DNA of 64,000 bases from Paraburkholderia sp. (lineage in GTDB: Bacteria; Pseudomonadota; Gammaproteobacteria; Burkholderiales; Burkholderiaceae), in contig JAITTX010000306.1 of NCBI GenBank assembly GCA_031286755.1, forward strand, positions 16,259 through 80,258, given 5' to 3'. Below are positions 1 to 64,000 of this stretch, piece after piece (the first letter of the stretch is position 1; each line of letters opens with the position of its first letter). The notes under the pieces were generated by a model. That model saw only the letters and a list, made by a program, of their open reading frames with translations, was not told where the DNA came from and did no database searches. Both the position numbers and the translations under genes were made by a program.

Positions 1-1284
1 AAGCAGCGTGACGAAGCCGCATGCAACCATGTAGAGCGCCGGCGAAAGCGGGTTGCCGGTCCTGGCGATGAGCCAGGTGACGATGAACTGCGAGCTGCCG
101 CCGAACACCGTCACACCCACGCTGTAGATCACCGAGAGGCCGCTCGCGCGCACGCCGGCCGGCAACATCTCCATGAGCACGAGCAGCATGGGCGTCGAGC
201 CGAGGTTCGAAGCCGCCGTCAGCAGCACCGAAAGCGCCAGCACGAGCGGCACGCTGGGAAAGCGCGTCATGAGCCAGAACGCCGGCACCACCGCGACGAT
301 GTTGAAGGCGAGCGCGCCCAGCACGAGCGGCTTGCGGCGCGCGAGCCTATCGGCGAGCCGCCCCGAAACGAGCGAGGCCACGAGCATCGTGATGCCGGTG
401 GCGCAGCCCGAGAGCAGCGAAAGCGAAGGCGGCATTTTCAGCACGCGAATCATGTAGGTGGGCATGAAGAACACCACGAGATACATGCCCACCGTGCCCG
501 CCGTGACCGAAAAAATGCCCTTGAGCACCTTGCCGCCATGCTCGCGCATGAGCGTGCGCAGCGGGCTGGGCGCATCGGGCGCGGCCTCGTGCGTCTCGTC
601 GAGCTTCGCGCGGATATAGAGCCCCACCGGCGCAATCGCCAGGCCGCCGAGAAACGGCAGGCGCCAGCCCCAGCTTTCGAGCGCATGCGGCGTGAGCGTG
701 GCGTAGAGCAGCGCGCCCGTGAACGCGCCAACCAGCGCGGAGATGCCCTGGCTGCCCAGTTGCCAGCTCACGCGAAAGCCGCGCTGCCCCACCGAGCCCG
801 ACTCCATCAACATCGACGTGGCAGCGCCAATCTCGCCGCCGAGCGAAAAGCCCTGCAGCAGACGCCCCGCGAGCAGCACGAGCGAGCCGTACACGCCCGC
901 CTGCGCATAGGTGGGCGCCAGCGAAATGCACAACGTGCCGGCCACCATCAGCGCGATGGTGAGGGTCATGGCCGCTTTGCGTCCGCGCCGGTCGGCATAG
1001 CTGCCGATCACGAGGCCGCCGAGCGGACGCATCACGAAGCCAATGCCGAAAGTGGCCACCGCAAGCAGCAGCGAACCAAAGGGACTATCCGAGGGAAAGA
1101 AGAGCCGACCGATCAGGAGCGCGAAGAAACTGTAGACCGTGAAGTCGTACATTTCGAGCGCATTGCCGATCGAGCACGCGGCGATCAGGCGGAACTGGCT
1201 CTGGCGCGCCGGCGCGTGGCCGGCGGCGGCGGCGCTCGTGCTGGCGAGCGTGTCGGCGTCGGCGCTGAGCGTAGCGTCATTCAT
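1..1284 (-). CDS. MFS transporter, metabolite:H+ symporter-like, 3' end cut by window edge
   Basis: Reading the minus strand from ATG at 1284 gives MNDATLSADADTLASTSAAAAGHAPARQSQFRLIAACSIGNALEMYDFTVYSFFALLIGRLFFPSDSPFGSLLLAVATFGIGFVMRPLGGLVIGSYADRRGRKAAM..., a typical MHS-family MFS start; open to position 1 with no stop, hence absent from the ORF track. Confidence 0.88.
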   Translation of the reverse strand, partial: MNDATLSADADTLASTSAAAAGHAPARQSQFRLIAACSIGNALEMYDFTVYSFFALLIGRLFFPSDSPFGSLLLAVATFGIGFVMRPLGGLVIGSYADRRGRKAAMTLTIALMVAGTLCISLAPTYAQAGVYGSLVLLAGRLLQGFSLGGEIGAATSMLMESGSVGQRGFRVSWQLGSQGISALVGAFTGALLYATLTPHALESWGWRLPFLGGLAIAPVGLYIRAKLDETHEAAPDAPSPLRTLMREHGGKVLKGIFSVTAGTVGMYLVVFFMPTYMIRVLKMPPSLSLLSGCATGITMLVASLVSGRLADRLARRKPLVLGALAFNIVAVVPAFWLMTRFPSVPLVLALSVLLTAASNLGSTPMLLVLMEMLPAGVRASGLSVIYSVGVTVFGGSSQFIVTWLIARTGNPLSPALYMVACGFVTLL

Positions 1285-1580
1285 GGCGGATCTCCGCAGG
1301 CAGGGTTGAACGTCGCGAGGGTGGCGTGGGTGCCATTCGTGCGCCTTGGGCGGACCCGTCATGCGCTCGGGGTGCGCATGCGGCAGTGCGAACTTCTATT
1401 CAAAGGCAGGCGCGAGTCGATATTCAGGCAAGGTTCAGGTTTGAAAAACTGAGAAATTTTCATCGTGATAACCAGATAGAATCACCGTCATAACCATCGG
1501 TCAGCAGCCATCGGGAAAAGTACCGACACTCGCCGCCCTGTGGTCCGCCCATCATGCGAGGCCCCGGAGGAATTCATCGA

Positions 1581-2576
1581 ATGAAACTGCATCAGTTGCG
1601 CGTCCTGCTCGCGCTCGCGCAGCACGGCAGCATGCACGAGGCATCGCGCAGCCTGCACGTCTCGCAGCCCGCGCTGTCCAAAGCGATTGCCGAACTCGAG
1701 CGCGAGTTGGGCGTGACACTCATTTCGCGCTCTGTGCGCGGCGTGAGCCTCACGAACTACGGACGTGCGCTCGTCAAACGCGCGAGCGTGGTCGAGCACG
1801 AATTGCGCCACGCGCTCGAAGACATCGAGTCCATGCGCGGCCACGCCGAGGCGCAGCTCAATATCGGCTTCTCCGCAGTGGCTTCGAGCGGCCCCTTGCC
1901 GGAGTCCATCGCCGCGTTTCGCACGCGCTTTCCCGCAGTGACGATTCGCGCCTACGAAATGCGGCCGCAGCAGATTCTCGAAGGCCTGCGCGAAGGCCAT
2001 CTCGACCTGGCGCTCATCTCCACGAACAGCGGCCCCGGCACCAGCGCGTTTCAATGGGAGCCGCTCTTTTCGGTGGGCATGCATGTGGCCGCGCGCCCCG
2101 GCCATCCGCTCGCGCGCGCGACGCGCATCCGCTCGCTCATCGACGCGCAATGGCTCACGCTCGACCCGCTCGACGACCCGGGCAGCCCGCTCGCGAGCCT
2201 GATGCGCCTGCACCGGCTGGAGATGCCGCGCAACGTCGTGCAGAGCAGCTCGAATCTGCTCGGGCTGCAACTGGCCACGTGCACGGACCTCATCAGCGTA
2301 TGGTCCGATTTCGTGTTCTATGCACGCACGGGCCCGCTCGCGCTGAATCCCGACGCGCTCAAGCCGCTGCCGATCCGCGACGAATTACCGGACTATCACG
2401 TGTTCATGGTGTATCGCTCGCCCGATCTGATGACGCAGACCTGCCTTGAATTCAGTAAGGAAGTGCGCCATCGCGGACGCAAGATGGTGTCGCCGCGTAT
2501 TGCGGCACAAGCGGCGGCACAAGCGGCGGCCCAGGCGGCGGCGCGCGGGCGCAAAGGCGCCAGCGCCACGAGATGA
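1581..2576 (+). CDS. LysR-family transcriptional regulator
   Basis: MKLHQLRVLLALAQHGSMHEASRSLHVSQPALSKAIAELERELGVTLISR: LysR HTH; start at 1581 preferred over 1554. Ala/Gln repeat at C-terminus. Confidence 0.93.
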   Translation: MKLHQLRVLLALAQHGSMHEASRSLHVSQPALSKAIAELERELGVTLISRSVRGVSLTNYGRALVKRASVVEHELRHALEDIESMRGHAEAQLNIGFSAVASSGPLPESIAAFRTRFPAVTIRAYEMRPQQILEGLREGHLDLALISTNSGPGTSAFQWEPLFSVGMHVAARPGHPLARATRIRSLIDAQWLTLDPLDDPGSPLASLMRLHRLEMPRNVVQSSSNLLGLQLATCTDLISVWSDFVFYARTGPLALNPDALKPLPIRDELPDYHVFMVYRSPDLMTQTCLEFSKEVRHRGRKMVSPRIAAQAAAQAAAQAAARGRKGASATR

Positions 2577-2605
2577 GCGACGCGCCTGGCAGCGCCATTC
2601 GCATC

Positions 2606-2633
2606 ATTTCGATAAATGTTGAAATATCGAAAT
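2606..2633. promoter_or_regulatory. candidate ArsR operator (inverted repeat ATTTCGAT-N12-ATCGAAAT)
   Basis: Exact 8-bp inverted repeat in the short region upstream of the arsR start at 2655. Confidence 0.6.
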
Positions 2634-2654
2634 ATAACGGGTAGTCTTGCGGCC

Positions 2655-2999
2655 ATGGACTCCAACCTTGCCGTACGCGCGCTCGGCGCGCTTGCCCACG
2701 ATTCACGTCTCGCGATCTTCCGCTCGCTCGTCGCTGCTGGAGAAAACGGCATGGCCGCCGGCGAAATCGCGCAGCAACTGGGCCTCGCTCCCTCGAGCCT
2801 CTCATTCCATCTCAAGGACCTGTCGCACGCGGATCTCGTGCGGTCACGCCAGGAAGGACGCTTCGTCATCTACACGGCGAACTTCGGCGCCATGGCCGAT
2901 CTGGTCGGCTTTCTCACAGAGAATTGCTGCGGCGGCGCGGCGTGCGCCGCAAGCGCGCTTCCCCAGGTCTGCGGCAGCAATCATGGGCCCGCGCGATGA
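2655..2999 (+). CDS. arsR: ArsR-family metalloregulator
   Basis: MDSNLAVRALGALAHDSRLAIFRSLVAAGENGMAAGEIAQQLGLAPSSLSFHLKDLSHADLV: ArsR wHTH; C-terminal Cys (ENCCGGAACAASALPQVC); first gene of an ars operon. Start could be 2616. Confidence 0.9.
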   Translation: MDSNLAVRALGALAHDSRLAIFRSLVAAGENGMAAGEIAQQLGLAPSSLSFHLKDLSHADLVRSRQEGRFVIYTANFGAMADLVGFLTENCCGGAACAASALPQVCGSNHGPAR

Positions 3000-3490
3000 C
3001 CACGCACGTACTCATTCTTTGCACCCACAACTCCGCGCGCAGCGTGCTGGCCGAGGGCATGCTGAATCACTGGGCGCGCAAGCTCGGCAAGAACGTCCGC
3101 GCCCACAGCGCAGGCAGTGCGCCGAGCGGGCGCGTCAACCCGTTCGCGCTGGAGGCGCTGTCGAATGCGGGAGTCGACACGCGGGGTTGCCGCAGCAAAA
3201 GCTGGGACGAATTCGCGGCGAGCGACGCTCAGTCAATGCGCGCGGTCATTACCGTGTGCGACAGCGCGGCGGCGGAGCCATGCCCATATTGGCCTGGCAG
3301 CCCGGTCAAGGTGCACTGGGGATACCCTGACCCCTCCAATGCCGCAGGCGGCGACGAGGGCAAGCGCCAGGCCTTCGAACTCACGCGCCAGGCCATTGGC
3401 TATCGCATGCTTCAGCTACTGTCACTTCCTCTGGATAACTTATCAAATGCAGAGCTTCAGCACGCACTGAACGACATCCTGCACAGTTGA
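2996..3490 (+). CDS. arsC: Arsenate reductase, low-MW tyrosine phosphatase type
   Basis: MTTHVLILCTHNSARSVLAEGMLNHWARKLGKNVRAHSAGSAPSGRVNPFALEAL: CTHNSARS P-loop; ATGA overlap with arsR. Confidence 0.92.
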   Translation: MTTHVLILCTHNSARSVLAEGMLNHWARKLGKNVRAHSAGSAPSGRVNPFALEALSNAGVDTRGCRSKSWDEFAASDAQSMRAVITVCDSAAAEPCPYWPGSPVKVHWGYPDPSNAAGGDEGKRQAFELTRQAIGYRMLQLLSLPLDNLSNAELQHALNDILHS

Positions 3491-3505
3491 CACCCCCGCA
3501 ATTCG

Positions 3506-4576
3506 ATGAACACCCCAAACGCCGCCACTACAGCGCATGCTGCGCTCAAGCCCGCCATAAGCTTCTTCGAACGCTATTTGACCGTCTGGGTTGCGCTGTG
3601 CATTATCGCGGGCATCGCCCTGGGTCAGTTTTTTCCGGGCGTTTTCCAGCTCATCGGCCGCATGGAATACGCACAGATCAATCTCCCGGTGGGCCTGCTC
3701 ATCTGGGTGATGATCATCCCAATGCTCGTCAAGGTCGACTTCGGTTCGCTCCATGAAGTCCGCCAGCACATCAAGGGCATCGGCGTCACGCTGGTGGTGA
3801 ACTGGCTCGTCAAGCCGTTCTCCATGGCTTTTCTGGGCTGGCTGTTCATCAAGCACGCATTCGCGCCGCTGCTGCCCGCGGCGCAACTCGACAGCTACGT
3901 AGCCGGCCTGATCCTGCTGGCCGCCGCGCCGTGCACGGCCATGGTGTTCGTCTGGAGCCGGCTGAGCGGCGGCGACCCGCTTTTCACGCTCTCGCAGGTC
4001 GCCTTGAACGACAGCATCATGGTGGTCGCCTTTGCGCCGCTGGTCGGCCTGCTGCTGGGCATCTCCGCCATTGCCGTCCCCTGGGCGACGTTGCTCACAT
4101 CGGTCGTGCTCTATATCGTGATTCCGGTGATACTCGCGCAGATCCTGCGAAAGCTGCTGCTTTCCGGCGGGCAAACGCAATTCGACACGATCATGGCGAA
4201 GATCGGTCCATGGTCCATCGCCGCCCTTCTCGCGACGCTCGTCCTGCTGTTCGCGTTTCAAGGCAAAGCCATCATCGAGCAGCCGCTCGTGATTGTTTTG
4301 TTGGCAGTCCCAATTCTCATTCAGGTGTTTTTCAACGCCGCGCTTGCCTATGGGCTCAATCGCGCGGTGGGAGAAAAGCACAATATCGCGTGTCCGTCCG
4401 CGCTGATCGGCGCGTCCAACTTCTTCGAGCTGGCCGTTGCCACGGCAATCGGCCTGTTCGGCTTTCACTCGGGCGCCGCCCTCGCAACCGTCGTCGGCGT
4501 GTTGATCGAGGTGCCGGTCATGCTGCTCGTGGTGCGCATCGTCAACCGGTCAAAAAACTGGTACGAATGCGCCTGA
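3506..4576 (+). CDS. acr3: Arsenite efflux transporter, ACR3 family
   Basis: [24 protein letters not shown]...[22 protein letters not shown]...[22 protein letters not shown]3/BASS signatures; ars operon context. Confidence 0.93.
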
Positions 4577-4601
4577 ATCGAACGCGCGCCCAAACTCGCC
4601 A

Positions 4602-5342
4602 TTGATGCGGAGAACCAGCTTGTCCGATCTCACCACCGATTTGCCGCAGCTCGACGCGGCCCAGTTTCGCGCTCCCGATGCAAGCCAGTTGCGGCCTGCA
4701 AAAGCCTCGACGCATCCACCGCGCTTCCTGCTGCTTTACGGTTCGCTGCGGGCGCGCTCGTTCAGCCGGTTATTGACCGAGGAGGCGGCGCGCCTGCTCG
4801 TGGCAATGGGCGCGGAAGTGCGCACCTTCAATCCGAGCGGTTTGCCATTGCCCGACGACGCGCCGGAAAGCCACCCGAAAGTGGCGGAGCTGCGCGAGCT
4901 CGTGCAGTGGTGCGAAGGCATGGTCTGGTGCTCGCCGGAGCGCCATGGCGCCATGACCGGCATCATGAAGTCGCAGATCGACTGGATTCCGTTGTCGATG
5001 GGCGCCGTTCGGCCAACCCAGGGAAAAACGCTCGCGGTCATGCAGGTGAGCGGCGGCTCGCAGTCGTTCAACGCCGTGAACCAGATGCGCGTGCTCGGCC
5101 GCTGGATGCGCATGCTGACCATACCCAACCAGTCGTCGGTGGCGAAGGCGTTTCTGGAGTTCGACGAAGCCGGGCGCATGAAGGCGTCCGCGTATTTCGA
5201 CCGCGTCGTGGACGTCATGGAGGAGCTCGTCAAATTCACCTTGCTGACTCGCGACATCGCGCCTTATCTGGTGGACAGGTATAGCGAGCGAAAGGAAAGC
5301 GCGGAGGCGTTGTCGAAGCGGGTGAATCAGGCCGGCATCTGA
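4602..5342 (+). CDS. arsH: ArsH, NADPH-dependent FMN reductase of arsenic operons
   Basis: [26 protein letters not shown]...[11 protein letters not shown]...[24 protein letters not shown]: ArsH signatures, end of ars operon. Confidence 0.93.
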
Positions 5343-5457
5343 GGCTTGATAAATCGGGCGATTTATTTCGCGCGGCCGCTTCGTATATGTCGTGGGCGTT
5401 TTTGCAAACACTCAACAGCAGCAACGCACCAGGGCCGGGCATTTCACATCGAGTATT

Positions 5458-5484
5458 TAAAAAGCCCCGCTGCGCAGCGGGGCT
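5458..5484 (-). terminator. Rho-independent terminator for ppk2
   Basis: Perfect 22-bp palindrome AGCCCCGCTGCGCAGCGGGGCT (5463-5484); on the minus strand followed by TTTTTAAAT. Confidence 0.8.
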
Positions 5485-5515
5485 CGTGGCTTGCAACAGC
5501 GCAGCCTTTCAGCCC

Positions 5516-6373
5516 TCAATACACCTCCGGCACGAATCGATACGGATAGTCGGGCTCGACATAGCCCCTATCCTTTTGCCGCGCGGGCAGGCTGACTTCT
5601 TTGCGCTTGACTTCCTCGTAGGGGATCAGGTCCAGCAGATGGCGGATGAGATTCAGCCGCGCGCGCTTCTTGTCGTCGGCGTGCACGACATGCCATGGCG
5701 AGCGCTCGGTGTCGGTTGCGGCGATCATGTCGTCGCGCGCCCGTGAATAGTCGTACCAGCGCCGGTACGATTCGAGGTCCATGGGGGAGAGCTTCCACAC
5801 CTTGCGCTCGTCGTTGATGCGCGCGTCAAGGCGCCGGGTCTGCTCCTCCGGACTGATTTCGAGCCAATATTTCACGAGTATCACGCCGGCGCTCTGAATC
5901 GCCTGTTCGAGAAGCGGAACGTCATGCAAGAACTGCACGGCCTGTTCCTCCGTGCAAAATCCCATCACACGCTCGACGCCCGCGCGGTTATACCAGCTAC
6001 GGTCGAAAAGGATAATTTCGCCGCCAGCGGGCAAATGCGACACGTAACGCTGCATGTACATCTGCGACTTCTCGCGCTCGGTGGGCGCGGGCAGCGCGAC
6101 CACTCGAAAGACGCGGGCATTCACGCGCTGCATGATGGCCTTGATCGTACCGTCCTTGCCCGCGCCGTCCCGCCCCTCGAACAGCACGCAGATTCTGGCG
6201 CCGGTCGCCACGGCCCACTCCTGCAGCTTGACGAGTTCGACACTGAGGCGATCCAGTTCTTTCCGGTATGCCTTCTCGCCCATCCGCCCGGCTTTCACCG
6301 CGCCGCCGACCTTGCCGGTCTTGTCTTTTTTCTCGACCTTTTCGGCCTTGTCGCCCCTGGAATCCTTCGCCAT
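5516..6373 (-). CDS. ppk2: Polyphosphate kinase 2
   Basis: ICVLFEGRDGAGKDGTIKAIMQRVNARVFRVVALPAPTEREKSQMYMQRYVSHLPAGGEIILFDRSWYNRAGVERVMGF: PPK2 Walker A and DRSWYNR motifs; Lys/Asp-rich N-terminus. Confidence 0.94.
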   Translation of the reverse strand: MAKDSRGDKAEKVEKKDKTGKVGGAVKAGRMGEKAYRKELDRLSVELVKLQEWAVATGARICVLFEGRDGAGKDGTIKAIMQRVNARVFRVVALPAPTEREKSQMYMQRYVSHLPAGGEIILFDRSWYNRAGVERVMGFCTEEQAVQFLHDVPLLEQAIQSAGVILVKYWLEISPEEQTRRLDARINDERKVWKLSPMDLESYRRWYDYSRARDDMIAATDTERSPWHVVHADDKKRARLNLIRHLLDLIPYEEVKRKEVSLPARQKDRGYVEPDYPYRFVPEVY

Positions 6374-6522
6374 CGATACCTCCTCCAGAATGTGCTTCGA
6401 AAATTAAAAAGCACCCGCACTATCTGGTGGCGTCGAAAATGCGTCAATGATCTCAGTCAAGCAGTTTGCTGTCCTACAAGATTGCATCGGATTGCATCGA
6501 TACGCGCGGAAATCAGCGTAAT

Positions 6523-7908
6523 TCAGCGCGCGTGCTCGCCATTCAACACGAGGCGCGCTTCCAGTCCGCCGCCCGGGCGATTGTGCAGCGAAAGCTGCGC
6601 GCCCATCGCAACGGCCAGTTGGCGCGCAATCGCGAGACCCAGCCCCGTGCCGCCCGTGCCGCGATTGCGCGAGGTTTCGAGCCGGTGAAACGGTTCGAAC
6701 ACCGCTTCGAGCGAGGCCTCGGGAATACCCGGTCCGCGGTCGAGCACCGCGATCGTGACCTGCCCTTCAGCCGGTCCCTTGCTCAGCGCAATCTCCGCCG
6801 CGCCGGCGAATTTCAGCGCGTTGTCGACGAAATTGCCCACGATGCGCTTGAGCGCCTGCGCGCGCGTGACCACGGCGAGCGGCGCGCGCGTCTCGTAGCG
6901 CACGTCACTGCCAGCATCCGTGTAATCGCACATGAGGCTGTCGAGCAGGGCATCGAGGTCCACGCGCACCGGCACTTCCGCCGTGCCATGCAGCGTGCGC
7001 GCGTAGGCCACGCCCTCCTTCACGAGCTGCTCCATCTCCTGGAGGTCCTGCCTGAGCCTGGCGCTCTGGGCATCGTCGTCCATGACGTCCACGCGCAGGC
7101 GCATGCGCGTGATGGGCGTTTGCAGATCATGCGAAATGGACGCCAGAATCTGCATGCGCTCGGTCATGTAGCCCGCGATGCGCGCCTGCATCGCGTTGAA
7201 GGCGCGCGCGGCGCGCGCCACTTCGGAAGGCCCGCTTTCCTCCAGGTGCGTGGCCTTGAGGTCGGGGCCGAGCGTGTCGGCGGCGCGCGCGAGCGCATCG
7301 AGCGGACGCGTCGCGATACGCACCGCGAGCCAGCAGCACACCGCCAGCACGACGAGTTGCAGGGCCAGCACGAGCGGCAGCCAGCGCGAGAGCGGCAGCG
7401 CCGATTGCGGATGCACGTCGATGGTGAGCGGCGAGCCGTCGGTGAGGCGCAAATGCACTTGCAGGTGCTCGCTATCGCCGGGAATGGCATTGGCCGTGAG
7501 CGCATAGTGCTTGCCGATGCCCTTCGCGATGGCCGACTCGTAGCGCTGCGAAAGCTGCGCGTCGGGCGCGACGCCGGGCACGCCCGGACCGAGCACGAAG
7601 GTATAGCTGCGCCGCGCGAGCCGGGGCAGCCAGGCGGCGCGCTGCGCGGCCGGCAGATTGTCGAGCAGCGCCACCGAGCTCGCCACTTCGCGCTCGACAT
7701 AATCCATCATCATGTTGGCCGTGGTTTCGTCGCGCTCGGTGAGCGTGAGCCAGAACGACAGCGTCTGGGCGAGCGCGAGGCCCACGCAGAGAATCAGCGC
7801 GAGCCGCGCGAACAGCGTGCGCGGCCAGTGCGGCCAGCGTGGAGGACGGCGGCGCGCGTCCGTCGCGGCCGCCGCGCCGCGCTGCTCGTCATGGCTCGCG
7901 GCGCTCAT
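6523..7908 (-). CDS. Sensor histidine kinase with HAMP domain
   Basis: ISHDLQTPITRMRLRVDVM, NFVDNALKFAG, GTGGTGLGLAIARQLA: H, N and G boxes; start at 7908 gives ATGA overlap with the response regulator. Confidence 0.92.
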   Translation of the reverse strand: MSAASHDEQRGAAAATDARRRPPRWPHWPRTLFARLALILCVGLALAQTLSFWLTLTERDETTANMMMDYVEREVASSVALLDNLPAAQRAAWLPRLARRSYTFVLGPGVPGVAPDAQLSQRYESAIAKGIGKHYALTANAIPGDSEHLQVHLRLTDGSPLTIDVHPQSALPLSRWLPLVLALQLVVLAVCCWLAVRIATRPLDALARAADTLGPDLKATHLEESGPSEVARAARAFNAMQARIAGYMTERMQILASISHDLQTPITRMRLRVDVMDDDAQSARLRQDLQEMEQLVKEGVAYARTLHGTAEVPVRVDLDALLDSLMCDYTDAGSDVRYETRAPLAVVTRAQALKRIVGNFVDNALKFAGAAEIALSKGPAEGQVTIAVLDRGPGIPEASLEAVFEPFHRLETSRNRGTGGTGLGLAIARQLAVAMGAQLSLHNRPGGGLEARLVLNGEHAR

Positions 7909-8645
7909 TGCGGCCCTTCGACAACGTTCACGGCCGCCGAGAACACATAGCCCTCGTTGCGCAGCGTCTTGATGTAGCGAGGCTCGCGCGCGCCGTCGCG
8001 CAAACGCTGCCGCAGGCGGCTCACGAGCAGATCGATCGAGCGGTCGAACGCATCCGCCTGGCGCCCTTGCGTGAGATTGAGCAATTGGTCGCGCGTGAGC
8101 ACGCGCTGCGGGTTGTCGAGAAATACGCGCAGCAGCCGGTATTCGGCGCCGGAGAGCGCCACGAGCGTATTTTCCTCGTCGAGCAGATGGCGCGCCGTGG
8201 TGTCGAGCCGCCATTCGCCGAAGGCGAGCATCGACGCCGTTTCGCTCACCTGCATGCCGGGCGGCAGCATGCGCGTGCGGCGCAGGACCGAGCGGATGCG
8301 CGCGAGCAGTTCGCGCACGGCGAAGGGCTTCGCGAGGTAATCGTCGGCGCCCATTTCGAGGCCGACGATACGGTCCGTTTCCTCGCCGCGCGCCGTGAGC
8401 ATGAGCACCGGCACCGCGCGAAAACGGCTCGCGCGCAGGTCGCGGCACAGCACGAGGCCGTCCTCGCCGGGCATCATGAGATCGAGCACGATGAGGTCCG
8501 GAGCGCCGCTCTCCAGCGCCGCGCGCATCTCGCGCCCGTTCGCGGCGAGCGATACGCGCATGCCGTTCTTCTCGAGGTAATCGGCAATCAGCTCGCGAAT
8601 GCCGCGATCGTCGTCGACGATCAGAATGTGGTCGGTCTTTTCCAT
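7905..8645 (-). CDS. OmpR-family response regulator
   Basis: MEKTDHILIVDDDRGIRELIADYLEKNGMRVSLAANGREM...DLIVLDLMMPGEDGL...ADDYLAKPF plus C-terminal wHTH. Confidence 0.93.
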   Translation of the reverse strand: MEKTDHILIVDDDRGIRELIADYLEKNGMRVSLAANGREMRAALESGAPDLIVLDLMMPGEDGLVLCRDLRASRFRAVPVLMLTARGEETDRIVGLEMGADDYLAKPFAVRELLARIRSVLRRTRMLPPGMQVSETASMLAFGEWRLDTTARHLLDEENTLVALSGAEYRLLRVFLDNPQRVLTRDQLLNLTQGRQADAFDRSIDLLVSRLRQRLRDGAREPRYIKTLRNEGYVFSAAVNVVEGPQ

Positions 8646-8652
8646 GCGCCGA

Positions 8653-8868
8653 TCATACCCCGCGTGGGGCCGCGCCCGTGCTGCTCGCGCCGATTGCACC
8701 ACTTGCGGCGCCCACTCCCTTCGCGTTTCGTCCCGGCGAATTGCGCCCGCCCTTGGGCACGATCCGCTCGCGGCGCGTGAGCATCGCCAGCGTACAGCCC
8801 AGCGGATACACTGCCTCGGTCGCAAGACCGCCCGCCACCAGGGCGAGCACCGCAAAGAGCCGTTTCAT
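8653..8868 (-). CDS. Small hypothetical membrane or secreted protein
   Basis: MKRLFAVLALVAGGLATEAVYPLGCTLAMLTRRERIVPKGG; hydrophobic N-terminus; ATGA overlap with the upstream GFA gene. Confidence 0.5.
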   Translation of the reverse strand: MKRLFAVLALVAGGLATEAVYPLGCTLAMLTRRERIVPKGGRNSPGRNAKGVGAASGAIGASSTGAAPRGV

Positions 8869-9236
8869 GCGTCCTCCACCACCGAAAGGCTCGCGCCGTC
8901 GTTCAGGCCGGCTTCCAGCGCGAATGGGTCCACGCCGTCGAGACAGCCCAGAGTCACGCGCCACCGCATGGGGTCCGTACGCGTCTGATGAAATGGATAG
9001 ATGCCGCAGTGCTTGCAGAAGTAGTGCCTGGCCACGCGCGTGTTGAATTGATAGAGCGTAAGGGCATCCGCGCCGCTCACGATGGTGAGTTCACCGGCGG
9101 CAAACGGCGGCGACATGAGCGCGCCCTTGCGGCGGCACAGGCTGCAATTGCAGCGCGAGGCGGGCGTGAGCGCGGTGCGGACCTCGAAGCGCACGGCCCC
9201 GCAGTGACACGATCCGTGCAGCGTTGCGGCGTTCAT
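8865..9236 (-). CDS. GFA/CENP-V family zinc-binding protein
   Basis: HGSCHCGAVRFEVRTALTPASRCNCSLCRRKGALM...HYFCKHCGIYPFHQTRTDP: CHCG, CxC..C and CxxCG signatures of the GFA domain. Confidence 0.9.
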   Translation of the reverse strand: MNAATLHGSCHCGAVRFEVRTALTPASRCNCSLCRRKGALMSPPFAAGELTIVSGADALTLYQFNTRVARHYFCKHCGIYPFHQTRTDPMRWRVTLGCLDGVDPFALEAGLNDGASLSVVEDA

Positions 9237-9476
9237 GGTGCGTTCTCCCTGATGTGTCAATGGCGATGGATGCTTTATAGCGCAGCGCGCGCGGCGCCAT
9301 GTATCCCAATGTATCTGCCTGGACGGCCGATACAAAACATTGCACGCGCACGCCAATTTTCGGGCTCCGGCCTGGGGCTCCGGCATCGCGCAGAACGCAC
9401 GGTATCAGAATCGCATGGCTTGCATGCCCACGGTGGCATCGTCGAGAATGGACGCACCCTCACTCATCGCACCGCC

Positions 9477-10211
9477 ATGAAAATCGCCGCCCTCTCGGAC
9501 ATTCACGGCAATCTCGCCGCGCTCGACGCCGTACTGCGCCACATCCGCTCGCAGGGCGCGGACCTGATCGTCAATCTCGGCGACATCGTGTCCGGATCGC
9601 TCTGGCCAGCCGAAACGGCCGACCGGTTGATGGCGCTCGATCTGCCCGCCATCCGCGGCAATCACGAGCGGCAATTGCTTGCCGGCGACATCGGGAGCAT
9701 GAGGCAGTCCGACCGCTTCGCGCGCGCGGCGTTGCGCGCCGATCAGCTCGACTGGATCGCAGGGCTGCCGGCGACGCTGCGCATTGCCGGCGACGTGCTG
9801 ATGGTCCACGGCACACCGGCGAGCGATCTCGACTTTTTTCTGGAAACCGTGAACGAACAAGGATGCCGCGCCGCCACCCAGGAAGAAGTCGAGCAGCGCG
9901 CGGGCCATGGCGCCGAGCGCCTGATTCTTTGCGGGCATACGCACGTGCCGCGCAGCGCGACCCTCGGCGATGGACGCCTCGTCGTCAATCCGGGCAGCGT
10001 GGGACTCCAGGCCTACGACGACGACCAGCCGTGGCCGTATCGCATCGAAACGGGCTCGCCGCATGCGCGCTATGCCAGCGTCACGCGCACGAAAGCGGGA
10101 TGGAGCGTGGAATTCCATACGGTCGAATACGACTGGAACGGCGCGGCGGATCAGGCGCGCGCCAATGGGCGGCCAGAATGGGAGATGGCGTTGCGTGAGG
10201 GGCGTTGTTGA
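9477..10211 (+). CDS. Metallophosphoesterase (YfcE/MJ0936-like)
   Basis: MKIAALSDIHGNLAALDAVLRHI...NLGDIVSGS...IRGNHERQL...CGHTHVPRSATLGDGRLVVNPGSVG. Confidence 0.92.
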   Translation: MKIAALSDIHGNLAALDAVLRHIRSQGADLIVNLGDIVSGSLWPAETADRLMALDLPAIRGNHERQLLAGDIGSMRQSDRFARAALRADQLDWIAGLPATLRIAGDVLMVHGTPASDLDFFLETVNEQGCRAATQEEVEQRAGHGAERLILCGHTHVPRSATLGDGRLVVNPGSVGLQAYDDDQPWPYRIETGSPHARYASVTRTKAGWSVEFHTVEYDWNGAADQARANGRPEWEMALREGRC

Positions 10212-10260
10212 TCTCCGGACAAGGCGTCAGCCTGAACCGCGCAAAGCTCTGCGCATAGCG

Positions 10261-11481
10261 CTAGCCTGGCGCCGCCCGCCTCGCCAGCGCCCGAACCGCC
10301 ACCGCCGCCGCGGCAATGCCGGACGCCGCGCCCACTACGAGCGCCCAGCGCGGCCCCCAGTGGTCCGCCACCCAGCCCACGATCGGCGCCCCAACAGGCG
10401 TGCCGCCCAGCGCCACGGCCAGGCGTATCGCCATCACGCGCCCGCGCATCGATGGCTCGGTGGACAGTTGCATCAGGCTATTGGTCTCGGTCGTCAAGGT
10501 CAGCGCCGCAATGCCGATCAGCACCAGCGCCGCGCCAAACCAGCCGTAGCTCGGCGCGAGCGCAGCCAGCCCGCAGCCGATGCCGAACACCGCCGACGCA
10601 ATCAGGAGCGAGCCAAAGCGCGGGTTGCTGCGATGCGCGCCGAACAGCGCGCCTGTCACCGTCCCCACCGCCATCAGCGAGGAAAGCAGGCCATAGCCGC
10701 CCGCATCGGCATGAAAGACGCGCACGGCCATGGTGGAAATGAAGATCGGGAAATTGAGGCCGAACGTGCCGATCAGAAACAGCATCACCACGATGGCCTT
10801 GAGATCCGGACGCGCCCACACATAGCGAAAGCCCGCCACGAGGCTACCCTTCGCGGGCGTCGCTCGCGCGCGCACGCGCAACTCCTGCGCGCGCAGCCGC
10901 GTGAGCGAGATCAGCACCGCCACGAACGACAGGCCGTTGAGCACGAATGCCCAGCCCACGCCCACCGAAGCGATCACCACGCCCGCCACCGCAGGGCCGA
11001 TCATGCGCGCGGCGTTGAACGAGGTTGAATTGAGCGCCACGGCGTTGGCCAGGTCGGCGTCGCCAACCAGTTCGGAGACGAAGGTCTGGCGCACCGGCGA
11101 ATCGAACGCCGTGGTGCTGCCGAACAGAAACGCGAAGACATAGACATGCCAGAGCCGCACCGCGCCGGTGATCGTGAGCACGCCCAGTGCAAGCGCGAGC
11201 AGGCCCAGCGTGGCCTGCGTGATCATCAGCAGACGCCGCTGATTCATGTGGTCGGCGGCATAGCCCGACCAGGGCAGAAAGAGCATCTGCGGCCCGAACT
11301 GCAAGCCCATGACCACGCCCACCGCCGCCGCGCTGTGGTGCGTGAGGCCCGTGAGCACGAGCCAGTCCTGCGCGGTGCGCTGCATCCACGTGCCGATGTT
11401 GGACACCAGTGCGCCCGCCGCCCAGACGCGGTAATTGAAGCTGCGCAGCGAGCGGAACATACCTGTGGAGGAGTCGCTCAT
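10261..11481 (-). CDS. MFS transporter, EntS-like DHA3 type
   Basis: MSDSSTGMFRSLRSFNYRVWAAGALVSNIGTWMQRTAQDWLVLTGLTHHSAAAVGVVMGLQFGPQMLFLPWSGYAADHMNQRRLLM; start at 11481 within the longer ORF. Confidence 0.9.
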   Translation of the reverse strand: MSDSSTGMFRSLRSFNYRVWAAGALVSNIGTWMQRTAQDWLVLTGLTHHSAAAVGVVMGLQFGPQMLFLPWSGYAADHMNQRRLLMITQATLGLLALALGVLTITGAVRLWHVYVFAFLFGSTTAFDSPVRQTFVSELVGDADLANAVALNSTSFNAARMIGPAVAGVVIASVGVGWAFVLNGLSFVAVLISLTRLRAQELRVRARATPAKGSLVAGFRYVWARPDLKAIVVMLFLIGTFGLNFPIFISTMAVRVFHADAGGYGLLSSLMAVGTVTGALFGAHRSNPRFGSLLIASAVFGIGCGLAALAPSYGWFGAALVLIGIAALTLTTETNSLMQLSTEPSMRGRVMAIRLAVALGGTPVGAPIVGWVADHWGPRWALVVGAASGIAAAAVAVRALARRAAPG

Positions 11482-11689
11482 GGGCCGCGCCTTCAGTCTT
11501 GAACGCGCGGATCGAACTTGCCAACCGGCGCGCGCCATTCGGGTGCGGGCGCGTTGGCCAGTTCGGGAAGGGAATCGGCGTGTCGTTGGATCATGGACGC
11601 ATTCTACGGAATATGAGGTCAGCCTGGAAAGGCGGGCTTCATGCTTTGGCGCGGGATGTGGCGGCGCGGCGGCGTTGCGCGATGGCGCC

Positions 11690-11822
11690 GCGCAAGCTGT
11701 GCATGTGGACCGATACAGCAATATGCGCCAATGCTCATGTCGCCAGTCGCGACCGCGGAAGGATACCCATACGCGGATGCCTCCACGCGAGAGCGCACGC
11801 CGTTGAATTCGAAAAGCGCCAT
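11690..11822 (-). pseudogene. N-terminal remnant of a gamma-carbonic-anhydrase/PaaY-like hexapeptide-repeat protein
   Basis: Minus strand from ATG at 11822: MALFEFNGVRSRVEASAYGYPSAVATGDMSIGAYCCIGPHAQ, resembling the family N-terminus as I remember it (xYExDGVxPxVxxxAFVHPTAVLIGDVxIGxGCYVGPxASLRGDxG); after AQ the match appears to continue in a shifted frame (LRGAIAQ) and then a stop. Confidence 0.5.
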
Positions 11823-12011
11823 GAAGCATTTCCGTTGCAGTTCCAACCGGGGAATTGAACCACAAGAACCGGATAGCCCCACTCTCCGCGTGCCCATAGA
11901 CTCGATTCCAAAGCTCCAGACATATCACTTGCGCCATCCGGCGCGTCTGCCCCGAAACGAGTCATTCCACAGTACTACCAGGTAAATTAAACCGGCATCG
12001 GAAGAACCGCC

Positions 12012-13265
12012 ATGAACAATCCGCACACGCAATCCGTCGTCAATCGACTCTCTCACGCGAGCCTCGCCGCGCAGTTCAGCGAGCAGATGACCATTGCCGT
12101 CATTCCGATCGCCGCCGTCGTGGCCTTCAACGCCACGGCACAGCAAACCGCCGCGCTGCAGGCCGTCAACACGCTGCCGTTCCTGCTGCTCTCGCTGCCG
12201 GCCGGCGTGATTGCCGACCGCATGCGCCGCAAGCATCTCATGGTCGTGACTGAGCTTCTGCGCGCCGCCGCCCTCTTCGTATTGTTCGCGCTGTTCTCGC
12301 GTCATGCGCTCACGCTCGTCACGCTGGGCGCATTGGGATTCGCCATCGCCACCGGCACCGTGGTGTTCAGCGTGGCGGCGCCCTCGCTCGTGGCCGCGCT
12401 CGTCGACACCAGCGGCCTGCTCGCCGCCAACCGGCGCCTGGAGATCGCGCGCAGCATCGCCTATACGGCGGGGCCATCGGTGGGCGGCATGCTTGCCGGC
12501 TGGGGTTCCGGTGTGTTCGCCTTTCTCGCCGCATTCACGCTCTCGCTCGTGAGCGCGGGCTTCATGGCGCGCTTGCCCCGCGAGGCGCGCCGCGCGCCTT
12601 CGGGCCGGCACGTCGCCCAGGAACTCGCGGACGGCCTGCGTTTCATCGGCGGCAACCCCTGGCTGCGCCCCATCGTTGCGACAGCGTTCGTATTCAACAC
12701 GTCGTGGTTTCTGCTGCTTTCCGTGTTCGCGTGGTACGCGATCCATCGGCTTGCATTCAGCGCCTCGGAGGTGGGTTTCGCGCTGGGCGTCTACGGATTC
12801 GGCATGATCGCGGGCGCGTTTCTCTACCCGGGTCTCGCGAAGCGGCTCGCGTTCGGCCGGCAAATCCTGCTGGGTCCGTCGTGCGCCGCCATCGCCGCCG
12901 TGCTCATGGCCTGCAGCACGCTCGTGCATGCGAAGGCGTCGGCATCGCCCGTATTCGCGGCGTTCTTTCTGTTCGGCTTCGGGCCCATCGTGTGGACGAT
13001 CTCCACCACCTCGCTACGCCAGATCGTCACGCCCGGGCACCTCATCGCGCGGGTTTCCTCGGTGATCATGATGGCGACGGCCGGCGCGCGGCCGCTTGGC
13101 GCCCTGCTGGGCGCGTGGCTGAGCACGCGCTTTGGCATCGGCAGTTGCCTCGTGGGGGTGCTGATCGGCTTCGGCGCGCAGCTTGCGATCATCGTGTTCT
13201 CGCAGCCCGTGCGCCTGCGCTCGATCACCACGCTGAACGAGGCACCCGCGACCGCCGCGGCCTGA
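12012..13265 (+). CDS. MFS transporter, DHA3-type
   Basis: MNNPHTQSVVNRLSHASLAAQFSEQMTIAVIPIAAVVAFNATAQQTAALQAVNTLPFLLLSLPAGVIADRMRRKHLMV. Confidence 0.9.
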   Translation: MNNPHTQSVVNRLSHASLAAQFSEQMTIAVIPIAAVVAFNATAQQTAALQAVNTLPFLLLSLPAGVIADRMRRKHLMVVTELLRAAALFVLFALFSRHALTLVTLGALGFAIATGTVVFSVAAPSLVAALVDTSGLLAANRRLEIARSIAYTAGPSVGGMLAGWGSGVFAFLAAFTLSLVSAGFMARLPREARRAPSGRHVAQELADGLRFIGGNPWLRPIVATAFVFNTSWFLLLSVFAWYAIHRLAFSASEVGFALGVYGFGMIAGAFLYPGLAKRLAFGRQILLGPSCAAIAAVLMACSTLVHAKASASPVFAAFFLFGFGPIVWTISTTSLRQIVTPGHLIARVSSVIMMATAGARPLGALLGAWLSTRFGIGSCLVGVLIGFGAQLAIIVFSQPVRLRSITTLNEAPATAAA

Positions 13266-13337
13266 GCCATTCCGTGGGCCGCCCGTCTCCGCAAATATCG
13301 CCGGCAAGCCCAATTAGCGGAAATCGCCAAATTTGCA

Positions 13338-13361
13338 ATAAATCTCCACGTGGAGATTTAT
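13338..13361. repeat. Perfect 24-bp palindrome ATAAATCTCCACGTGGAGATTTAT
   Basis: Exact self-reverse-complement in the gap between the convergent MFS and Ldh2-family genes. Confidence 0.9.
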
Positions 13362-13377
13362 ATGGGGCACGATCGAA

Positions 13378-14400
13378 TCAGTCGAACAGCCTCATGACAT
13401 CGTCGTAAAGCGCCTGCGGAATGCGCACGCCATCGCGCTCACTGCGCTCGCGCGCCTCGAAGCGCCGCTGCGAAGGCAAGCGCGCGCCCTGCCCGACCAC
13501 GGCCGCAAACAGCCGCTCGGCCCGGGCCTGCCCCGCCGCATAATCCGCGCCGAGAAAGCGGCGCGGATCGATCGCGATCACCAGTTCGCCGTGGCACGGG
13601 CTTGCCCCCGCGCCCCCGTCGAAGGCCTGCGACTCCATGCTCGTGAGATCGCCGATCAGCGCGCCCGCGAGCAGTTCCACCATGGCCGCCAGCGCCGAGC
13701 CCTTGTGGCCGCCGAAGGTCTGCATCGCGCCTTCCAGCGCGGCGCGCGCGTCCGTGGTGGGCTTGCCCTCGCTGTCGATGGCCCAATGATCGGGAATGGG
13801 CTTGCCTTCGCGCGCGTGCAGTTCGATATCGCCGCGCGCAATCGCGCTGGTCGCGAAGTCGAAGACGAACGGATGCCCGTGCTCGCGCGGCCAGGCAAAG
13901 GCAATGGGATTGGTGCCGAACACGCCGCGCGTGCCGCCAGCCGGCGCGACCCAGCTATGGCTCGGGTTCATCGCGAGGCCCACCAGGCCTTGCGCCGCAA
14001 TCGCCTCCACCTCGGGCCATAGCGCCGAAAAATGAAAGCAGCGATTGATGGCCATCGCAGCCAGACCTTGTGTGCGGGCCTTTTCCGCCAGCACCGGCAA
14101 GCCCGTCTCGAAGGCGAGCAATGAAAAGCCATAATGCGCATCCACGGCGAGCACGCCCGGCGACACATCGCGCAAGGTGGGCTCCGCGCGCGGATCGACC
14201 TTGCCGCTGCGCACGGAGCGCACGCAGCCGAGCAAACGATAGATGCCGTGCGAATGGCATTCGTCGCGCTGCCCCTGGGTGATGACGCGCGCGATCGCCT
14301 CGGCGTGCGCGGCCGAAAGGCCGTGATGCATGAGCGCCTTGCGTGCCAATGCGAAGAGTTCATCGAGCGAAAGCACGACGCCCGGTTGTTGATTAGTCAT
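13378..14400 (-). CDS. Malate/L-lactate dehydrogenase family; probable delta1-pyrroline-2-carboxylate/piperideine-2-carboxylate reductase
   Basis: HHGLSAAHAEAIARVITQGQRDECHSHGIYRLLGCVRSVRSGKVDP...GLVGLAMNPSHSWVAPAGGTRGVFGTNPIAFAWPR...GGHKGSALAAMVELLAGAL; next to a hydroxyproline locus. Confidence 0.85.
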   Translation of the reverse strand: MTNQQPGVVLSLDELFALARKALMHHGLSAAHAEAIARVITQGQRDECHSHGIYRLLGCVRSVRSGKVDPRAEPTLRDVSPGVLAVDAHYGFSLLAFETGLPVLAEKARTQGLAAMAINRCFHFSALWPEVEAIAAQGLVGLAMNPSHSWVAPAGGTRGVFGTNPIAFAWPREHGHPFVFDFATSAIARGDIELHAREGKPIPDHWAIDSEGKPTTDARAALEGAMQTFGGHKGSALAAMVELLAGALIGDLTSMESQAFDGGAGASPCHGELVIAIDPRRFLGADYAAGQARAERLFAAVVGQGARLPSQRRFEARERSERDGVRIPQALYDDVMRLFD

Positions 14401-14568
14401 CCCTATTTCCTCATCGGTCGATCACGCGATTCCCGCGCCTCGTGAGCCCGGGCGGGTTGCCCTCGCGCAGCGCCATGGGCGGCCAATCATCCGGCCAGTC
14501 GCGATATGAAACCGGGAACGGGAAGCGCTCGATCAGCGGCTGGCCAGCGATGCTCCTGGTGCCGCCGC

Positions 14569-14600
14569 AAAAAAATAAACCGGGCCGGCGAGGCCCGGTT
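14569..14600 (-). terminator. Rho-independent terminator for the hydroxyproline operon
   Basis: Minus-strand RNA: AACCGGGCC-TCGCC-GGCCCGGTT followed by TATTTTTTT; just downstream of the minus-strand gene ending at 14677. Confidence 0.85.
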
Positions 14601-14676
14601 CAAAACGAATGGGAAGGCAACCGCCGCGCCCGCCTTGATCCAGCGGGCAGGCTGCGGCTTGCGCCGCACGCGGGCT

Positions 14677-15597
14677 TCAGAGCCCCACGTCGGGCAGTTG
14701 CGGGCGCGTCGCGAGCGCCTTTTCCATCACCGCTTTCACGTGCGCGAGCGCCTCGCCTTCCAGCGCGAGCCGCGGCGCACGCGTGAGCGCGCTGCCACGG
14801 CCCACGAGTTCTTCGCACAGCTTGATGCACTGCACGAGGTCGGGGCGCGCGTCAAGATGCAGCAGCGGCATGAACCAGTGATAGAGCGCGAGCGCTTCGT
14901 CGAAACGCTTTTGCTTCGCGAGGCGGAACAGCGTCTCGCCTTCCTTCGGAAACACGTTCGACATGCCCGAGACCCAGCCCTGCGCGCCCACGGCAATGCT
15001 CTCGACCACCACGTCGTCGAGGCCCGCGAACAACACGAAGCGGTCGCCCACGGCGTTGCGCAGGTCGATGAAGCGGCTCGTGTCGCCCGACGAATCCTTG
15101 AAGCAGACGATGTTCTCGCAATCCTGAATGGCGATCAGCACGTCGGGCGTGACGTCGTTCTTGTAGACGGGCGGGTTGTTGTAGACCATCACCGGCAGGT
15201 CGGTGCTCGACGCCACCGCGCGAAAGTGCGCGGCGGTCTCGTGCGGCTTGGCCGAGTACACGAGCGCCGGCATCACCATCACGCCGTCCACGCCCACGCG
15301 CTGCGCCTCGCGCACGGTCTGGCGCGCGAACTCGGTGGTGAACTCGGCCACGCCCGCGATCACCGGCACCTTGCCGCCCGCCGCATCGCGCGCGGCCTCG
15401 ATCACGGACAGTTTCTCGCTGGTGTTGAGCGAGGTGTTCTCGCCCACCGTGCCGCAGACCACGAGGCCCGACACGCCATCCTTGACGAGGTTGCTCACCA
15501 CCCGGTGGGTCGCCTCGATATCGACCGAGAAGTCCGGCTTGAACTGGGTGCTGACGGCGGGAAACACCCCGCTCCATTGGATAGCGTTGCGGCTCAC
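14677..15597 (-). CDS. DapA-family aldolase; probable 1-pyrroline-4-hydroxy-2-carboxylate deaminase
   Basis: MSRNAIQWSGVFPAVSTQFKPDFSVDIEATHRVVSNLVKDGVSGLVVCGTVGENTSLNTSEKLSVIEAARDAAGGKVPVIAGVAEF...VMVYNNPPVYKNDVTPDVL...FKDSSGDTSRF; genomic context of hydroxyproline catabolism. Confidence 0.87.
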   Translation of the reverse strand: MSRNAIQWSGVFPAVSTQFKPDFSVDIEATHRVVSNLVKDGVSGLVVCGTVGENTSLNTSEKLSVIEAARDAAGGKVPVIAGVAEFTTEFARQTVREAQRVGVDGVMVMPALVYSAKPHETAAHFRAVASSTDLPVMVYNNPPVYKNDVTPDVLIAIQDCENIVCFKDSSGDTSRFIDLRNAVGDRFVLFAGLDDVVVESIAVGAQGWVSGMSNVFPKEGETLFRLAKQKRFDEALALYHWFMPLLHLDARPDLVQCIKLCEELVGRGSALTRAPRLALEGEALAHVKAVMEKALATRPQLPDVGL

Positions 15598-15782
15598 AGT
15601 GACAATCTCCTTCGTGGAATGAATCGCGCCAACACGGTGTGGCGATGTGAAGAAGTATCGCTATCCCGCGCCCGTAAAGCTTGGGGGCTTTCGCGACTCA
15701 GGAAGACGAAATCGGCACAGTGGAGCGCGCCGGCGCGAACGCGGGCGACGGGCATACGCGCCCGATCCGGGACAACCCCAGG

Positions 15783-15800
15783 AGATTCGCGCGCGAATCT
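15783..15800. repeat. Perfect 18-bp palindrome AGATTCGCGCGCGAATCT
   Basis: Exact self-reverse-complement upstream of the DapA-family gene. Confidence 0.85.
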
Positions 15801-15814
15801 TGCGCAGGCGGCAC

Positions 15815-15852
15815 GCTTGCGGGCTTGCGGGCTTGCGGGCTTGCGGGCTTGC
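15815..15852. repeat. 8-bp tandem repeat (GCTTGCGG) x 4.75
   Basis: gcttgcgg gcttgcgg gcttgcgg gcttgcgg gcttgc, directly downstream of the AraC stop codon. Confidence 0.95.
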
Positions 15853-15856
15853 AAGC

Positions 15857-16642
15857 CTACGCGCCGCCGCGCCCCGCTTCGCCGGGCTGCGGATGCAGCA
15901 GCGCGCGGTACTGGCTCGGCGTGAGGCCCACCGTGGCCTTGAATTGCCGCGTAAACGCGCTGTGATCGTTATAGCCGCAGCGCGTGGCGACGTCGGTGAT
16001 GCTGAGTTCGCCGGCGAGCAATTCGGAGGCGGCGTCGAGCCGCGTCTTCAGCAGCATCTGGCGCGGCGTGAGATGGAAGATCTTGTGGAAATAGCGCTCG
16101 ATCTGCGCCACCGACATGTCGATCAGCGTGGCCAGATGCGAAAGCTTGAGCGGCTGCGCATAGTTGTCCTGGATGTATTTCGCGGCAACGGCGAGGCGCT
16201 GATACGCGGGATGCGTGCCCTCGGCCGCCTGCAGGTCGCGCGAGATGCCGGCCACGCCCAGCACGCGCCCTTGCGCGTCGTGCAGCGGCACCTTGGAAGT
16301 GAGGCACCAGCCCGGCTGGCGCCCCGGATAGAGATGCAATTCGAGCTGGTCGATGAGCCGGCTGTTCAGGCGCACGACGGCCTGGTCCTGCTCCGTGTAG
16401 ATGCGGCCGAAGCGCCGCGGGAAAACCTCTTCCGCAGTCTTGCCGAGCAGCGCGCGCTTGTCCTTGAAGCCGCAACGCGCCGCCAGCGTGAGGTTGGCGA
16501 TCACATAGCGCGCCTCGTGGTCTTTCACGAAGAAGACCACGTCGGGCATGGCGTCGAAGAGCGGTTCGAGCAGGGAGAAATGCGCCACCATCTGCGGCAG
16601 CGTCGTGTTTTCGTGGGCGGCGGGCAGAACCAGGGCGGGCAT
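15857..16642 (-). CDS. AraC-family regulator with N-terminal PAS domain
   Basis: FDAMPDVVFFVKDHEARYVIANLTLAARCGFKDKRALLGKTAEEVFPRRFGRIYTEQD (PAS) ... AAKYIQDNYAQPLKLSHLATLIDMSVAQIERYFHKIFHLTPRQMLLKTRLDAASELL...CGYNDHSAFTRQFKATVGLTPSQYR (AraC). Confidence 0.92.
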   Translation of the reverse strand: MPALVLPAAHENTTLPQMVAHFSLLEPLFDAMPDVVFFVKDHEARYVIANLTLAARCGFKDKRALLGKTAEEVFPRRFGRIYTEQDQAVVRLNSRLIDQLELHLYPGRQPGWCLTSKVPLHDAQGRVLGVAGISRDLQAAEGTHPAYQRLAVAAKYIQDNYAQPLKLSHLATLIDMSVAQIERYFHKIFHLTPRQMLLKTRLDAASELLAGELSITDVATRCGYNDHSAFTRQFKATVGLTPSQYRALLHPQPGEAGRGGA

Positions 16643-16744
16643 CGCGAAGCGGGTCGAGTCGGGATCCGCTCGATTATGCCCTCGCCATGCGGGCTTGCGT
16701 GCGCGAAAGAAAATCGGGCGGGGAAGGCGCGCGCCGCCCGGCGA

Positions 16745-16760
16745 CTGTGCAGATGCACAG
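16745..16760. promoter_or_regulatory. Dyad CTGTGCA-GA-TGCACAG upstream of the AraC gene
   Basis: 7-2-7 interrupted palindrome in the 171-bp gap between araC start and the next gene. Confidence 0.55.
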
Positions 16761-16813
16761 GTCCGGCTCGATGCCCGCTTGTACCCGCTTGTACCTTGTG
16801 CCGCTCGTACCGC

Positions 16814-18100
16814 TTATGTCTCTCGTGCTTCGTCATGCACTTCGAGCAAGGTGCCGATGCGCGCGGGCGAGAACGGCGGGCGCTGGCCGCCAGCCCCGCT
16901 ACGCGGCCAGCCGAAGCAGAATGCCGCCGCCTCGCCGCAGATCTTGCCCTGGCAAGGCCCCATGCCGCAGCGCGTCTGCAATTTGGCGTCGCGCCATGAG
17001 CCGTACTGCGCGGCGTCGCCGAAGCGCACGTCCTCGCAACGGCACAGCACCGTGTCCGGCTCGGCCAGCGCGCGCAAGCGCGCATCGAGCGCGAACGCTT
17101 CATGCATGCGCGCGGCGAAGCGCCGGTAGCGCGCGCGCTGCGCGAACCCCGCGCGCGCCTGCCCGGCCTCGCCAAGCGCCGCGTGCGCCGCGATGCGGCC
17201 TTCCACGGCCGCCAGCTCCATGCCGCCCACGCCCGTGCATTCGCCCGCCGCGTAGACGTCGGGCAGCGAGGTGGCCTGCAAGTCGTCGACGGCAATCGCC
17301 GCGACGCCCTGCGTTTCATCGATCCCGCACCCCAGCGCCGCGCCCACGAGCGTATTGGGCACGAGGCCGTACGCGCAGGCGAGGCGCTCGCAATCGATGC
17401 TCAAGTCCCCGACACCCCTGCGAACGCGCACATGCGTGAGCTGCGTCTCGCCGCCCGCCTCGACCACATGCGCGCCGCACAGGTACGGCGTGGCGCGCAG
17501 ATCGAAGCGCATGCGCGCCGCCTGCACGAGCTTCGCGGGCGTCGCCACGAGTCCGGCCGCGAACTGGCGCACCGCATGCGCCGGCGCCTGCTCGACGATC
17601 GCCACCACCTGCGCACCACGCTCGCGCGCCGTGACGGCGGCGGCCCACAGCAGCGGGCCCGTCCCCGCGATCACGATACGTTCGCCGCGCACCGGCATGC
17701 CGCCCTTCACGAGCGCCTGCAAACCGCCCGCGCCCGTGACGCCGGGCAGCGTCCAGCCCGGATACGGCAAGAAGCGCTCGCGCGCGCCGGTCGCAATGAT
17801 GAGCTTGCCGTAGTCGACCGTGTAGCCGCGCGCCGCGTCCTCGAGCAGCAGTTGCCGCGCGCCGCTGGCCTGCACCACGCGCGTGCCACTCAAGCGCGCC
17901 ACGTTGAGCAGCGCCGTGAGCGCTTCGATGGCCTCGCGCGCGGGCCCGGCCGGTGCATGCTGCGGGCCCTGGCGCCAGATCTGGCCGCCCGGCAAGGCGT
18001 TGTCGTCGACGATGCCGACCTGCGCGCCCGCGCGCGCCGCCACGCGCGCCGCATTCAGTCCGGCTGGGCCCGCGCCAATAATCAGGATGTCGAACTTCAT
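16814..18100 (-). CDS. FAD/NAD(P)-dependent oxidoreductase with BFD-like C-terminal 2Fe-2S domain; D-hydroxyproline dehydrogenase subunit (HcnB/LhpB-like)
   Basis: MKFDILIIGAGPAGLNAARVAARAGAQVGIVDDNALPGGQIWRQ...LCRCEDVRFGDAAQYGSWRDAKLQTRCGMGPCQGKICGEAAAF. Confidence 0.9.
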   Translation of the reverse strand: MKFDILIIGAGPAGLNAARVAARAGAQVGIVDDNALPGGQIWRQGPQHAPAGPAREAIEALTALLNVARLSGTRVVQASGARQLLLEDAARGYTVDYGKLIIATGARERFLPYPGWTLPGVTGAGGLQALVKGGMPVRGERIVIAGTGPLLWAAAVTARERGAQVVAIVEQAPAHAVRQFAAGLVATPAKLVQAARMRFDLRATPYLCGAHVVEAGGETQLTHVRVRRGVGDLSIDCERLACAYGLVPNTLVGAALGCGIDETQGVAAIAVDDLQATSLPDVYAAGECTGVGGMELAAVEGRIAAHAALGEAGQARAGFAQRARYRRFAARMHEAFALDARLRALAEPDTVLCRCEDVRFGDAAQYGSWRDAKLQTRCGMGPCQGKICGEAAAFCFGWPRSGAGGQRPPFSPARIGTLLEVHDEARET

Positions 18101-18366
18101 TCGGCCGCTCTTCCCGTCACCACTTCCATGCCATCCGCGCAGAGCGTCTGGCAAGCCAGCCGATGCCGCACGCCGTCGATCGTCACGCGGCACTCCTGGC
18201 ACACGCCCATGCCGCACAGCGGGCCGCGCAAGGCACCGCTCACGGAGCGGCGCGTGATCACGCCAGCCGAGCCCGCCGCGAGCGCGACGGCCGCCACGAC
18301 CGAACTGCCGCGCGCCACGCTGACGCTGTGGCCATCCACGTCGAGCGTGATCGTCCCCTCAGGCAT
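18097..18366 (-). CDS. (2Fe-2S)-binding protein; D-hydroxyproline dehydrogenase small subunit (HcnA-like)
   Basis: ITLDVDGHSVSVARGSSVVAAVALAAG...SGALRGPLCGMGVCQECRVTIDGVRHRLACQTLC; ATGA overlap with the next gene. Confidence 0.9.
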   Translation of the reverse strand: MPEGTITLDVDGHSVSVARGSSVVAAVALAAGSAGVITRRSVSGALRGPLCGMGVCQECRVTIDGVRHRLACQTLCADGMEVVTGRAAE

Positions 18367-19561
18367 GCGTGGCTCCCGTCGTCCCGGCAGGCGTCGCGGC
18401 CGGTGTGGAAAAGCGCGCCGGCAAATACGGCGTGGCGTCGATGCGCGCCAGATCCGGCACGCCGAGCATCTGCGCGGCGATCAGCCTGGCGGTGCCCAGC
18501 GCCGTGGTCACGCCCAGGCCCTCGTGTCCCGTGGCGAGCCACGTCGAGCGGTGGCACCCGGCGCCCGCAACCGATTGCGCAGACGATTCCGCAAAATGCG
18601 CGGCTGGCCCGATGAGCGGCTGGCCATCGCGGGTGGCGGGCCGGAAACCCGTCCATGCGCGAATCGCATTGAGCGAGGGCAACTCCGGCAGATACTCGGC
18701 CGCGCGGCGCAGCATGCGCGCGAGAATCGCCGGCTCCACGGCGGAGTCCAGGCTGTCGAACTGGCGCGACGAGCCGATCAGCAATTGCCCCGTGGGGCGC
18801 GGCTGCACGTTGAACGCCACCGAGGTACCAGTGGCGTTGTGCGCGCTCTTGATATAGCCGAGTTCGAGCACCTGATGGCGTATCGTGCCCGGGTAGCGGT
18901 CCGTGATCAGCAGATGCCCTTTCTTTGCCTGCATCGGCAAGCCCGGCAGCAGCTCGGCGCTCTGCAGACCACTGGCGAGCAGCACGGCGCCCGCAGCCAG
19001 CGTCTCGCCATTGGCCAGCACCACGCCCGCGCGATCGAGGCGCGCCACGCGCGTCTGCAGCCGGCACGCAATGCGCCCCTTCACCGGCTGCGCGAGCAGC
19101 CAGGCGGCCACCGCGGGCGCGTAGACCACGGCGTCGTCGGGAATGACCATGCCGCCGCGCAAATCCCGGCGCAAGGCGGGCTCCGCCTCGCGCACCTGTT
19201 GCGCGTCGAGCATCGCGCACGCCACGCCCTGGCTCGCGAGCGCTTGCCGGCGCGTTTGCGCGAGCGCGTACTCTTCGTCGTCGGCGGCCACCCACAGCGT
19301 GCCGCAGCGCACGAACGCCTCGCGCGCGGTGAGGCGCGGCGCGAGTTCGAGCCACAACTCGCGCGACCACGCGGAAAGCGCGAACTCCGCGGGCGTGTCG
19401 TCCATCACCACCAGGTGCCCCATGCCCGCCGCGCTCACCCCGCCGCCCACGCCCGCGCTATCGAGCACAAGCACGTCGGCGCCCTGCCGCGCGAGTTCGT
19501 GCGCACACGCAGCGCCCACGATGCCCGCACCCACCACGATCACATCGGGACTGGCACCCAT
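18359..19561 (-). CDS. FAD-dependent oxidoreductase, DAO family; D-hydroxyproline dehydrogenase catalytic subunit (HcnC-like)
   Basis: MGASPDVIVVGAGIVGAACAHELARQGADVLVLDSAGVGGGVSAAGMGHLVVMDDTPAEFALSAWSRELW. Confidence 0.9.
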   Translation of the reverse strand: MGASPDVIVVGAGIVGAACAHELARQGADVLVLDSAGVGGGVSAAGMGHLVVMDDTPAEFALSAWSRELWLELAPRLTAREAFVRCGTLWVAADDEEYALAQTRRQALASQGVACAMLDAQQVREAEPALRRDLRGGMVIPDDAVVYAPAVAAWLLAQPVKGRIACRLQTRVARLDRAGVVLANGETLAAGAVLLASGLQSAELLPGLPMQAKKGHLLITDRYPGTIRHQVLELGYIKSAHNATGTSVAFNVQPRPTGQLLIGSSRQFDSLDSAVEPAILARMLRRAAEYLPELPSLNAIRAWTGFRPATRDGQPLIGPAAHFAESSAQSVAGAGCHRSTWLATGHEGLGVTTALGTARLIAAQMLGVPDLARIDATPYLPARFSTPAATPAGTTGATHA

Positions 19562-19569
19562 CGGCTTCG

Positions 19570-20520
19570 TCACGCGTGAATGCCCCAGGCGAAGGGATCG
19601 TCGTCGCCGAAGATCAGCCGCGCTTGCGCGCTCACGTGCGCCGTGCCGCGAATGCTCGGGCGCACGTAGCCGGGCGCGAGATCCGCGCCGTGTTCGTAGC
19701 TCGCTTCGAACACGCTGCCCACGATGCTCTCCTGGCGCCACTTCGCGCCCGGCGCGAGCAGGCCGTCGGCGGCAAGGCACGCGATCTTCGCGCTCGTGCC
19801 CGTGCCGCACGGCGAGCGGTCGTAGGCCTTGCCGGGGCACAGCACGAAATTGCGGCTGTCGATGCCGGCCTTGTCCGAATGCGCGAACAGTTCGATATGG
19901 TCGATCGGCGCGCCGCCTTCGCCCGTGATGCCGTTGGCTTCGAGCGCCTGGCGGATGGCCCACGAGGTTTCCGTGAGCGACTCCACGTTGGCGAATTCGA
20001 GCTGCTGGCCATGATCGGAGACGAGGAAGAACCAGTTGCCGCCCCAGGCAATGTCGCCGTGGATGCGGCCGAGGCCGGGCACGTCGAGCGGCACGCCCTG
20101 GCGGTAGCGGTACGCGGGCACGTTGCGCACCGTCACGCTGCGGTCCGCGTGCAGTTCGGCCTCGACCACGCCCACCGGCGTTTCGATGCGGTGCACGCCC
20201 GGCGCGATGCGCCCCAGATGCGCTAGCGAAACGATCAGGCCGATCGTGCCGTGCCCGCACATGCCGAGAAAGCCCACGTTGTTGAAGAAGATCACGCCCG
20301 CCGAGCAAGCCGGATCGTGCGGCTTGCACAACAGCGCGCCAACCATCACGTCCGAGCCGCGCGGCTCGTTGACGATGCCGGCGCGCACGCTGTCGAAGTC
20401 GCGGCGGAAGATTTCGAGCCGCTCTGCGAGCGGGCCGCGGCCGATCTCCGGGCCGCCTTCGGTCACGAGCCGCGTGGGCTCGCCGCCGGTATGGGAGTCG
20501 ATTACGGTGAGGGTTTTCAT
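19570..20520 (-). CDS. 4-hydroxyproline 2-epimerase, proline racemase family
   Basis: [43 protein letters not shown]...[12 protein letters not shown]...[12 protein letters not shown]: both catalytic Cys present. Confidence 0.93.
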
Positions 20521-20633
20521 GCCGGTAATCGTAGGTCTCGCCCGTCTGGCCGTCTTGCTCGAACGGCTCAGCGGCAATGACGATTTCGGCATAGCGCGCG
20601 CCGGGCAGCGCGCGCCGGTTCAGGCCGCGCCGC

Positions 20634-21626
20634 TCAAACGCCGGCGCCGCCCTCGGCGCGGGTGCCACGCACGAACACCTGGCGCAGCCACGCCGGGCCA
20701 TTCACGATCGCGAGCCCCGCGAGCACGAGCGCCGAGCCCGCCAGAAACGCCGCATCGACATGCTCGTGCAGGAGCAGCACGCCCATCGCCACGCCGAACA
20801 GCGGCGTCATGAACGAGAGCACGCCGAGGCGCGCTGCAAAGTAGCGGCGCAGCAGCCAGAACCAGACCAGATAGCTCACGAAGGCCACCACGACGGCCTG
20901 GAACGCGAGGCTCGCGAGCGCGAGCGGCGTGCCGCGAAACGTGGTCTGGCCGGTGGCAAAGGCGAACGGCAACAGCAGGAAGAAGGCGCACGCGAGCTGG
21001 TAGAAAAGCGTCTGCGTAGGAGGCGCCTCGCTCAGGCGGGTGGTGCGCACGATCACCGTGGTCATGCCCCACGCCGCGCCGCCGCACAAGGCCATGAAGT
21101 CGCCGAGCAGCCAGTTGGCGCCCGCCGCGGGGCTGACGCCGCCCACCAGCGCCGGCCCGAGAAACGCCACGGCGATGCCCGCGAACGCGAGGCCGATGCC
21201 GCCCCACTGGAGGCGGGCGAGACGCTCGTCGGGCAGCTTCAGATGCAGGCCGATGGCCGCGAACAGGGGAGCGGTGTAGAGCAGCACGGCCACATGCGAG
21301 GCCTTGGTCCAGCGCAGCCCCTCGGCGACGAACAGGAATTCGAGCGCGAACAGCGCGCCCACCGCGAGCCCGGAGCGCAGCGCGATGCCGGGCAGCCAGC
21401 GCTCGCGCGTGACGAAGCGGTTGAACAGCCAGACGAGCACCGCCGCGCTGCCCGAGCGCACGCTCACCTGCATCATGGGCGCGATGTCGCCGGCCACCGC
21501 CTTGATGGCCACCTGCTGGAAGCCCCAGATCAGGCACAGCGTCACCATGATGGCCATTGCCGCGCCATCCACATGCTTTCTCATTGCCAGCCCACGAATT
21601 TCATTCTTGACCGGCGTAGTATTCAC
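20634..21626 (-). CDS. EamA/DMT-family transporter
   Basis: MVTLCLIWGFQQVAIKAVAGDIAPMMQVSVRSGSAAVLVWLF...ten-TM EamA pattern; start could be 21584. Confidence 0.87.
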   Translation of the reverse strand: MNTTPVKNEIRGLAMRKHVDGAAMAIMVTLCLIWGFQQVAIKAVAGDIAPMMQVSVRSGSAAVLVWLFNRFVTRERWLPGIALRSGLAVGALFALEFLFVAEGLRWTKASHVAVLLYTAPLFAAIGLHLKLPDERLARLQWGGIGLAFAGIAVAFLGPALVGGVSPAAGANWLLGDFMALCGGAAWGMTTVIVRTTRLSEAPPTQTLFYQLACAFFLLLPFAFATGQTTFRGTPLALASLAFQAVVVAFVSYLVWFWLLRRYFAARLGVLSFMTPLFGVAMGVLLLHEHVDAAFLAGSALVLAGLAIVNGPAWLRQVFVRGTRAEGGAGV

Positions 21627-21863
21627 GCGTCAGGATCAAGTCATATAGCGCAAAACTGACAACCGATAGCGGCAGACCGCCAGCGCCGCAATGGCGCGCC
21701 ATCCGGCTCGCGCGCGCCACGGGTCATGTGTGCGCCCCCGCATACATTCGCATAGCAAGACGCGCACGGCTGACTAGAATGTTTGAGTGCAAGCCATGCT
21801 GTAAAGACGGTCGGTTCAGACGCAACATTCGGTGACGTGACGTTTCCATTCCTTATTGGAGGC

Positions 21864-22394
21864 ATGTCCATGACGTGCCTGAACGAAAGGATTGTCGCTG
21901 CGGTATGTCTCCTGCTGAGCGGGTATGCGCTCGCAGACGGCCCTCTTGCAGACGCCCCCGTGGAAATGACGGTTGCCAGCATTGCGCCGCTGCCCGTGGA
22001 GATCGTGGCGCCCATTCCCGGGCCGCAAAGCTATCTGCATCGCTACGAATTCCAGTATCAGGCCGAGCAGCGCGCGCCTTTCGACGCGCTACTGCAGGAC
22101 TTCTATAGCGTGCCGATCACCCACGATTTCCGGCCCGGCGAAGAGAATGCCGCCCCAGCGCCCGGACTGGCGCAGCAGCAACAGCAGCCGTCGGGTCATC
22201 TCCATCTGGGCGCATCCACTGCGCCAGCGCTCACGCTCAGGGAGTTTCCGAACGCCACCTTGACGATAGGCGCGCAGCCCCAGCGGCGGCTGTCGTTGAC
22301 CGTCGACGACTGGGTGTTCTCCGCCACCGCCCGCGTCGCGATCCTGCATTCACGCAGCACGGGCGCGACGGTGACTGTCCGGCGCGGCTTTTGA
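21864..22394 (+). CDS. Hypothetical secreted protein
   Basis: MSMTCLNERIVAAVCLLLSGYALADG signal-peptide-like start after GGAGG; no family recognised. Confidence 0.65.
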   Translation: MSMTCLNERIVAAVCLLLSGYALADGPLADAPVEMTVASIAPLPVEIVAPIPGPQSYLHRYEFQYQAEQRAPFDALLQDFYSVPITHDFRPGEENAAPAPGLAQQQQQPSGHLHLGASTAPALTLREFPNATLTIGAQPQRRLSLTVDDWVFSATARVAILHSRSTGATVTVRRGF

Positions 22395-22409
22395 ACGGAA
22401 CCCCACCGT

Positions 22410-24650
22410 TCAAAAATCAATCTTCGCGTTCAGGCTCACCGTGCGCGGGTCGCCCGGCGCAATGTAGTTGTCGTACTGGAACATCCAGTAGCGGCGGTTC
22501 GTGAGGTTGTCGATGGCCGCGCGCAGCGTCACGTCGTGGCCTCCAATGCGTGTCATATAGTTCGCGCCCACGTTCACGAGCATGTAGCCGCCCGTCTCCA
22601 GGTTGCCGGCGGGACGCACTTCGGTGTTGCCCGTGTACTTCGCGTCGGCGCCCAGACGCAGGCCCGGCACGAACGGCACGTCGTAGCTCACGCGCGCCGC
22701 CGCGACGAACTGCGGCGCGCCCGCCACGCGCTTGCCGTTGTACTGCTGCCCCTTCGCGTACCACGTATCGAGCAGCATGACATCGCCCGCCACCATCCAG
22801 TTGCGGCCGAGACGCACGCTGCCGCCCGCCTCGATGCCCTGATAGATCGAATCGCCGTCCTGCGTGAGCACGTTCTGATCGTTCGCGTAACTCGCGCCGA
22901 GCTCGATGCGGAACAGCGCCGCGTTCGCGCTCCAGCGCGCGTGCTCGCTCTTGATGCCCACCTCGTACTGGCGCGAGCGCAGCGGCCGCAGCACCGACCC
23001 GCCATTCGCATAGATATCCGAAACGATCTGCCCCGGCTCCAGCGACTCCACATAGCTCGCATAGAGCGTGGTTTGCGGTTCGAGCTTGTACATGAGCGCG
23101 AAGGTCGGCGTAAAGACGCCGTTCTGCCCATACGACGCAGTCGTCGCGCCCGATTCCGCAAAGGATTCCTGATCGTAATTCGTGTAGCGCACGCCCGCGA
23201 GCACCGACCAGCGGCTCGTGAGCTCGATGGTGTCGCTCACGAACAGCGACTTCTGGTTGATCTCGCTCGCGCGGTACTTCTGCAGACCGCTGCCCGAGTA
23301 GTAGCGGAACGGATTGGGCTCGTAGAGATTGCCTTCGCCGAGCGTCGTGATGACCGTGCCCGCCGCCGTGCCGTAATCGTTGGTCTGATGCTGGACCGCC
23401 GCGCCGAACACCAGTTGGTGCGTGAGCGGCCCGGTTTTCACCTTGCCTTCGAAGGTGCCCTGCCAGTAGATGTCCTGATGGCCCTCGTCGCCATTCCAGC
23501 GGTTATCGGTGTAATTGCCCGCCTGGTCGAGCAGCGTGAGCGTGCTCTCGTTGCGGTCGCGCGTGGACTTGCTGTAGCTCGCCGAGGTGTTGAACGTCCA
23601 GTCGGGCGAGATCTGGTATTTGACGCCGGCCGTGTAGAGCTGCAGGTTGGTGTTCAGATGCTGGTCGGTGCCGGCGAGCCAGTTGGTGCCGCCGCTGATC
23701 GTCGCGGGCAGGTTCGCGGCCGTGTAGCTGCCGGTGTAGATGGCCGGCGTCTGGCCGCTCGCGCGGCTTTGCTGATAGATCGCGTTGAAGTAGACCTGCA
23801 GGTCGCGCGTGAGCTGCCCGTCGAGCGCGAGCGCCAGCGAATTGCGGTTGATGTCGCCCGCGTTATAGGTCTTGCCCGCTTCGTGCGTGTAGTTGATGCG
23901 CGCGCCGAACATGCCGTCCGGACCGAAGCGGCGGCTCAGGTCCACGTGCTGGGTCAGCACACCATCCATGCGATAGCCGAGGTCGAGGCTCGCGACCGGG
24001 TCCTTGCCCGGCTTCTTCGTCACGTAGTTGACCACGCCGCCCGGCTGCGCGAAGCCATACATGAAGCCGCCGAGCCCCTTGAGCAGCTCCACGCGCTCGA
24101 GATTCTCGTAGGGCATCGTGATGCCGTACGAGATGAACGGATTGCCGTCGATGCGAAAGCCGTTCTGCCAGTCGATGGGCAAACCGCGAATCGTGATGTA
24201 GGTCGCCCATGCGCTATAGGCGTTGCTGTTGTCGGTGACCGAGGCGTCACCGGCGAACACGTCGCCGAGCTTGTTCGCCTGACGGTCTGCCAGGTCCTCG
24301 CCCGTGACCACGGTGGTGGAGAACGGCGTGTCGAGCTGCGAGCGCGTGCCGAGCGCGCCGTTCGAGACCGGCGTTTCCAGATGTAGCGGCGAGTCGCTCT
24401 CGGCGGTGGCGCTCACCTTCACGGCGGGCAGCGCCTGCTCGGCGGCGGACGGGGCGGCGCCATTGGGCGTCACTGCGCCGGGCGTTACGGCGTTCGCGCC
24501 GCTCGTGGACGCCTGCGCGGCGGCACCAGCGCCGGCCGCGGATTGGGCAAAAGCGGACTGGGCCGCTGCGGCAAACGTCAGCCAGGCGGCAATGCGCACC
24601 GGACGGTGGAGCCTGCGCCCCGGACGGCGCGCGATTCGTTGATTGTTCAT
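22410..24650 (-). CDS. TonB-dependent siderophore receptor
   Basis: MNNQRIARRPGRRLHRPVRIAAWLTFAAAAQSAFAQ...LDTPFSTTVVTGEDLADRQANKLGDVFAGDASVTDNSNAYSAWATYITIRGLPIDWQNGFRIDGNPF...C-terminal beta strand ending DF; divergent from siderophore biosynthesis. Confidence 0.93.
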   Translation of the reverse strand: MNNQRIARRPGRRLHRPVRIAAWLTFAAAAQSAFAQSAAGAGAAAQASTSGANAVTPGAVTPNGAAPSAAEQALPAVKVSATAESDSPLHLETPVSNGALGTRSQLDTPFSTTVVTGEDLADRQANKLGDVFAGDASVTDNSNAYSAWATYITIRGLPIDWQNGFRIDGNPFISYGITMPYENLERVELLKGLGGFMYGFAQPGGVVNYVTKKPGKDPVASLDLGYRMDGVLTQHVDLSRRFGPDGMFGARINYTHEAGKTYNAGDINRNSLALALDGQLTRDLQVYFNAIYQQSRASGQTPAIYTGSYTAANLPATISGGTNWLAGTDQHLNTNLQLYTAGVKYQISPDWTFNTSASYSKSTRDRNESTLTLLDQAGNYTDNRWNGDEGHQDIYWQGTFEGKVKTGPLTHQLVFGAAVQHQTNDYGTAAGTVITTLGEGNLYEPNPFRYYSGSGLQKYRASEINQKSLFVSDTIELTSRWSVLAGVRYTNYDQESFAESGATTASYGQNGVFTPTFALMYKLEPQTTLYASYVESLEPGQIVSDIYANGGSVLRPLRSRQYEVGIKSEHARWSANAALFRIELGASYANDQNVLTQDGDSIYQGIEAGGSVRLGRNWMVAGDVMLLDTWYAKGQQYNGKRVAGAPQFVAAARVSYDVPFVPGLRLGADAKYTGNTEVRPAGNLETGGYMLVNVGANYMTRIGGHDVTLRAAIDNLTNRRYWMFQYDNYIAPGDPRTVSLNAKIDF

Positions 24651-24711
24651 ATTGGCCAGAGTTAGGGGCGCCTTCCGCACGGGAACATACGGGAGTGTCA
24701 CCCGGAACACA

Positions 24712-24730
24712 AATACGACTCATTCTCATT
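24712..24730. promoter_or_regulatory. Degenerate Fur-box candidate
   Basis: AATACGACTCATTCTCATT upstream of the receptor; by eye about 9/19 to the classical 19-mer, so weak. Confidence 0.3.
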
Positions 24731-25055
24731 ACATATCGGGCGGCATATTATCAAAGCCTTTTGTCTTTTGAAAGCCTCTGGCAGAAATTCGTCAGGATGC
24801 CCAGTGGGTCGCCGCGTCAATCTCCCCAACGGCCGCAGGGTCTTTCGTATGAAGATTTTTGATTAAAAAGCGCCCGCAGAAGCCTGCTTTGCGCACGCCG
24901 CGCAACACGCGGCCGATCCCCCTCGCGCGCCGGTGCGCTCGGGCTTTGCCGGCCTCATACGCCGATGCGTCCAGATGCGTGCTGGGTCGGCTCAACGATT
25001 CGGCATCCTTACCGTGATGCGTTTTGCCCTTGCCAGGTGCAATCGAGTTTCCTAT

Positions 25056-25085
25056 GATTCGCAAACACGAATCGTTCTCATTTGC
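25056..25085. promoter_or_regulatory. Candidate Fur-like site upstream of the N-hydroxylase (GATTCG-N6-CGAATC followed by GTTCTCATTTGCG)
   Basis: Inverted repeat plus CGTTCTCATTTGC about 100-130 bp upstream of the biosynthetic operon. Confidence 0.35.
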
Positions 25086-25184
25086 GTCGCTATGGCGCAG
25101 ATTTGGCAAACGTTTCCCGTTCCCGGCACCTGCGGGCGCTTCGTGATCCTTCTTTCCGTCTTCGTCCATCGATGAGGTCTCAAC

Positions 25185-26594
25185 ATGGTCTTGCCCGGCT
25201 CCAGTCGAAACGCATTCGTTAGCATGCCTAACACTCAATCGAAGGCCGGCCCGCGGCCCACGCCGGGCTCCGGCGTGCTCGACTTCATCGCCATCGGCCT
25301 CGGGCCGTTCAATCTGAGCCTCGCGTGTCTTGCCGAGCCCATTGGCGATCTGCACGGCCTGTTTCTCGAACGCAACGAGGATTTCGACTGGCATCCCGGC
25401 ATGCTGATCGACGACACCACGCTGCAAAACCCATTCCTTGCGGATCTCGTGAGTCTCGCCGACCCCAAGAGCCAGTTCAGCTTTCTCAACTACTGCAAAC
25501 AGGAGGGCAAGCTCTACGCGTACTACATTCGCGAGCGCTTCTATCTGAGCCGCGCCGAATACAACCGCTACTGCAAGTGGGCGATTGGCCAGCTTTCGAG
25601 CATTGCGTTCGGCTCGCAGGTGGAGCGCGTGGAATACGTGGAGCGCGACGGCGGCCACTATGTGGTTAGCGGACGCCACGTGCGCACCGGAGCGCCGTTC
25701 GTGCACCGCGCGGCGCGCCTCGTGATTGGCGTGGGCTCGGTGCCGCAGTTGCCGCCGTGCTGCGAGGCGGCGCGCGAGCACTGCATCCATAGCGCGCACT
25801 ATGTGGCCCGCAAGCGCGAGTTGCAGGGCAAACGCTCGATTGCCGTGATCGGCAGCGGCCAGAGCGCCGCCGAAATTTTCTACGACCTGCTCAAGGAAAG
25901 CGACGAGCACGACTACTCGCTCACGTGGATCACGCGCTCGCCGCGCTTCTTCCAGATGGAGAACACCAAGCTCACGCTGGAGATGATCTCGCCCGACTAC
26001 ATCGACTACTTCTACAACCTGCCGGATCACGTGCGCGAGGGCATCATCGCGCGGCAGGACAGCCTCTACAAGGGCGTGAACGCCTCGCTCATCAACCAGA
26101 TCTACGACCTGCTCGACGACCGCCGCAGCCGCGGCCGCAACCATGCGCGGCTCATCACCAATTCCGAGCTGACCGGCTGCCATTACGACCGTGCCGGCGA
26201 GCGCTTCCAGTTGCGCTTCGTGCAGCGCGACGAAGGCGTGCAGTATGCGCACGCCACCGACGGCGCGATCTTCGCGACCGGCTACGGCCAGAACGTGCCG
26301 GGCTTCATCGACGGCATTCGCGAACGCATCCGCTGGGACGACAGGGGCCGCTACCGGCTCTCGCGCAACTACGCCATCGACGTGAACGAGCGCGACATCT
26401 TCGTGCAGAACGCCGGGCTCTACAGCCACGGCCTCACCAACCCGGATCTGGGCATGAGTTGCTACCGCAACTCCTGCATCCTGCGCGAGCTGACCGGCGT
26501 GGAGCACTACAAGATCGAGCGGCGCATCGCGCTGCAGGACTTCTCGGTGCCCGATACGGATGCGTTCGTGAAAGCGCCGCTGGAGACGCAATGA
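25185..26594 (+). CDS. Siderophore N-hydroxylase (AlcA/IucD/PvdA family)
   Basis: LDFIAIGLGPFNLSLACLAEPIGDLHGLFLERNEDFDWHPGMLIDDTTLQNPFLADLVSLADPKSQFSFLNYCKQEGKLYAYYIRERFYLSRAEYNRYCKWA...VIGSGQSAAEIFYDLL...ATGY. Confidence 0.94.
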   Translation: MVLPGSSRNAFVSMPNTQSKAGPRPTPGSGVLDFIAIGLGPFNLSLACLAEPIGDLHGLFLERNEDFDWHPGMLIDDTTLQNPFLADLVSLADPKSQFSFLNYCKQEGKLYAYYIRERFYLSRAEYNRYCKWAIGQLSSIAFGSQVERVEYVERDGGHYVVSGRHVRTGAPFVHRAARLVIGVGSVPQLPPCCEAAREHCIHSAHYVARKRELQGKRSIAVIGSGQSAAEIFYDLLKESDEHDYSLTWITRSPRFFQMENTKLTLEMISPDYIDYFYNLPDHVREGIIARQDSLYKGVNASLINQIYDLLDDRRSRGRNHARLITNSELTGCHYDRAGERFQLRFVQRDEGVQYAHATDGAIFATGYGQNVPGFIDGIRERIRWDDRGRYRLSRNYAIDVNERDIFVQNAGLYSHGLTNPDLGMSCYRNSCILRELTGVEHYKIERRIALQDFSVPDTDAFVKAPLETQ

Positions 26595-27880
26595 ATCTGC
26601 GCAACACCATCATTCTGATGACGACCTTCGCCGTCGTCAGCGACGCGATCCTGATCCCGTTCTACCCGCAGTTCTTTGCCGCGCGCTACGGCGTGACGAG
26701 CCCGGTGCACGCGGGCGCCTACGTGGCGTGCATTTCCATCGTCGTGATGCTCACGCTGCCCGTGTGGGCCCGCATCGCGAAGCGTCTGGACGCCATGCAT
26801 CTGCTCGTCTACACGCAATGCGCGGCGGGCGTGCTCTCGATCGCGAGCTACTTCGCGACCACGGTGCCGCTTTTCTGGGTGCTCTCGCTCGCCATGTTCA
26901 TGTGCAAGAGCAGCTATCTGCTGATGTACCCGTACATGATGCGGCTCGAAGCGAAGGAGTCGCACGCGCATACCATCGGCGTGCTTTCCGTGGTGGTGCA
27001 CTTCGGCGCGATTGCGGGCGCCGTGGCGGGCGGCCTCGTGATGCAGGTGTGGGACGCGCATCACTGCATTTTCGCAATGGCCGCCGGCGATTTCGTGCAG
27101 ATGGCGATCTGCATGCGCTTGATCCGGACCCACCGCATCTCGCGGCGCTGCCGCTTCCTGGACGACCAGGCCGATGGCGCGAAGGCACAGGCGGCGCGCC
27201 CCGGGTTGCGCGCACGCCTGCCGATCCTGCGGCTCGCGCTGCTCATGCTCGCGTTCGACTTCTGCGTGTATCTGATCCGGCCGTTCATGTCGTCGTACTG
27301 GCAGCGCGTGAGCGGCTCGTCGAGCGAACTGGCCTCGGGCCTCGTCTTCGCGATTCCCGGCATGGTCGCGCTGGCCGCGCTGCGCATCAACAAGCGCCTC
27401 GCCGGGCACGGCAAGCCGCTGCCGAACCCCATGACGGCGAACCTGCTGCTCTGCACCGCGGGCATGTTGCTGCAGGGCGTGGAGGCGCCGCTCGCGATCG
27501 TCGCGGGCCGGGTCCTGTTCGGCTGGGCGCTGTTCCAGATCGTCGTGAAGCTCGACGTGACGATGTTCGCGCTCAGCACGCCAGCCTCGTATGCCGCCGA
27601 CTACAGCGTCATCAACTTCTTCCAGAACCTGGGCGTGCTGCTCGCTTCGTTCGCGGCTGGCGCGATCGTCGATACCACCGGCCTGCGTGCGCCGTTCTTC
27701 ATCGCTTCGGCGGGCCTCGTGCTCACCGCGTTGCTGGCTGTCTGGCTGCTCGACCGGCCGCGCGCCGCTGCGTCCGCCGAATCCACTGCGTCCGCTGCGT
27801 CCGATGTCGGGCACCCGCCCGCCGCAAGCCCCCTTTCCAGCGACCTCACCGACTCAGGAGTCACCGTCCGTGCGAACTGA
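26591..27880 (+). CDS. MFS transporter, probable siderophore exporter (AlcS-like)
   Basis: MNLRNTIILMTTFAVVSDAILIPFYPQFFAARYGVTSPVHAGAYVACISIVVMLTLPVWARIAKRLDAMHLLVYTQ; ATGA overlap with the N-hydroxylase. Confidence 0.88.
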   Translation: MNLRNTIILMTTFAVVSDAILIPFYPQFFAARYGVTSPVHAGAYVACISIVVMLTLPVWARIAKRLDAMHLLVYTQCAAGVLSIASYFATTVPLFWVLSLAMFMCKSSYLLMYPYMMRLEAKESHAHTIGVLSVVVHFGAIAGAVAGGLVMQVWDAHHCIFAMAAGDFVQMAICMRLIRTHRISRRCRFLDDQADGAKAQAARPGLRARLPILRLALLMLAFDFCVYLIRPFMSSYWQRVSGSSSELASGLVFAIPGMVALAALRINKRLAGHGKPLPNPMTANLLLCTAGMLLQGVEAPLAIVAGRVLFGWALFQIVVKLDVTMFALSTPASYAADYSVINFFQNLGVLLASFAAGAIVDTTGLRAPFFIASAGLVLTALLAVWLLDRPRAAASAESTASAASDVGHPPAASPLSSDLTDSGVTVRAN

Positions 27881-28538
27881 AATCGTTGCCGAAGAAATCG
27901 CGCTGCTTCAGCCGTTGCACCAAGCGCCACATCAAACGCCCCGGCTCGCCGCGAGCCGCGCGCCCGATCCCGTCCGCGCGCACGGTGAGACCCCCGCCGC
28001 CAGCCCGACCGGCTTCGAGATCCGCGCGCTCGACCCGGAGCGCGACGCGCCCACGCTGCACCGCTGGTTCGTCGAGGAACGCGCCGCTTTCTGGAACATG
28101 CGCGACAAGAGCGTGCACGAAGTGGCCGCCTTCTATCGGACCATCGAGGACTCGGGTCACGCGCAAGCCTGGCTCGGTCTGCGGCACGGCGCGAGCGCGT
28201 TCCTCTTCGAGAGCTACGACCCGGCCCGCGACGAAGCCGGCGAGCACTACGCGGTGCGCGAGGGCGACCTCGGCATGCACCTCTTCGTGGGTCCGGCCGC
28301 GCAGCCCGTGCCCGGCTACACGCGTGAGGTGTTCCGCACGCTCATGACGTTCCTGTTCGAGCAACTGAACGCCGAGCGCATCGTCGTGGAGCCCGACGCA
28401 CGCAACACCCGCATTCATGCGCTCAATCGCGCGATGGGTTTCGTCTACGCGAGAGACGTGCCGTTTCGCGAGAAGACCGCTTCGCTCGCGTTCTGCACGC
28501 GAGCCGACTTTTACGCCGCCATTCAACAGGACTTCTAA
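27870..28538 (+). CDS. GNAT-type siderophore acyltransferase (AlcB/IucB family)
   Basis: GTG start; FEIRALDPERDAPTLHRWFVEERAAFWNMRDKSVHEVAAFYRTIEDSGHAQAWLGLRHG...GDLGMHLFVGPAAQPVPGYTREVFRTLMTFLFEQLNAERIVVEPDARNTRIHALNRAMGF. Confidence 0.92.
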   Translation: MRTEIVAEEIALLQPLHQAPHQTPRLAASRAPDPVRAHGETPAASPTGFEIRALDPERDAPTLHRWFVEERAAFWNMRDKSVHEVAAFYRTIEDSGHAQAWLGLRHGASAFLFESYDPARDEAGEHYAVREGDLGMHLFVGPAAQPVPGYTREVFRTLMTFLFEQLNAERIVVEPDARNTRIHALNRAMGFVYARDVPFREKTASLAFCTRADFYAAIQQDF

Positions 28539-28552
28539 AAGGACGCCATACC

Positions 28553-30508
28553 ATGACTTCATCCATTGCTCAAATGTCGATGCAACACACCCTGCTCGCG
28601 CCGCAGGAAGCCGCCGCGCATCTCACGCCCGAAGTCTGGCGCGCAGCGAACCGCATGCTGGTGCGCAAGGCCATCGCGGAGTACGCGCACGAACTCATCG
28701 TCGAGCCGCAACGCACCGGCGATGCGGAGGACGAAGGCTACGCGCGCTACGAACTGCAATCCGACGACGGCACGCGCCGCTACAGCTTCGAAGCCCGCCA
28801 GCTCGCGCTGCGCCACTGGAGCATCCGGCCAGAGACGATCGCCTGCATGCAGGGCGGCACGGAACAGCCGCTCGATGCGCTTGCCTTCATCCTCGACGTG
28901 AAAGCGCGCCTCGGCATCAAGGAGGAAATGCTGCCGATCTATCTGGACGAAATCAGCAGCACGCTCTATGGCGCGGCCTGGAAGGCCGTGAAAACCGGCC
29001 CGGACACGCCCGAATTGCTCAGCGCCGACTTCCAGGCCATCGAGACTGCCATGAGTGAAGGACATCCTGGCTTCGTGGCCAACAACGGGCGGCTCGGCTT
29101 CGACGCGGGCGACTATCGCGCCTTCGCGCCGGAAGCGGGCTCAGCCATCCAGGTGATCTGGCTCGCCGTGCACAAGGACAACGCCGCGTTTCATTGCGCC
29201 GAAGACCTCGACTACGAACGGCTCATGCACGAGGAACTCGGCGCACCAGCCATCGCGCGTTTTCAAGGCGTGGTCGAATCGCGCGGCTGCGCTTTCGGCG
29301 ACTACCGCCTGATGCCCGCGCACCCGTGGCAGTGGTTCAACAAACTCTCCATCGCGTTCGCGGCGTACGTGGCGACCAACCGCATCATCTGCCTCGGCTA
29401 CGGAGAGGACCGCTATCTCGCCCAGCAGTCGATCCGCACCTTCTTCAACGTCTCCGAGCGCTCGAAGCGCTACGTGAAGACCTCGCTCTCGATCCTCAAC
29501 ATGGGCTTCATGCGCGGCCTCTCGCCCTATTACATGTCGGGCACGCCCGCCATCAACGACTTCATCAAGGGCATGGTCGAAAACGATCCGTACCTGCGGA
29601 GCAAGGGCTTCACGATCCTGCGCGAAGTGGCGTCGATGGGCTTTCGCAACCGCTATTACGAGGCCGCCGTGCAAGCGGACAGCCCCTATAAGAAGATGTT
29701 TTCCGCGCTGTGGCGCGAAAACCCGCTCGCGCTCGCCGGTGACGGCCAGCGCCTCATGACCATGGCGGCGCTGCTGCACACGGACCGCCATGGCCGCGCG
29801 CTGCTGCCCGCGCTCATCGAGGCATCGGGGCTCACCGCGCAAGCCTGGCTCGAACGCTACCTGGACGCGTATCTCGCGCCGCTCGTGCATTGCTTCTACA
29901 CCCACGACCTCGTGTTCATGCCGCACGGCGAAAACCTCATTCTCGTGCTCGAGAACCACGTGCCGGTGCGCGCGATCATGAAGGACATCGCCGAGGAGTC
30001 CGCGATCCTCAATAAGAATGCGAAGCTGCCAGGGAACGTGCAGCGGCTTGCCGTGGACGTGCCCGAGAACGTCAAGCTGCTGGCGATCTTCATCGACGTG
30101 TTCGACGGCTTCTTCCGCTACATGAACCAGATTCTCGTCGAGCAGAATTGCTGCAGCGAGGACGTGTTCTGGAACGCCGTGGCGCGCTGCGTCGCGCGCT
30201 ATCAGGCCGCGCATCCCGAGCTCGCGCGCAAGTTCGCCGAATACGATTTGTTCGCACCCGAGTTCCTGCACTCCTGCCTGAACCGCCTGCAACTGGGCAA
30301 CAACCTGCAGATGGTCAATCTCGCCGACCCGGCCGGCAATCTGAAGATGGCGGGCAATCTGCGCAATCCGCTCGCGGGGCGGCGCGATGCGCAACTGGCC
30401 TCGCTTGCCGCCAGCGAGCACGGCGCCGTGGAAGCCTCCGTCGTGTCCACGGCCGCCGTGGAGACGGCCATCGTGGACATGGTTGCCGTCGCAACGATGG
30501 GCGCGTAA
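28553..30508 (+). CDS. IucA/IucC-family NRPS-independent siderophore synthetase (AlcC-like)
   Basis: EGHPGFVANNGRLGFDAGDYRAFAPEAG...LMPAHPWQWFNKL...KTSLSILNMGFMRGLSPYYMSGTPAINDFIKGMVENDPYL...HGENLILVLENHVPVRAIMKDIAEE. Confidence 0.95.
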   Translation: MTSSIAQMSMQHTLLAPQEAAAHLTPEVWRAANRMLVRKAIAEYAHELIVEPQRTGDAEDEGYARYELQSDDGTRRYSFEARQLALRHWSIRPETIACMQGGTEQPLDALAFILDVKARLGIKEEMLPIYLDEISSTLYGAAWKAVKTGPDTPELLSADFQAIETAMSEGHPGFVANNGRLGFDAGDYRAFAPEAGSAIQVIWLAVHKDNAAFHCAEDLDYERLMHEELGAPAIARFQGVVESRGCAFGDYRLMPAHPWQWFNKLSIAFAAYVATNRIICLGYGEDRYLAQQSIRTFFNVSERSKRYVKTSLSILNMGFMRGLSPYYMSGTPAINDFIKGMVENDPYLRSKGFTILREVASMGFRNRYYEAAVQADSPYKKMFSALWRENPLALAGDGQRLMTMAALLHTDRHGRALLPALIEASGLTAQAWLERYLDAYLAPLVHCFYTHDLVFMPHGENLILVLENHVPVRAIMKDIAEESAILNKNAKLPGNVQRLAVDVPENVKLLAIFIDVFDGFFRYMNQILVEQNCCSEDVFWNAVARCVARYQAAHPELARKFAEYDLFAPEFLHSCLNRLQLGNNLQMVNLADPAGNLKMAGNLRNPLAGRRDAQLASLAASEHGAVEASVVSTAAVETAIVDMVAVATMGA

Positions 30509-30510
30509 GC

Positions 30511-31293
30511 ATGGCGGCGAACCGCGCACTGGTGGACCTGCTGCGGCTCGCCGCGCGTCTCGTGCCGGGCCTGCGCGGCGTGGTGCGCACGCCCGCGGCG
30601 CAAGGCCCGCTTCATGTGTGCCCCGCGCCGGGTGCGAGTGAAGGCAACCGCGCTGCGCTCGACGCCCTGCTCGCGTACTGGTCGCGAGCCTGGCCCGAGG
30701 CAGGGCGCACCTATTGGGCATCGCGCTGCTGGGGCATCCTGATCTGGCAGCCGGTGTATCTGGGCGTGATCGGCGTGCATGCCTCGCAGCGCGCGCTCTC
30801 GCTCGCGTCGCTCGCTCAACCCATAGACGAAGGCTGGACGCGCGAGGTGCATCTGCCCGACCACGCGCCCACCGCCGGCGACACCGGCACGCTGATCGGG
30901 CTCACCGCGCGCGGGATGGCCGCGTGCTGCGCGCAGATTCACGACGACCTCACCCCGGTGATCCGCGTGAACCCGGTCGCGGCGCGCGCGACGCTGGCCG
31001 ACGTGGTGCTCGCCGCCTTGCTCGCGGCAAGCAAGGCGCGGCCCGAATGGCGTCACGCGGATATCGAAGCGCTCGGCCGCCAATGGCTGGCCGCGCTCGG
31101 TCTCGAAGGCTGCGGCGGCTACTTCGCGTTCGAACGCAGCGACGGCTCGCCATCGCTCGCGCTCGAACGCCAGACCTGCTGCTATCACTACCGCCGCCGC
31201 GATGGCGAAATGTGCAGCACGTGCCCGCGGCTCGCGAAGCACGAACGCATCGCGCGACTGAACGCGGAACAGGACGCCACGCGGGAAGCGTGA
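30511..31293 (+). CDS. FhuF-like siderophore-iron reductase ((2Fe-2S) protein)
   Basis: C-terminal CCYHYRRRDGEMCSTCPRL matches the CC-x10-C-x2-C FhuF-type cluster motif; siderophore operon context. Confidence 0.85.
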   Translation: MAANRALVDLLRLAARLVPGLRGVVRTPAAQGPLHVCPAPGASEGNRAALDALLAYWSRAWPEAGRTYWASRCWGILIWQPVYLGVIGVHASQRALSLASLAQPIDEGWTREVHLPDHAPTAGDTGTLIGLTARGMAACCAQIHDDLTPVIRVNPVAARATLADVVLAALLAASKARPEWRHADIEALGRQWLAALGLEGCGGYFAFERSDGSPSLALERQTCCYHYRRRDGEMCSTCPRLAKHERIARLNAEQDATREA

Positions 31294-31349
31294 GCACGCC
31301 GGCGCACTGCGTCCGCACCCGCGTCCAACCGAAAGGAATCGAACCAACG

Positions 31350-32558
31350 ATGAACGACATCAGCAACCTGACGCATCTCGCTCCGCCGCCCGATGCGACA
31401 GAAAGCACACTGCAATTGCCCGCCAGCGCCTATTTCGACGAGGCATTGTTCGAGCGCGAGATGGCGCGCATCTTTGCGCAGTCGGCGCTTTACGTGGGGC
31501 ACGAGCAGTCGGTGCCGGAGCCCGGCGACTGGCGCCGCCTGCCGCAGGACGAAGGCGGCCGCGTGCTCGTTCGCGATGCCTGCGGCGCCGAAGGCGTGCA
31601 ACTGCTTTCCAACGTATGCCGCCACCGGCAGGCGCTGATGCTGGGCGGCGCCGCTGGACCCGCCGACAACGGTGGCAACAGCGGCGGCAGCGCCGCCCAC
31701 GCGCCACCCGCGCGTGGCAACCTCGCAGCGACGGGCGGCAACATCGTCTGCCCGCTCCACCGCTGGACCTACGATTCGCGCGGCGAACTGATCGGCGCGC
31801 CCGAATTCGAGCGCAAGCCTTGCCGCAATCTCGAACGTTTCGCGTTGCGCCAGTGTCATGGCCTTCTCTACGAAGGCCCACGCGAACCGGCGAAGGACCT
31901 GGCCCGCGTGTTCGCGCGGCCCGAGTTCGATTTTTCCGGCTACGTGCTCGATCACGTGCAAACGCATACGTGCCGCTATAACTGGAAGACCTTCATCGAG
32001 GTCTATCTGGAGGACTATCACGTCGCGCCTTTTCATCCGGGGCTCGGAAGCTTCGTGACCTGCGCGGATCTCGACTGGGAATTCGCCGATACCTACAGCA
32101 TGCAGCGCGTGGGCGTGCACGCGGCGCTGGCGCAGCCGGGCTCGGAGGTGTATCGCGCATGGCACGACCGCCTGCTCGACTATCGCGGCGGCGCGGCGCC
32201 CGACTTCGGCGCAATCTGGCTCGCGTACTTTCCGACCCAGATGATCGAGTTGTACCCGCACGTGCTCGTGGTCTCGACGCTCTATCCGAAGGGGCCGCAA
32301 GAGACGCTCAACGTAATCGAGTTCCACTACCCCGAGGAGATCGCGGCCTTCGAGCGCGAGTTCATCGAGGCCCAGCGCGCGGCGTATCTGGAAACCATGA
32401 TCGAAGACGACGAGATTGCCGAGCGCATGGACGCGGGACGCCTGCGGCTCGCGAGGCGCGGCGTGAGCGACGCCGGGCCGTACCAGTCGCCGCTCGAGGA
32501 CGGCATGCGCCATTTCCACGCGTGGTACCGGCGCGCGCTCGCGGGGGCGCCGCTTTAA
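31350..32558 (+). CDS. Rieske (2Fe-2S) aromatic-ring-hydroxylating-type oxygenase (AlcE-like)
   Basis: Rieske CRH...CPLH and mononuclear-iron site EDYHVAPFHPG; end of alcaligin-like operon. Confidence 0.9.
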   Translation: MNDISNLTHLAPPPDATESTLQLPASAYFDEALFEREMARIFAQSALYVGHEQSVPEPGDWRRLPQDEGGRVLVRDACGAEGVQLLSNVCRHRQALMLGGAAGPADNGGNSGGSAAHAPPARGNLAATGGNIVCPLHRWTYDSRGELIGAPEFERKPCRNLERFALRQCHGLLYEGPREPAKDLARVFARPEFDFSGYVLDHVQTHTCRYNWKTFIEVYLEDYHVAPFHPGLGSFVTCADLDWEFADTYSMQRVGVHAALAQPGSEVYRAWHDRLLDYRGGAAPDFGAIWLAYFPTQMIELYPHVLVVSTLYPKGPQETLNVIEFHYPEEIAAFEREFIEAQRAAYLETMIEDDEIAERMDAGRLRLARRGVSDAGPYQSPLEDGMRHFHAWYRRALAGAPL

Positions 32559-32621
32559 TACTCGCTTAAGACTCTGCTCGCATAGTGACCAGTGACTCCC
32601 TCCGGGAGTTTCACGAGTCTC

Positions 32622-32647
32622 TCGTTTTGATTCGTCGTTTTGATTCG
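32622..32647. repeat. Exact 13-bp direct repeat TCGTTTTGATTCG x 2
   Basis: tcgttttgattcg tcgttttgattcg immediately upstream of the gene at 32676. Confidence 0.9.
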
Positions 32648-32675
32648 GGCAGTATCGATCGAAGGAGATACGAAT

Positions 32676-33212
32676 ATGAAATTGGGTTCGTATATCGCGG
32701 CGGGCACGCTGGCGCTCATCCCGATGCTCGCGCTTGCGGGCGGGGCGAATGCGCCAATGGATGCGCAGCGCGCCGCGCAGCCGGTATTCATCAACGTCGA
32801 TGGTCAAACCGTGCCGGTGAAAGCGCAAACGCATGTGATCCAGACCGCGGCCGGCCCAATGCAGGTGCGCACCTGGAGCTGGCACAGCCCGAACGGCAGC
32901 GCCAGCTATGAGATGCAGACGAGCACGGGCAGCGCATCGCCCGCGCTAGCGGCGCGGCAGATGCAGATGGCCCAGGCGCAAATGGTGGCCATGCAACGTC
33001 AGATGATGGCCATGCAGCAGCAGATGATGATGCTCCAGCAAGCTGCGTTCGCTGGCGGATTCGCCATGCCCGCGCCGCAAAGCGTGGTCTTCGCGGTGCC
33101 GATGTGGGCGATGCCGGATCCTGTCGTGATCGTGGAGCCGGTGCAACGCGCGCCGGTTCCAGCGACAGCGCCGCGCAATACGCCAGCGCGTTCGCCGGAG
33201 ATCAAGGCGTAG
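32676..33212 (+). CDS. Hypothetical secreted Met/Gln-rich protein
   Basis: MKLGSYIAAGTLALIPMLALAGGANA signal peptide; QMQMAQAQMVAMQRQMMAMQQQMMMLQQ; RBS AAGGAG; followed by a terminator. Confidence 0.8.
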   Translation: MKLGSYIAAGTLALIPMLALAGGANAPMDAQRAAQPVFINVDGQTVPVKAQTHVIQTAAGPMQVRTWSWHSPNGSASYEMQTSTGSASPALAARQMQMAQAQMVAMQRQMMAMQQQMMMLQQAAFAGGFAMPAPQSVVFAVPMWAMPDPVVIVEPVQRAPVPATAPRNTPARSPEIKA

Positions 33213-33258
33213 CGGGTGGTGGCTTTGTGCTCCACGCCAGGAGCGCCCGCTCGACACT

Positions 33259-33292
33259 AAAACCGCCGGTCCAAGCCGGCGGTTTTGTTTTT
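33259..33292 (+). terminator. Rho-independent terminator
   Basis: AAAACCGCCGG-TCCAAG-CCGGCGGTTTT followed by GTTTTT. Confidence 0.88.
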
Positions 33293-33294
33293 AG

Positions 33295-34422
33295 TCACGA
33301 ACCCGCCCCACCCTCCTGCCTGCACAGCCAGCCACGCGCGCGCCCACCCGTCGTCGGCGCCGCGCCCGCCACCTCGCGCCACCAGCGCTCGCCGCGCTGC
33401 GGCTGCGCCAGATCGAGCCGCTCGCCCATGCGCGGGGTCGCCAGCGCCACGCCGCGCGCGAGCGACAGTCCCGTCACGCGCTCGAACGGCTCCTGCCAGC
33501 GGTGCATCGCCAGATCGAAAGTGCCGTTGTGGATCGGCACGAGCCAGCGGCCGCGCAAGTCGATGTGCGCCTGCACCGTTTCCTCGGGCTGCATATGCAC
33601 ATAGGGCCACTGCGGGTCATAAGCGCCGGTCTCGATCAGCGTGACGTCGAACGGCCCGAGCCGCTCGCCAATCTCGCGAAAGCCCTCGAAGTACCCGGTG
33701 TCGCCGCTGAAGAACACGCGCAGATCGCCATCGGCGATCACCCATGAGGCCCACAGCGTGCTGTCGCCGTCGAACAGGCTGCGCCCCGAGAAATGCTGCG
33801 CGGGCGTGGCCGTGAACGCGACGCCCGCCACCTCCGCGCTCTGCCACCAGTCGAGCTGGCGCACCTTCGCCGCGTCGATGCCCCATTCGATCAGCCGGTC
33901 GCCCACGCCCAGCGGCGTGAGAAACACGCCCGTGGTGGCCGCGAGCGCAAGCACGGTCTCGCGGTCGAGGTGGTCGTAGTGATCGTGCGAGAGGATCACG
34001 CCGCGCAGCGGCGGCAGATCGGCGAGCGCGATGGGCGGCGCGTGAAAGCGCTTCGGGCCCATGCGCTTGAACGGCGAAGCCCGCTCGCCGAACACGGGGT
34101 CGGTGAGCCAGTATTCGCCGCGCAGCTTCAGAAGCAACGTCGAATGGCCGAGCCGGTAGAGGCTGCGCTCGGGCGCGGCGTCGAGGTCGGTGCGGCTCAG
34201 CGCGTCCACGGGCAGCGCGCTCGTCGGCGCCGTGCCCTGCGGCTTCCTGAACAGCACGTTCCAGGCAATGCCGAGCGTCTTCGCGAAGCCCTCGGCTGGA
34301 CGCGGGCGCACGTTGCGAAAGCGGGCGCCATCGTGCTGCGGCGAGCCGCTCGACATGTCGCGCGAGCGGCGCGCGGCGGCAAATCCGAGCATGCGGCCAA
34401 GGAAATCGGGGATCGATATCAT
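33295..34422 (-). CDS. MBL-fold metallo-hydrolase (NAPE-PLD/UlaG-like)
   Basis: YRLGHSTLLLKLRGEYWLTDPVFGERASPFKRMGPKRFHAPPIALADLPPLRGVILSHDHYDHLDRETV...FFSGDTGYFEGFREIGERLGPFDVTLIETGAYDPQWPYVHMQPEETVQAH. Confidence 0.92.
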   Translation of the reverse strand: MISIPDFLGRMLGFAAARRSRDMSSGSPQHDGARFRNVRPRPAEGFAKTLGIAWNVLFRKPQGTAPTSALPVDALSRTDLDAAPERSLYRLGHSTLLLKLRGEYWLTDPVFGERASPFKRMGPKRFHAPPIALADLPPLRGVILSHDHYDHLDRETVLALAATTGVFLTPLGVGDRLIEWGIDAAKVRQLDWWQSAEVAGVAFTATPAQHFSGRSLFDGDSTLWASWVIADGDLRVFFSGDTGYFEGFREIGERLGPFDVTLIETGAYDPQWPYVHMQPEETVQAHIDLRGRWLVPIHNGTFDLAMHRWQEPFERVTGLSLARGVALATPRMGERLDLAQPQRGERWWREVAGAAPTTGGRARGWLCRQEGGAGS

Positions 34423-34758
34423 GAGGGCTTTTCACAAAAGTAGACTCAGCAGTGTAATTTATTTTCGAGAGAAGTAAACCACGCGGTGTAAATACTGGTC
34501 CGGACAAGTGCGCCCCAGCGATCCACGCGAAACCAGGGACACTCCTGGGGCCACGCGCATGCATCCTTCTTGACCTCGAATATTCTCCTGGGTAAATTTA
34601 AATTCATGCACAGGAATTATTCGATGCACTCCCAACGCCAGATCGGGCCCTGATGGCCTGGACGTTTTCGCTTGAACGGACGGCGTCCGATAGCCGAACG
34701 GTTCGCGCGGTATCGATGGTTGCGTTGCCCCTGCCCCTATCAATAAGCAGTCCAGATA

Positions 34759-35919
34759 ATGATGCCAACCTCCCTGCCTCTCCCGCCCGGCTCGCTGCAC
34801 GGTTTGCGCGTGGTGGATTTGTCCCGCGTGCTGGGCGGTCCCTATTGCACGCAGATCCTCGCCGATCACGGTGCCGAAGTGATCAAGATCGAGCCGCCCG
34901 GCGGCGATGAAACGCGCGGCTGGGGCCCGCCGTTCGACGGCGACACCGCGTCCTATTTCCAGGGCGTGAACCGCAACAAGCTCGGCGTCGTGCTGGATCT
35001 CTCGCAGCCCGAGGAGCGGGAGCGCCTGCTGGCCTTGCTCGAAACCGCGGACGTGCTGGTCGAGAACTTCAAGATTGGCACGCTGGAGCGCTGGGGGCTC
35101 GGCTACGACGACGTGCTCGGCGCGCGCTTTCCGCGGCTCGGGCATTGCCGCGTGTCGGGCTTCGGCGCGGACGGCCCGCTCGGCGCGCTGCCCGGCTACG
35201 ACGCGGCCATCCAGGCCATGACCGGCCTGATGAGCGTCAACGGCGAGGCAGGCGGCGCGCCGCTGCGCGTGGGCGTGCCGATCGTCGATCTCGTGACCGG
35301 ACTGAATGCCGCGCTCGGCATCCTCATGGCATTGCGCGAACGCGAGACGAGCGGCCGCGGCCAGTTCGTCGAATCGACGCTGTTCGACTGCGCGCTCTCG
35401 ATCCTGCACCCGCATACGCCCAATTATTTCTACTCGGGCAAGGAGCCGCGGCGCACCGGCAATGCGCATCCGAACATCACGCCCTACGACATGTTTCACA
35501 CGGGCAGCGGCGACATCTTCCTCGCGGTCGGCAACAACACGCAGTTCGCCGCGCTGTGCCGCCTGATCGACGCCGCGCATCTCGCCGACGATCCACGCTT
35601 CGCCGACAACCGGCTGCGCAGCGAGCATCGCAGCGAACTGCGCGCGGAGCTCGAGCAGCGCTTCGCCGGCTGGGATGGCCCGCAGCTCGCCGACACGCTG
35701 GTTCGCCACGGCGTGCCGTGCGCGCCCGTGCTCGGCCTCGGCGCGGCGCTCGCCCATCCCCACACGGCCCATCGCGCGATGAAGGTCGAGCTGGGCACCT
35801 ATCGCGGCATCGCCTCGCCGATCAAGCTGAGCCGCACGCCCGCCACTTACCGCAGCGTGCCGCCCGCGCTCGGCGAGCACGCCGCGCAGGTTTTCGGAAG
35901 TCCATCCGGCGACGCCTGA
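34759..35919 (+). CDS. CaiB/BaiF family CoA transferase (family III)
   Basis: LPPGSLHGLRVVDLSRVLGGPYCTQILADHGAEVIKIEPPGGDETRGWGPPF...SYFQGVNRNKLGVVLDLSQPEERERLLALLETADVLVENFKIGTLERWGLGYD. Confidence 0.94.
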   Translation: MMPTSLPLPPGSLHGLRVVDLSRVLGGPYCTQILADHGAEVIKIEPPGGDETRGWGPPFDGDTASYFQGVNRNKLGVVLDLSQPEERERLLALLETADVLVENFKIGTLERWGLGYDDVLGARFPRLGHCRVSGFGADGPLGALPGYDAAIQAMTGLMSVNGEAGGAPLRVGVPIVDLVTGLNAALGILMALRERETSGRGQFVESTLFDCALSILHPHTPNYFYSGKEPRRTGNAHPNITPYDMFHTGSGDIFLAVGNNTQFAALCRLIDAAHLADDPRFADNRLRSEHRSELRAELEQRFAGWDGPQLADTLVRHGVPCAPVLGLGAALAHPHTAHRAMKVELGTYRGIASPIKLSRTPATYRSVPPALGEHAAQVFGSPSGDA

Positions 35920-35990
35920 CCCGCGCGCCGCCCCCTGCTGTTCGACATCACGATAACCGCGGCGCCAGCGAAGCCGCGCAGGAGACAACC

Positions 35991-36062
35991 ATGACACTCG
36001 CCCGCCGCGTCCCGCCGGCCACGTTCCGCGCGCGCAAGGAGACGGCATCATGCTCGCGCTGA
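35991..36062 (+). CDS. Possible 23-aa leader ORF overlapping the CitMHS start
   Basis: MTLARRVPPATFRARKETASCSR, GGAGA about 6-8 nt upstream; stop lies 13 nt inside the next gene. Confidence 0.35.
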   Translation: MTLARRVPPATFRARKETASCSR

Positions 36063-37351
36063 TCGGCACGCTCGCCATCGTCGCCCTGTTCACGCTGATC
36101 ATCACCAAGCGGCTCTCGCCGCTGGTCGCGCTGATCAGCGTGCCCATCGTGGCGGCGCTCGTGGCGGGCTTCGGCCTGTCCACCGCGAAGTACATCGTCC
36201 ACGGCGCGCAGAATATCGGCCCGGTCGCGGGCATGTTCGTGTTCGCGATTCTGTTCTTCGGCATCATCACCGATGCGGGCATGCTCGACCCGATCATCAA
36301 CGGCGTGCTGCGCATCGTGGGCTGCCATCCCACGCGCATCGTGATGGGCTCGGCGCTGCTCGCGCTGCTGATCCATCTCGACGGCTCGGGCGCCGTGTGC
36401 TTTCTCGTGACCATTCCCGCCATGCTGCCGCTCTACGACCGCTTGCAGATGGACCGGCGCGTGCTGGCGTGCGTCGCGTCGATGGCCGCGGGCGTGAACT
36501 TCCTGCCCTGGGTCGGCCCGATGCTGCGCGCCTCCGCCGCCCTGCACATTCCCGGCACCGTGATCTTCTATCCGATGATTCCGGTTCAGGTCATCGGCCT
36601 CGTGTTCGTGTTCGGCTCCGCCTGGGTGCTCGGCAAGCGCGAGGAGAAGCGCCTTGGCCTCACGCGCGCGCACGCGGCCAGCATCGCCGCGGCGCAGCGC
36701 GAGCTCACGCCCGAGGAACTCGCGCTGCGCCGCCCGAAGCGCCTGTGGATCAACCTCGCCCTCACCTTCGTGGTGCTCGCCACGCTCGTCTCCGGCATCG
36801 TGGACCCGATGGTGATGTTCATGATCGGCACCGTGCTCGCGCTCGTCATCAACTATCCCGACGTGAAGCAGCAGCGCGAACGCGTGGACGCGCACGCGAA
36901 GGCGGCCCTGATGATGGCCAGCGTGCTGCTCGCGGCGGGCGCCTTCACCGGCATCATGACCGGCACCGGCATGCTCAACGCCATGGCGGAAGTGGTCGTG
37001 CGCCACGTCCCGGCCCAGAGCGCGCACCACATGCCGTTCGTGCTCGGCCTCGCTTCCATGCCACTCAGCCTGCTCTTCGACCCCGACTCGTTTTACTTCG
37101 GAGTGCTTCCCGTTCTGGCGAAGAGCGGCGAGCTGCTCGGCGTTCCGCCTGTGCAGATGGCGCAAGCCGCGCTGCTCGGCCAGATGACGACGGGCTTTCC
37201 CGTGAGCCCGCTCACGCCCGCCACGTTCCTGATCGTCGGCATGACCGGCATCGATCTCGCCGAGCATCAGAAGTTCACGATACCGTTTCTGTTCGCCGCC
37301 ACCGTGCTGATGGTGTTCAGCGCGGTGCTGGTGGGCGTGTTTCCGCTTTGA
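36050..37351 (+). CDS. CitMHS-family citrate/di-tricarboxylate transporter
   Basis: MLALIGTLAIVALFTLIITKRLSPLVALISVPIVAALVAGFGLSTAKYIVHGAQNIGPVAGMFVFAILFFGIITDAGMLDPIINGVLRIVG. Confidence 0.92.
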   Translation: MLALIGTLAIVALFTLIITKRLSPLVALISVPIVAALVAGFGLSTAKYIVHGAQNIGPVAGMFVFAILFFGIITDAGMLDPIINGVLRIVGCHPTRIVMGSALLALLIHLDGSGAVCFLVTIPAMLPLYDRLQMDRRVLACVASMAAGVNFLPWVGPMLRASAALHIPGTVIFYPMIPVQVIGLVFVFGSAWVLGKREEKRLGLTRAHAASIAAAQRELTPEELALRRPKRLWINLALTFVVLATLVSGIVDPMVMFMIGTVLALVINYPDVKQQRERVDAHAKAALMMASVLLAAGAFTGIMTGTGMLNAMAEVVVRHVPAQSAHHMPFVLGLASMPLSLLFDPDSFYFGVLPVLAKSGELLGVPPVQMAQAALLGQMTTGFPVSPLTPATFLIVGMTGIDLAEHQKFTIPFLFAATVLMVFSAVLVGVFPL

Positions 37352-37399
37352 TTTTCCGCTGTTATGCCGTCCCGAATACGCTTTTAAAGGAAGTCCACG

Positions 37400-38566
37400 A
37401 TGAATTTCAACCTCAATGAAGACCAGCAGTCGATCGTCGCCGCCATCGAAAAGATCTGCGAGCGCTTCGACGACGCCTACTGGCTCGAACGCGACCGCGA
37501 AGGCGGCTTCCCGCACGACTTCCACCGTGCGCTCGCCGACGCCGGCTGGCTCGGGATCGCGATGTCGCCCGAATACGGCGGCTCGGGGCTCGGCATGACC
37601 GAGGCCGCGCTGATGATGCGCACGATCAGCGCCTCCGGCGCGGGGCTTTCGGGCGCCTCGGCGGTGCACATGAACATCTTCGGCCTGAACCCGGTGCAGG
37701 TGTTCGGCAACGAGGCGCAGAAGCAGCGCTTTCTGCCGCCGCTCATCGAAGGGCGCGACAAGGCCTGCTTCGCGGTCACGGAACCCGACGCGGGCCTCGA
37801 CACCACGCACCTGAAAACCCAGGCCGTGCGCGACGGCGACCACTACGTGCTCACGGGCCGCAAGATCTGGATCTCGACGGCACAGGTCGCCAGCAAGATG
37901 CTGATCATCGCGCGAACCACGCCGCTCGATCGCGTCCAGAAGCCCACCGATGGCCTGAGCCTCTTCTACACGGACCTCGACCGCACGCGCGTGGAAGTGC
38001 GCGAGATCGAGAAGATGGGCCGCAAGGCGGTGGACTCGAACATGCTCTTCATCGACAACCTGCGCGTGCCGGTGGAGGACCGCATCGGTGAGGAAGGCAA
38101 GGGCTTTCATTATCTGCTGCACGGCTTGAATCCGGAACGCATTCTGATTGCGTCGGAGGCCGTGGGGCTCGGGCAGGCCGCCTTGCGCCGCGCGACGCAG
38201 TACGCGAAGGAGCGCGTCGTGTTCGGGCGGCCCATCGGCCAGAACCAGTCAATCCAGCACCCGCTCGCGCAGGCGTGGATGGCGCTCGAAGCGGCCGACC
38301 TCATGGTGATGAAGGCCGCCACGCTCTACGACGCGGGCGAGCCCTGCGGGGCTGAGGCCAACGCCGCGAAGTACCTGGCCGCCGAAGCCGCGTTCCAGTC
38401 GTGCCAGACGGCCATCGCGACCATGGGCGGCATGGGCTACGCGAAGGAATATCATGTCGAGCGCTATCTGCGGGAGTGTATGATTCCGAGGCTCGCGCCG
38501 GTCAGCCCGCAATTGATTCTGTGCTTCATTGCGGAGAAAGTGCTCGGGTTGCCAAAGTCATACTGA
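37400..38566 (+). CDS. Acyl-CoA dehydrogenase
   Basis: MNFNLNEDQQSIVAAIEKICERFDDAYWLERDREGGFPHDFHRALADAGWLGIAMSPEYGGSGLGMTEAALMMRTI...CFAVTEPDAGLDTTHLKTQAVRDGDHYVLTGRKIWISTAQ. Confidence 0.94.
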   Translation: MNFNLNEDQQSIVAAIEKICERFDDAYWLERDREGGFPHDFHRALADAGWLGIAMSPEYGGSGLGMTEAALMMRTISASGAGLSGASAVHMNIFGLNPVQVFGNEAQKQRFLPPLIEGRDKACFAVTEPDAGLDTTHLKTQAVRDGDHYVLTGRKIWISTAQVASKMLIIARTTPLDRVQKPTDGLSLFYTDLDRTRVEVREIEKMGRKAVDSNMLFIDNLRVPVEDRIGEEGKGFHYLLHGLNPERILIASEAVGLGQAALRRATQYAKERVVFGRPIGQNQSIQHPLAQAWMALEAADLMVMKAATLYDAGEPCGAEANAAKYLAAEAAFQSCQTAIATMGGMGYAKEYHVERYLRECMIPRLAPVSPQLILCFIAEKVLGLPKSY

Positions 38567-38616
38567 AAACGCGCAAGGCGGCCCACACCGCCTTGCGATT
38601 TACCCCCGCGCCGCCC

Positions 38617-39369
38617 ATGGATGTCAAACTCGTTGCCCGCACGCTCGACCTGTTCGAGCTTTTCGCCGCCGAACAACGCCCGCTGCCGCTTGCCGAAATG
38701 GCGCGGCTCCTGAACGTCCCCGCATCGAGCTGCCTCGCGCTCGCGCGCACGCTGGTGAGCCGCGGCTATCTCTACGAAGTGCGCAAGCGCGGCGGCTACT
38801 ATCCCACGCGGCGCCTGCAACTGCTTGCGAATGCGATCGACGCGGTCGATCCCATTGTCGAAATGCTGCACCCCCGGCTCGTGGAATTGCGCGACGAGAG
38901 CGGCGAGACCGCCGTGCTCGGGAAGATTCACGGCAATGCGGTGGTGTATCTCGATGTGGTGGAATCCGGCAAAGCCGTGCGCTATGCCTGCGCGCCCGGC
39001 GCGCTGAGGCCCCTGCATGCGAATTCGATTGGCAAGGCGATTCTTGGCGAGCTCGATACCGCAGCGCAGCAGGCGCTTGGCGCGAAGCTCGTTTTCGAGC
39101 GCTACACCGATGCAACGGCGCCCGATCTCGCGACGCTGATCGAGCAGGCCGCCGCCGCGCACGAACGCGGCTGGTACGCGAATATCGGCGAAAGCGCGCC
39201 GGAGCTTTCGGCGGTGGCAGTCGCGCTCGATTTCGGCGGCGATCTCTACGGGCTCTCGGTGGGCGGACCCACCGAGCGGATCCGCCAGCATCTCGACAAA
39301 TACGCAGCGGCGCTGGTGGAAGCGAAGCAGCACATTCTCGCGACCTGGCGCGACAACGAAGGCGCTTGA
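38617..39369 (+). CDS. IclR-family regulator
   Basis: MDVKLVARTLDLFELFAAEQRPLPLAEMARLLNVPASSCLALARTLVSRGYLYEVRKRGGYYPTRRLQLL; IclR effector domain follows. Confidence 0.92.
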   Translation: MDVKLVARTLDLFELFAAEQRPLPLAEMARLLNVPASSCLALARTLVSRGYLYEVRKRGGYYPTRRLQLLANAIDAVDPIVEMLHPRLVELRDESGETAVLGKIHGNAVVYLDVVESGKAVRYACAPGALRPLHANSIGKAILGELDTAAQQALGAKLVFERYTDATAPDLATLIEQAAAAHERGWYANIGESAPELSAVAVALDFGGDLYGLSVGGPTERIRQHLDKYAAALVEAKQHILATWRDNEGA

Positions 39370-39426
39370 GCACCGCACGGGCAATCGTCTGACGACTTGC
39401 CCCCACCCAGCCGTTTCCCCACGGCT

Positions 39427-39440
39427 GTATATACCGCGAA
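39427..39440 (+). promoter_or_regulatory. Operator-like half of an exact inverted pair, GTATATACCGCGAA
   Basis: Exact reverse complement at 39497-39510; 70 bp centre to centre; upstream of ABC operon. Confidence 0.7.
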
Positions 39441-39496
39441 TATAACGATCGCAAGCACGGGTTAACGAGCCCGAAAACAAAGCCTCCCCTCGAAAT

Positions 39497-39510
39497 TTCG
39501 CGGTATATAC
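39497..39510 (-). promoter_or_regulatory. Operator-like half of an exact inverted pair, TTCGCGGTATATAC
   Basis: See 39427-39440. Confidence 0.7.
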
Positions 39511-39592
39511 TGCCCCTCATCGCAGCGTCCGCGCAGCGCGCCTTTCACGCATCGCATTCTTTTCAACAGAGGTCATTCCCTCAGGAGAACTC

Positions 39593-40420
39593 ATGAAGCG
39601 CGCCGCAAGTTGGAAGCGTTTTACGCTCGCACTGGCACTGGCCGCCGTTAGCGTGTCCGCGTTCGCGGAAGACCAGCTCGCCAAGGTCAAGAAGGCCAGT
39701 GAACTGGTCGTCGGCACAGAAATGCAGTTCGCGCCGTTCGACTTTCTGGAGAACGGCCAGCAAGCCGGCTTCAACAAGGATCTGTTCGCCGAGATCGGCA
39801 AGGAACTCGGCGTGAAGGTGCGCTTCATCGACCTGCCGTGGCCGAGCGTGCTGCCCGGGCTCGAAGCGGGCAAGTTCGACATGGTGGGCGGCCCGCTGAC
39901 GGTCACCAAGGCGCGCATGGAACGCTACGCGTACACGCTGCCCGTGGCCGACGCCACCGACGCGCTGCTCAAGCGCGCCAACGATACTTCCCTCAAGCAG
40001 TCCAGCGACGTGGCCGGCAAAACGATCGGCGCGGCCAAGGGCACCGCTCAGCTCGACCAGCTGAAAGCCTATGTGGCGACGCTGCCTCACGCGCCCACGA
40101 TCCGTGAGTACGTCGACAACAACCAGGCCTATTCGGATCTCGCCGCGGGCCGCATCGTCGCCGTGGCGAACGCGATGACGAACATCGCCTATGTCGCGAA
40201 GCAGCGTCCGGAAACCTTCGCCGTGCTCACCCCGCCGTTCGGCGCGAAGGTCTATTACGCGTACTGCCTGCGCAAGGACGCGGACAGCAAGCCGCTGCTC
40301 GACGCGTTCAACACGGCGCTGCTGAAGATCCAGGCCGACGGCCGCCTGGCCGCGCTGCAAAAGAAATGGCTCGGCACGACGATGGCCGTGCCCGCCACGA
40401 TGCCCACGCCGAACTTCTGA
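39593..40420 (+). CDS. Amino-acid ABC transporter substrate-binding protein
   Basis: MKRAASWKRFTLALALAAVSVSAFAEDQLAKVKKASELVVGTEMQFAPFDFLENGQQAGFNKDLFAEIGKELGVKVRFIDLPWPSVLPGLEAGKFDMVGG. Confidence 0.93.
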   Translation: MKRAASWKRFTLALALAAVSVSAFAEDQLAKVKKASELVVGTEMQFAPFDFLENGQQAGFNKDLFAEIGKELGVKVRFIDLPWPSVLPGLEAGKFDMVGGPLTVTKARMERYAYTLPVADATDALLKRANDTSLKQSSDVAGKTIGAAKGTAQLDQLKAYVATLPHAPTIREYVDNNQAYSDLAAGRIVAVANAMTNIAYVAKQRPETFAVLTPPFGAKVYYAYCLRKDADSKPLLDAFNTALLKIQADGRLAALQKKWLGTTMAVPATMPTPNF

Positions 40421-40486
40421 CGCGCATCGCTTCCATGCCGCCGCGCCCGTGCGCGGCGGCCACGCCGGACAACGACACTCCTGGCC

Positions 40487-41134
40487 ATGTTCAATCTGAA
40501 CGCGTTCATGCAATCGTTGCCGCTGCTGCTTCACGCAACGGTTGCCACCGTCACCATCTCGCTCGCCGGACTGGCGATCGGCTTCTTCATCGGCCTCGCG
40601 GTCTGCTCCGCGCGGCTCTCGCCGAACCGCTGGCTCAGCAAACTGGGCGGAGCCTATGTGTTCTTCTTCCGCGGCGTGCCCCTGCTCGTTCAATTGCTGC
40701 TGGTCTATTACCTGCTGCCGTTCGTCGGCATCAACGTGCCGCCGCTCGTGGCCGCCATCAGCGCGGTGTCGCTGTGCTCGGCCTCGTATATCGCCGAAAT
40801 TCTTCGCGGCGGCTTTCTGAGCGTGCCCTATGGGCAAATCGAAGCGGCGCGGATGCTGGGCATGCGCGCGTTCGCCACGCTCTGGCGCATCAAGGTGCCA
40901 CAGGCGTTCCGCCTCACGCTGCCCTCGCTCGCGAACGAAATGGTGCTGCTCATCAAGGCGTCGTCGCTGATCTCCGTGGTGGGCGTCGCGGAGATCACGC
41001 GCACCGCGCAAAACATCGCCGCGAGCACCTATCGCCCGCTCGAAGCGTATGTTGCCGCGGGGCTGATCTACCTCGTCATCAACGGCGTGCTCGCGAGCCT
41101 CGCGCATCTCGCCGAAGTGCGGCTGCACGCATGA
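40487..41134 (+). CDS. Amino-acid ABC transporter permease (HisM/GlnP family)
   Basis: MFNLNAFMQSLPLLLHATVATVTISLAGLAIGFFIGLAVCSARLSPNRWLSKLGGAYVFFFRGVPLLVQLLLVYYLLPF. Confidence 0.93.
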   Translation: MFNLNAFMQSLPLLLHATVATVTISLAGLAIGFFIGLAVCSARLSPNRWLSKLGGAYVFFFRGVPLLVQLLLVYYLLPFVGINVPPLVAAISAVSLCSASYIAEILRGGFLSVPYGQIEAARMLGMRAFATLWRIKVPQAFRLTLPSLANEMVLLIKASSLISVVGVAEITRTAQNIAASTYRPLEAYVAAGLIYLVINGVLASLAHLAEVRLHA

Positions 41135-41144
41135 GGAACGCACG

Positions 41145-41798
41145 ATGAGCCAGTTCGATCCCACCATCATCACGCACAACCTGCCCGCGATCCTCTCGGG
41201 CTTCGGCATGACGCTCGGCACGTGGGTCGCCGGCGTCGCGATCGCCATGGTGATCGGCTTCGTCGTCGCGGTGCTGCAACTGCTGTGCGGCCGCTGGATT
41301 CGCGCCGTGCTGCGCGTCTACATCGAATGCTTCCGCGCCACGCCGTTTCTGGTTCAGCTATTCGTCCTGTACTACGGCGGCCCTTCGTTCGGCTTCACGC
41401 TCGATCCGGTTCCGGCCGGCATCATCGGGCTCGGCCTGTATGGCGGAGCGTACTTCGCGGAAGCGTTCCGCTCCGGCTTCCGCTCGATACCGCCAGGGCA
41501 TCTCGAAGCCGCACAGTGCCTCGGCCTGTCGCGCTGGCAAACCGTCTGGCGGGTGCAGTTGCCGCAAATGCTCGTGCTGATCATGCCGGCCATCACCAAC
41601 CTCACGATCGTGCTCAGCAAGGAGACTGCCGTTCTGTCGATCGTCACCGTGCCGGAGCTGACCTTCGTGCTGACCGGCATTGGCTCCGAAACCTTTGCTT
41701 TCGTGGAAACGCTGCTGATGCTGTGCATCTGCTATCTCGCGCTCGTCGAGCTCACCTCACGTGCGGGCGCGTGGGTTGAAGCGCGGCTTGCGGACTGA
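41145..41798 (+). CDS. Amino-acid ABC transporter permease
   Basis: [60 protein letters not shown]...[21 protein letters not shown]. Confidence 0.93.
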
Positions 41799-41823
41799 CG
41801 AACCCGGTGAGGACCCTCCTCCG

Positions 41824-42683
<860 letters not shown>

Positions 42684-42687
<4 letters not shown>

Positions 42688-43826
42688 CGCCGACCGAGCT
42701 GTTCATTGGCGCCACGCGCAACGAAGTGCGCGCGCTGCCCGCGTACAATGCCGGCCTCTCGGCGGACAGCGTGCGTGCGCAGTACGGGCTCGCGCGCGTC
42801 GCGAAGCTCGCGAGCAACGAGAACCCGCTGGGCGCTGGCGCGCGCGTGGAGGCCGCGCTCGCGCACGCGCTCGCCGGGGGTGTCAGCGTTTATCCCGATC
42901 CTGCGTGCGGCGCATTGCGCACGGCACTCGCCGAGCGTCTCGCGCTCGCCCCTGAGCGCCTGTGCTTTGGCAATGGCTCCGAGGACCTGCTCGCGGTGGC
43001 CTCGCACACGTTTCTCGCGCCGGGCGACGAGGTGGTCACCGTGGTGCCGTCGTTCGGGTTGCACATCATCTACCCGCAAAGCGCCGGAGCGAACGTAATC
43101 GCGGTGCCGATGCGCGCGCTCGAATTCGACGTCGACGCGCTGTGCGCGGCACTGAGCCCGCGCACGCGCATGCTCATCATTAGCAATCCTTCCAATCCGG
43201 TCGGCTGCGCAATGAGCACCGCGCAGATCGAGCGGCTGCTTTCCTGCGTCTCGCCGGCAACGCTGGTGCTGTGGGACGAGGCCTATTACGAGTACGCGCG
43301 CCACGCGCCCGATTATGCCGACTGCCTGCCGCTGCTCGCGCGCAGCCGCTCGCCGTGGCTCATGCTGCGTACCTTCTCGAAGGCATACGGGCTCGCGGGC
43401 GTGCGCATCGGCTATGGCGCCGCATCCGATGCGCGGCTCGTCGGCCTGATGGAGCGGATTCGCACGCCGTTCGGCATCAATCATCTCGCGCAATGCGCAG
43501 CGCTCGCAGCGCTGGCCGATAGCGCGCATATGGAGGCGAGCGTCGCGCACGTCGAGCGTGAACGCGAGCGCATGCGCGAGGCACTCGTCGAACTCGGCTA
43601 CGCGCCGGCGCGCTCGTATGCGAATTTCCTGTTCTTCGACGCGCACGAGGACGCCGCCGCGCTGTCCCAACGGCTGCTCGCGCATGGCGTGATCGTCAAG
43701 CCGTGGCGCGAGACGGGCTACGCAAGCTGCCTGCGCGTGTCGATCGGCAGCGCCGACGACAACGACCTGTTCGTCGCCGCGCTCGCAGCCGAGCGCGGTG
43801 CGGCCGCTGCGAGGACATTGCGTTGA
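42684..43826 (+). CDS. Histidinol-phosphate aminotransferase-like PLP enzyme
   Basis: [63 protein letters not shown]...SNPSNPVG...WDEAYYEYA...[17 protein letters not shown]; overlaps ATPase gene. Confidence 0.9.
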
Positions 43827-44605
43827 AGACCGTCCGACTCGCGCGAAACGCCGCGAAGCCGCGCACCGGCCCCGAACCGCAAGCCGCCATCGCGCGCTAC
43901 GAGCAGGTCAAGGCCTACGTGCGCCGCAGCATCGAGTCCGGAGCGTGGCGCACCGGCGACCGCATCCCCTCGGAGCTCGCGCTGGTGGGCACCCTCGGCG
44001 TCTCGCGCATGACCATCAATCGCGCGTTGCGCGAGCTCTCCGACGAAGGCGTGCTCACGCGGCAATCGGGCATTGGCACCTTCGTCGCCGAAACCAAGCC
44101 GCTCTCGACGCTGTTGACGATCGCGCATATCGGCGACGAGATCCGCTCGCGCGGCCACGCCTACAGCTTCGCAATCCTGCTGCAGGCGCGCGAAACCGCG
44201 CCCGTGCTGGTGTCGAGCGCGCTGGAACTGATGCCGGGCGCGTCGGTTTTTCATGTGATCTGCGTGCATCGCGAGAATGGCCTGCCAGTGCAACTGGAGG
44301 AGCGCTACGTGAACCCGGACCTCGCACCGGATTTTCTCGCGCAGGACTTCAGCGCGCGGCGCCCCTCCGAATACCTGTACGACACGGTGCCGCTCGACGA
44401 GATCGAGCATATCGTCGATGCGGCGCTGGCGACGCCCAGCGAAGCGGCGCTGCTCGAAATCTCCGATGGAGAGCCGTGCCTCACGCTGGTGCGGCGCACG
44501 TGGACCAAACACCGGGCAGTCACGTTCGCGCGCTTCGTGCATCCGGGCTCGCGCTACCGGCTCGGCTGCCGCTTCTCGCCCGGTGCCGCGCCACAGCAGG
44601 GGTGA
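43823..44605 (+). CDS. GntR-family regulator, HutC/UTRA subfamily
   Basis: TTG start overlapping the aminotransferase stop; YEQVKAYVRRSIESGAWRTGDRIPSELALVGTLGVSRMTINRALRELSDEGVLTRQSGIGTFVAE + UTRA domain. Confidence 0.92.
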   Translation: MKTVRLARNAAKPRTGPEPQAAIARYEQVKAYVRRSIESGAWRTGDRIPSELALVGTLGVSRMTINRALRELSDEGVLTRQSGIGTFVAETKPLSTLLTIAHIGDEIRSRGHAYSFAILLQARETAPVLVSSALELMPGASVFHVICVHRENGLPVQLEERYVNPDLAPDFLAQDFSARRPSEYLYDTVPLDEIEHIVDAALATPSEAALLEISDGEPCLTLVRRTWTKHRAVTFARFVHPGSRYRLGCRFSPGAAPQQG

Positions 44606-44680
44606 CCCGCGCCATCCGCGTATCCGGCCTGGCGACGCTTATCGACGTTTATCGACACAACCCTCGACGAGACCATCACG

Positions 44681-45658
44681 ATGACTGAGACAGCCTACAT
44701 TCCTCTGATCGACATGCAGGGTGTGCGCAATCGCGAGCGCGAGGCCACCCGGCAGGTCGCGCGCGAAATCTACCGGGCTTGCACCACGAGCGGCTTTTTC
44801 TATATCCGCAACCATGGCGTGCCCGCGGAAATCATCGAGCGCGCCCAGGCGGCGGCGCGCACATTCTTCGCGCATCCGCCCGAAGTCAAGCGGCAGGCCG
44901 CGGTCAATCACCGGCATCGCGGTTTCAATGCGCTCGGCGACGCCACGATGTATCAGGCCACGCGCCCCGACTTCAAGGAGTTCTTCTCCATTGGCCTGGA
45001 ACTGCCCGAGGACGATCCCTCCGTGCTCGCGGGCGAAGCGTTGCGCGGCCCGAACAACTGGCCCGCGTTCATGCCGGAATTGCGCCCCGCCCTGTACGCC
45101 TACTACGAAGCGCTCGGCGCCTGCGGCGCCGATCTGCTGCGCGTGGTGGCGCTGAGCCTCGGCATCGGTGAAGACTTTTTCGTGGACAAGTACACCAAGC
45201 GCCTGCAACGCACGCAAATGGTCTACTACCCGGCCCAGGACCCGCAGTCGGAAGCCGATCAGTTCGGCGTCGCGCCGCATACCGACTACGGCTGCATCAC
45301 GCTGCTGTGGCAGGACAACATCGGCGGCCTGCAAGTGCGCGAGCTCGGCTCGAACAACTGGATCGACGCGCCGCCCATCGAGGGCACGCTCGTGATCAAC
45401 GTGGGCGATCTGCTCGCGCGCTGGTCGAACGATCGCTTCCAGTCGACCATGCATCGCGTCATCAATCGCTCGGGACGCGAGCGCTATTCGATCGCCACGT
45501 TCTACGATCCCGATTATCGCGCGACCGTGGACCCGCGTGGCCTGGGTGTGGACGATGCGCACGCGAAGCACGAGAGCGTTGCGGCCGGCGACTATATTCT
45601 CGGCCGCATCAATGCGTCGATGGGATATCGCAAGAAGCTTCAGCAGACGGCAAGCTGA
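44681..45658 (+). CDS. 2-oxoglutarate/Fe(II) oxygenase, isopenicillin-N-synthase-like family
   Basis: YIPLIDMQGVRNREREATRQVAREIYRACTTSGFFYIRNHGVPAEII...APHTDYGCITLLWQDNIGGLQV...GDLLARWSNDRFQSTMHRVINRSGRERYSIATFYDPDY: HxD...H and RxS. Confidence 0.93.
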   Translation: MTETAYIPLIDMQGVRNREREATRQVAREIYRACTTSGFFYIRNHGVPAEIIERAQAAARTFFAHPPEVKRQAAVNHRHRGFNALGDATMYQATRPDFKEFFSIGLELPEDDPSVLAGEALRGPNNWPAFMPELRPALYAYYEALGACGADLLRVVALSLGIGEDFFVDKYTKRLQRTQMVYYPAQDPQSEADQFGVAPHTDYGCITLLWQDNIGGLQVRELGSNNWIDAPPIEGTLVINVGDLLARWSNDRFQSTMHRVINRSGRERYSIATFYDPDYRATVDPRGLGVDDAHAKHESVAAGDYILGRINASMGYRKKLQQTAS

Positions 45659-45725
45659 TCCGGCAGCGCAAGCTGGGCACCAGCCGGCGCCCTTCATTCC
45701 AGACACTGAACTCGACAGGCCCTTC

Positions 45726-47105
45726 ATGGAAGCAATACTGAACGCGCTCAAGGACGCGCTCGGCGCGGACGCGGTACGAACCGGCAACGCTATCGAAAGC
45801 CGCTACCTTGGCGACTGGAGCGCGAAGTCCGCGCACGCCCCGCTCGCGGTGGTGCTGCCCCGTGATACTCAGGAGGTGGCCACCGCGCTGCGGTTGTGCA
45901 ACGCGGCCCGGCAAAGCGTCGTGCCGCAGGGCGGCTTGACGGGCCTCGCGGGCGGCGCTGTGCCCACATCGCGCGACGTTTGCATTTCGCTGGAGCGCAT
46001 GACCGGCATCGAAGAGATAGACCGCTCCGCCGCCACCATGACCGTGCGGGCCGGCACCACACTGCAGACGATCCAGGAAGCCGCCGACGCCGCTGGCTTC
46101 GAGTTCCAGCTCGACCTCGGCGCGCGCGGCACCTGCCAGATAGGCGGCAATCTCGCGACGAACGCGGGCGGTATCCGCGTCATTCAGTCGGGCACCGCGC
46201 GGGATCAGGTATTGGGCCTCGAAGTCGTGCTCGCGGATGGCAGCGTGCTGAGCGCCATGGGAAAGATGATCAAGAATAATACCGGCTACGATTTGCGGCA
46301 TCTGTTCATCGGTTCGGAAGGCACGCTGGGCATCATTACCCGCGCCGTGCTGCGGCTCGCCCCTCGTCCCGCCGCGCGGCATACGGCGCTGTGCGCGCTT
46401 TCCGGATACGAAAGCGCGGTGGCGCTCCTGCAGACGCTAAAGGCGCGCCTCGGCAGGGAGCTCAGCGCGTTCGAGCTCATGTGGCCGGACTTCTTCGAGA
46501 TGGGCGTGGCGTTCTCCCGCAGCCAGCAGGCGCCGTTTTCCACCGCGTACCCGCTCTATGCGCTAATCGAGCATACGTCCTGCGCCGACGACCGGCACGA
46601 CAGTCTCGCGCAAACGCTGGCGAACCAGCTCGAAGCGGGCGGGCTGCTCGACGCGATTATTTCGCAGTCCGCAGCGCAATCGCAGTCGTTATGGGAAATA
46701 CGCGAAGCGACGGCGGAGTTTCCCGTCAAGCTCACTCCCATCAATTTCGACATCAGCATTCCGATTGGGGACATCGGCCGCTTCGTCGACGCCTGCCGCG
46801 CTGAGTTCCAATCGCGCTGGCCCGCCAGCCGCTCGTTGTTCTTCGGCCATATCGGCGACTCGAATCTGCACGTTACCGTGGATGGCCGGTCGATTCCCGG
46901 TGTCGCGCCCGACGCGGTCGAACAGGGTGTATACGATCTCGTCAGGGCGTTTCAGGGGTCGGTTTCCGCCGAGCATGGCATCGGCATGCACAAGCGCGCG
47001 TTTCTTGGCTATACGCGCAGCGAGGCGGAGCTTGCGTGCATGCGGTCGATCAAGCATGCGCTCGATCCCAACGCCATTCTGAATCCGGGGAAGCTGCTTT
47101 CGTGA
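45726..47105 (+). CDS. FAD-binding oxidase/dehydrogenase, GlcD/D-2-hydroxyacid family
   Basis: VVPQGGLTGLAGGAVPTSRDVCISLERMTGI...LDLGARGTCQIGGNLATNAGGIRVIQ...MIKNNTGYDLRHLFIGSEGTLGIITRAVLRL...GSVSAEHGIGMHKRAFL. Confidence 0.93.
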   Translation: MEAILNALKDALGADAVRTGNAIESRYLGDWSAKSAHAPLAVVLPRDTQEVATALRLCNAARQSVVPQGGLTGLAGGAVPTSRDVCISLERMTGIEEIDRSAATMTVRAGTTLQTIQEAADAAGFEFQLDLGARGTCQIGGNLATNAGGIRVIQSGTARDQVLGLEVVLADGSVLSAMGKMIKNNTGYDLRHLFIGSEGTLGIITRAVLRLAPRPAARHTALCALSGYESAVALLQTLKARLGRELSAFELMWPDFFEMGVAFSRSQQAPFSTAYPLYALIEHTSCADDRHDSLAQTLANQLEAGGLLDAIISQSAAQSQSLWEIREATAEFPVKLTPINFDISIPIGDIGRFVDACRAEFQSRWPASRSLFFGHIGDSNLHVTVDGRSIPGVAPDAVEQGVYDLVRAFQGSVSAEHGIGMHKRAFLGYTRSEAELACMRSIKHALDPNAILNPGKLLS

Positions 47106-47116
47106 CCCGGCGCCGC

Positions 47117-48511
47117 TCAGCCCGGCAACACCTTGCGCGGGTTGAGCACGCCGAATGGATCCAGTGCGCGCTTGATCGAGTGCATGGCCGCGATCTCGTC
47201 CGCGCTGCGCGTATGGTCTAGCACGTCGCGCTTTTTCGCGCCAATGCCGTGCTCGGCCGACACCGATCCGCCAAAGTCGCGCACGATGCCATAGACGAGC
47301 ACCTCGATGTCCTCGACGGTCTGCGCATCCGCATCGGCCACGTGCACGATCAGATGCAGGTTGCCGTCGCCGAGGTGGCCGTAGGCCAGCACGATGCTGC
47401 CAGGCCAGGTGGCACTCACCTCGCGTTCGCACAGTTGCGCCGCCGCGCCGATATCGGCGATCGAAAAGCTGACATCGAAGGCCACGAGACCTGGCAGCGT
47501 CACCGGAAAGTCGGCCGTCGAATCGCGCACGCGCCAGAACATCTGCGCATCGGCGCGCGACTGCGCAATGGCCGCATTCTCGATCACGCCGTTTTCCAGC
47601 ATCGTCGCGAGAAAACCTTCAAAGCGCTCCTGATGCGCGCAAGCCTGAGATCCCGTCGCTTCGAGCAGCACGTAGTAGCCGTGCCGGCTCCCGAGTGGCC
47701 GCCTCAGCCCCGCGACGCTCCCCGTCACGTAGTCAACGAAGCTCGGCCACATCACCTCGAATGCGGAAACCCCCGCTTCGAGATCACGCTGCGCGCATTC
47801 GAGCAACCGCGTCACCGCCGCATAGTCCGCAAGCCCGCACCACGCCGTCGCCACGGCGCCGGGGCGCGGCCGCAGGCGCAAGACCGCTCGCGTGATCACG
47901 CCGAGCGTGCCTTCGCTGCCGATCATCAGGTTGCGCAGATCGTAGCCGGTGTTGTTCTTGACCATGCGATGCAGACCGCCGATCACGCTGCCGTCGGCGA
48001 GCACGGCCTCCACATCGAGCACGTGCTCGCGCGCCATGCCGTAACGGATCACGCGTACACCGCCCGCGTTGGTGGCCAGGTTGCCGCCGATCGTGCAACT
48101 ACCGCGCGCGCCCAGGTCGAGCGCGAACATCAGGCCCGCAGCCTCGGCGGCCTGCTGAACGGCTTCGAGCGTCGCGCCGGCCTCCACCGTGACGGTGCCC
48201 GAAATCGTATCGACGGCACCGATGGCGTTCATGCGTTCGAGGCTCAGGGCTATATCGCCGCGCGACGTGCATGCCCCGCCCGCGAGCCCCGTGAGCCCGC
48301 CCTGCACGACAACCGGCTGCCTGTGGTGGTTGCAGATCGACATGATCTCGCTGACCTGCGCCACACTGCGCGGCCGCGCAAGCGCGAGCGGCACCTCCCC
48401 GCGCAGCCCGCTCCAGTCCTCCGTGCGGCGCTCCGCGATCCCCTCACCCAGGCTGACGATGTCCTCCCCGAGCACGCTCATGAGCGCCGCGATTACTTCG
48501 TTCGATGACAT
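47117..48511 (-). CDS. FAD-binding oxidase/dehydrogenase, GlcD/D-2-hydroxyacid family (paralog of 45726-47105)
   Basis: MSSNEVIAALMSVLGEDIV...VVVQGGLTGLAGGACTSRGDIALSLERMNAIG...LDLGARGSCTIGGNLATNAGGVRVIRYGMAREHVLDVEAVLADGSV; start at 48511 inside a longer fused ORF. Confidence 0.92.
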   Translation of the reverse strand: MSSNEVIAALMSVLGEDIVSLGEGIAERRTEDWSGLRGEVPLALARPRSVAQVSEIMSICNHHRQPVVVQGGLTGLAGGACTSRGDIALSLERMNAIGAVDTISGTVTVEAGATLEAVQQAAEAAGLMFALDLGARGSCTIGGNLATNAGGVRVIRYGMAREHVLDVEAVLADGSVIGGLHRMVKNNTGYDLRNLMIGSEGTLGVITRAVLRLRPRPGAVATAWCGLADYAAVTRLLECAQRDLEAGVSAFEVMWPSFVDYVTGSVAGLRRPLGSRHGYYVLLEATGSQACAHQERFEGFLATMLENGVIENAAIAQSRADAQMFWRVRDSTADFPVTLPGLVAFDVSFSIADIGAAAQLCEREVSATWPGSIVLAYGHLGDGNLHLIVHVADADAQTVEDIEVLVYGIVRDFGGSVSAEHGIGAKKRDVLDHTRSADEIAAMHSIKRALDPFGVLNPRKVLPG

Positions 48512-48543
48512 AGAAATCTCCCGTTGCCGGCATTGAACGCGCG

Positions 48544-49878
48544 TCAGCGCGCGACACTCGCGCGGCGTGGCGTGTCCGGCACGAACGCGAGCAGCAGCGC
48601 GCCCACGAGCGACACGCCGCTGAACATATGCATAGCGCCGTTCATGCTGTGCGTGGCGGTCTTGATCCAGCCGACGAGGTAAGGCGAGAACAAACCCGGC
48701 AGGTTGCCGACCGAGGTGATGAGCGCGATGGCCACTGCCGATGCGCGGCCTTGCCAGGCGGCGGTCGGCAGGTTCCAGAACACGGGCAGCGAGGCCATGA
48801 GGCCGAACATCGCGAGACTCAGCACGACCATGGAGAGGCCGACACTCGATGCCACCAACGGGCTCGCAGCCCAGCCGAGCGCCGCGAGCATCGAAAGCAC
48901 CATGAGCATCGTCCGCGTGTGCTGACGACGGTCGACCCAGCGCGCGACGAACCCCATCGCAACGACAGCAACGCACCACGGAATCGTCGAGAGCATGCCG
49001 ATCGCAAGCGGGTCCTTGATACCCGAGACCTTGATGATGGTGGGCAGCCAGAACACGAAACCGAAAAACGACACGCCGTAGCAGCCATAAATCGCCGAGA
49101 AAACCCATACGAGTGGACGCGCCAGCACCTGGCCGACCCGCACCTTCCGGACCGTGGCGCGCTCCGCTTCGATCAGGGCGTGCACCTGAGCTTTTTCGTC
49201 GGCGCTCAGGAAGCGCGCCTGCTGCGGCGAAGCGGGCAGCCATGCGAGCGTCGCGAGCCCCAGCACGATGGACGGCACACCTTCGATCACGAACAGCCAT
49301 TGCCAGCCTGCGAGCCCGTGCAATCCATTCATGCTGTGCAGGATGACGCCGGACACCGGCCCGACGGTCACGCCCGCCACCGCGATCGCCGTCATGAAGA
49401 TCGCGGTCATGCGTGTGCGCCAGGCTCGCGGAAACCAGTCGGTGAGGTAGTAGATGATGCCCGGAAAGAAACCGGCCTCGGCCACGCCAAGCAGCAAACG
49501 CATCGTGTAGAACTGCGCGGGGGTATGCACGAACAACGTGCCCGCCGAAACGGCACCCCAGGAAATCATGATGCGCGCGATCCAGCGCCGCGCACCGTAA
49601 CGCTTCATCAGCAGATTGCTTGGCACTTCGAATAAAACATAGCCGACAAAGAAAACCCCAGCGCCCATGCCGTAGACGAGTTCCGAAAAACCGAGGTCGT
49701 CGAGCATCTGCAGCTTGGCGAACGCGATGTTCATGCGGTCGACCTGAGCGATGAGATAGCAGAGAAACAGGAACGGCATGAGCCGCCACGCGATCTTGCC
49801 GAACAACGCCCGCCGCATATCGGCCGGGTCGGCCACGTCCATCGCCGGCGTGGCGGCCAGGTTCGGCCCGGGGTTCAT
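48544..49878 (-). CDS. MFS transporter, anion:cation symporter (ACS) family
   Basis: KIAWRLMPFLFLCYLIAQVDRMNIAFAKLQMLDDLGFSELVYGMGAGVFFVGYVLFEVPSNLLMKRYGARRWIARIMISWG; ATGA overlap with the aldolase gene. Confidence 0.93.
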   Translation of the reverse strand: MNPGPNLAATPAMDVADPADMRRALFGKIAWRLMPFLFLCYLIAQVDRMNIAFAKLQMLDDLGFSELVYGMGAGVFFVGYVLFEVPSNLLMKRYGARRWIARIMISWGAVSAGTLFVHTPAQFYTMRLLLGVAEAGFFPGIIYYLTDWFPRAWRTRMTAIFMTAIAVAGVTVGPVSGVILHSMNGLHGLAGWQWLFVIEGVPSIVLGLATLAWLPASPQQARFLSADEKAQVHALIEAERATVRKVRVGQVLARPLVWVFSAIYGCYGVSFFGFVFWLPTIIKVSGIKDPLAIGMLSTIPWCVAVVAMGFVARWVDRRQHTRTMLMVLSMLAALGWAASPLVASSVGLSMVVLSLAMFGLMASLPVFWNLPTAAWQGRASAVAIALITSVGNLPGLFSPYLVGWIKTATHSMNGAMHMFSGVSLVGALLLAFVPDTPRRASVAR

Positions 49879-50636
49879 GCGCCGTCTCCAGGCTGCAGGC
49901 GCAAGGCCCGCGCACGGGCGTCGCGCAGCCCTTGCGCGACCAGTCCGATATCGTTGGCCGCGACAGCCAGGCGGTAGCCATCCGCAAATGCACGGCTGGC
50001 CGCCTCGGCGTCGTTCGTGAATAGGCCACACGGCAGACCGTGCGCTTGCGCGGCGCGCAGCACGCGCGCGCAGTCGCGCCCGATCAGTTCGGCGTCGGCG
50101 GTGCCACGCGACAGGCTCAGGTCACCGGTGCCGATGAACAGGAAATCGAGTCCCGGCACCGCCGCGATCGCCTCCACGTTTTCAACGCCCTTCACCGTCT
50201 CGATCAGCGCGCCGACCACCACCTGCCGCCCGCACTCCACCATCGCCTCCACACCGCCGGCCAGCATGCGCACACCGCCCGCCGAGCGCACTCCGAGCGG
50301 CGGATAGTGACTGGCGGCAACCGCGCGCCGCGCGTCATCCGCGCTCTCGATCAGCGGCACCAGCACCGCGGCGGCCCCCGCATCGAGCGCCGCGCCAATC
50401 TGGTGCGCCGAGTGATCCGCACAGCGCGCTATCACGGGCACCTGGCGGCCAATCGCGCCTAGCGCCGCCTCGAGCGTGCCGCGCTCCCACAAGCCGTGCT
50501 GCAGGTCGAGCACGATCCCGCCAGGACGCACCCGGGCCGCATACTCCGCGATTGCCGGGCTGCCGAGCGCGAGCCAGGCGAGATCCACGGGCGCACTACC
50601 CGCCAGTGCGGGTCTGAACGATGCAAACAGCGTCAT
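49875..50636 (-). CDS. HpcH/HpaI-family class II aldolase
   Basis: VDLAWLALGSPAIAEYAARVRPGGIVLDLQHGLWERGTLEAALGAIGRQVPVIARCADHSAHQIGAALDAGAAAVLVPLIESADDARRAVAASHYPPLGVRSAGGVR. Confidence 0.92.
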   Translation of the reverse strand: MTLFASFRPALAGSAPVDLAWLALGSPAIAEYAARVRPGGIVLDLQHGLWERGTLEAALGAIGRQVPVIARCADHSAHQIGAALDAGAAAVLVPLIESADDARRAVAASHYPPLGVRSAGGVRMLAGGVEAMVECGRQVVVGALIETVKGVENVEAIAAVPGLDFLFIGTGDLSLSRGTADAELIGRDCARVLRAAQAHGLPCGLFTNDAEAASRAFADGYRLAVAANDIGLVAQGLRDARARALRLQPGDGA

Positions 50637-50660
50637 GCGGATTGACTCCCTGATTGAGCA

Positions 50661-50674
50661 TTCTGAATTCAGAA
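50661..50674. promoter_or_regulatory. Operator-like palindrome A: TTCTGAATTCAGAA
   Basis: Perfect 14-bp palindrome about 25 bp upstream of the minus-strand HpcH aldolase start. Confidence 0.75.
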
Positions 50675-50843
50675 CTACGCGACCAGTCGAGAGTAGGTGC
50701 AGAAAATCGGGCTGTCAAATCCCATTGTTCGCAACACGGAATTTCGCGGGTAAACGCTAGATGATGGCGGTTTTCCCAGCTTGACCTCGGGTTCGTACCT
50801 ATTTCGTCAGGCAGGCCGGCAGCTAGACTTCGCTGCTATGGAA

Positions 50844-50857
50844 TTCTGAATTCTGTT
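50844..50857. promoter_or_regulatory. Operator-like site B: TTCTGAATTCTGTT
   Basis: Same TTCTGAATTC core as site A, about 55 bp upstream of the plus-strand operon starting 50912. Confidence 0.6.
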
Positions 50858-50911
50858 TTTGAAAAATGAAACGGCCGCACCGGCGCCGCGCGAGCGGCAA
50901 GGGAGAATGTC

Positions 50912-51601
50912 GTGGAAGTCGTGCTGTTTTTGACCTGGAGAACGCCGCACCACTGCGGAGCGCCACCGCTTGCGGCCTATGCACAGTTCCTCGCGGGCGT
51001 GCCTGGCGCCACGCGGGCACGCCTGCACGTGCCCGCCACGGCAACGGATCCGTACCTGAACGACAGGGACGCACCCAGCCTCGTGGCGCAGGTTTACTTT
51101 CGGGAGCTCGACGCGCTCGAATCCGCCTGCGGCCCCAACGGTGCGCTGCAGGAATTGATCAGCCGGCGCGCGCACCGCTGGAACGCCGAGGCAGTCCTGA
51201 GCCAGCAGGCCATGGCCGTGCGGGCATTTGGCGTGCCGCAGCCAGGCGGCGCAGCCGCATGCACCTATCTCGTCGCCTATCACGGCGAGCCGAACGACTT
51301 CGATGCGTGGCTCGGCCACTATCGCGCGAACCATGTCCCGCTGATGTTGCGCCTGCCGGGCTTGCGAGCGCTGGAGATCCACACGCGGCTCGACTACGTG
51401 AGCGCGCTGCCGGCCGCGCGGGAAACCTGCGTGCAGCGCAATCAGGTCGTGTTCGATAGCGCGAGCGCACTCACCGCTGCGCTGAATTCTCCGGTGCGCC
51501 ACGAAATGCGCGCCGACTACGAAGCCTCGCCGCCGTTCGCCGGACACAACACGCACTACCCCATGACGAGCCACGCGGTGAGTGGCATCGCGAACCCCTG
51601 A
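50912..51601 (+). CDS. EthD-like domain protein
   Basis: GTG start after AAGGGAG; two repeat-like halves with YLVAYHGEPNDFDAWLGHYRANHVPLMLRLPGLRALEIHTRL (dimeric alpha/beta barrel EthD-type). Confidence 0.65.
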   Translation: MEVVLFLTWRTPHHCGAPPLAAYAQFLAGVPGATRARLHVPATATDPYLNDRDAPSLVAQVYFRELDALESACGPNGALQELISRRAHRWNAEAVLSQQAMAVRAFGVPQPGGAAACTYLVAYHGEPNDFDAWLGHYRANHVPLMLRLPGLRALEIHTRLDYVSALPAARETCVQRNQVVFDSASALTAALNSPVRHEMRADYEASPPFAGHNTHYPMTSHAVSGIANP

Positions 51602-51621
51602 AACCACCGGGACCCAAGACC

Positions 51622-52725
51622 ATGTCCGCTCCCCTTTCCAATCCCATGCACGGCCCCTCCGCGTTCAAGATCGGCGTGTTCTCGGCCAATGCCGACGGCG
51701 GCCTGTCCTTCACCACGGTGCCCGAGCGCTGGACCGCGCAGTGGGACGATGTCGAGCGCGCGGCCATCATCGCCGATCGTGGCGGCTTCGACTTCTTCCT
51801 GCCGATCGCGCGCTGGAAGGGGTTCGGCGGCGCGATGAAAGTGCGCGAGTGGTCGTTCGAAACCTTCACGTTCGCGGCCGCGCTCGCGGCGGTCACCACG
51901 CGCATCGCATTGTTCATGACCGTGCACGTCCCGCTCGTGCACCCGCTCTACGCGGCGAAGGCGCTCGCGACCGTCGACCACATCAGCCATGGCCGCGCGG
52001 GCCTGAACATCGTGTGCGGATGGAATCCCGACGAGTTCGCCATGTTCGGCATGCGCCTTGGCGAGGCGCCCTATGAGCAGGCCGCCGAATGGAGCGAGAT
52101 ACTCGTGCGCCTCTATAACGAGCCGGCGCCGTTCGACTACGACGGACGCTATTACCAGCTTCGCCAGGCCGTGAGCAGGCCGGCCGCGCTGCAAAGCCCG
52201 CGGCCGGTCACGATGAACGCGGCCTTCGGGCCGCCGGGCCGGGACTTCGCGGCCCGCCATTGCGACTACCTGTTCACGACCTTCACCGATCTCGAGACGG
52301 GCCGGCAGCACGTCGCCGATGTGCAGGCGCGCGGCAGCGCGGCGGGGCGCGAAATCGGCGTCTATACGGTCGCGCACGTGGTCTGCCGCGAGACCGAGCG
52401 CGAGGCCCGCGAGTACTACGATCACTATGCGCGCCTTCACGCCGACAACGGCGCGCTCGACTATCACATGAGCCGCAAGCAGGACTTCTCGCGCAGCCAC
52501 GACGATGCGGCCTACCGGCTGCACCGCCAGCGCTTCGCGGCAGGGGGCGGCAGCTATCCGCTCGTCGGCACGCCCGAGCAGATCGTGGCGGAAATGGTGC
52601 GCATGGAGGCGAGCGGCTTTCGTGGCGCGGCGCTCACGTTCGTGAACTACGCCGACGAGTTGCCGTTCTTCTGCGAGCGCGTGATCCCGTTGATGCGCGA
52701 GGCCGGCCTGCGGGTGCCGGCATGA
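51622..52725 (+). CDS. LLM-class flavin-dependent monooxygenase, RutA-like
   Basis: FKIGVFSANADGGLSFTTVPERWTAQWDDVERAAIIADRGGFDFFLPIARWKGFGG...ETFTFAAALAAVTTRIALFMTVHVPLVHPLYAAKALATVDHISHGRAGLNIVCGWNPDEFAMFG. Confidence 0.92.
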   Translation: MSAPLSNPMHGPSAFKIGVFSANADGGLSFTTVPERWTAQWDDVERAAIIADRGGFDFFLPIARWKGFGGAMKVREWSFETFTFAAALAAVTTRIALFMTVHVPLVHPLYAAKALATVDHISHGRAGLNIVCGWNPDEFAMFGMRLGEAPYEQAAEWSEILVRLYNEPAPFDYDGRYYQLRQAVSRPAALQSPRPVTMNAAFGPPGRDFAARHCDYLFTTFTDLETGRQHVADVQARGSAAGREIGVYTVAHVVCRETEREAREYYDHYARLHADNGALDYHMSRKQDFSRSHDDAAYRLHRQRFAAGGGSYPLVGTPEQIVAEMVRMEASGFRGAALTFVNYADELPFFCERVIPLMREAGLRVPA

Positions 52726-53291
52726 AGCGCGGCTCGCTGCCGGACGCCGCGCCCCCGCCCGACGCGCTCGCCCACGCATGCGCCGCCGTGGACGCGACGA
52801 CGTTTCGCCAGGGCATGCGTCACCTCGTCGGCGCCGTCAATGTGCTGGCGGCACGTCTGCGGGACGGCGCCCCGGTGGGACTCACGGCCACCGCCGTCTG
52901 CTCGCTGTCCGCTGAGCCGCCCGCGCTGCTCGCCTGCGTGAACCGGGCGAGCACGCTCGGCAACGCGATTGCGATCGGCATGGACTTCTCTGTCAACGTG
53001 CTGGGCGCTCATCACGAGGCGCTCGCGCGCGCCTTTGGCGGCATGGCGGGCATCGACCAGCGCGGACGCTTCGCGCTCGGCGAATGGCACGCCGGCAAGG
53101 ATGGGCCGCCGCTGCTCGCCGACGCACTCGTGGCCTTTGTCTGCCGTGTCGTGCAAACCGTCGAGCACGGCAGTCATTGTGTCGTGATCGGCCAGGTCGA
53201 GCAGGTGGCGCTACCGGCAATCCATGGGGCCATCAGGAGCAACCTTGTCTACCGCAACGGAAGCTTCGGCCGTTTCCCGGAGCCGGTCTGA
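52722..53291 (+). CDS. Flavin reductase (RutF/HpaC family)
   Basis: FRQGMRHLVGAVNVLAARLRDGAPVGLTATAVCSLSAEPPALLACVNRASTLGNAIAIGMDFSVNVLGAHHEALARAFGG; ATGA overlap with LLM gene. Confidence 0.93.
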   Translation: MKRGSLPDAAPPPDALAHACAAVDATTFRQGMRHLVGAVNVLAARLRDGAPVGLTATAVCSLSAEPPALLACVNRASTLGNAIAIGMDFSVNVLGAHHEALARAFGGMAGIDQRGRFALGEWHAGKDGPPLLADALVAFVCRVVQTVEHGSHCVVIGQVEQVALPAIHGAIRSNLVYRNGSFGRFPEPV

Positions 53292-53471
53292 GACGGTTGC
53301 GCGGCTTGCTCCAGCCTCCGTTCGCGCGGCGGCAACGCGCTGCCCGCACGCGACGCGTATCGAGGCGGCGATGCCCGCGTTCATCGGCATGACCGAAGCA
53401 CCGTATTTCGGATTACCAGGAAAAATTGTGACTGTGATCGACAAATGGGCCGCCACCCCGGCCCACCCGGT

Positions 53472-54641
53472 TCATTTCGCGAGCGTGTGCACCACCTGAC
53501 CGATGAAAGCCTCGCAGGCCGCGAGCTGCGCGAGGCTCACATACTCGTCGGGCTTGTGTGCGACCTCGATCGAACCCGGCCCGCAAACGATGCTCGGCAC
53601 GCCAACCGCCTGAAAAAACGACGCCTCGGTCCCATAGGCAACGCGCTGAGGCGCGCGCGCTCCGAGCAGGCCCAGTGCGAGCGCCTGAAGCGCCGCGCTG
53701 TCGTTTTCATCCAGCGCGGGGATCGCGCCGATGCAATCGAACTCGATCGCCGCCTGCGCATGGCGCGCACGCATGCGCGGCAAGACATCGTGCAGCGCGT
53801 ACGCGCGCACGGCCTCGAAAAAGCGCTCCGGCGCGACGCCCGGCAAATACCGGTACTCGAATGAAAACTCGCAACTCGCCGGAATGATGTTCATGCCATT
53901 GCCGCCGCTGATCGTGTTGGCCGAGATCGTCGAGAACGGCACGTCGAAGCCCTCGATGCGCGGCCCGCTACGCGCCTCCTCCTCGCTCAGGCGTTGAATA
54001 TGCGTGATCACGTTGGCGGCATACTCGATCGCGTTGACGCCCGCTGGCGTGAGCGACGAATGGGCCGCGCAGCCCGTCACCGTGCAGCGGTAGATGCGCC
54101 CGCCCTTGTGCGCAGCCACCACCTGCATGCCGGTCGGCTCGCCGACGATGCAGCCGGACGGTTCGATGCCGGCATCGCGCATGTCGGCCAGCAAACCGGG
54201 GATGCCGAGGCAGCCAACCTCCTCGTCGTAGCTCAAGGCGAGGTGCACCGGCTCGCGCAAGCGCGCCGCGCCGAGCGTCGCGGCCTGCGCGAGCGCCACG
54301 CCGAGAAAACCCTTCATGTCGCAAGCGCCGCGCCCATACAGCCGGCCCTCGCGGGTCGTCGCGCGAAACGGGTCGCTTTGCCAGACCTGGCCGTCCACGG
54401 GCACCACGTCGGTGTGCCCCGAGAGCACCACGCCGCCAGGACCGTCGCCGAAACTCGCGAGCAGGTTCGCCTTCGAACGCGCCGCGTTGTAGTCGAGCCG
54501 CACGCGCGCGCCATGGGCTTCGAGGCGTCCGGCTGCCCATTCGATCAGCGCGAGATTGGAATTGCGGCTCACCGTGTCGAAGCCGATCAAAGCCGAAACG
54601 CACTCGATGACTTCCTGCGAAGGCCCACCCTGCTGTGCCAT
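53472..54641 (-). CDS. M20-family amidohydrolase (ArgE/acetylornithine deacetylase-like)
   Basis: GGVVLSGHTDVVPVDGQVWQSDPFRATTREGRLYGRGACDMKGFLGVALAQAA...SYDEEVGCLGIPGLLADM...SSLTPAGVNAIEYAANVI. Confidence 0.92.
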   Translation of the reverse strand: MAQQGGPSQEVIECVSALIGFDTVSRNSNLALIEWAAGRLEAHGARVRLDYNAARSKANLLASFGDGPGGVVLSGHTDVVPVDGQVWQSDPFRATTREGRLYGRGACDMKGFLGVALAQAATLGAARLREPVHLALSYDEEVGCLGIPGLLADMRDAGIEPSGCIVGEPTGMQVVAAHKGGRIYRCTVTGCAAHSSLTPAGVNAIEYAANVITHIQRLSEEEARSGPRIEGFDVPFSTISANTISGGNGMNIIPASCEFSFEYRYLPGVAPERFFEAVRAYALHDVLPRMRARHAQAAIEFDCIGAIPALDENDSAALQALALGLLGARAPQRVAYGTEASFFQAVGVPSIVCGPGSIEVAHKPDEYVSLAQLAACEAFIGQVVHTLAK

Positions 54642-54667
54642 ACCGTCTCCTGCTTCAAATTGAAATC

Positions 54668-54681
54668 TATTGAATTCAGTT
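54668..54681. promoter_or_regulatory. Operator-like site C: TATTGAATTCAGTT
   Basis: TGAATTCAG core shared with A and D; about 30 bp upstream of the minus-strand M20 gene. Confidence 0.65.
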
Positions 54682-54859
54682 TATCCGGCACCTCGCCAGG
54701 GTGTCAATCGTGCCTGGTATTTGCCCCTATGCGACATGGCGTGTAGCCGCAAAACCACAATTTAAACATGTATTTCAACGACTTATTCGATTGCACCCAG
54801 TTACGCCGATGAATTGTTTTTCGTTGACGCTGCAAATTTAAGTTCATATATTCGCATTC

Positions 54860-54873
54860 AACTGAATTCAGTT
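54860..54873. promoter_or_regulatory. Operator-like palindrome D: AACTGAATTCAGTT
   Basis: Perfect 14-bp palindrome about 25 bp upstream of the MFS gene at 54898. Confidence 0.75.
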
Positions 54874-54897
54874 TAATCAACTCACGGGCAGAAACCA

Positions 54898-56220
54898 ATG
54901 GACACCAACCGACCCACCCTTGCCGCGCACGCGCTTCCAGTCACCGAGGACGCGTTGTTCAGCAAGGTCGCCTGGCGCCTGCTGCCGATCCTGTTCGTGA
55001 GCTATGTCGTCGCCTACATCGACCGCGTCAACGTTGGCTTTGCGAAGTTGCAGATGCTGGGCGACCTGCACTTCTCGGCCCAGGTCTATGGCTTCGGCTC
55101 GGGCATTTTCTTCGTGGGCTTCCTGCTGTTCGAGATCCCCAGCAATCTGCTGCTCTATCGCTTCGGCGCGCGCGCGTGGCTCGCTCGCATCATGATCACG
55201 TGGGGTCTCGTCTCCGTGCTCACCCTGTTCGTGCGTACGCCGATGCAGTTCTATGCGGCGCGCTTCCTGCTGGGCGTTGCGGAGGCCGGCTTTCTTCCCG
55301 GCGTCGTCTATTACCTTTCGCAGTGGTTTCCGCCGCATCGCCAGGGTCGCGTGATGGCGCTGTTGATCACGGCCGCCGCAGCCGGTGGCGTGATCGTCGG
55401 GCCGCTCTCGGGCTGGATCATGGACGCGTTCTCGAACTCGGCAACCCTGCGCAACTGGCAATGGCTGTTCCTGCTGCAGGGCCTGCCCGCGATGGTCGTC
55501 GCCTACCTGCTATGGCGCGTGCTGCCCGATCGCCCCGACACCGTCGAGTGGCTCGACGCCTCCGAAAAGGCCGTGCTCCAATCGCTCGTCAGCGGCACGC
55601 AACATCATCTTCCGCGCAAAGACAAGATTGCCGAGGTACTGCGCTCCGCGAACGTCTGGTGGCTCGCGCTCGTCCTGCTCGCGCTGAACCTGGGCATCTA
55701 CGCGGTCATCTTCTGGACCCCGACCATCATCCGCGACGCGGGCATCACCAACCTCAGCCACATTGGCTATCTCGCGGCGCTACCTTATGTGGCATCCGCT
55801 GCCGCCATGCTGCTGCTCGGCCGCTCATCCGACTTCTTCGGCGAACGCCGCTGGCACCTCGCACTGTCGTGCCTCGGCGGCGCGGTCGGGCTCGTGCTGA
55901 CCGCGTTCGCCGCTTCGACCCCCTTGCGCATCGCCGGCGTGACCCTCGCGACGGCGATGTTCATCGGCAGCACGCCGCTCGTCTGGGCGCTGGGCGGCAA
56001 CTTCATGAGCGGGCGCGCGGCCGCCACCGGCTACGCGCTGATGAACGCGATAGCGGCGCTCGGCGGCCTGTTCGGTCCCTACGCGATGGGTCTTGCACAG
56101 GATCTCAGCGGCAGCATCTCGATCGCCGTGCTTGCGATCGCCGGATGCTCGGTGCTGGGCGCACTTTGCGTGCTGGCACTGCCTGCTGAGCAACACACCG
56201 CGAAAAACACCACACATTAG
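54898..56220 (+). CDS. MFS transporter, ACS family
   Basis: FSKVAWRLLPILFVSYVVAYIDRVNVGFAKLQMLGDLHFSAQVYGFGSGIFFVGFLLFEIPSNLLLYRFGARAWLARIMITWG. Confidence 0.94.
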   Translation: MDTNRPTLAAHALPVTEDALFSKVAWRLLPILFVSYVVAYIDRVNVGFAKLQMLGDLHFSAQVYGFGSGIFFVGFLLFEIPSNLLLYRFGARAWLARIMITWGLVSVLTLFVRTPMQFYAARFLLGVAEAGFLPGVVYYLSQWFPPHRQGRVMALLITAAAAGGVIVGPLSGWIMDAFSNSATLRNWQWLFLLQGLPAMVVAYLLWRVLPDRPDTVEWLDASEKAVLQSLVSGTQHHLPRKDKIAEVLRSANVWWLALVLLALNLGIYAVIFWTPTIIRDAGITNLSHIGYLAALPYVASAAAMLLLGRSSDFFGERRWHLALSCLGGAVGLVLTAFAASTPLRIAGVTLATAMFIGSTPLVWALGGNFMSGRAAATGYALMNAIAALGGLFGPYAMGLAQDLSGSISIAVLAIAGCSVLGALCVLALPAEQHTAKNTTH

Positions 56221-56249
56221 ACCCGCGCATCAAACCCGGAGCAAACAGC

Positions 56250-57365
56250 ATGACAGACACAATAATATGGAGTCCGAAAATGATGGCTTGCCGTCGCGTT
56301 TCCTGCGTGGTGGCACTAACGGCGGCGTTCGGCTTTTGCCAATCCGCACGCGCGGCCAGCAGCCTGACGCTGTATGGGATCGTCGATGCCGGCCTCACGT
56401 GGGCCAGCAACGAAGGCGGCGCGCAGAATATCTTCCTCGACACGGGGGTCATGCAAGGAAACCGGCTCGGCTTTCGCGGCGTGGAGGATCTCGGCGGTGG
56501 CTGGCAAGCCAACTTCCAGCTCGAGAACGGATTCTCGATAGGAACCGGAGCGGCTGGACAGGGAGGGCTGCTGTTCGGCCGCCAGGCATGGGCGGGCCTC
56601 TCCTCGACCGACTACGGCAGTCTCAAGCTCGGCCGCCAGTACGACTTCTTCACCGACACGCTGGAAGCCTATTACACGCCAACCTGGTCGGCGGGCGGTT
56701 ATGCGAACAACCCGCTCGATAACGATCGCATGAGCGGGCAACGCGTGAACAACGCGGTCAAGTATCTGTCGCCGGCATTCGGCGGCGTGCAGTTCGGCGC
56801 GATGTACGGCTTCTCGAACCTGGCCGGCAATTTCAACGGCCCCGGGCGCACGTACAGCTTCACGGCCACCTGGACGCGCGGCGGCTTTTCGGCTGGTGCG
56901 GCCTATACCGAGGTCAGCGGCACGACGCTCGACATTGCGCCGCTCGTCGGCAGCAGCACGCCGCAACTGATCGGTGGGCGCTACCTGCGCGACTGGGGCG
57001 CGGGCATGAGTTACGCGCTGAATTCACTCACGTTCTACGGCGTCTACTCGCAAGCGCTCTACGTGGCCCGGGACGGGCAACTGCAGAACCAGATGTTCCG
57101 CAACTATCAGGCAGGCGTGGCATGGCAAGTCCGCCCGGACCTGACGGCCGGCCCCGGCTACGGACTCACAACGCTCGGGCCGAAAAAATACCACCAGTTG
57201 AACCTCACAATCGACTACTTCCTCTCGAAGCGCAGCGACGTCTACGCTCAGGCCATCATCCAGCACGCCAGCGGCGCGGGCGCGACCGCCGACGTCATCA
57301 GCCTGCCCGCGTCGAGCAGCGCGGACCAGATACTCCTGCGCGTGGGCTTGCGCGAGAAGTTCTGA
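56250..57365 (+). CDS. General porin (Gram-negative trimeric type, OmpC-like)
   Basis: ASSLTLYGIVDAGLTWASNEGG...GNRLGFRGVEDLGGGWQANFQLENGFSIGTG...GLLFGRQAWAGLSSTDYGSLKLGRQYDF...ILLRVGLREKF. Confidence 0.94.
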   Translation: MTDTIIWSPKMMACRRVSCVVALTAAFGFCQSARAASSLTLYGIVDAGLTWASNEGGAQNIFLDTGVMQGNRLGFRGVEDLGGGWQANFQLENGFSIGTGAAGQGGLLFGRQAWAGLSSTDYGSLKLGRQYDFFTDTLEAYYTPTWSAGGYANNPLDNDRMSGQRVNNAVKYLSPAFGGVQFGAMYGFSNLAGNFNGPGRTYSFTATWTRGGFSAGAAYTEVSGTTLDIAPLVGSSTPQLIGGRYLRDWGAGMSYALNSLTFYGVYSQALYVARDGQLQNQMFRNYQAGVAWQVRPDLTAGPGYGLTTLGPKKYHQLNLTIDYFLSKRSDVYAQAIIQHASGAGATADVISLPASSSADQILLRVGLREKF

Positions 57366-57433
57366 AACGCCGGTGCGCCGCGACGCCAACGGCGATACGC
57401 TACAATCCGTCCATCCTCATTCTTCCCCTCCGT

Positions 57434-58111
57434 ATGACGGCTGCGCAAGGCAAATCACGGCGCGGCGAGCGCTCGGAAACGCTCGTCGACACGATCTACC
57501 GGGACACGCGACAGCGCCTGAATCAGGGCGAATGGCGCCCCGGCGACCGGCTGCTCGACTACGAGATCGGCGAGCGTTTCGGTTGCACGCGCATGCCCGT
57601 GCGCCAGGCATTGCTCCGGCTCGTCAACGAAGGATTGCTCAACGGCACGACGCGCGGCTTTCAGGTGCCGGTCATGACCGACGCGATGGTGCGCGACGTG
57701 TTCGAATTGCGCCGCATTCTCGAGCCGGCCGCCGCCGCGCTCGTGGTGGCGACAGCGGATCACAAGCAATTGCACGCGGCCCTGAGCAAGGCCATCGACC
57801 TCGCCAAAGTAGCGATGACGCACAACGACCCGGCGCTCATGTTCAGCGCGAACGCAAGCTTTCGCCATGCATGGCTGCAATGCGTGCGCAACGAGCGCCT
57901 CGTCAGCATGATCGCCATGTCGGCGGACCACGCCAATCAGGTGCGCTTTTCGAACACCCAGGACACCGCGAACTTTGCGCGGACCGTCGCGGCCCTCGAG
58001 CAATTGAGCGAGGCGTTGACGAGCGGCGACGCCGAGCGTGCGCGCGGCGTCATGCACACATTCTTGCTCGCGGCGGAAGCCGCCTATTTCGAGCGTCGGC
58101 TCAAAATCTGA
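57434..58111 (+). CDS. GntR-family regulator, FCD/FadR type
   Basis: SETLVDTIYRDTRQRLNQGEWRPGDRLLDYEIGERFGCTRMPVRQALLRLVNEGLLNGTTRGFQVPVMTDAMVRDVFELRRILEPAAAALV. Confidence 0.92.
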   Translation: MTAAQGKSRRGERSETLVDTIYRDTRQRLNQGEWRPGDRLLDYEIGERFGCTRMPVRQALLRLVNEGLLNGTTRGFQVPVMTDAMVRDVFELRRILEPAAAALVVATADHKQLHAALSKAIDLAKVAMTHNDPALMFSANASFRHAWLQCVRNERLVSMIAMSADHANQVRFSNTQDTANFARTVAALEQLSEALTSGDAERARGVMHTFLLAAEAAYFERRLKI

Positions 58112-58136
58112 GCCGACACGATCCGCCAGCCGGTCC

Positions 58137-59729
58137 TCAATACCCCATCGCACACCCATCCTTGCGATGATCGGATGCCCCGGTGAGCACGCCGCGCTCC
58201 CAGTCGATGCGAATCGCCTGCGAGCCGCCAATCGGCCCGGCCGAAGGCACGAGCGCGAAGCCCCGGTCCGCGAGCACCGCGCGCGCGGCCTCCGGCAGCG
58301 CCGCTTCGACCTCCACGGTTCCCGTGCCCGGGCGCGGAAACACACGCGGCAAGTCCATCGCCGCCTGCATGTCGAGACCGTAATGCAGCACCTTCGAAAG
58401 AAAATGCGCGTGACCCATCGCCTGGTAGTGGCCGCCCATCACGCCGAAGCTCATCTGCACGCGGCCATCGCGCGCCACCATGCCGGGGATGATGGTATGC
58501 AGCGGGCGCTTGTGCGGGGCGATCGCGTTCGGGTGCCCCGGCTCGACCGAAAAGCCCATGCCGCGGTTGTGCAGCATCACGCCCGATTCCTTGCCCATCA
58601 GCCCGCTTCCGAATGCATAGAACAACGAATTGATGAAGCTCACGCAGTTGCGGTCGCGATCGACCACGGTGATATAGACCGTGTCGCGGTGCTCGACCGG
58701 CGTGAGCGCGACGGCCGGGTCCAGCACGCGTTCGAGGTCGATACGGCCGCGCAGCGCATCGACGTGAGCGTCGGACAACAGGCGCTCGACGTCCACGCGC
58801 CCCTCGCGCGGGTCGCCCAGCACGGCATCGCGCACCGCATAGGCAAGCTTGGCCGCCTCGATCTCGCGATGCAGGCGATCGGGGTCGAGCGGGCTACCTT
58901 CGGCGTCGTACTTGTCGAGCAGCCTCAGCAGCAGTAGTGCGATCACGCCCTGCCCGGCCGGCGGGCATTCGATCACGTCGTAGCCGCGAAACTTCGCGCG
59001 GATGGGCGTGACGTATTCGCCGCTGAATCCGGCGAAGTCGTCCAGCGTATGCAAGCCGCCGTGCGCCTGGAGCGTGGCCACGAGATCGGCGGCCACGGCC
59101 CCGCGATAGAACGCGTCGCGGCCCGTTTCCGCAATCACACGCAGCGTGTTCGCGAGGCGCGGCTGCCGGTGCGTCTCGCCCGCGCGCGGCGCGGCGCCGT
59201 CCACGAGCATGGCCTTGCACGCCGCTCCGTCGCGCGCGAGCGTTTCCACTTCGGCGGCCCAGTCGCGCGCGGTGCGCGGCGCGACGGCGTAGCCTTCTTC
59301 CGCGAAACGAATGGCCGGGGCGAGCACGTCGCGCAGCGGCAGGCGGCCATGGTCGCGGTGCAGCGTCGTCCATGCGTCCACGGCGCCGGGCACCGTAACC
59401 GCGTGCGGTGAATGGCGCGCGATCGCGGTCACGCCCATCGCGCGCAAGCGCTCCGCGCTAGCGGCGGCAGGCGCCCAGCCCGAGCCGTCGTAAGCAATCA
59501 CGTCGTCGCTGCCGCCGCGCGAATAAAGCGCGAAGCAGTCGCCGCCCACGCCCGTGGAGCCGGGTTCGACCACGCATTGCACCGAGCACGCGGCAATCGC
59601 GGCGTCCATGGCGTTGCCGCCCGCGGCCAGTATCTGGATGGCGGTGAGCGTGGCGCTCGGGTGCGAGGTCGCGGCCATGCCATTGCGGGCCATCACGAGC
59701 GAGCGGCCCGGCATTTCGAAGTTACGCAT
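58137..59729 (-). CDS. Gamma-glutamyltransferase family protein
   Basis: MRNFEMPGRSLVMARNGMAATSHPSATLTAIQILAAGGNAMDAAIAACSVQCVVEPGSTGVGGDCFALY...HRDTVYITVVDRDRNCVSFINSLFYAFGSG; Thr nucleophile region present. Confidence 0.93.
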   Translation of the reverse strand: MRNFEMPGRSLVMARNGMAATSHPSATLTAIQILAAGGNAMDAAIAACSVQCVVEPGSTGVGGDCFALYSRGGSDDVIAYDGSGWAPAAASAERLRAMGVTAIARHSPHAVTVPGAVDAWTTLHRDHGRLPLRDVLAPAIRFAEEGYAVAPRTARDWAAEVETLARDGAACKAMLVDGAAPRAGETHRQPRLANTLRVIAETGRDAFYRGAVAADLVATLQAHGGLHTLDDFAGFSGEYVTPIRAKFRGYDVIECPPAGQGVIALLLLRLLDKYDAEGSPLDPDRLHREIEAAKLAYAVRDAVLGDPREGRVDVERLLSDAHVDALRGRIDLERVLDPAVALTPVEHRDTVYITVVDRDRNCVSFINSLFYAFGSGLMGKESGVMLHNRGMGFSVEPGHPNAIAPHKRPLHTIIPGMVARDGRVQMSFGVMGGHYQAMGHAHFLSKVLHYGLDMQAAMDLPRVFPRPGTGTVEVEAALPEAARAVLADRGFALVPSAGPIGGSQAIRIDWERGVLTGASDHRKDGCAMGY

Positions 59730-59801
59730 CAGCGCACTCTCCTGTTTTTTGGTGTCCTGATCATGTGCCCATGAAGGCAACGCAGCCGCCATCGGCACGT
59801 A

Positions 59802-60596
<795 letters not shown>

Positions 60597-60597
60597 G

Positions 60598-61365
60598 TCA
60601 ACGCCCCCGCAGCAGCTTCATCGTTTGCGCGCCAAAGAGACGCGTGTTCGCAGCCGGTTTCGCCTCGCCGCGGCCGAAGTGCGCCTCCAGCCGCCGCTGC
60701 ACGAAGCCCCACAGCGTGGTGAGCGCGAGGAAGTAAATGCCGAGCACGAGATAGAGCTCGAACACGCGGAAGTTCACCGAGGTGATCATCTGCGTGCTGA
60801 GCATCAGTTCTGGCACGCCAATCACGCTCACGAGCGTGGTGTTCTTCAGCATCACATTGAACTCGTTGCCGAGCGGCGGCACGATCACGCGCAGCGCCTG
60901 CGGCAGCACGACCCGGCGCATGAGCAGCACCGAAGTCATGCCGAGCGAGCGCGACGCTTCGTACTGCCCACGATCCACCGAGCTCAGGCCCGCGCGAATG
61001 ATCTCCGCCTGATAGGCCGCCGAATTCATGCCGAGCGCGAGCACGGCGGCCTGGATATTGCCCGGCAGCGTGATGATGCCGAAGTCGAGATCGTGAAAAT
61101 GAAAGATGTTCGCGGCGGCGAACGCCGTGTACAGGAACACGATCTGCATGAGCAGCGGCGTGCCGCGCATGACCCAGATGTAGCCGCGCGCGAACGCCTG
61201 CACCGGCAGGCTCGACGAAAGCCGCATGAGCGCGATGACGAGGCCCAGTGTCGCGCCCAGCACGACCGCGCAGGCGCTGATCGAGAACGTGAGCCACAGG
61301 CCATGCAGGTACGCGGGGCTGGGCTCCAGCAGGAATTTCCGGAAAATTTCCCAACTGAAATTCAT
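60598..61365 (-). CDS. Amino-acid ABC transporter permease
   Basis: [82 protein letters not shown]. Confidence 0.94.
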
Positions 61366-61380
61366 GGCTTCACCCCGCGC

Positions 61381-62199
61381 TCAATAGCGGTCGTTCTCGA
61401 GCTTCCAGGTTGAGAGCATCTTGCCGTAGCGGTCGCTCTTCACGAGCTCGGCCACGACCTTCGCCACCGCCGGCGAGAGCGGCTCGCCCTTGCGCGCGCC
61501 AATACCCGTCGCGATGCGGTTGAAGCCCGGCACCGCCTCCTCGAACATGTCTCCCGACGCCTGGCGGAAGTGCGCGGCGCTCTCCGAGGTGGTGCCGTAG
61601 GCGTCCACCTGTTGCAGGCGGAAGGCCTGGAATGCATCGGCGTCCGAGCTATAGACGACGATATTCATCGGCGCCTTGCCCGCGGCCGTGAGCTTCTGGT
61701 TTTCCTTTTCGAGCAGCGTGCTGATGGTCGTGCCGTTGAGCACGCCCACTTTCATGCCCGCGAGATCGTCGAGCGAGCGCACGTGGCGCGGGTTGCCGCG
61801 CGGCACCATGATCGACTGGCTCGAATACATGTAGTCGATGATGTCGATGATCTGGCGCCGCTCGGGCTTGTCGAACAACTGGCCGATCACGAGATCGCAC
61901 TGGCGCGCCTGCAGCGCGGGAATCTGCCCGCTGAACGACATGATCTTCCACTCGACCTTGAGATTGCCGAGCTGCTTCGCCACGTCGCGCGCCACGTCCA
62001 CGGAGAAGCCGCGCGGCTGCTGATTCTCGTCGTACGACGCGAGCGGCGGCGCGTCCATGCTCGAACAGTAAGTCAGCGTGCCGCTTTTCACGAGGTTCAG
62101 ATCGGCGGCCTGCGCCACGGAGGCTCCGGCAAGCTGGGCCAGAACCGCGACGCCGGCACAGGCGGCAAGACGAAAACGCTTGAACTCTTTTGCTGACAT
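61381..62199 (-). CDS. Amino-acid ABC transporter substrate-binding protein
   Basis: MSAKEFKRFRLAACAGVAVLAQLAGASVAQAADLNLVKSGTLTYCSSMDAPPLASYDENQQPRGFSVDVARDVAKQLG; start at 62199 inside the longer ORF. Confidence 0.93.
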   Translation of the reverse strand: MSAKEFKRFRLAACAGVAVLAQLAGASVAQAADLNLVKSGTLTYCSSMDAPPLASYDENQQPRGFSVDVARDVAKQLGNLKVEWKIMSFSGQIPALQARQCDLVIGQLFDKPERRQIIDIIDYMYSSQSIMVPRGNPRHVRSLDDLAGMKVGVLNGTTISTLLEKENQKLTAAGKAPMNIVVYSSDADAFQAFRLQQVDAYGTTSESAAHFRQASGDMFEEAVPGFNRIATGIGARKGEPLSPAVAKVVAELVKSDRYGKMLSTWKLENDRY

Positions 62200-62275
62200 C
62201 GGGAAGCTCCTGGCTGAGTGTGAGGCACAACGAGAGAGGCACAACGGCGAGCGGGCGAACCGGCCAACCCGCGCG

Positions 62276-62974
62276 TCATTCTCGCGATGCCGGCGATTCG
62301 AGAAATTCGATGATCTGGGGAACCGTCGATTCGATATGCGCACGCAGCGCCTGCTCGGCCTGCACGGGGTCGCGCGTGCGCAGCGCGTCGATCAGGATCT
62401 GGTGTGCGTCGCGCGCGCGCTTGCGCCGGAACGTCGCCTGCTCGATCCACAGGCGCATGGGGCCTTCGATCAGCGTGTAGAGCGAGAGAATCTGCTGATA
62501 CAGGCGCGTGCGGCCGCTGATCTCGCACAGGTATTCATGAAACGCGCAGTGGCGCTGCACCCAGGTGTCCGTGTCGCCGACGCAGGCGTCCATGTCTTCC
62601 AGCAAGCGCCCGAGTTTCGCGAGGTGCGCTTCGGTGCAGCGCGGCGCGGCCACGCGCATGGCGAGCCCCTCGAGCGCGATGCGCATGTCGAAGATGTCCT
62701 GGATCTCGTCCACGGAAAGGCCGCGCACGATCGCGCCGCGATTGGGGCGCTGGATCACCAGCCCCTCGCCGTGCAGCCGCCGCAGCGCGGCGCGCACCGG
62801 CATGCGGCTCATCGAGAGCGCTTCGGCAACGCTCTCCGCCACGATGCGCTGGCCCGCCGCGTAACGGCCTTCGATGATCGCCTCCAGCAGGAAACGATAA
62901 GCCTCTTCCTCGGCGGACAAGGCCAGGCCGGCTGTGCTGCGGGCGTGAGTGACGGCCATGGTGCGGTGCGACAT
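62276..62974 (-). CDS. GntR-family regulator, FCD domain
   Basis: EEEAYRFLLEAIIEGRYAAGQRIVAESVAEALSMSRMPVRAALRRLHGEGLVIQRPNRGAIVRGLSVDEIQDIFDMRIALEGLAMRVAA. Confidence 0.93.
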   Translation of the reverse strand: MSHRTMAVTHARSTAGLALSAEEEAYRFLLEAIIEGRYAAGQRIVAESVAEALSMSRMPVRAALRRLHGEGLVIQRPNRGAIVRGLSVDEIQDIFDMRIALEGLAMRVAAPRCTEAHLAKLGRLLEDMDACVGDTDTWVQRHCAFHEYLCEISGRTRLYQQILSLYTLIEGPMRLWIEQATFRRKRARDAHQILIDALRTRDPVQAEQALRAHIESTVPQIIEFLESPASRE

Positions 62975-63161
62975 TGCGTCGCATCTGGTTACGTGATGGG
63001 TGACAGATTACTCCCGCTGGATTTTTGGATCCAGTCTTTCAAAAAAAGTGTTTTCCCGGATGGCGCGCGCCGCCCGCGTACTCAATGCGCGTGATGCACT
63101 CGACCAGAGGCTCGCGCTGATTGCTCTCAGGTTGTCCGGCGATCGACAGTAAAATCCCCGC

Positions 63162-63791
63162 ATGGATTCGAACGCCGCCTCCCCCCAACGCCTGACCGAC
63201 CGCAAACGCGCCGCCATCCTCGAAGCGGCCATCGAGGAGTTTCTCGCCGCCGGCTACGATGCCACCAGCATGGACCGCATCGCCGCCCGCGCGAGCGTCT
63301 CGAAGCGCACCGTCTACAACCACTTCCCGAGCAAGGAAGCGCTTTTCGCGGCCATCCTGCACCAGCTCTGGGACGCCAGCCCTGGCGGCGCGCCGCCCGC
63401 GTACCGCGCCAGCGAACCGTTGCGCGAGCAATTGCTGGCGCTGTTGCTGCGCAAGCTGCGCCTCATGGCCGACGACTCGTTCCTCGCGCTCGCGCGCGTG
63501 GCGATCGGCGCCGGCATCCACTCGCCCGAGCGGGCGCGGGACATGGTGGCGCGCCTCGGGCAGCGCGAGGAAGACGTGACCGTGTGGATCCGCGCCGCGG
63601 CCGCCGACGGCCGCCTGCGCGTCGACGACCCGCTCTTCGCCGCGCAGCAGCTCCATGGGCTCGTGAAAGCGTTCGCGTTCTGGCCGCAAGTGACGATGGG
63701 GCAGCCGCCGCTGGGCGAAGACGAGCAGCGGCAGGTCGCGCAAACCGCCGCCGAGATGTTTCTCGCGCGCTATGCCGCGCAGCATCCGTGA
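63162..63791 (+). CDS. TetR/AcrR-family regulator
   Basis: RLTDRKRAAILEAAIEEFLAAGYDATSMDRIAARASVSKRTVYNHFPSKEALFAAILHQLWD. Confidence 0.94.
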   Translation: MDSNAASPQRLTDRKRAAILEAAIEEFLAAGYDATSMDRIAARASVSKRTVYNHFPSKEALFAAILHQLWDASPGGAPPAYRASEPLREQLLALLLRKLRLMADDSFLALARVAIGAGIHSPERARDMVARLGQREEDVTVWIRAAAADGRLRVDDPLFAAQQLHGLVKAFAFWPQVTMGQPPLGEDEQRQVAQTAAEMFLARYAAQHP

Positions 63792-63833
63792 GGCGGGAGC
63801 GGGCTGCCTGGAAGCACCGGTAGTGCGAGTGGA

Positions 63834-63847
63834 TGTGCATATGCACA
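63834..63847. promoter_or_regulatory. Perfect 14-bp palindrome TGTGCATATGCACA
   Basis: Exact palindrome downstream of the TetR stop; one base from TGTGCAGATGCACAG near 16746. Confidence 0.6.
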
Positions 63848-64000
63848 GATGAACGCGTGTGAAACCGGTTCGAAGTGGGCGCGTGAACCCGGCTTTGCGC
63901 CTGCTGACCTACTCCGGCCTCACGCAGGCCGCGCCACGAACGCGTACGCCGCGCCTGCGGCCGGGCTCACCCGCTCCCGAGCGCCAGAACCAGAACGCCA

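Follow-up and report, generated by a model that had tools for sequence, protein, structure and literature searches.

The closest described systems are the FadR/FCD catabolic repressors, of which E. coli DgoR is an example (PMC7674646). The locus presented here is like them in that its regulator combines a GntR winged helix with an FCD domain, in that the regulator gene lies inside the cluster it would control, and in that inverted repeats overlap the promoters of transport and catabolic genes, an overlap that is predicted in our case. However, the two part company at the operator and in the sensor domain. The consensus of FadR-subfamily operators is TNGTNNNACNA (PMC2230225), and the operator found here, CTGAATTCAG, does not fit it, a fit that is common rather than obligatory and hence not decisive for membership of the FCD subfamily. 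Moreover, the histidines that usually bind metal in FCD domains are replaced.

Another system invites comparison. Corynebacterium glutamicum has two paralogs, also called GntR1 and GntR2, which share one operator in several promoters (PMC2230225), and two GntR paralogs acting on one operator are what we predict here. That pair, however, serves a gluconate regulon in an actinobacterium, and its sites match TNGTNNNACNA with 1-2 mismatches at most (PMC2230225), whereas ours do not. Unlike the C. glutamicum pair, the two proteins that we call GntR1 and GntR2 are only 46% identical. As for structures, the best PDB sequence match is McbR (PDB 4p9f), a GntR/FCD protein that is matched by profile over residues 22-166 (E=4e-15) but is distant, with a different recognition helix.

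Literature searches by motif, by FCD palindromes in Paraburkholderia and by gene set found no description of this system. The gene switch itself is of an ordinary bacterial kind; the example is new. Our main reading, to which we give a probability of roughly 0.86 from the sequence evidence, is that WWCTGAATTCAGWW serves as operator for a GntR/FCD repressor subfamily that occurs in several Burkholderiales, with six sites and two paralogs here, and that it governs induced uptake and catabolism. A predicted operator, a set of target genes and a likely mode of action would thus be assigned to a GntR subfamily previously undescribed in the literature searched.

Four palindromes and the genes behind them

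The window, that is, the whole stretch of 64,000 nucleotides that was analysed, contains four putative operators:

50661 to 50674, no strand: putative operator A, TTCTGAATTCAGAA, intergenic, upstream of the HpcH/HpaI aldolase operon
50844 to 50857, no strand: putative operator B, TTCTGAATTCTGTT, intergenic, upstream of the EthD/LLM/flavin reductase operon
54668 to 54681, no strand: putative operator C, TATTGAATTCAGTT, intergenic, upstream of the M20 hydrolase
54860 to 54873, no strand: putative operator D, AACTGAATTCAGTT, intergenic, upstream of the MFS-porin-gntR genes

The 14 bp of A and of D form perfect palindromes, as a sequence-only reading of this DNA had noted, and B and C are each off at one core position. 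A is one of only four exact copies of WWCTGAATTCAGWW in the genome. The same reading had placed the palindromes 25-60 bp before four start codons; their positions hold, all are intergenic, and the measured distances are 25-54 bp: 25 bp from the end of A to the aldolase start (50636, minus strand), 54 bp from B to the start of the EthD protein (50912, plus), 27 bp from C to that of the M20 hydrolase (54641, minus) and 25 bp from D to that of the MFS transporter (54898, plus). The genes behind the sites are as follows:

49875 to 50636, minus: HpcH/HpaI aldolase, first gene behind A
48544 to 49878, minus: MFS transporter, second gene behind A
47117 to 48547, minus: FAD-linked D-2-hydroxyacid dehydrogenase-like oxidase, third gene behind A
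50912 to 51601, plus: EthD-family protein (TIGR02118), behind B
51622 to 52725, plus: luciferase-like (RutA/SfnG-like) flavin monooxygenase, behind B
52722 to 53291, plus: flavin reductase (RutF/HpaC-like), behind B
53472 to 54641, minus: M20 hydrolase, ArgE/acetylornithine deacetylase-like, behind C
54898 to 56220, plus: MFS transporter of the anion:cation symporter type, first gene behind D
56250 to 57365, plus: outer-membrane porin (Porin_4), second gene behind D
57434 to 58111, plus: GntR/FCD regulator GntR1, 225 aa, PF00392 and PF07729, recognition helix CTRMPVRQALLRL

Rarity of the motif and a second locus

Are these sites anything more than EcoRI-containing palindromes that arise by chance in AT-rich intergenic DNA? 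With the motif defined loosely, as CTGAATTCAG with two mismatches, the answer could be no, since the whole window holds 20 matches against 16.7 expected, no excess over chance. The strict definition, WWCTGAATTCAGWW with its AT flanks and at most one mismatch in the core, gives a different picture: four sites in the window, where shuffling gives 0.03 on average and 1 at most, all four of them in intergenic DNA, which makes up 10% of the window. Pattern searches of the 6.66 Mb draft genome return seven strict sites, and one for the reversed control pattern. Four of the seven are those in the window, two lie on contig C340, and the seventh, with one mismatch, sits inside a coding frame (C280:27575). 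Exact core sites lacking the AT flanks were set aside, two in coding sequence (C64:2723 and C150:7881) and one upstream of a glyA-like gene (C396:12453). The partial match that the sequence-only reading had reported in the lysR gene does exist, at 2444-2457 (CCTTGAATTCAGTA); it falls within a coding region, and its left AT flank is missing.

A broader control counted every palindromic decamer in the intergenic DNA of 36 loci. CTGAATTCAG occurs there in 62 copies spread over 29 of the loci, against 5 copies for the next commonest palindromic decamer and a mean of 0.12 for other palindromes of the same composition, although such site and locus counts are not independent, for the loci share descent. 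In the coding sequence of these loci it appears just once; this count and the genome scan speak against the idea, raised at the outset as one that would count against a regulon, that the motif is equally dense in coding DNA. Position counts across the sites of these loci give WWCTGAATTCAGWW as consensus. The seven-site genome count and the intergenic palindrome count thus rule out chance, and with the margin of 62 over 5 and the co-occurrence with the regulator described below, we consider that explanation scarcely credible.

The two sites on C340 are perfect, and they lie between a second GntR gene, encoding GntR2, and a second HpcH aldolase. GntR2 is the closest relative of GntR1 in the genome, at 46% identity, the other matches having E values no better than 5e-12. 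The motif search and the protein search therefore reach the same locus by two independent routes. The regulon is predicted to comprise at least six sites, the four of the window and the two at C340. It had been proposed from the window alone that the GntR at 57434-58111 binds all four palindromes and defines one regulon. The proposal finds strong support in the sequence but needs revision: the predicted sites number at least six, and the genome encodes two paralogs whose recognition helices are identical, so that GntR1 may share the four window sites with GntR2.

The regulators and their distribution

GntR1 carries an N-terminal GntR winged helix-turn-helix (PF00392, 47.7 bits against a cut-off of 27) and a C-terminal FCD domain (PF07729, 55.7 bits against 24.3), and Pfam places GntR2 in the same class. 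Short dyad-symmetric operators in adjacent catabolic promoters, a feature of this class, are likewise seen here in the sequence. Of the genome's FCD GntRs recovered by similarity, GntR1 and GntR2 alone have the helix CTRMPVRQALLRL.

This bears on another question: could a different regulator of the window bind the palindromes? The obvious candidate is a second GntR/FCD protein encoded near the sites, at 62276-62974. Its recognition helix, however, is MSRMPVRAALRRL as against CTRMPVRQALLRL, and in relatives it is the GntR1/GntR2 type that leads to loci with the motif, which makes involvement of the 62276-62974 protein very improbable. The four palindromes are very probably docking sites of the GntR-type repressor encoded next to them.

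FCD regulators of the metal-binding TM0439 type coordinate the ion through H134, H174 and H196 (PMC4746285, PMC7674646). At the corresponding positions, located by aligning the proteins with further FCD GntRs that the genome encodes, GntR1, GntR2 and their relatives have R in the FH motif, L or M in the EH motif and F in place of the C-terminal H. With these histidines replaced, the FCD pocket of the subfamily is likely to be metal-free.

Does the motif travel with the regulator? In a survey of 61 genomes of the genus, with the GntR type called at E below 1e-40 and the motif required as the exact 14-mer, 11 genomes have the regulator, 12 have the motif and 10 have both. In other words, the motif is present in 10 of 11 genomes with this GntR and in 2 of 50 without it (Fisher p=7.8e-9). 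One regulator-bearing genome, G024, lacks the exact motif; its expected promoters carry four sites with one mismatch each instead. Most exact sites in the genus (24 of 28) have a gntR of this type no more than 15 kb away. A 25th belongs to the orthologous aldolase/EthD divergon of G011. That genome has a single gntR of this type, 52 kb away, and none was seen within the 14 kb examined around the divergon; such a distance points to a factor acting in trans.

Loci from named genomes tell the same story. They were collected with an alignment query, a search with GntR1 alone having returned none. All 33 have the recognition helix CTRMPVRQ or one near it, and each holds one or more core sites with no more than one mismatch, in one case (L115, just upstream of gntR) with relaxed flanks. 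The co-occurrence in related genomes that the sequence-only reading had suggested looking for is thus found both in the genus and at every named locus. Two of the 33 are from Alcaligenes and encode GntR1 orthologs (75%); the others, from Paraburkholderia, Caballeronia, Pandoraea, Robbsia, Herbaspirillum, Eoetvoesiella and other Burkholderiales, are at 39-48% and fall outside the GntR1 branch. Further away the association ends. A Rhizobiales homolog (L145, 33% identity, helix ISRMPVREAL) has no sites in its locus, and other distant GntR loci with different helices give a single match, inside a coding frame. At the level of the order, the exact motif occurs in 46 of 398 genomes, mostly once in each; isolated copies occur without this GntR and are treated as background or as sites of other regulators, and five more distant GntR homologs lack the motif. 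The motif is also found at promoters that are not homologous, of aminotransferase, porin, SDR and SMP-30 family genes, a spread for which inheritance of a single promoter does not account.

Another intriguing question is which paralog acts where. At A and B GntR2 might act alone, or the two paralogs might divide the labour, while GntR1 would control C and D. In relatives, the aldolase/EthD divergon goes with GntR2-type regulators, the M20/MFS2 unit of Alcaligenes occurs with the GntR1 type alone, and the two types form clearly separate branches in the tree. Alcaligenes has gntR-linked sites only at the M20/MFS2 divergon, and its nearest luciferase-like monooxygenase is just 40% identical. On the other hand, the recognition helices are identical, the site classes overlap in sequence, and P. 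fungorum (L132) has both modules in one cluster with a single regulator of the GntR2 type, from which one protein can serve both. We rate such a division somewhat below an even chance. It is compatible with the operator assignment and would refine the main reading; were it true, the GntR of the window would not define one regulon. Either way, the window appears to join two gene modules under one operator. More tentatively still, the subfamily may be one of FCD repressors without the metal triad and with a non-canonical operator, in which two diverged paralogs with an unchanged helix run two modules of different history, one of them shared with Alcaligenes, from one operator and possibly in response to two signals.

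Promoters, mode of action and pathway

Around three of the four operators, sigma-70 promoters can be predicted:

50690 to 50718, minus: aldolase operon; TTGACA (50713-50718), 17 nt, TACTCT (50690-50695)
54678 to 54707, minus: M20 gene; TTGACA, 18 nt, TAAACT
54824 to 54852, plus: MFS-porin-gntR; TTGACG, 17 nt, TATATT

These promoters are consensus matches rather than mapped starts. Relative to the -10, operator A begins 15 nt downstream and D 7 nt downstream, the latter about at the transcription start, and C covers the final 4 bases of the hexamer. Around B, the same consensus search gave no convincing -35/-10. Over the whole collection of 88 sites, 60 have the start of their best -10 at -22 to +2 relative to the operator; shuffled sequences give 18.4 +/- 3.9. 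In the commonest class, to which C belongs, the -10 (TAATCT, TATTCT, TAAACT) and the operator share four bases, which end the former and open the latter.

An operator that overlaps or closely follows the -10, as at three of the four window sites, makes repression the likely mode of action. Might the same GntR instead activate from these sites? Some FCD regulators do activate, CitO among them (PMC4746285), and some Caballeronia sites form a class that lies upstream of the best promoter match. Yet most sites, those three of the window included, overlap the -10 or fall at or after the predicted start, positions from which activation by contact with the polymerase is not expected, and we think this alternative unlikely.

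Under repression, the following scheme can be drawn, and we infer it from the arrangement of sites and genes. GntR1 and GntR2 would bind WWCTGAATTCAGWW as dimers, one protomer to each half-site, and at the six intergenic sites would block RNA polymerase at or just downstream of the -10. An organic or amino-acid-derived acid would enter through the porin and the MFS transporters and bind the FCD domain, and the repressor would be released. Its release would switch on uptake (the porin and two MFS transporters), deacylation (M20), oxidation (the luciferase-like monooxygenase with its flavin reductase, and the FAD-linked hydroxyacid dehydrogenase) and aldol cleavage (HpcH). Site D would also control gntR1, the third gene behind it, which implies negative autoregulation.

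The scheme would tie into one pathway genes that recur together: aldolase, luciferase-like monooxygenase, EthD protein, hydroxyacid dehydrogenase, M20 hydrolase, transporters and porin. It also suggests that a true regulon can be recovered from the reading of a single window. The motif is so rare that it may be used to list the members of the pathway in any genome that has the regulator, and such lists would help to find the substrate. Candidates for the latter are guesses, for example an amino acid, aromatic or not, whose degradation would pass through the 2-oxo acid. In relatives, the clusters add an aminotransferase, kynureninase-like and IorAB-like enzymes, an amino acid permease and a Cyclase-family protein, and this gene set, with that of the window, suggests that an organic acid, derived from an amino acid or not, is broken down via 2-oxo and 2-hydroxy acids.

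Neighboring genes in the window

Two genes from one family of FAD-linked hydroxyacid oxidases stand tail to tail:

45684-47105, +, FAD-linked hydroxyacid oxidase gene, first of the pair
47117-48547, -, FAD-linked hydroxyacid oxidase gene, second of the pair

Only the latter is predicted to lie within the regulon. Another regulator gene adjoins an amino-acid ABC transporter and a gamma-glutamyltransferase-like gene:

62276-62974, -, second GntR/FCD regulator of the window

Its recognition helix is unlike that of GntR1, and the CTGAATTCAG site is absent at its genes.

Clusters in related genomes

The Caballeronia-type cluster (locus L071) encodes, between two predicted operators, a protein that has no family match in Pfam or NCBIfam:

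L071:9434-9961, +, 175-aa protein

In Paraburkholderia fungorum (locus L132, 1-20618), both window modules are united in a single cluster, together with aminotransferase, kynureninase-like, IorAB-like, amino acid permease, and Cyclase-family genes; this cluster is a good entry point for the substrate search.

The motif without its predicted regulator

Five genomes of another family (G089, G253, G342, G400, and G451; family f30, genus g35) lack a GntR1/GntR2-type regulator and carry TTCTGAATTCAGAA once each, possibly as a conserved site of a different regulator.
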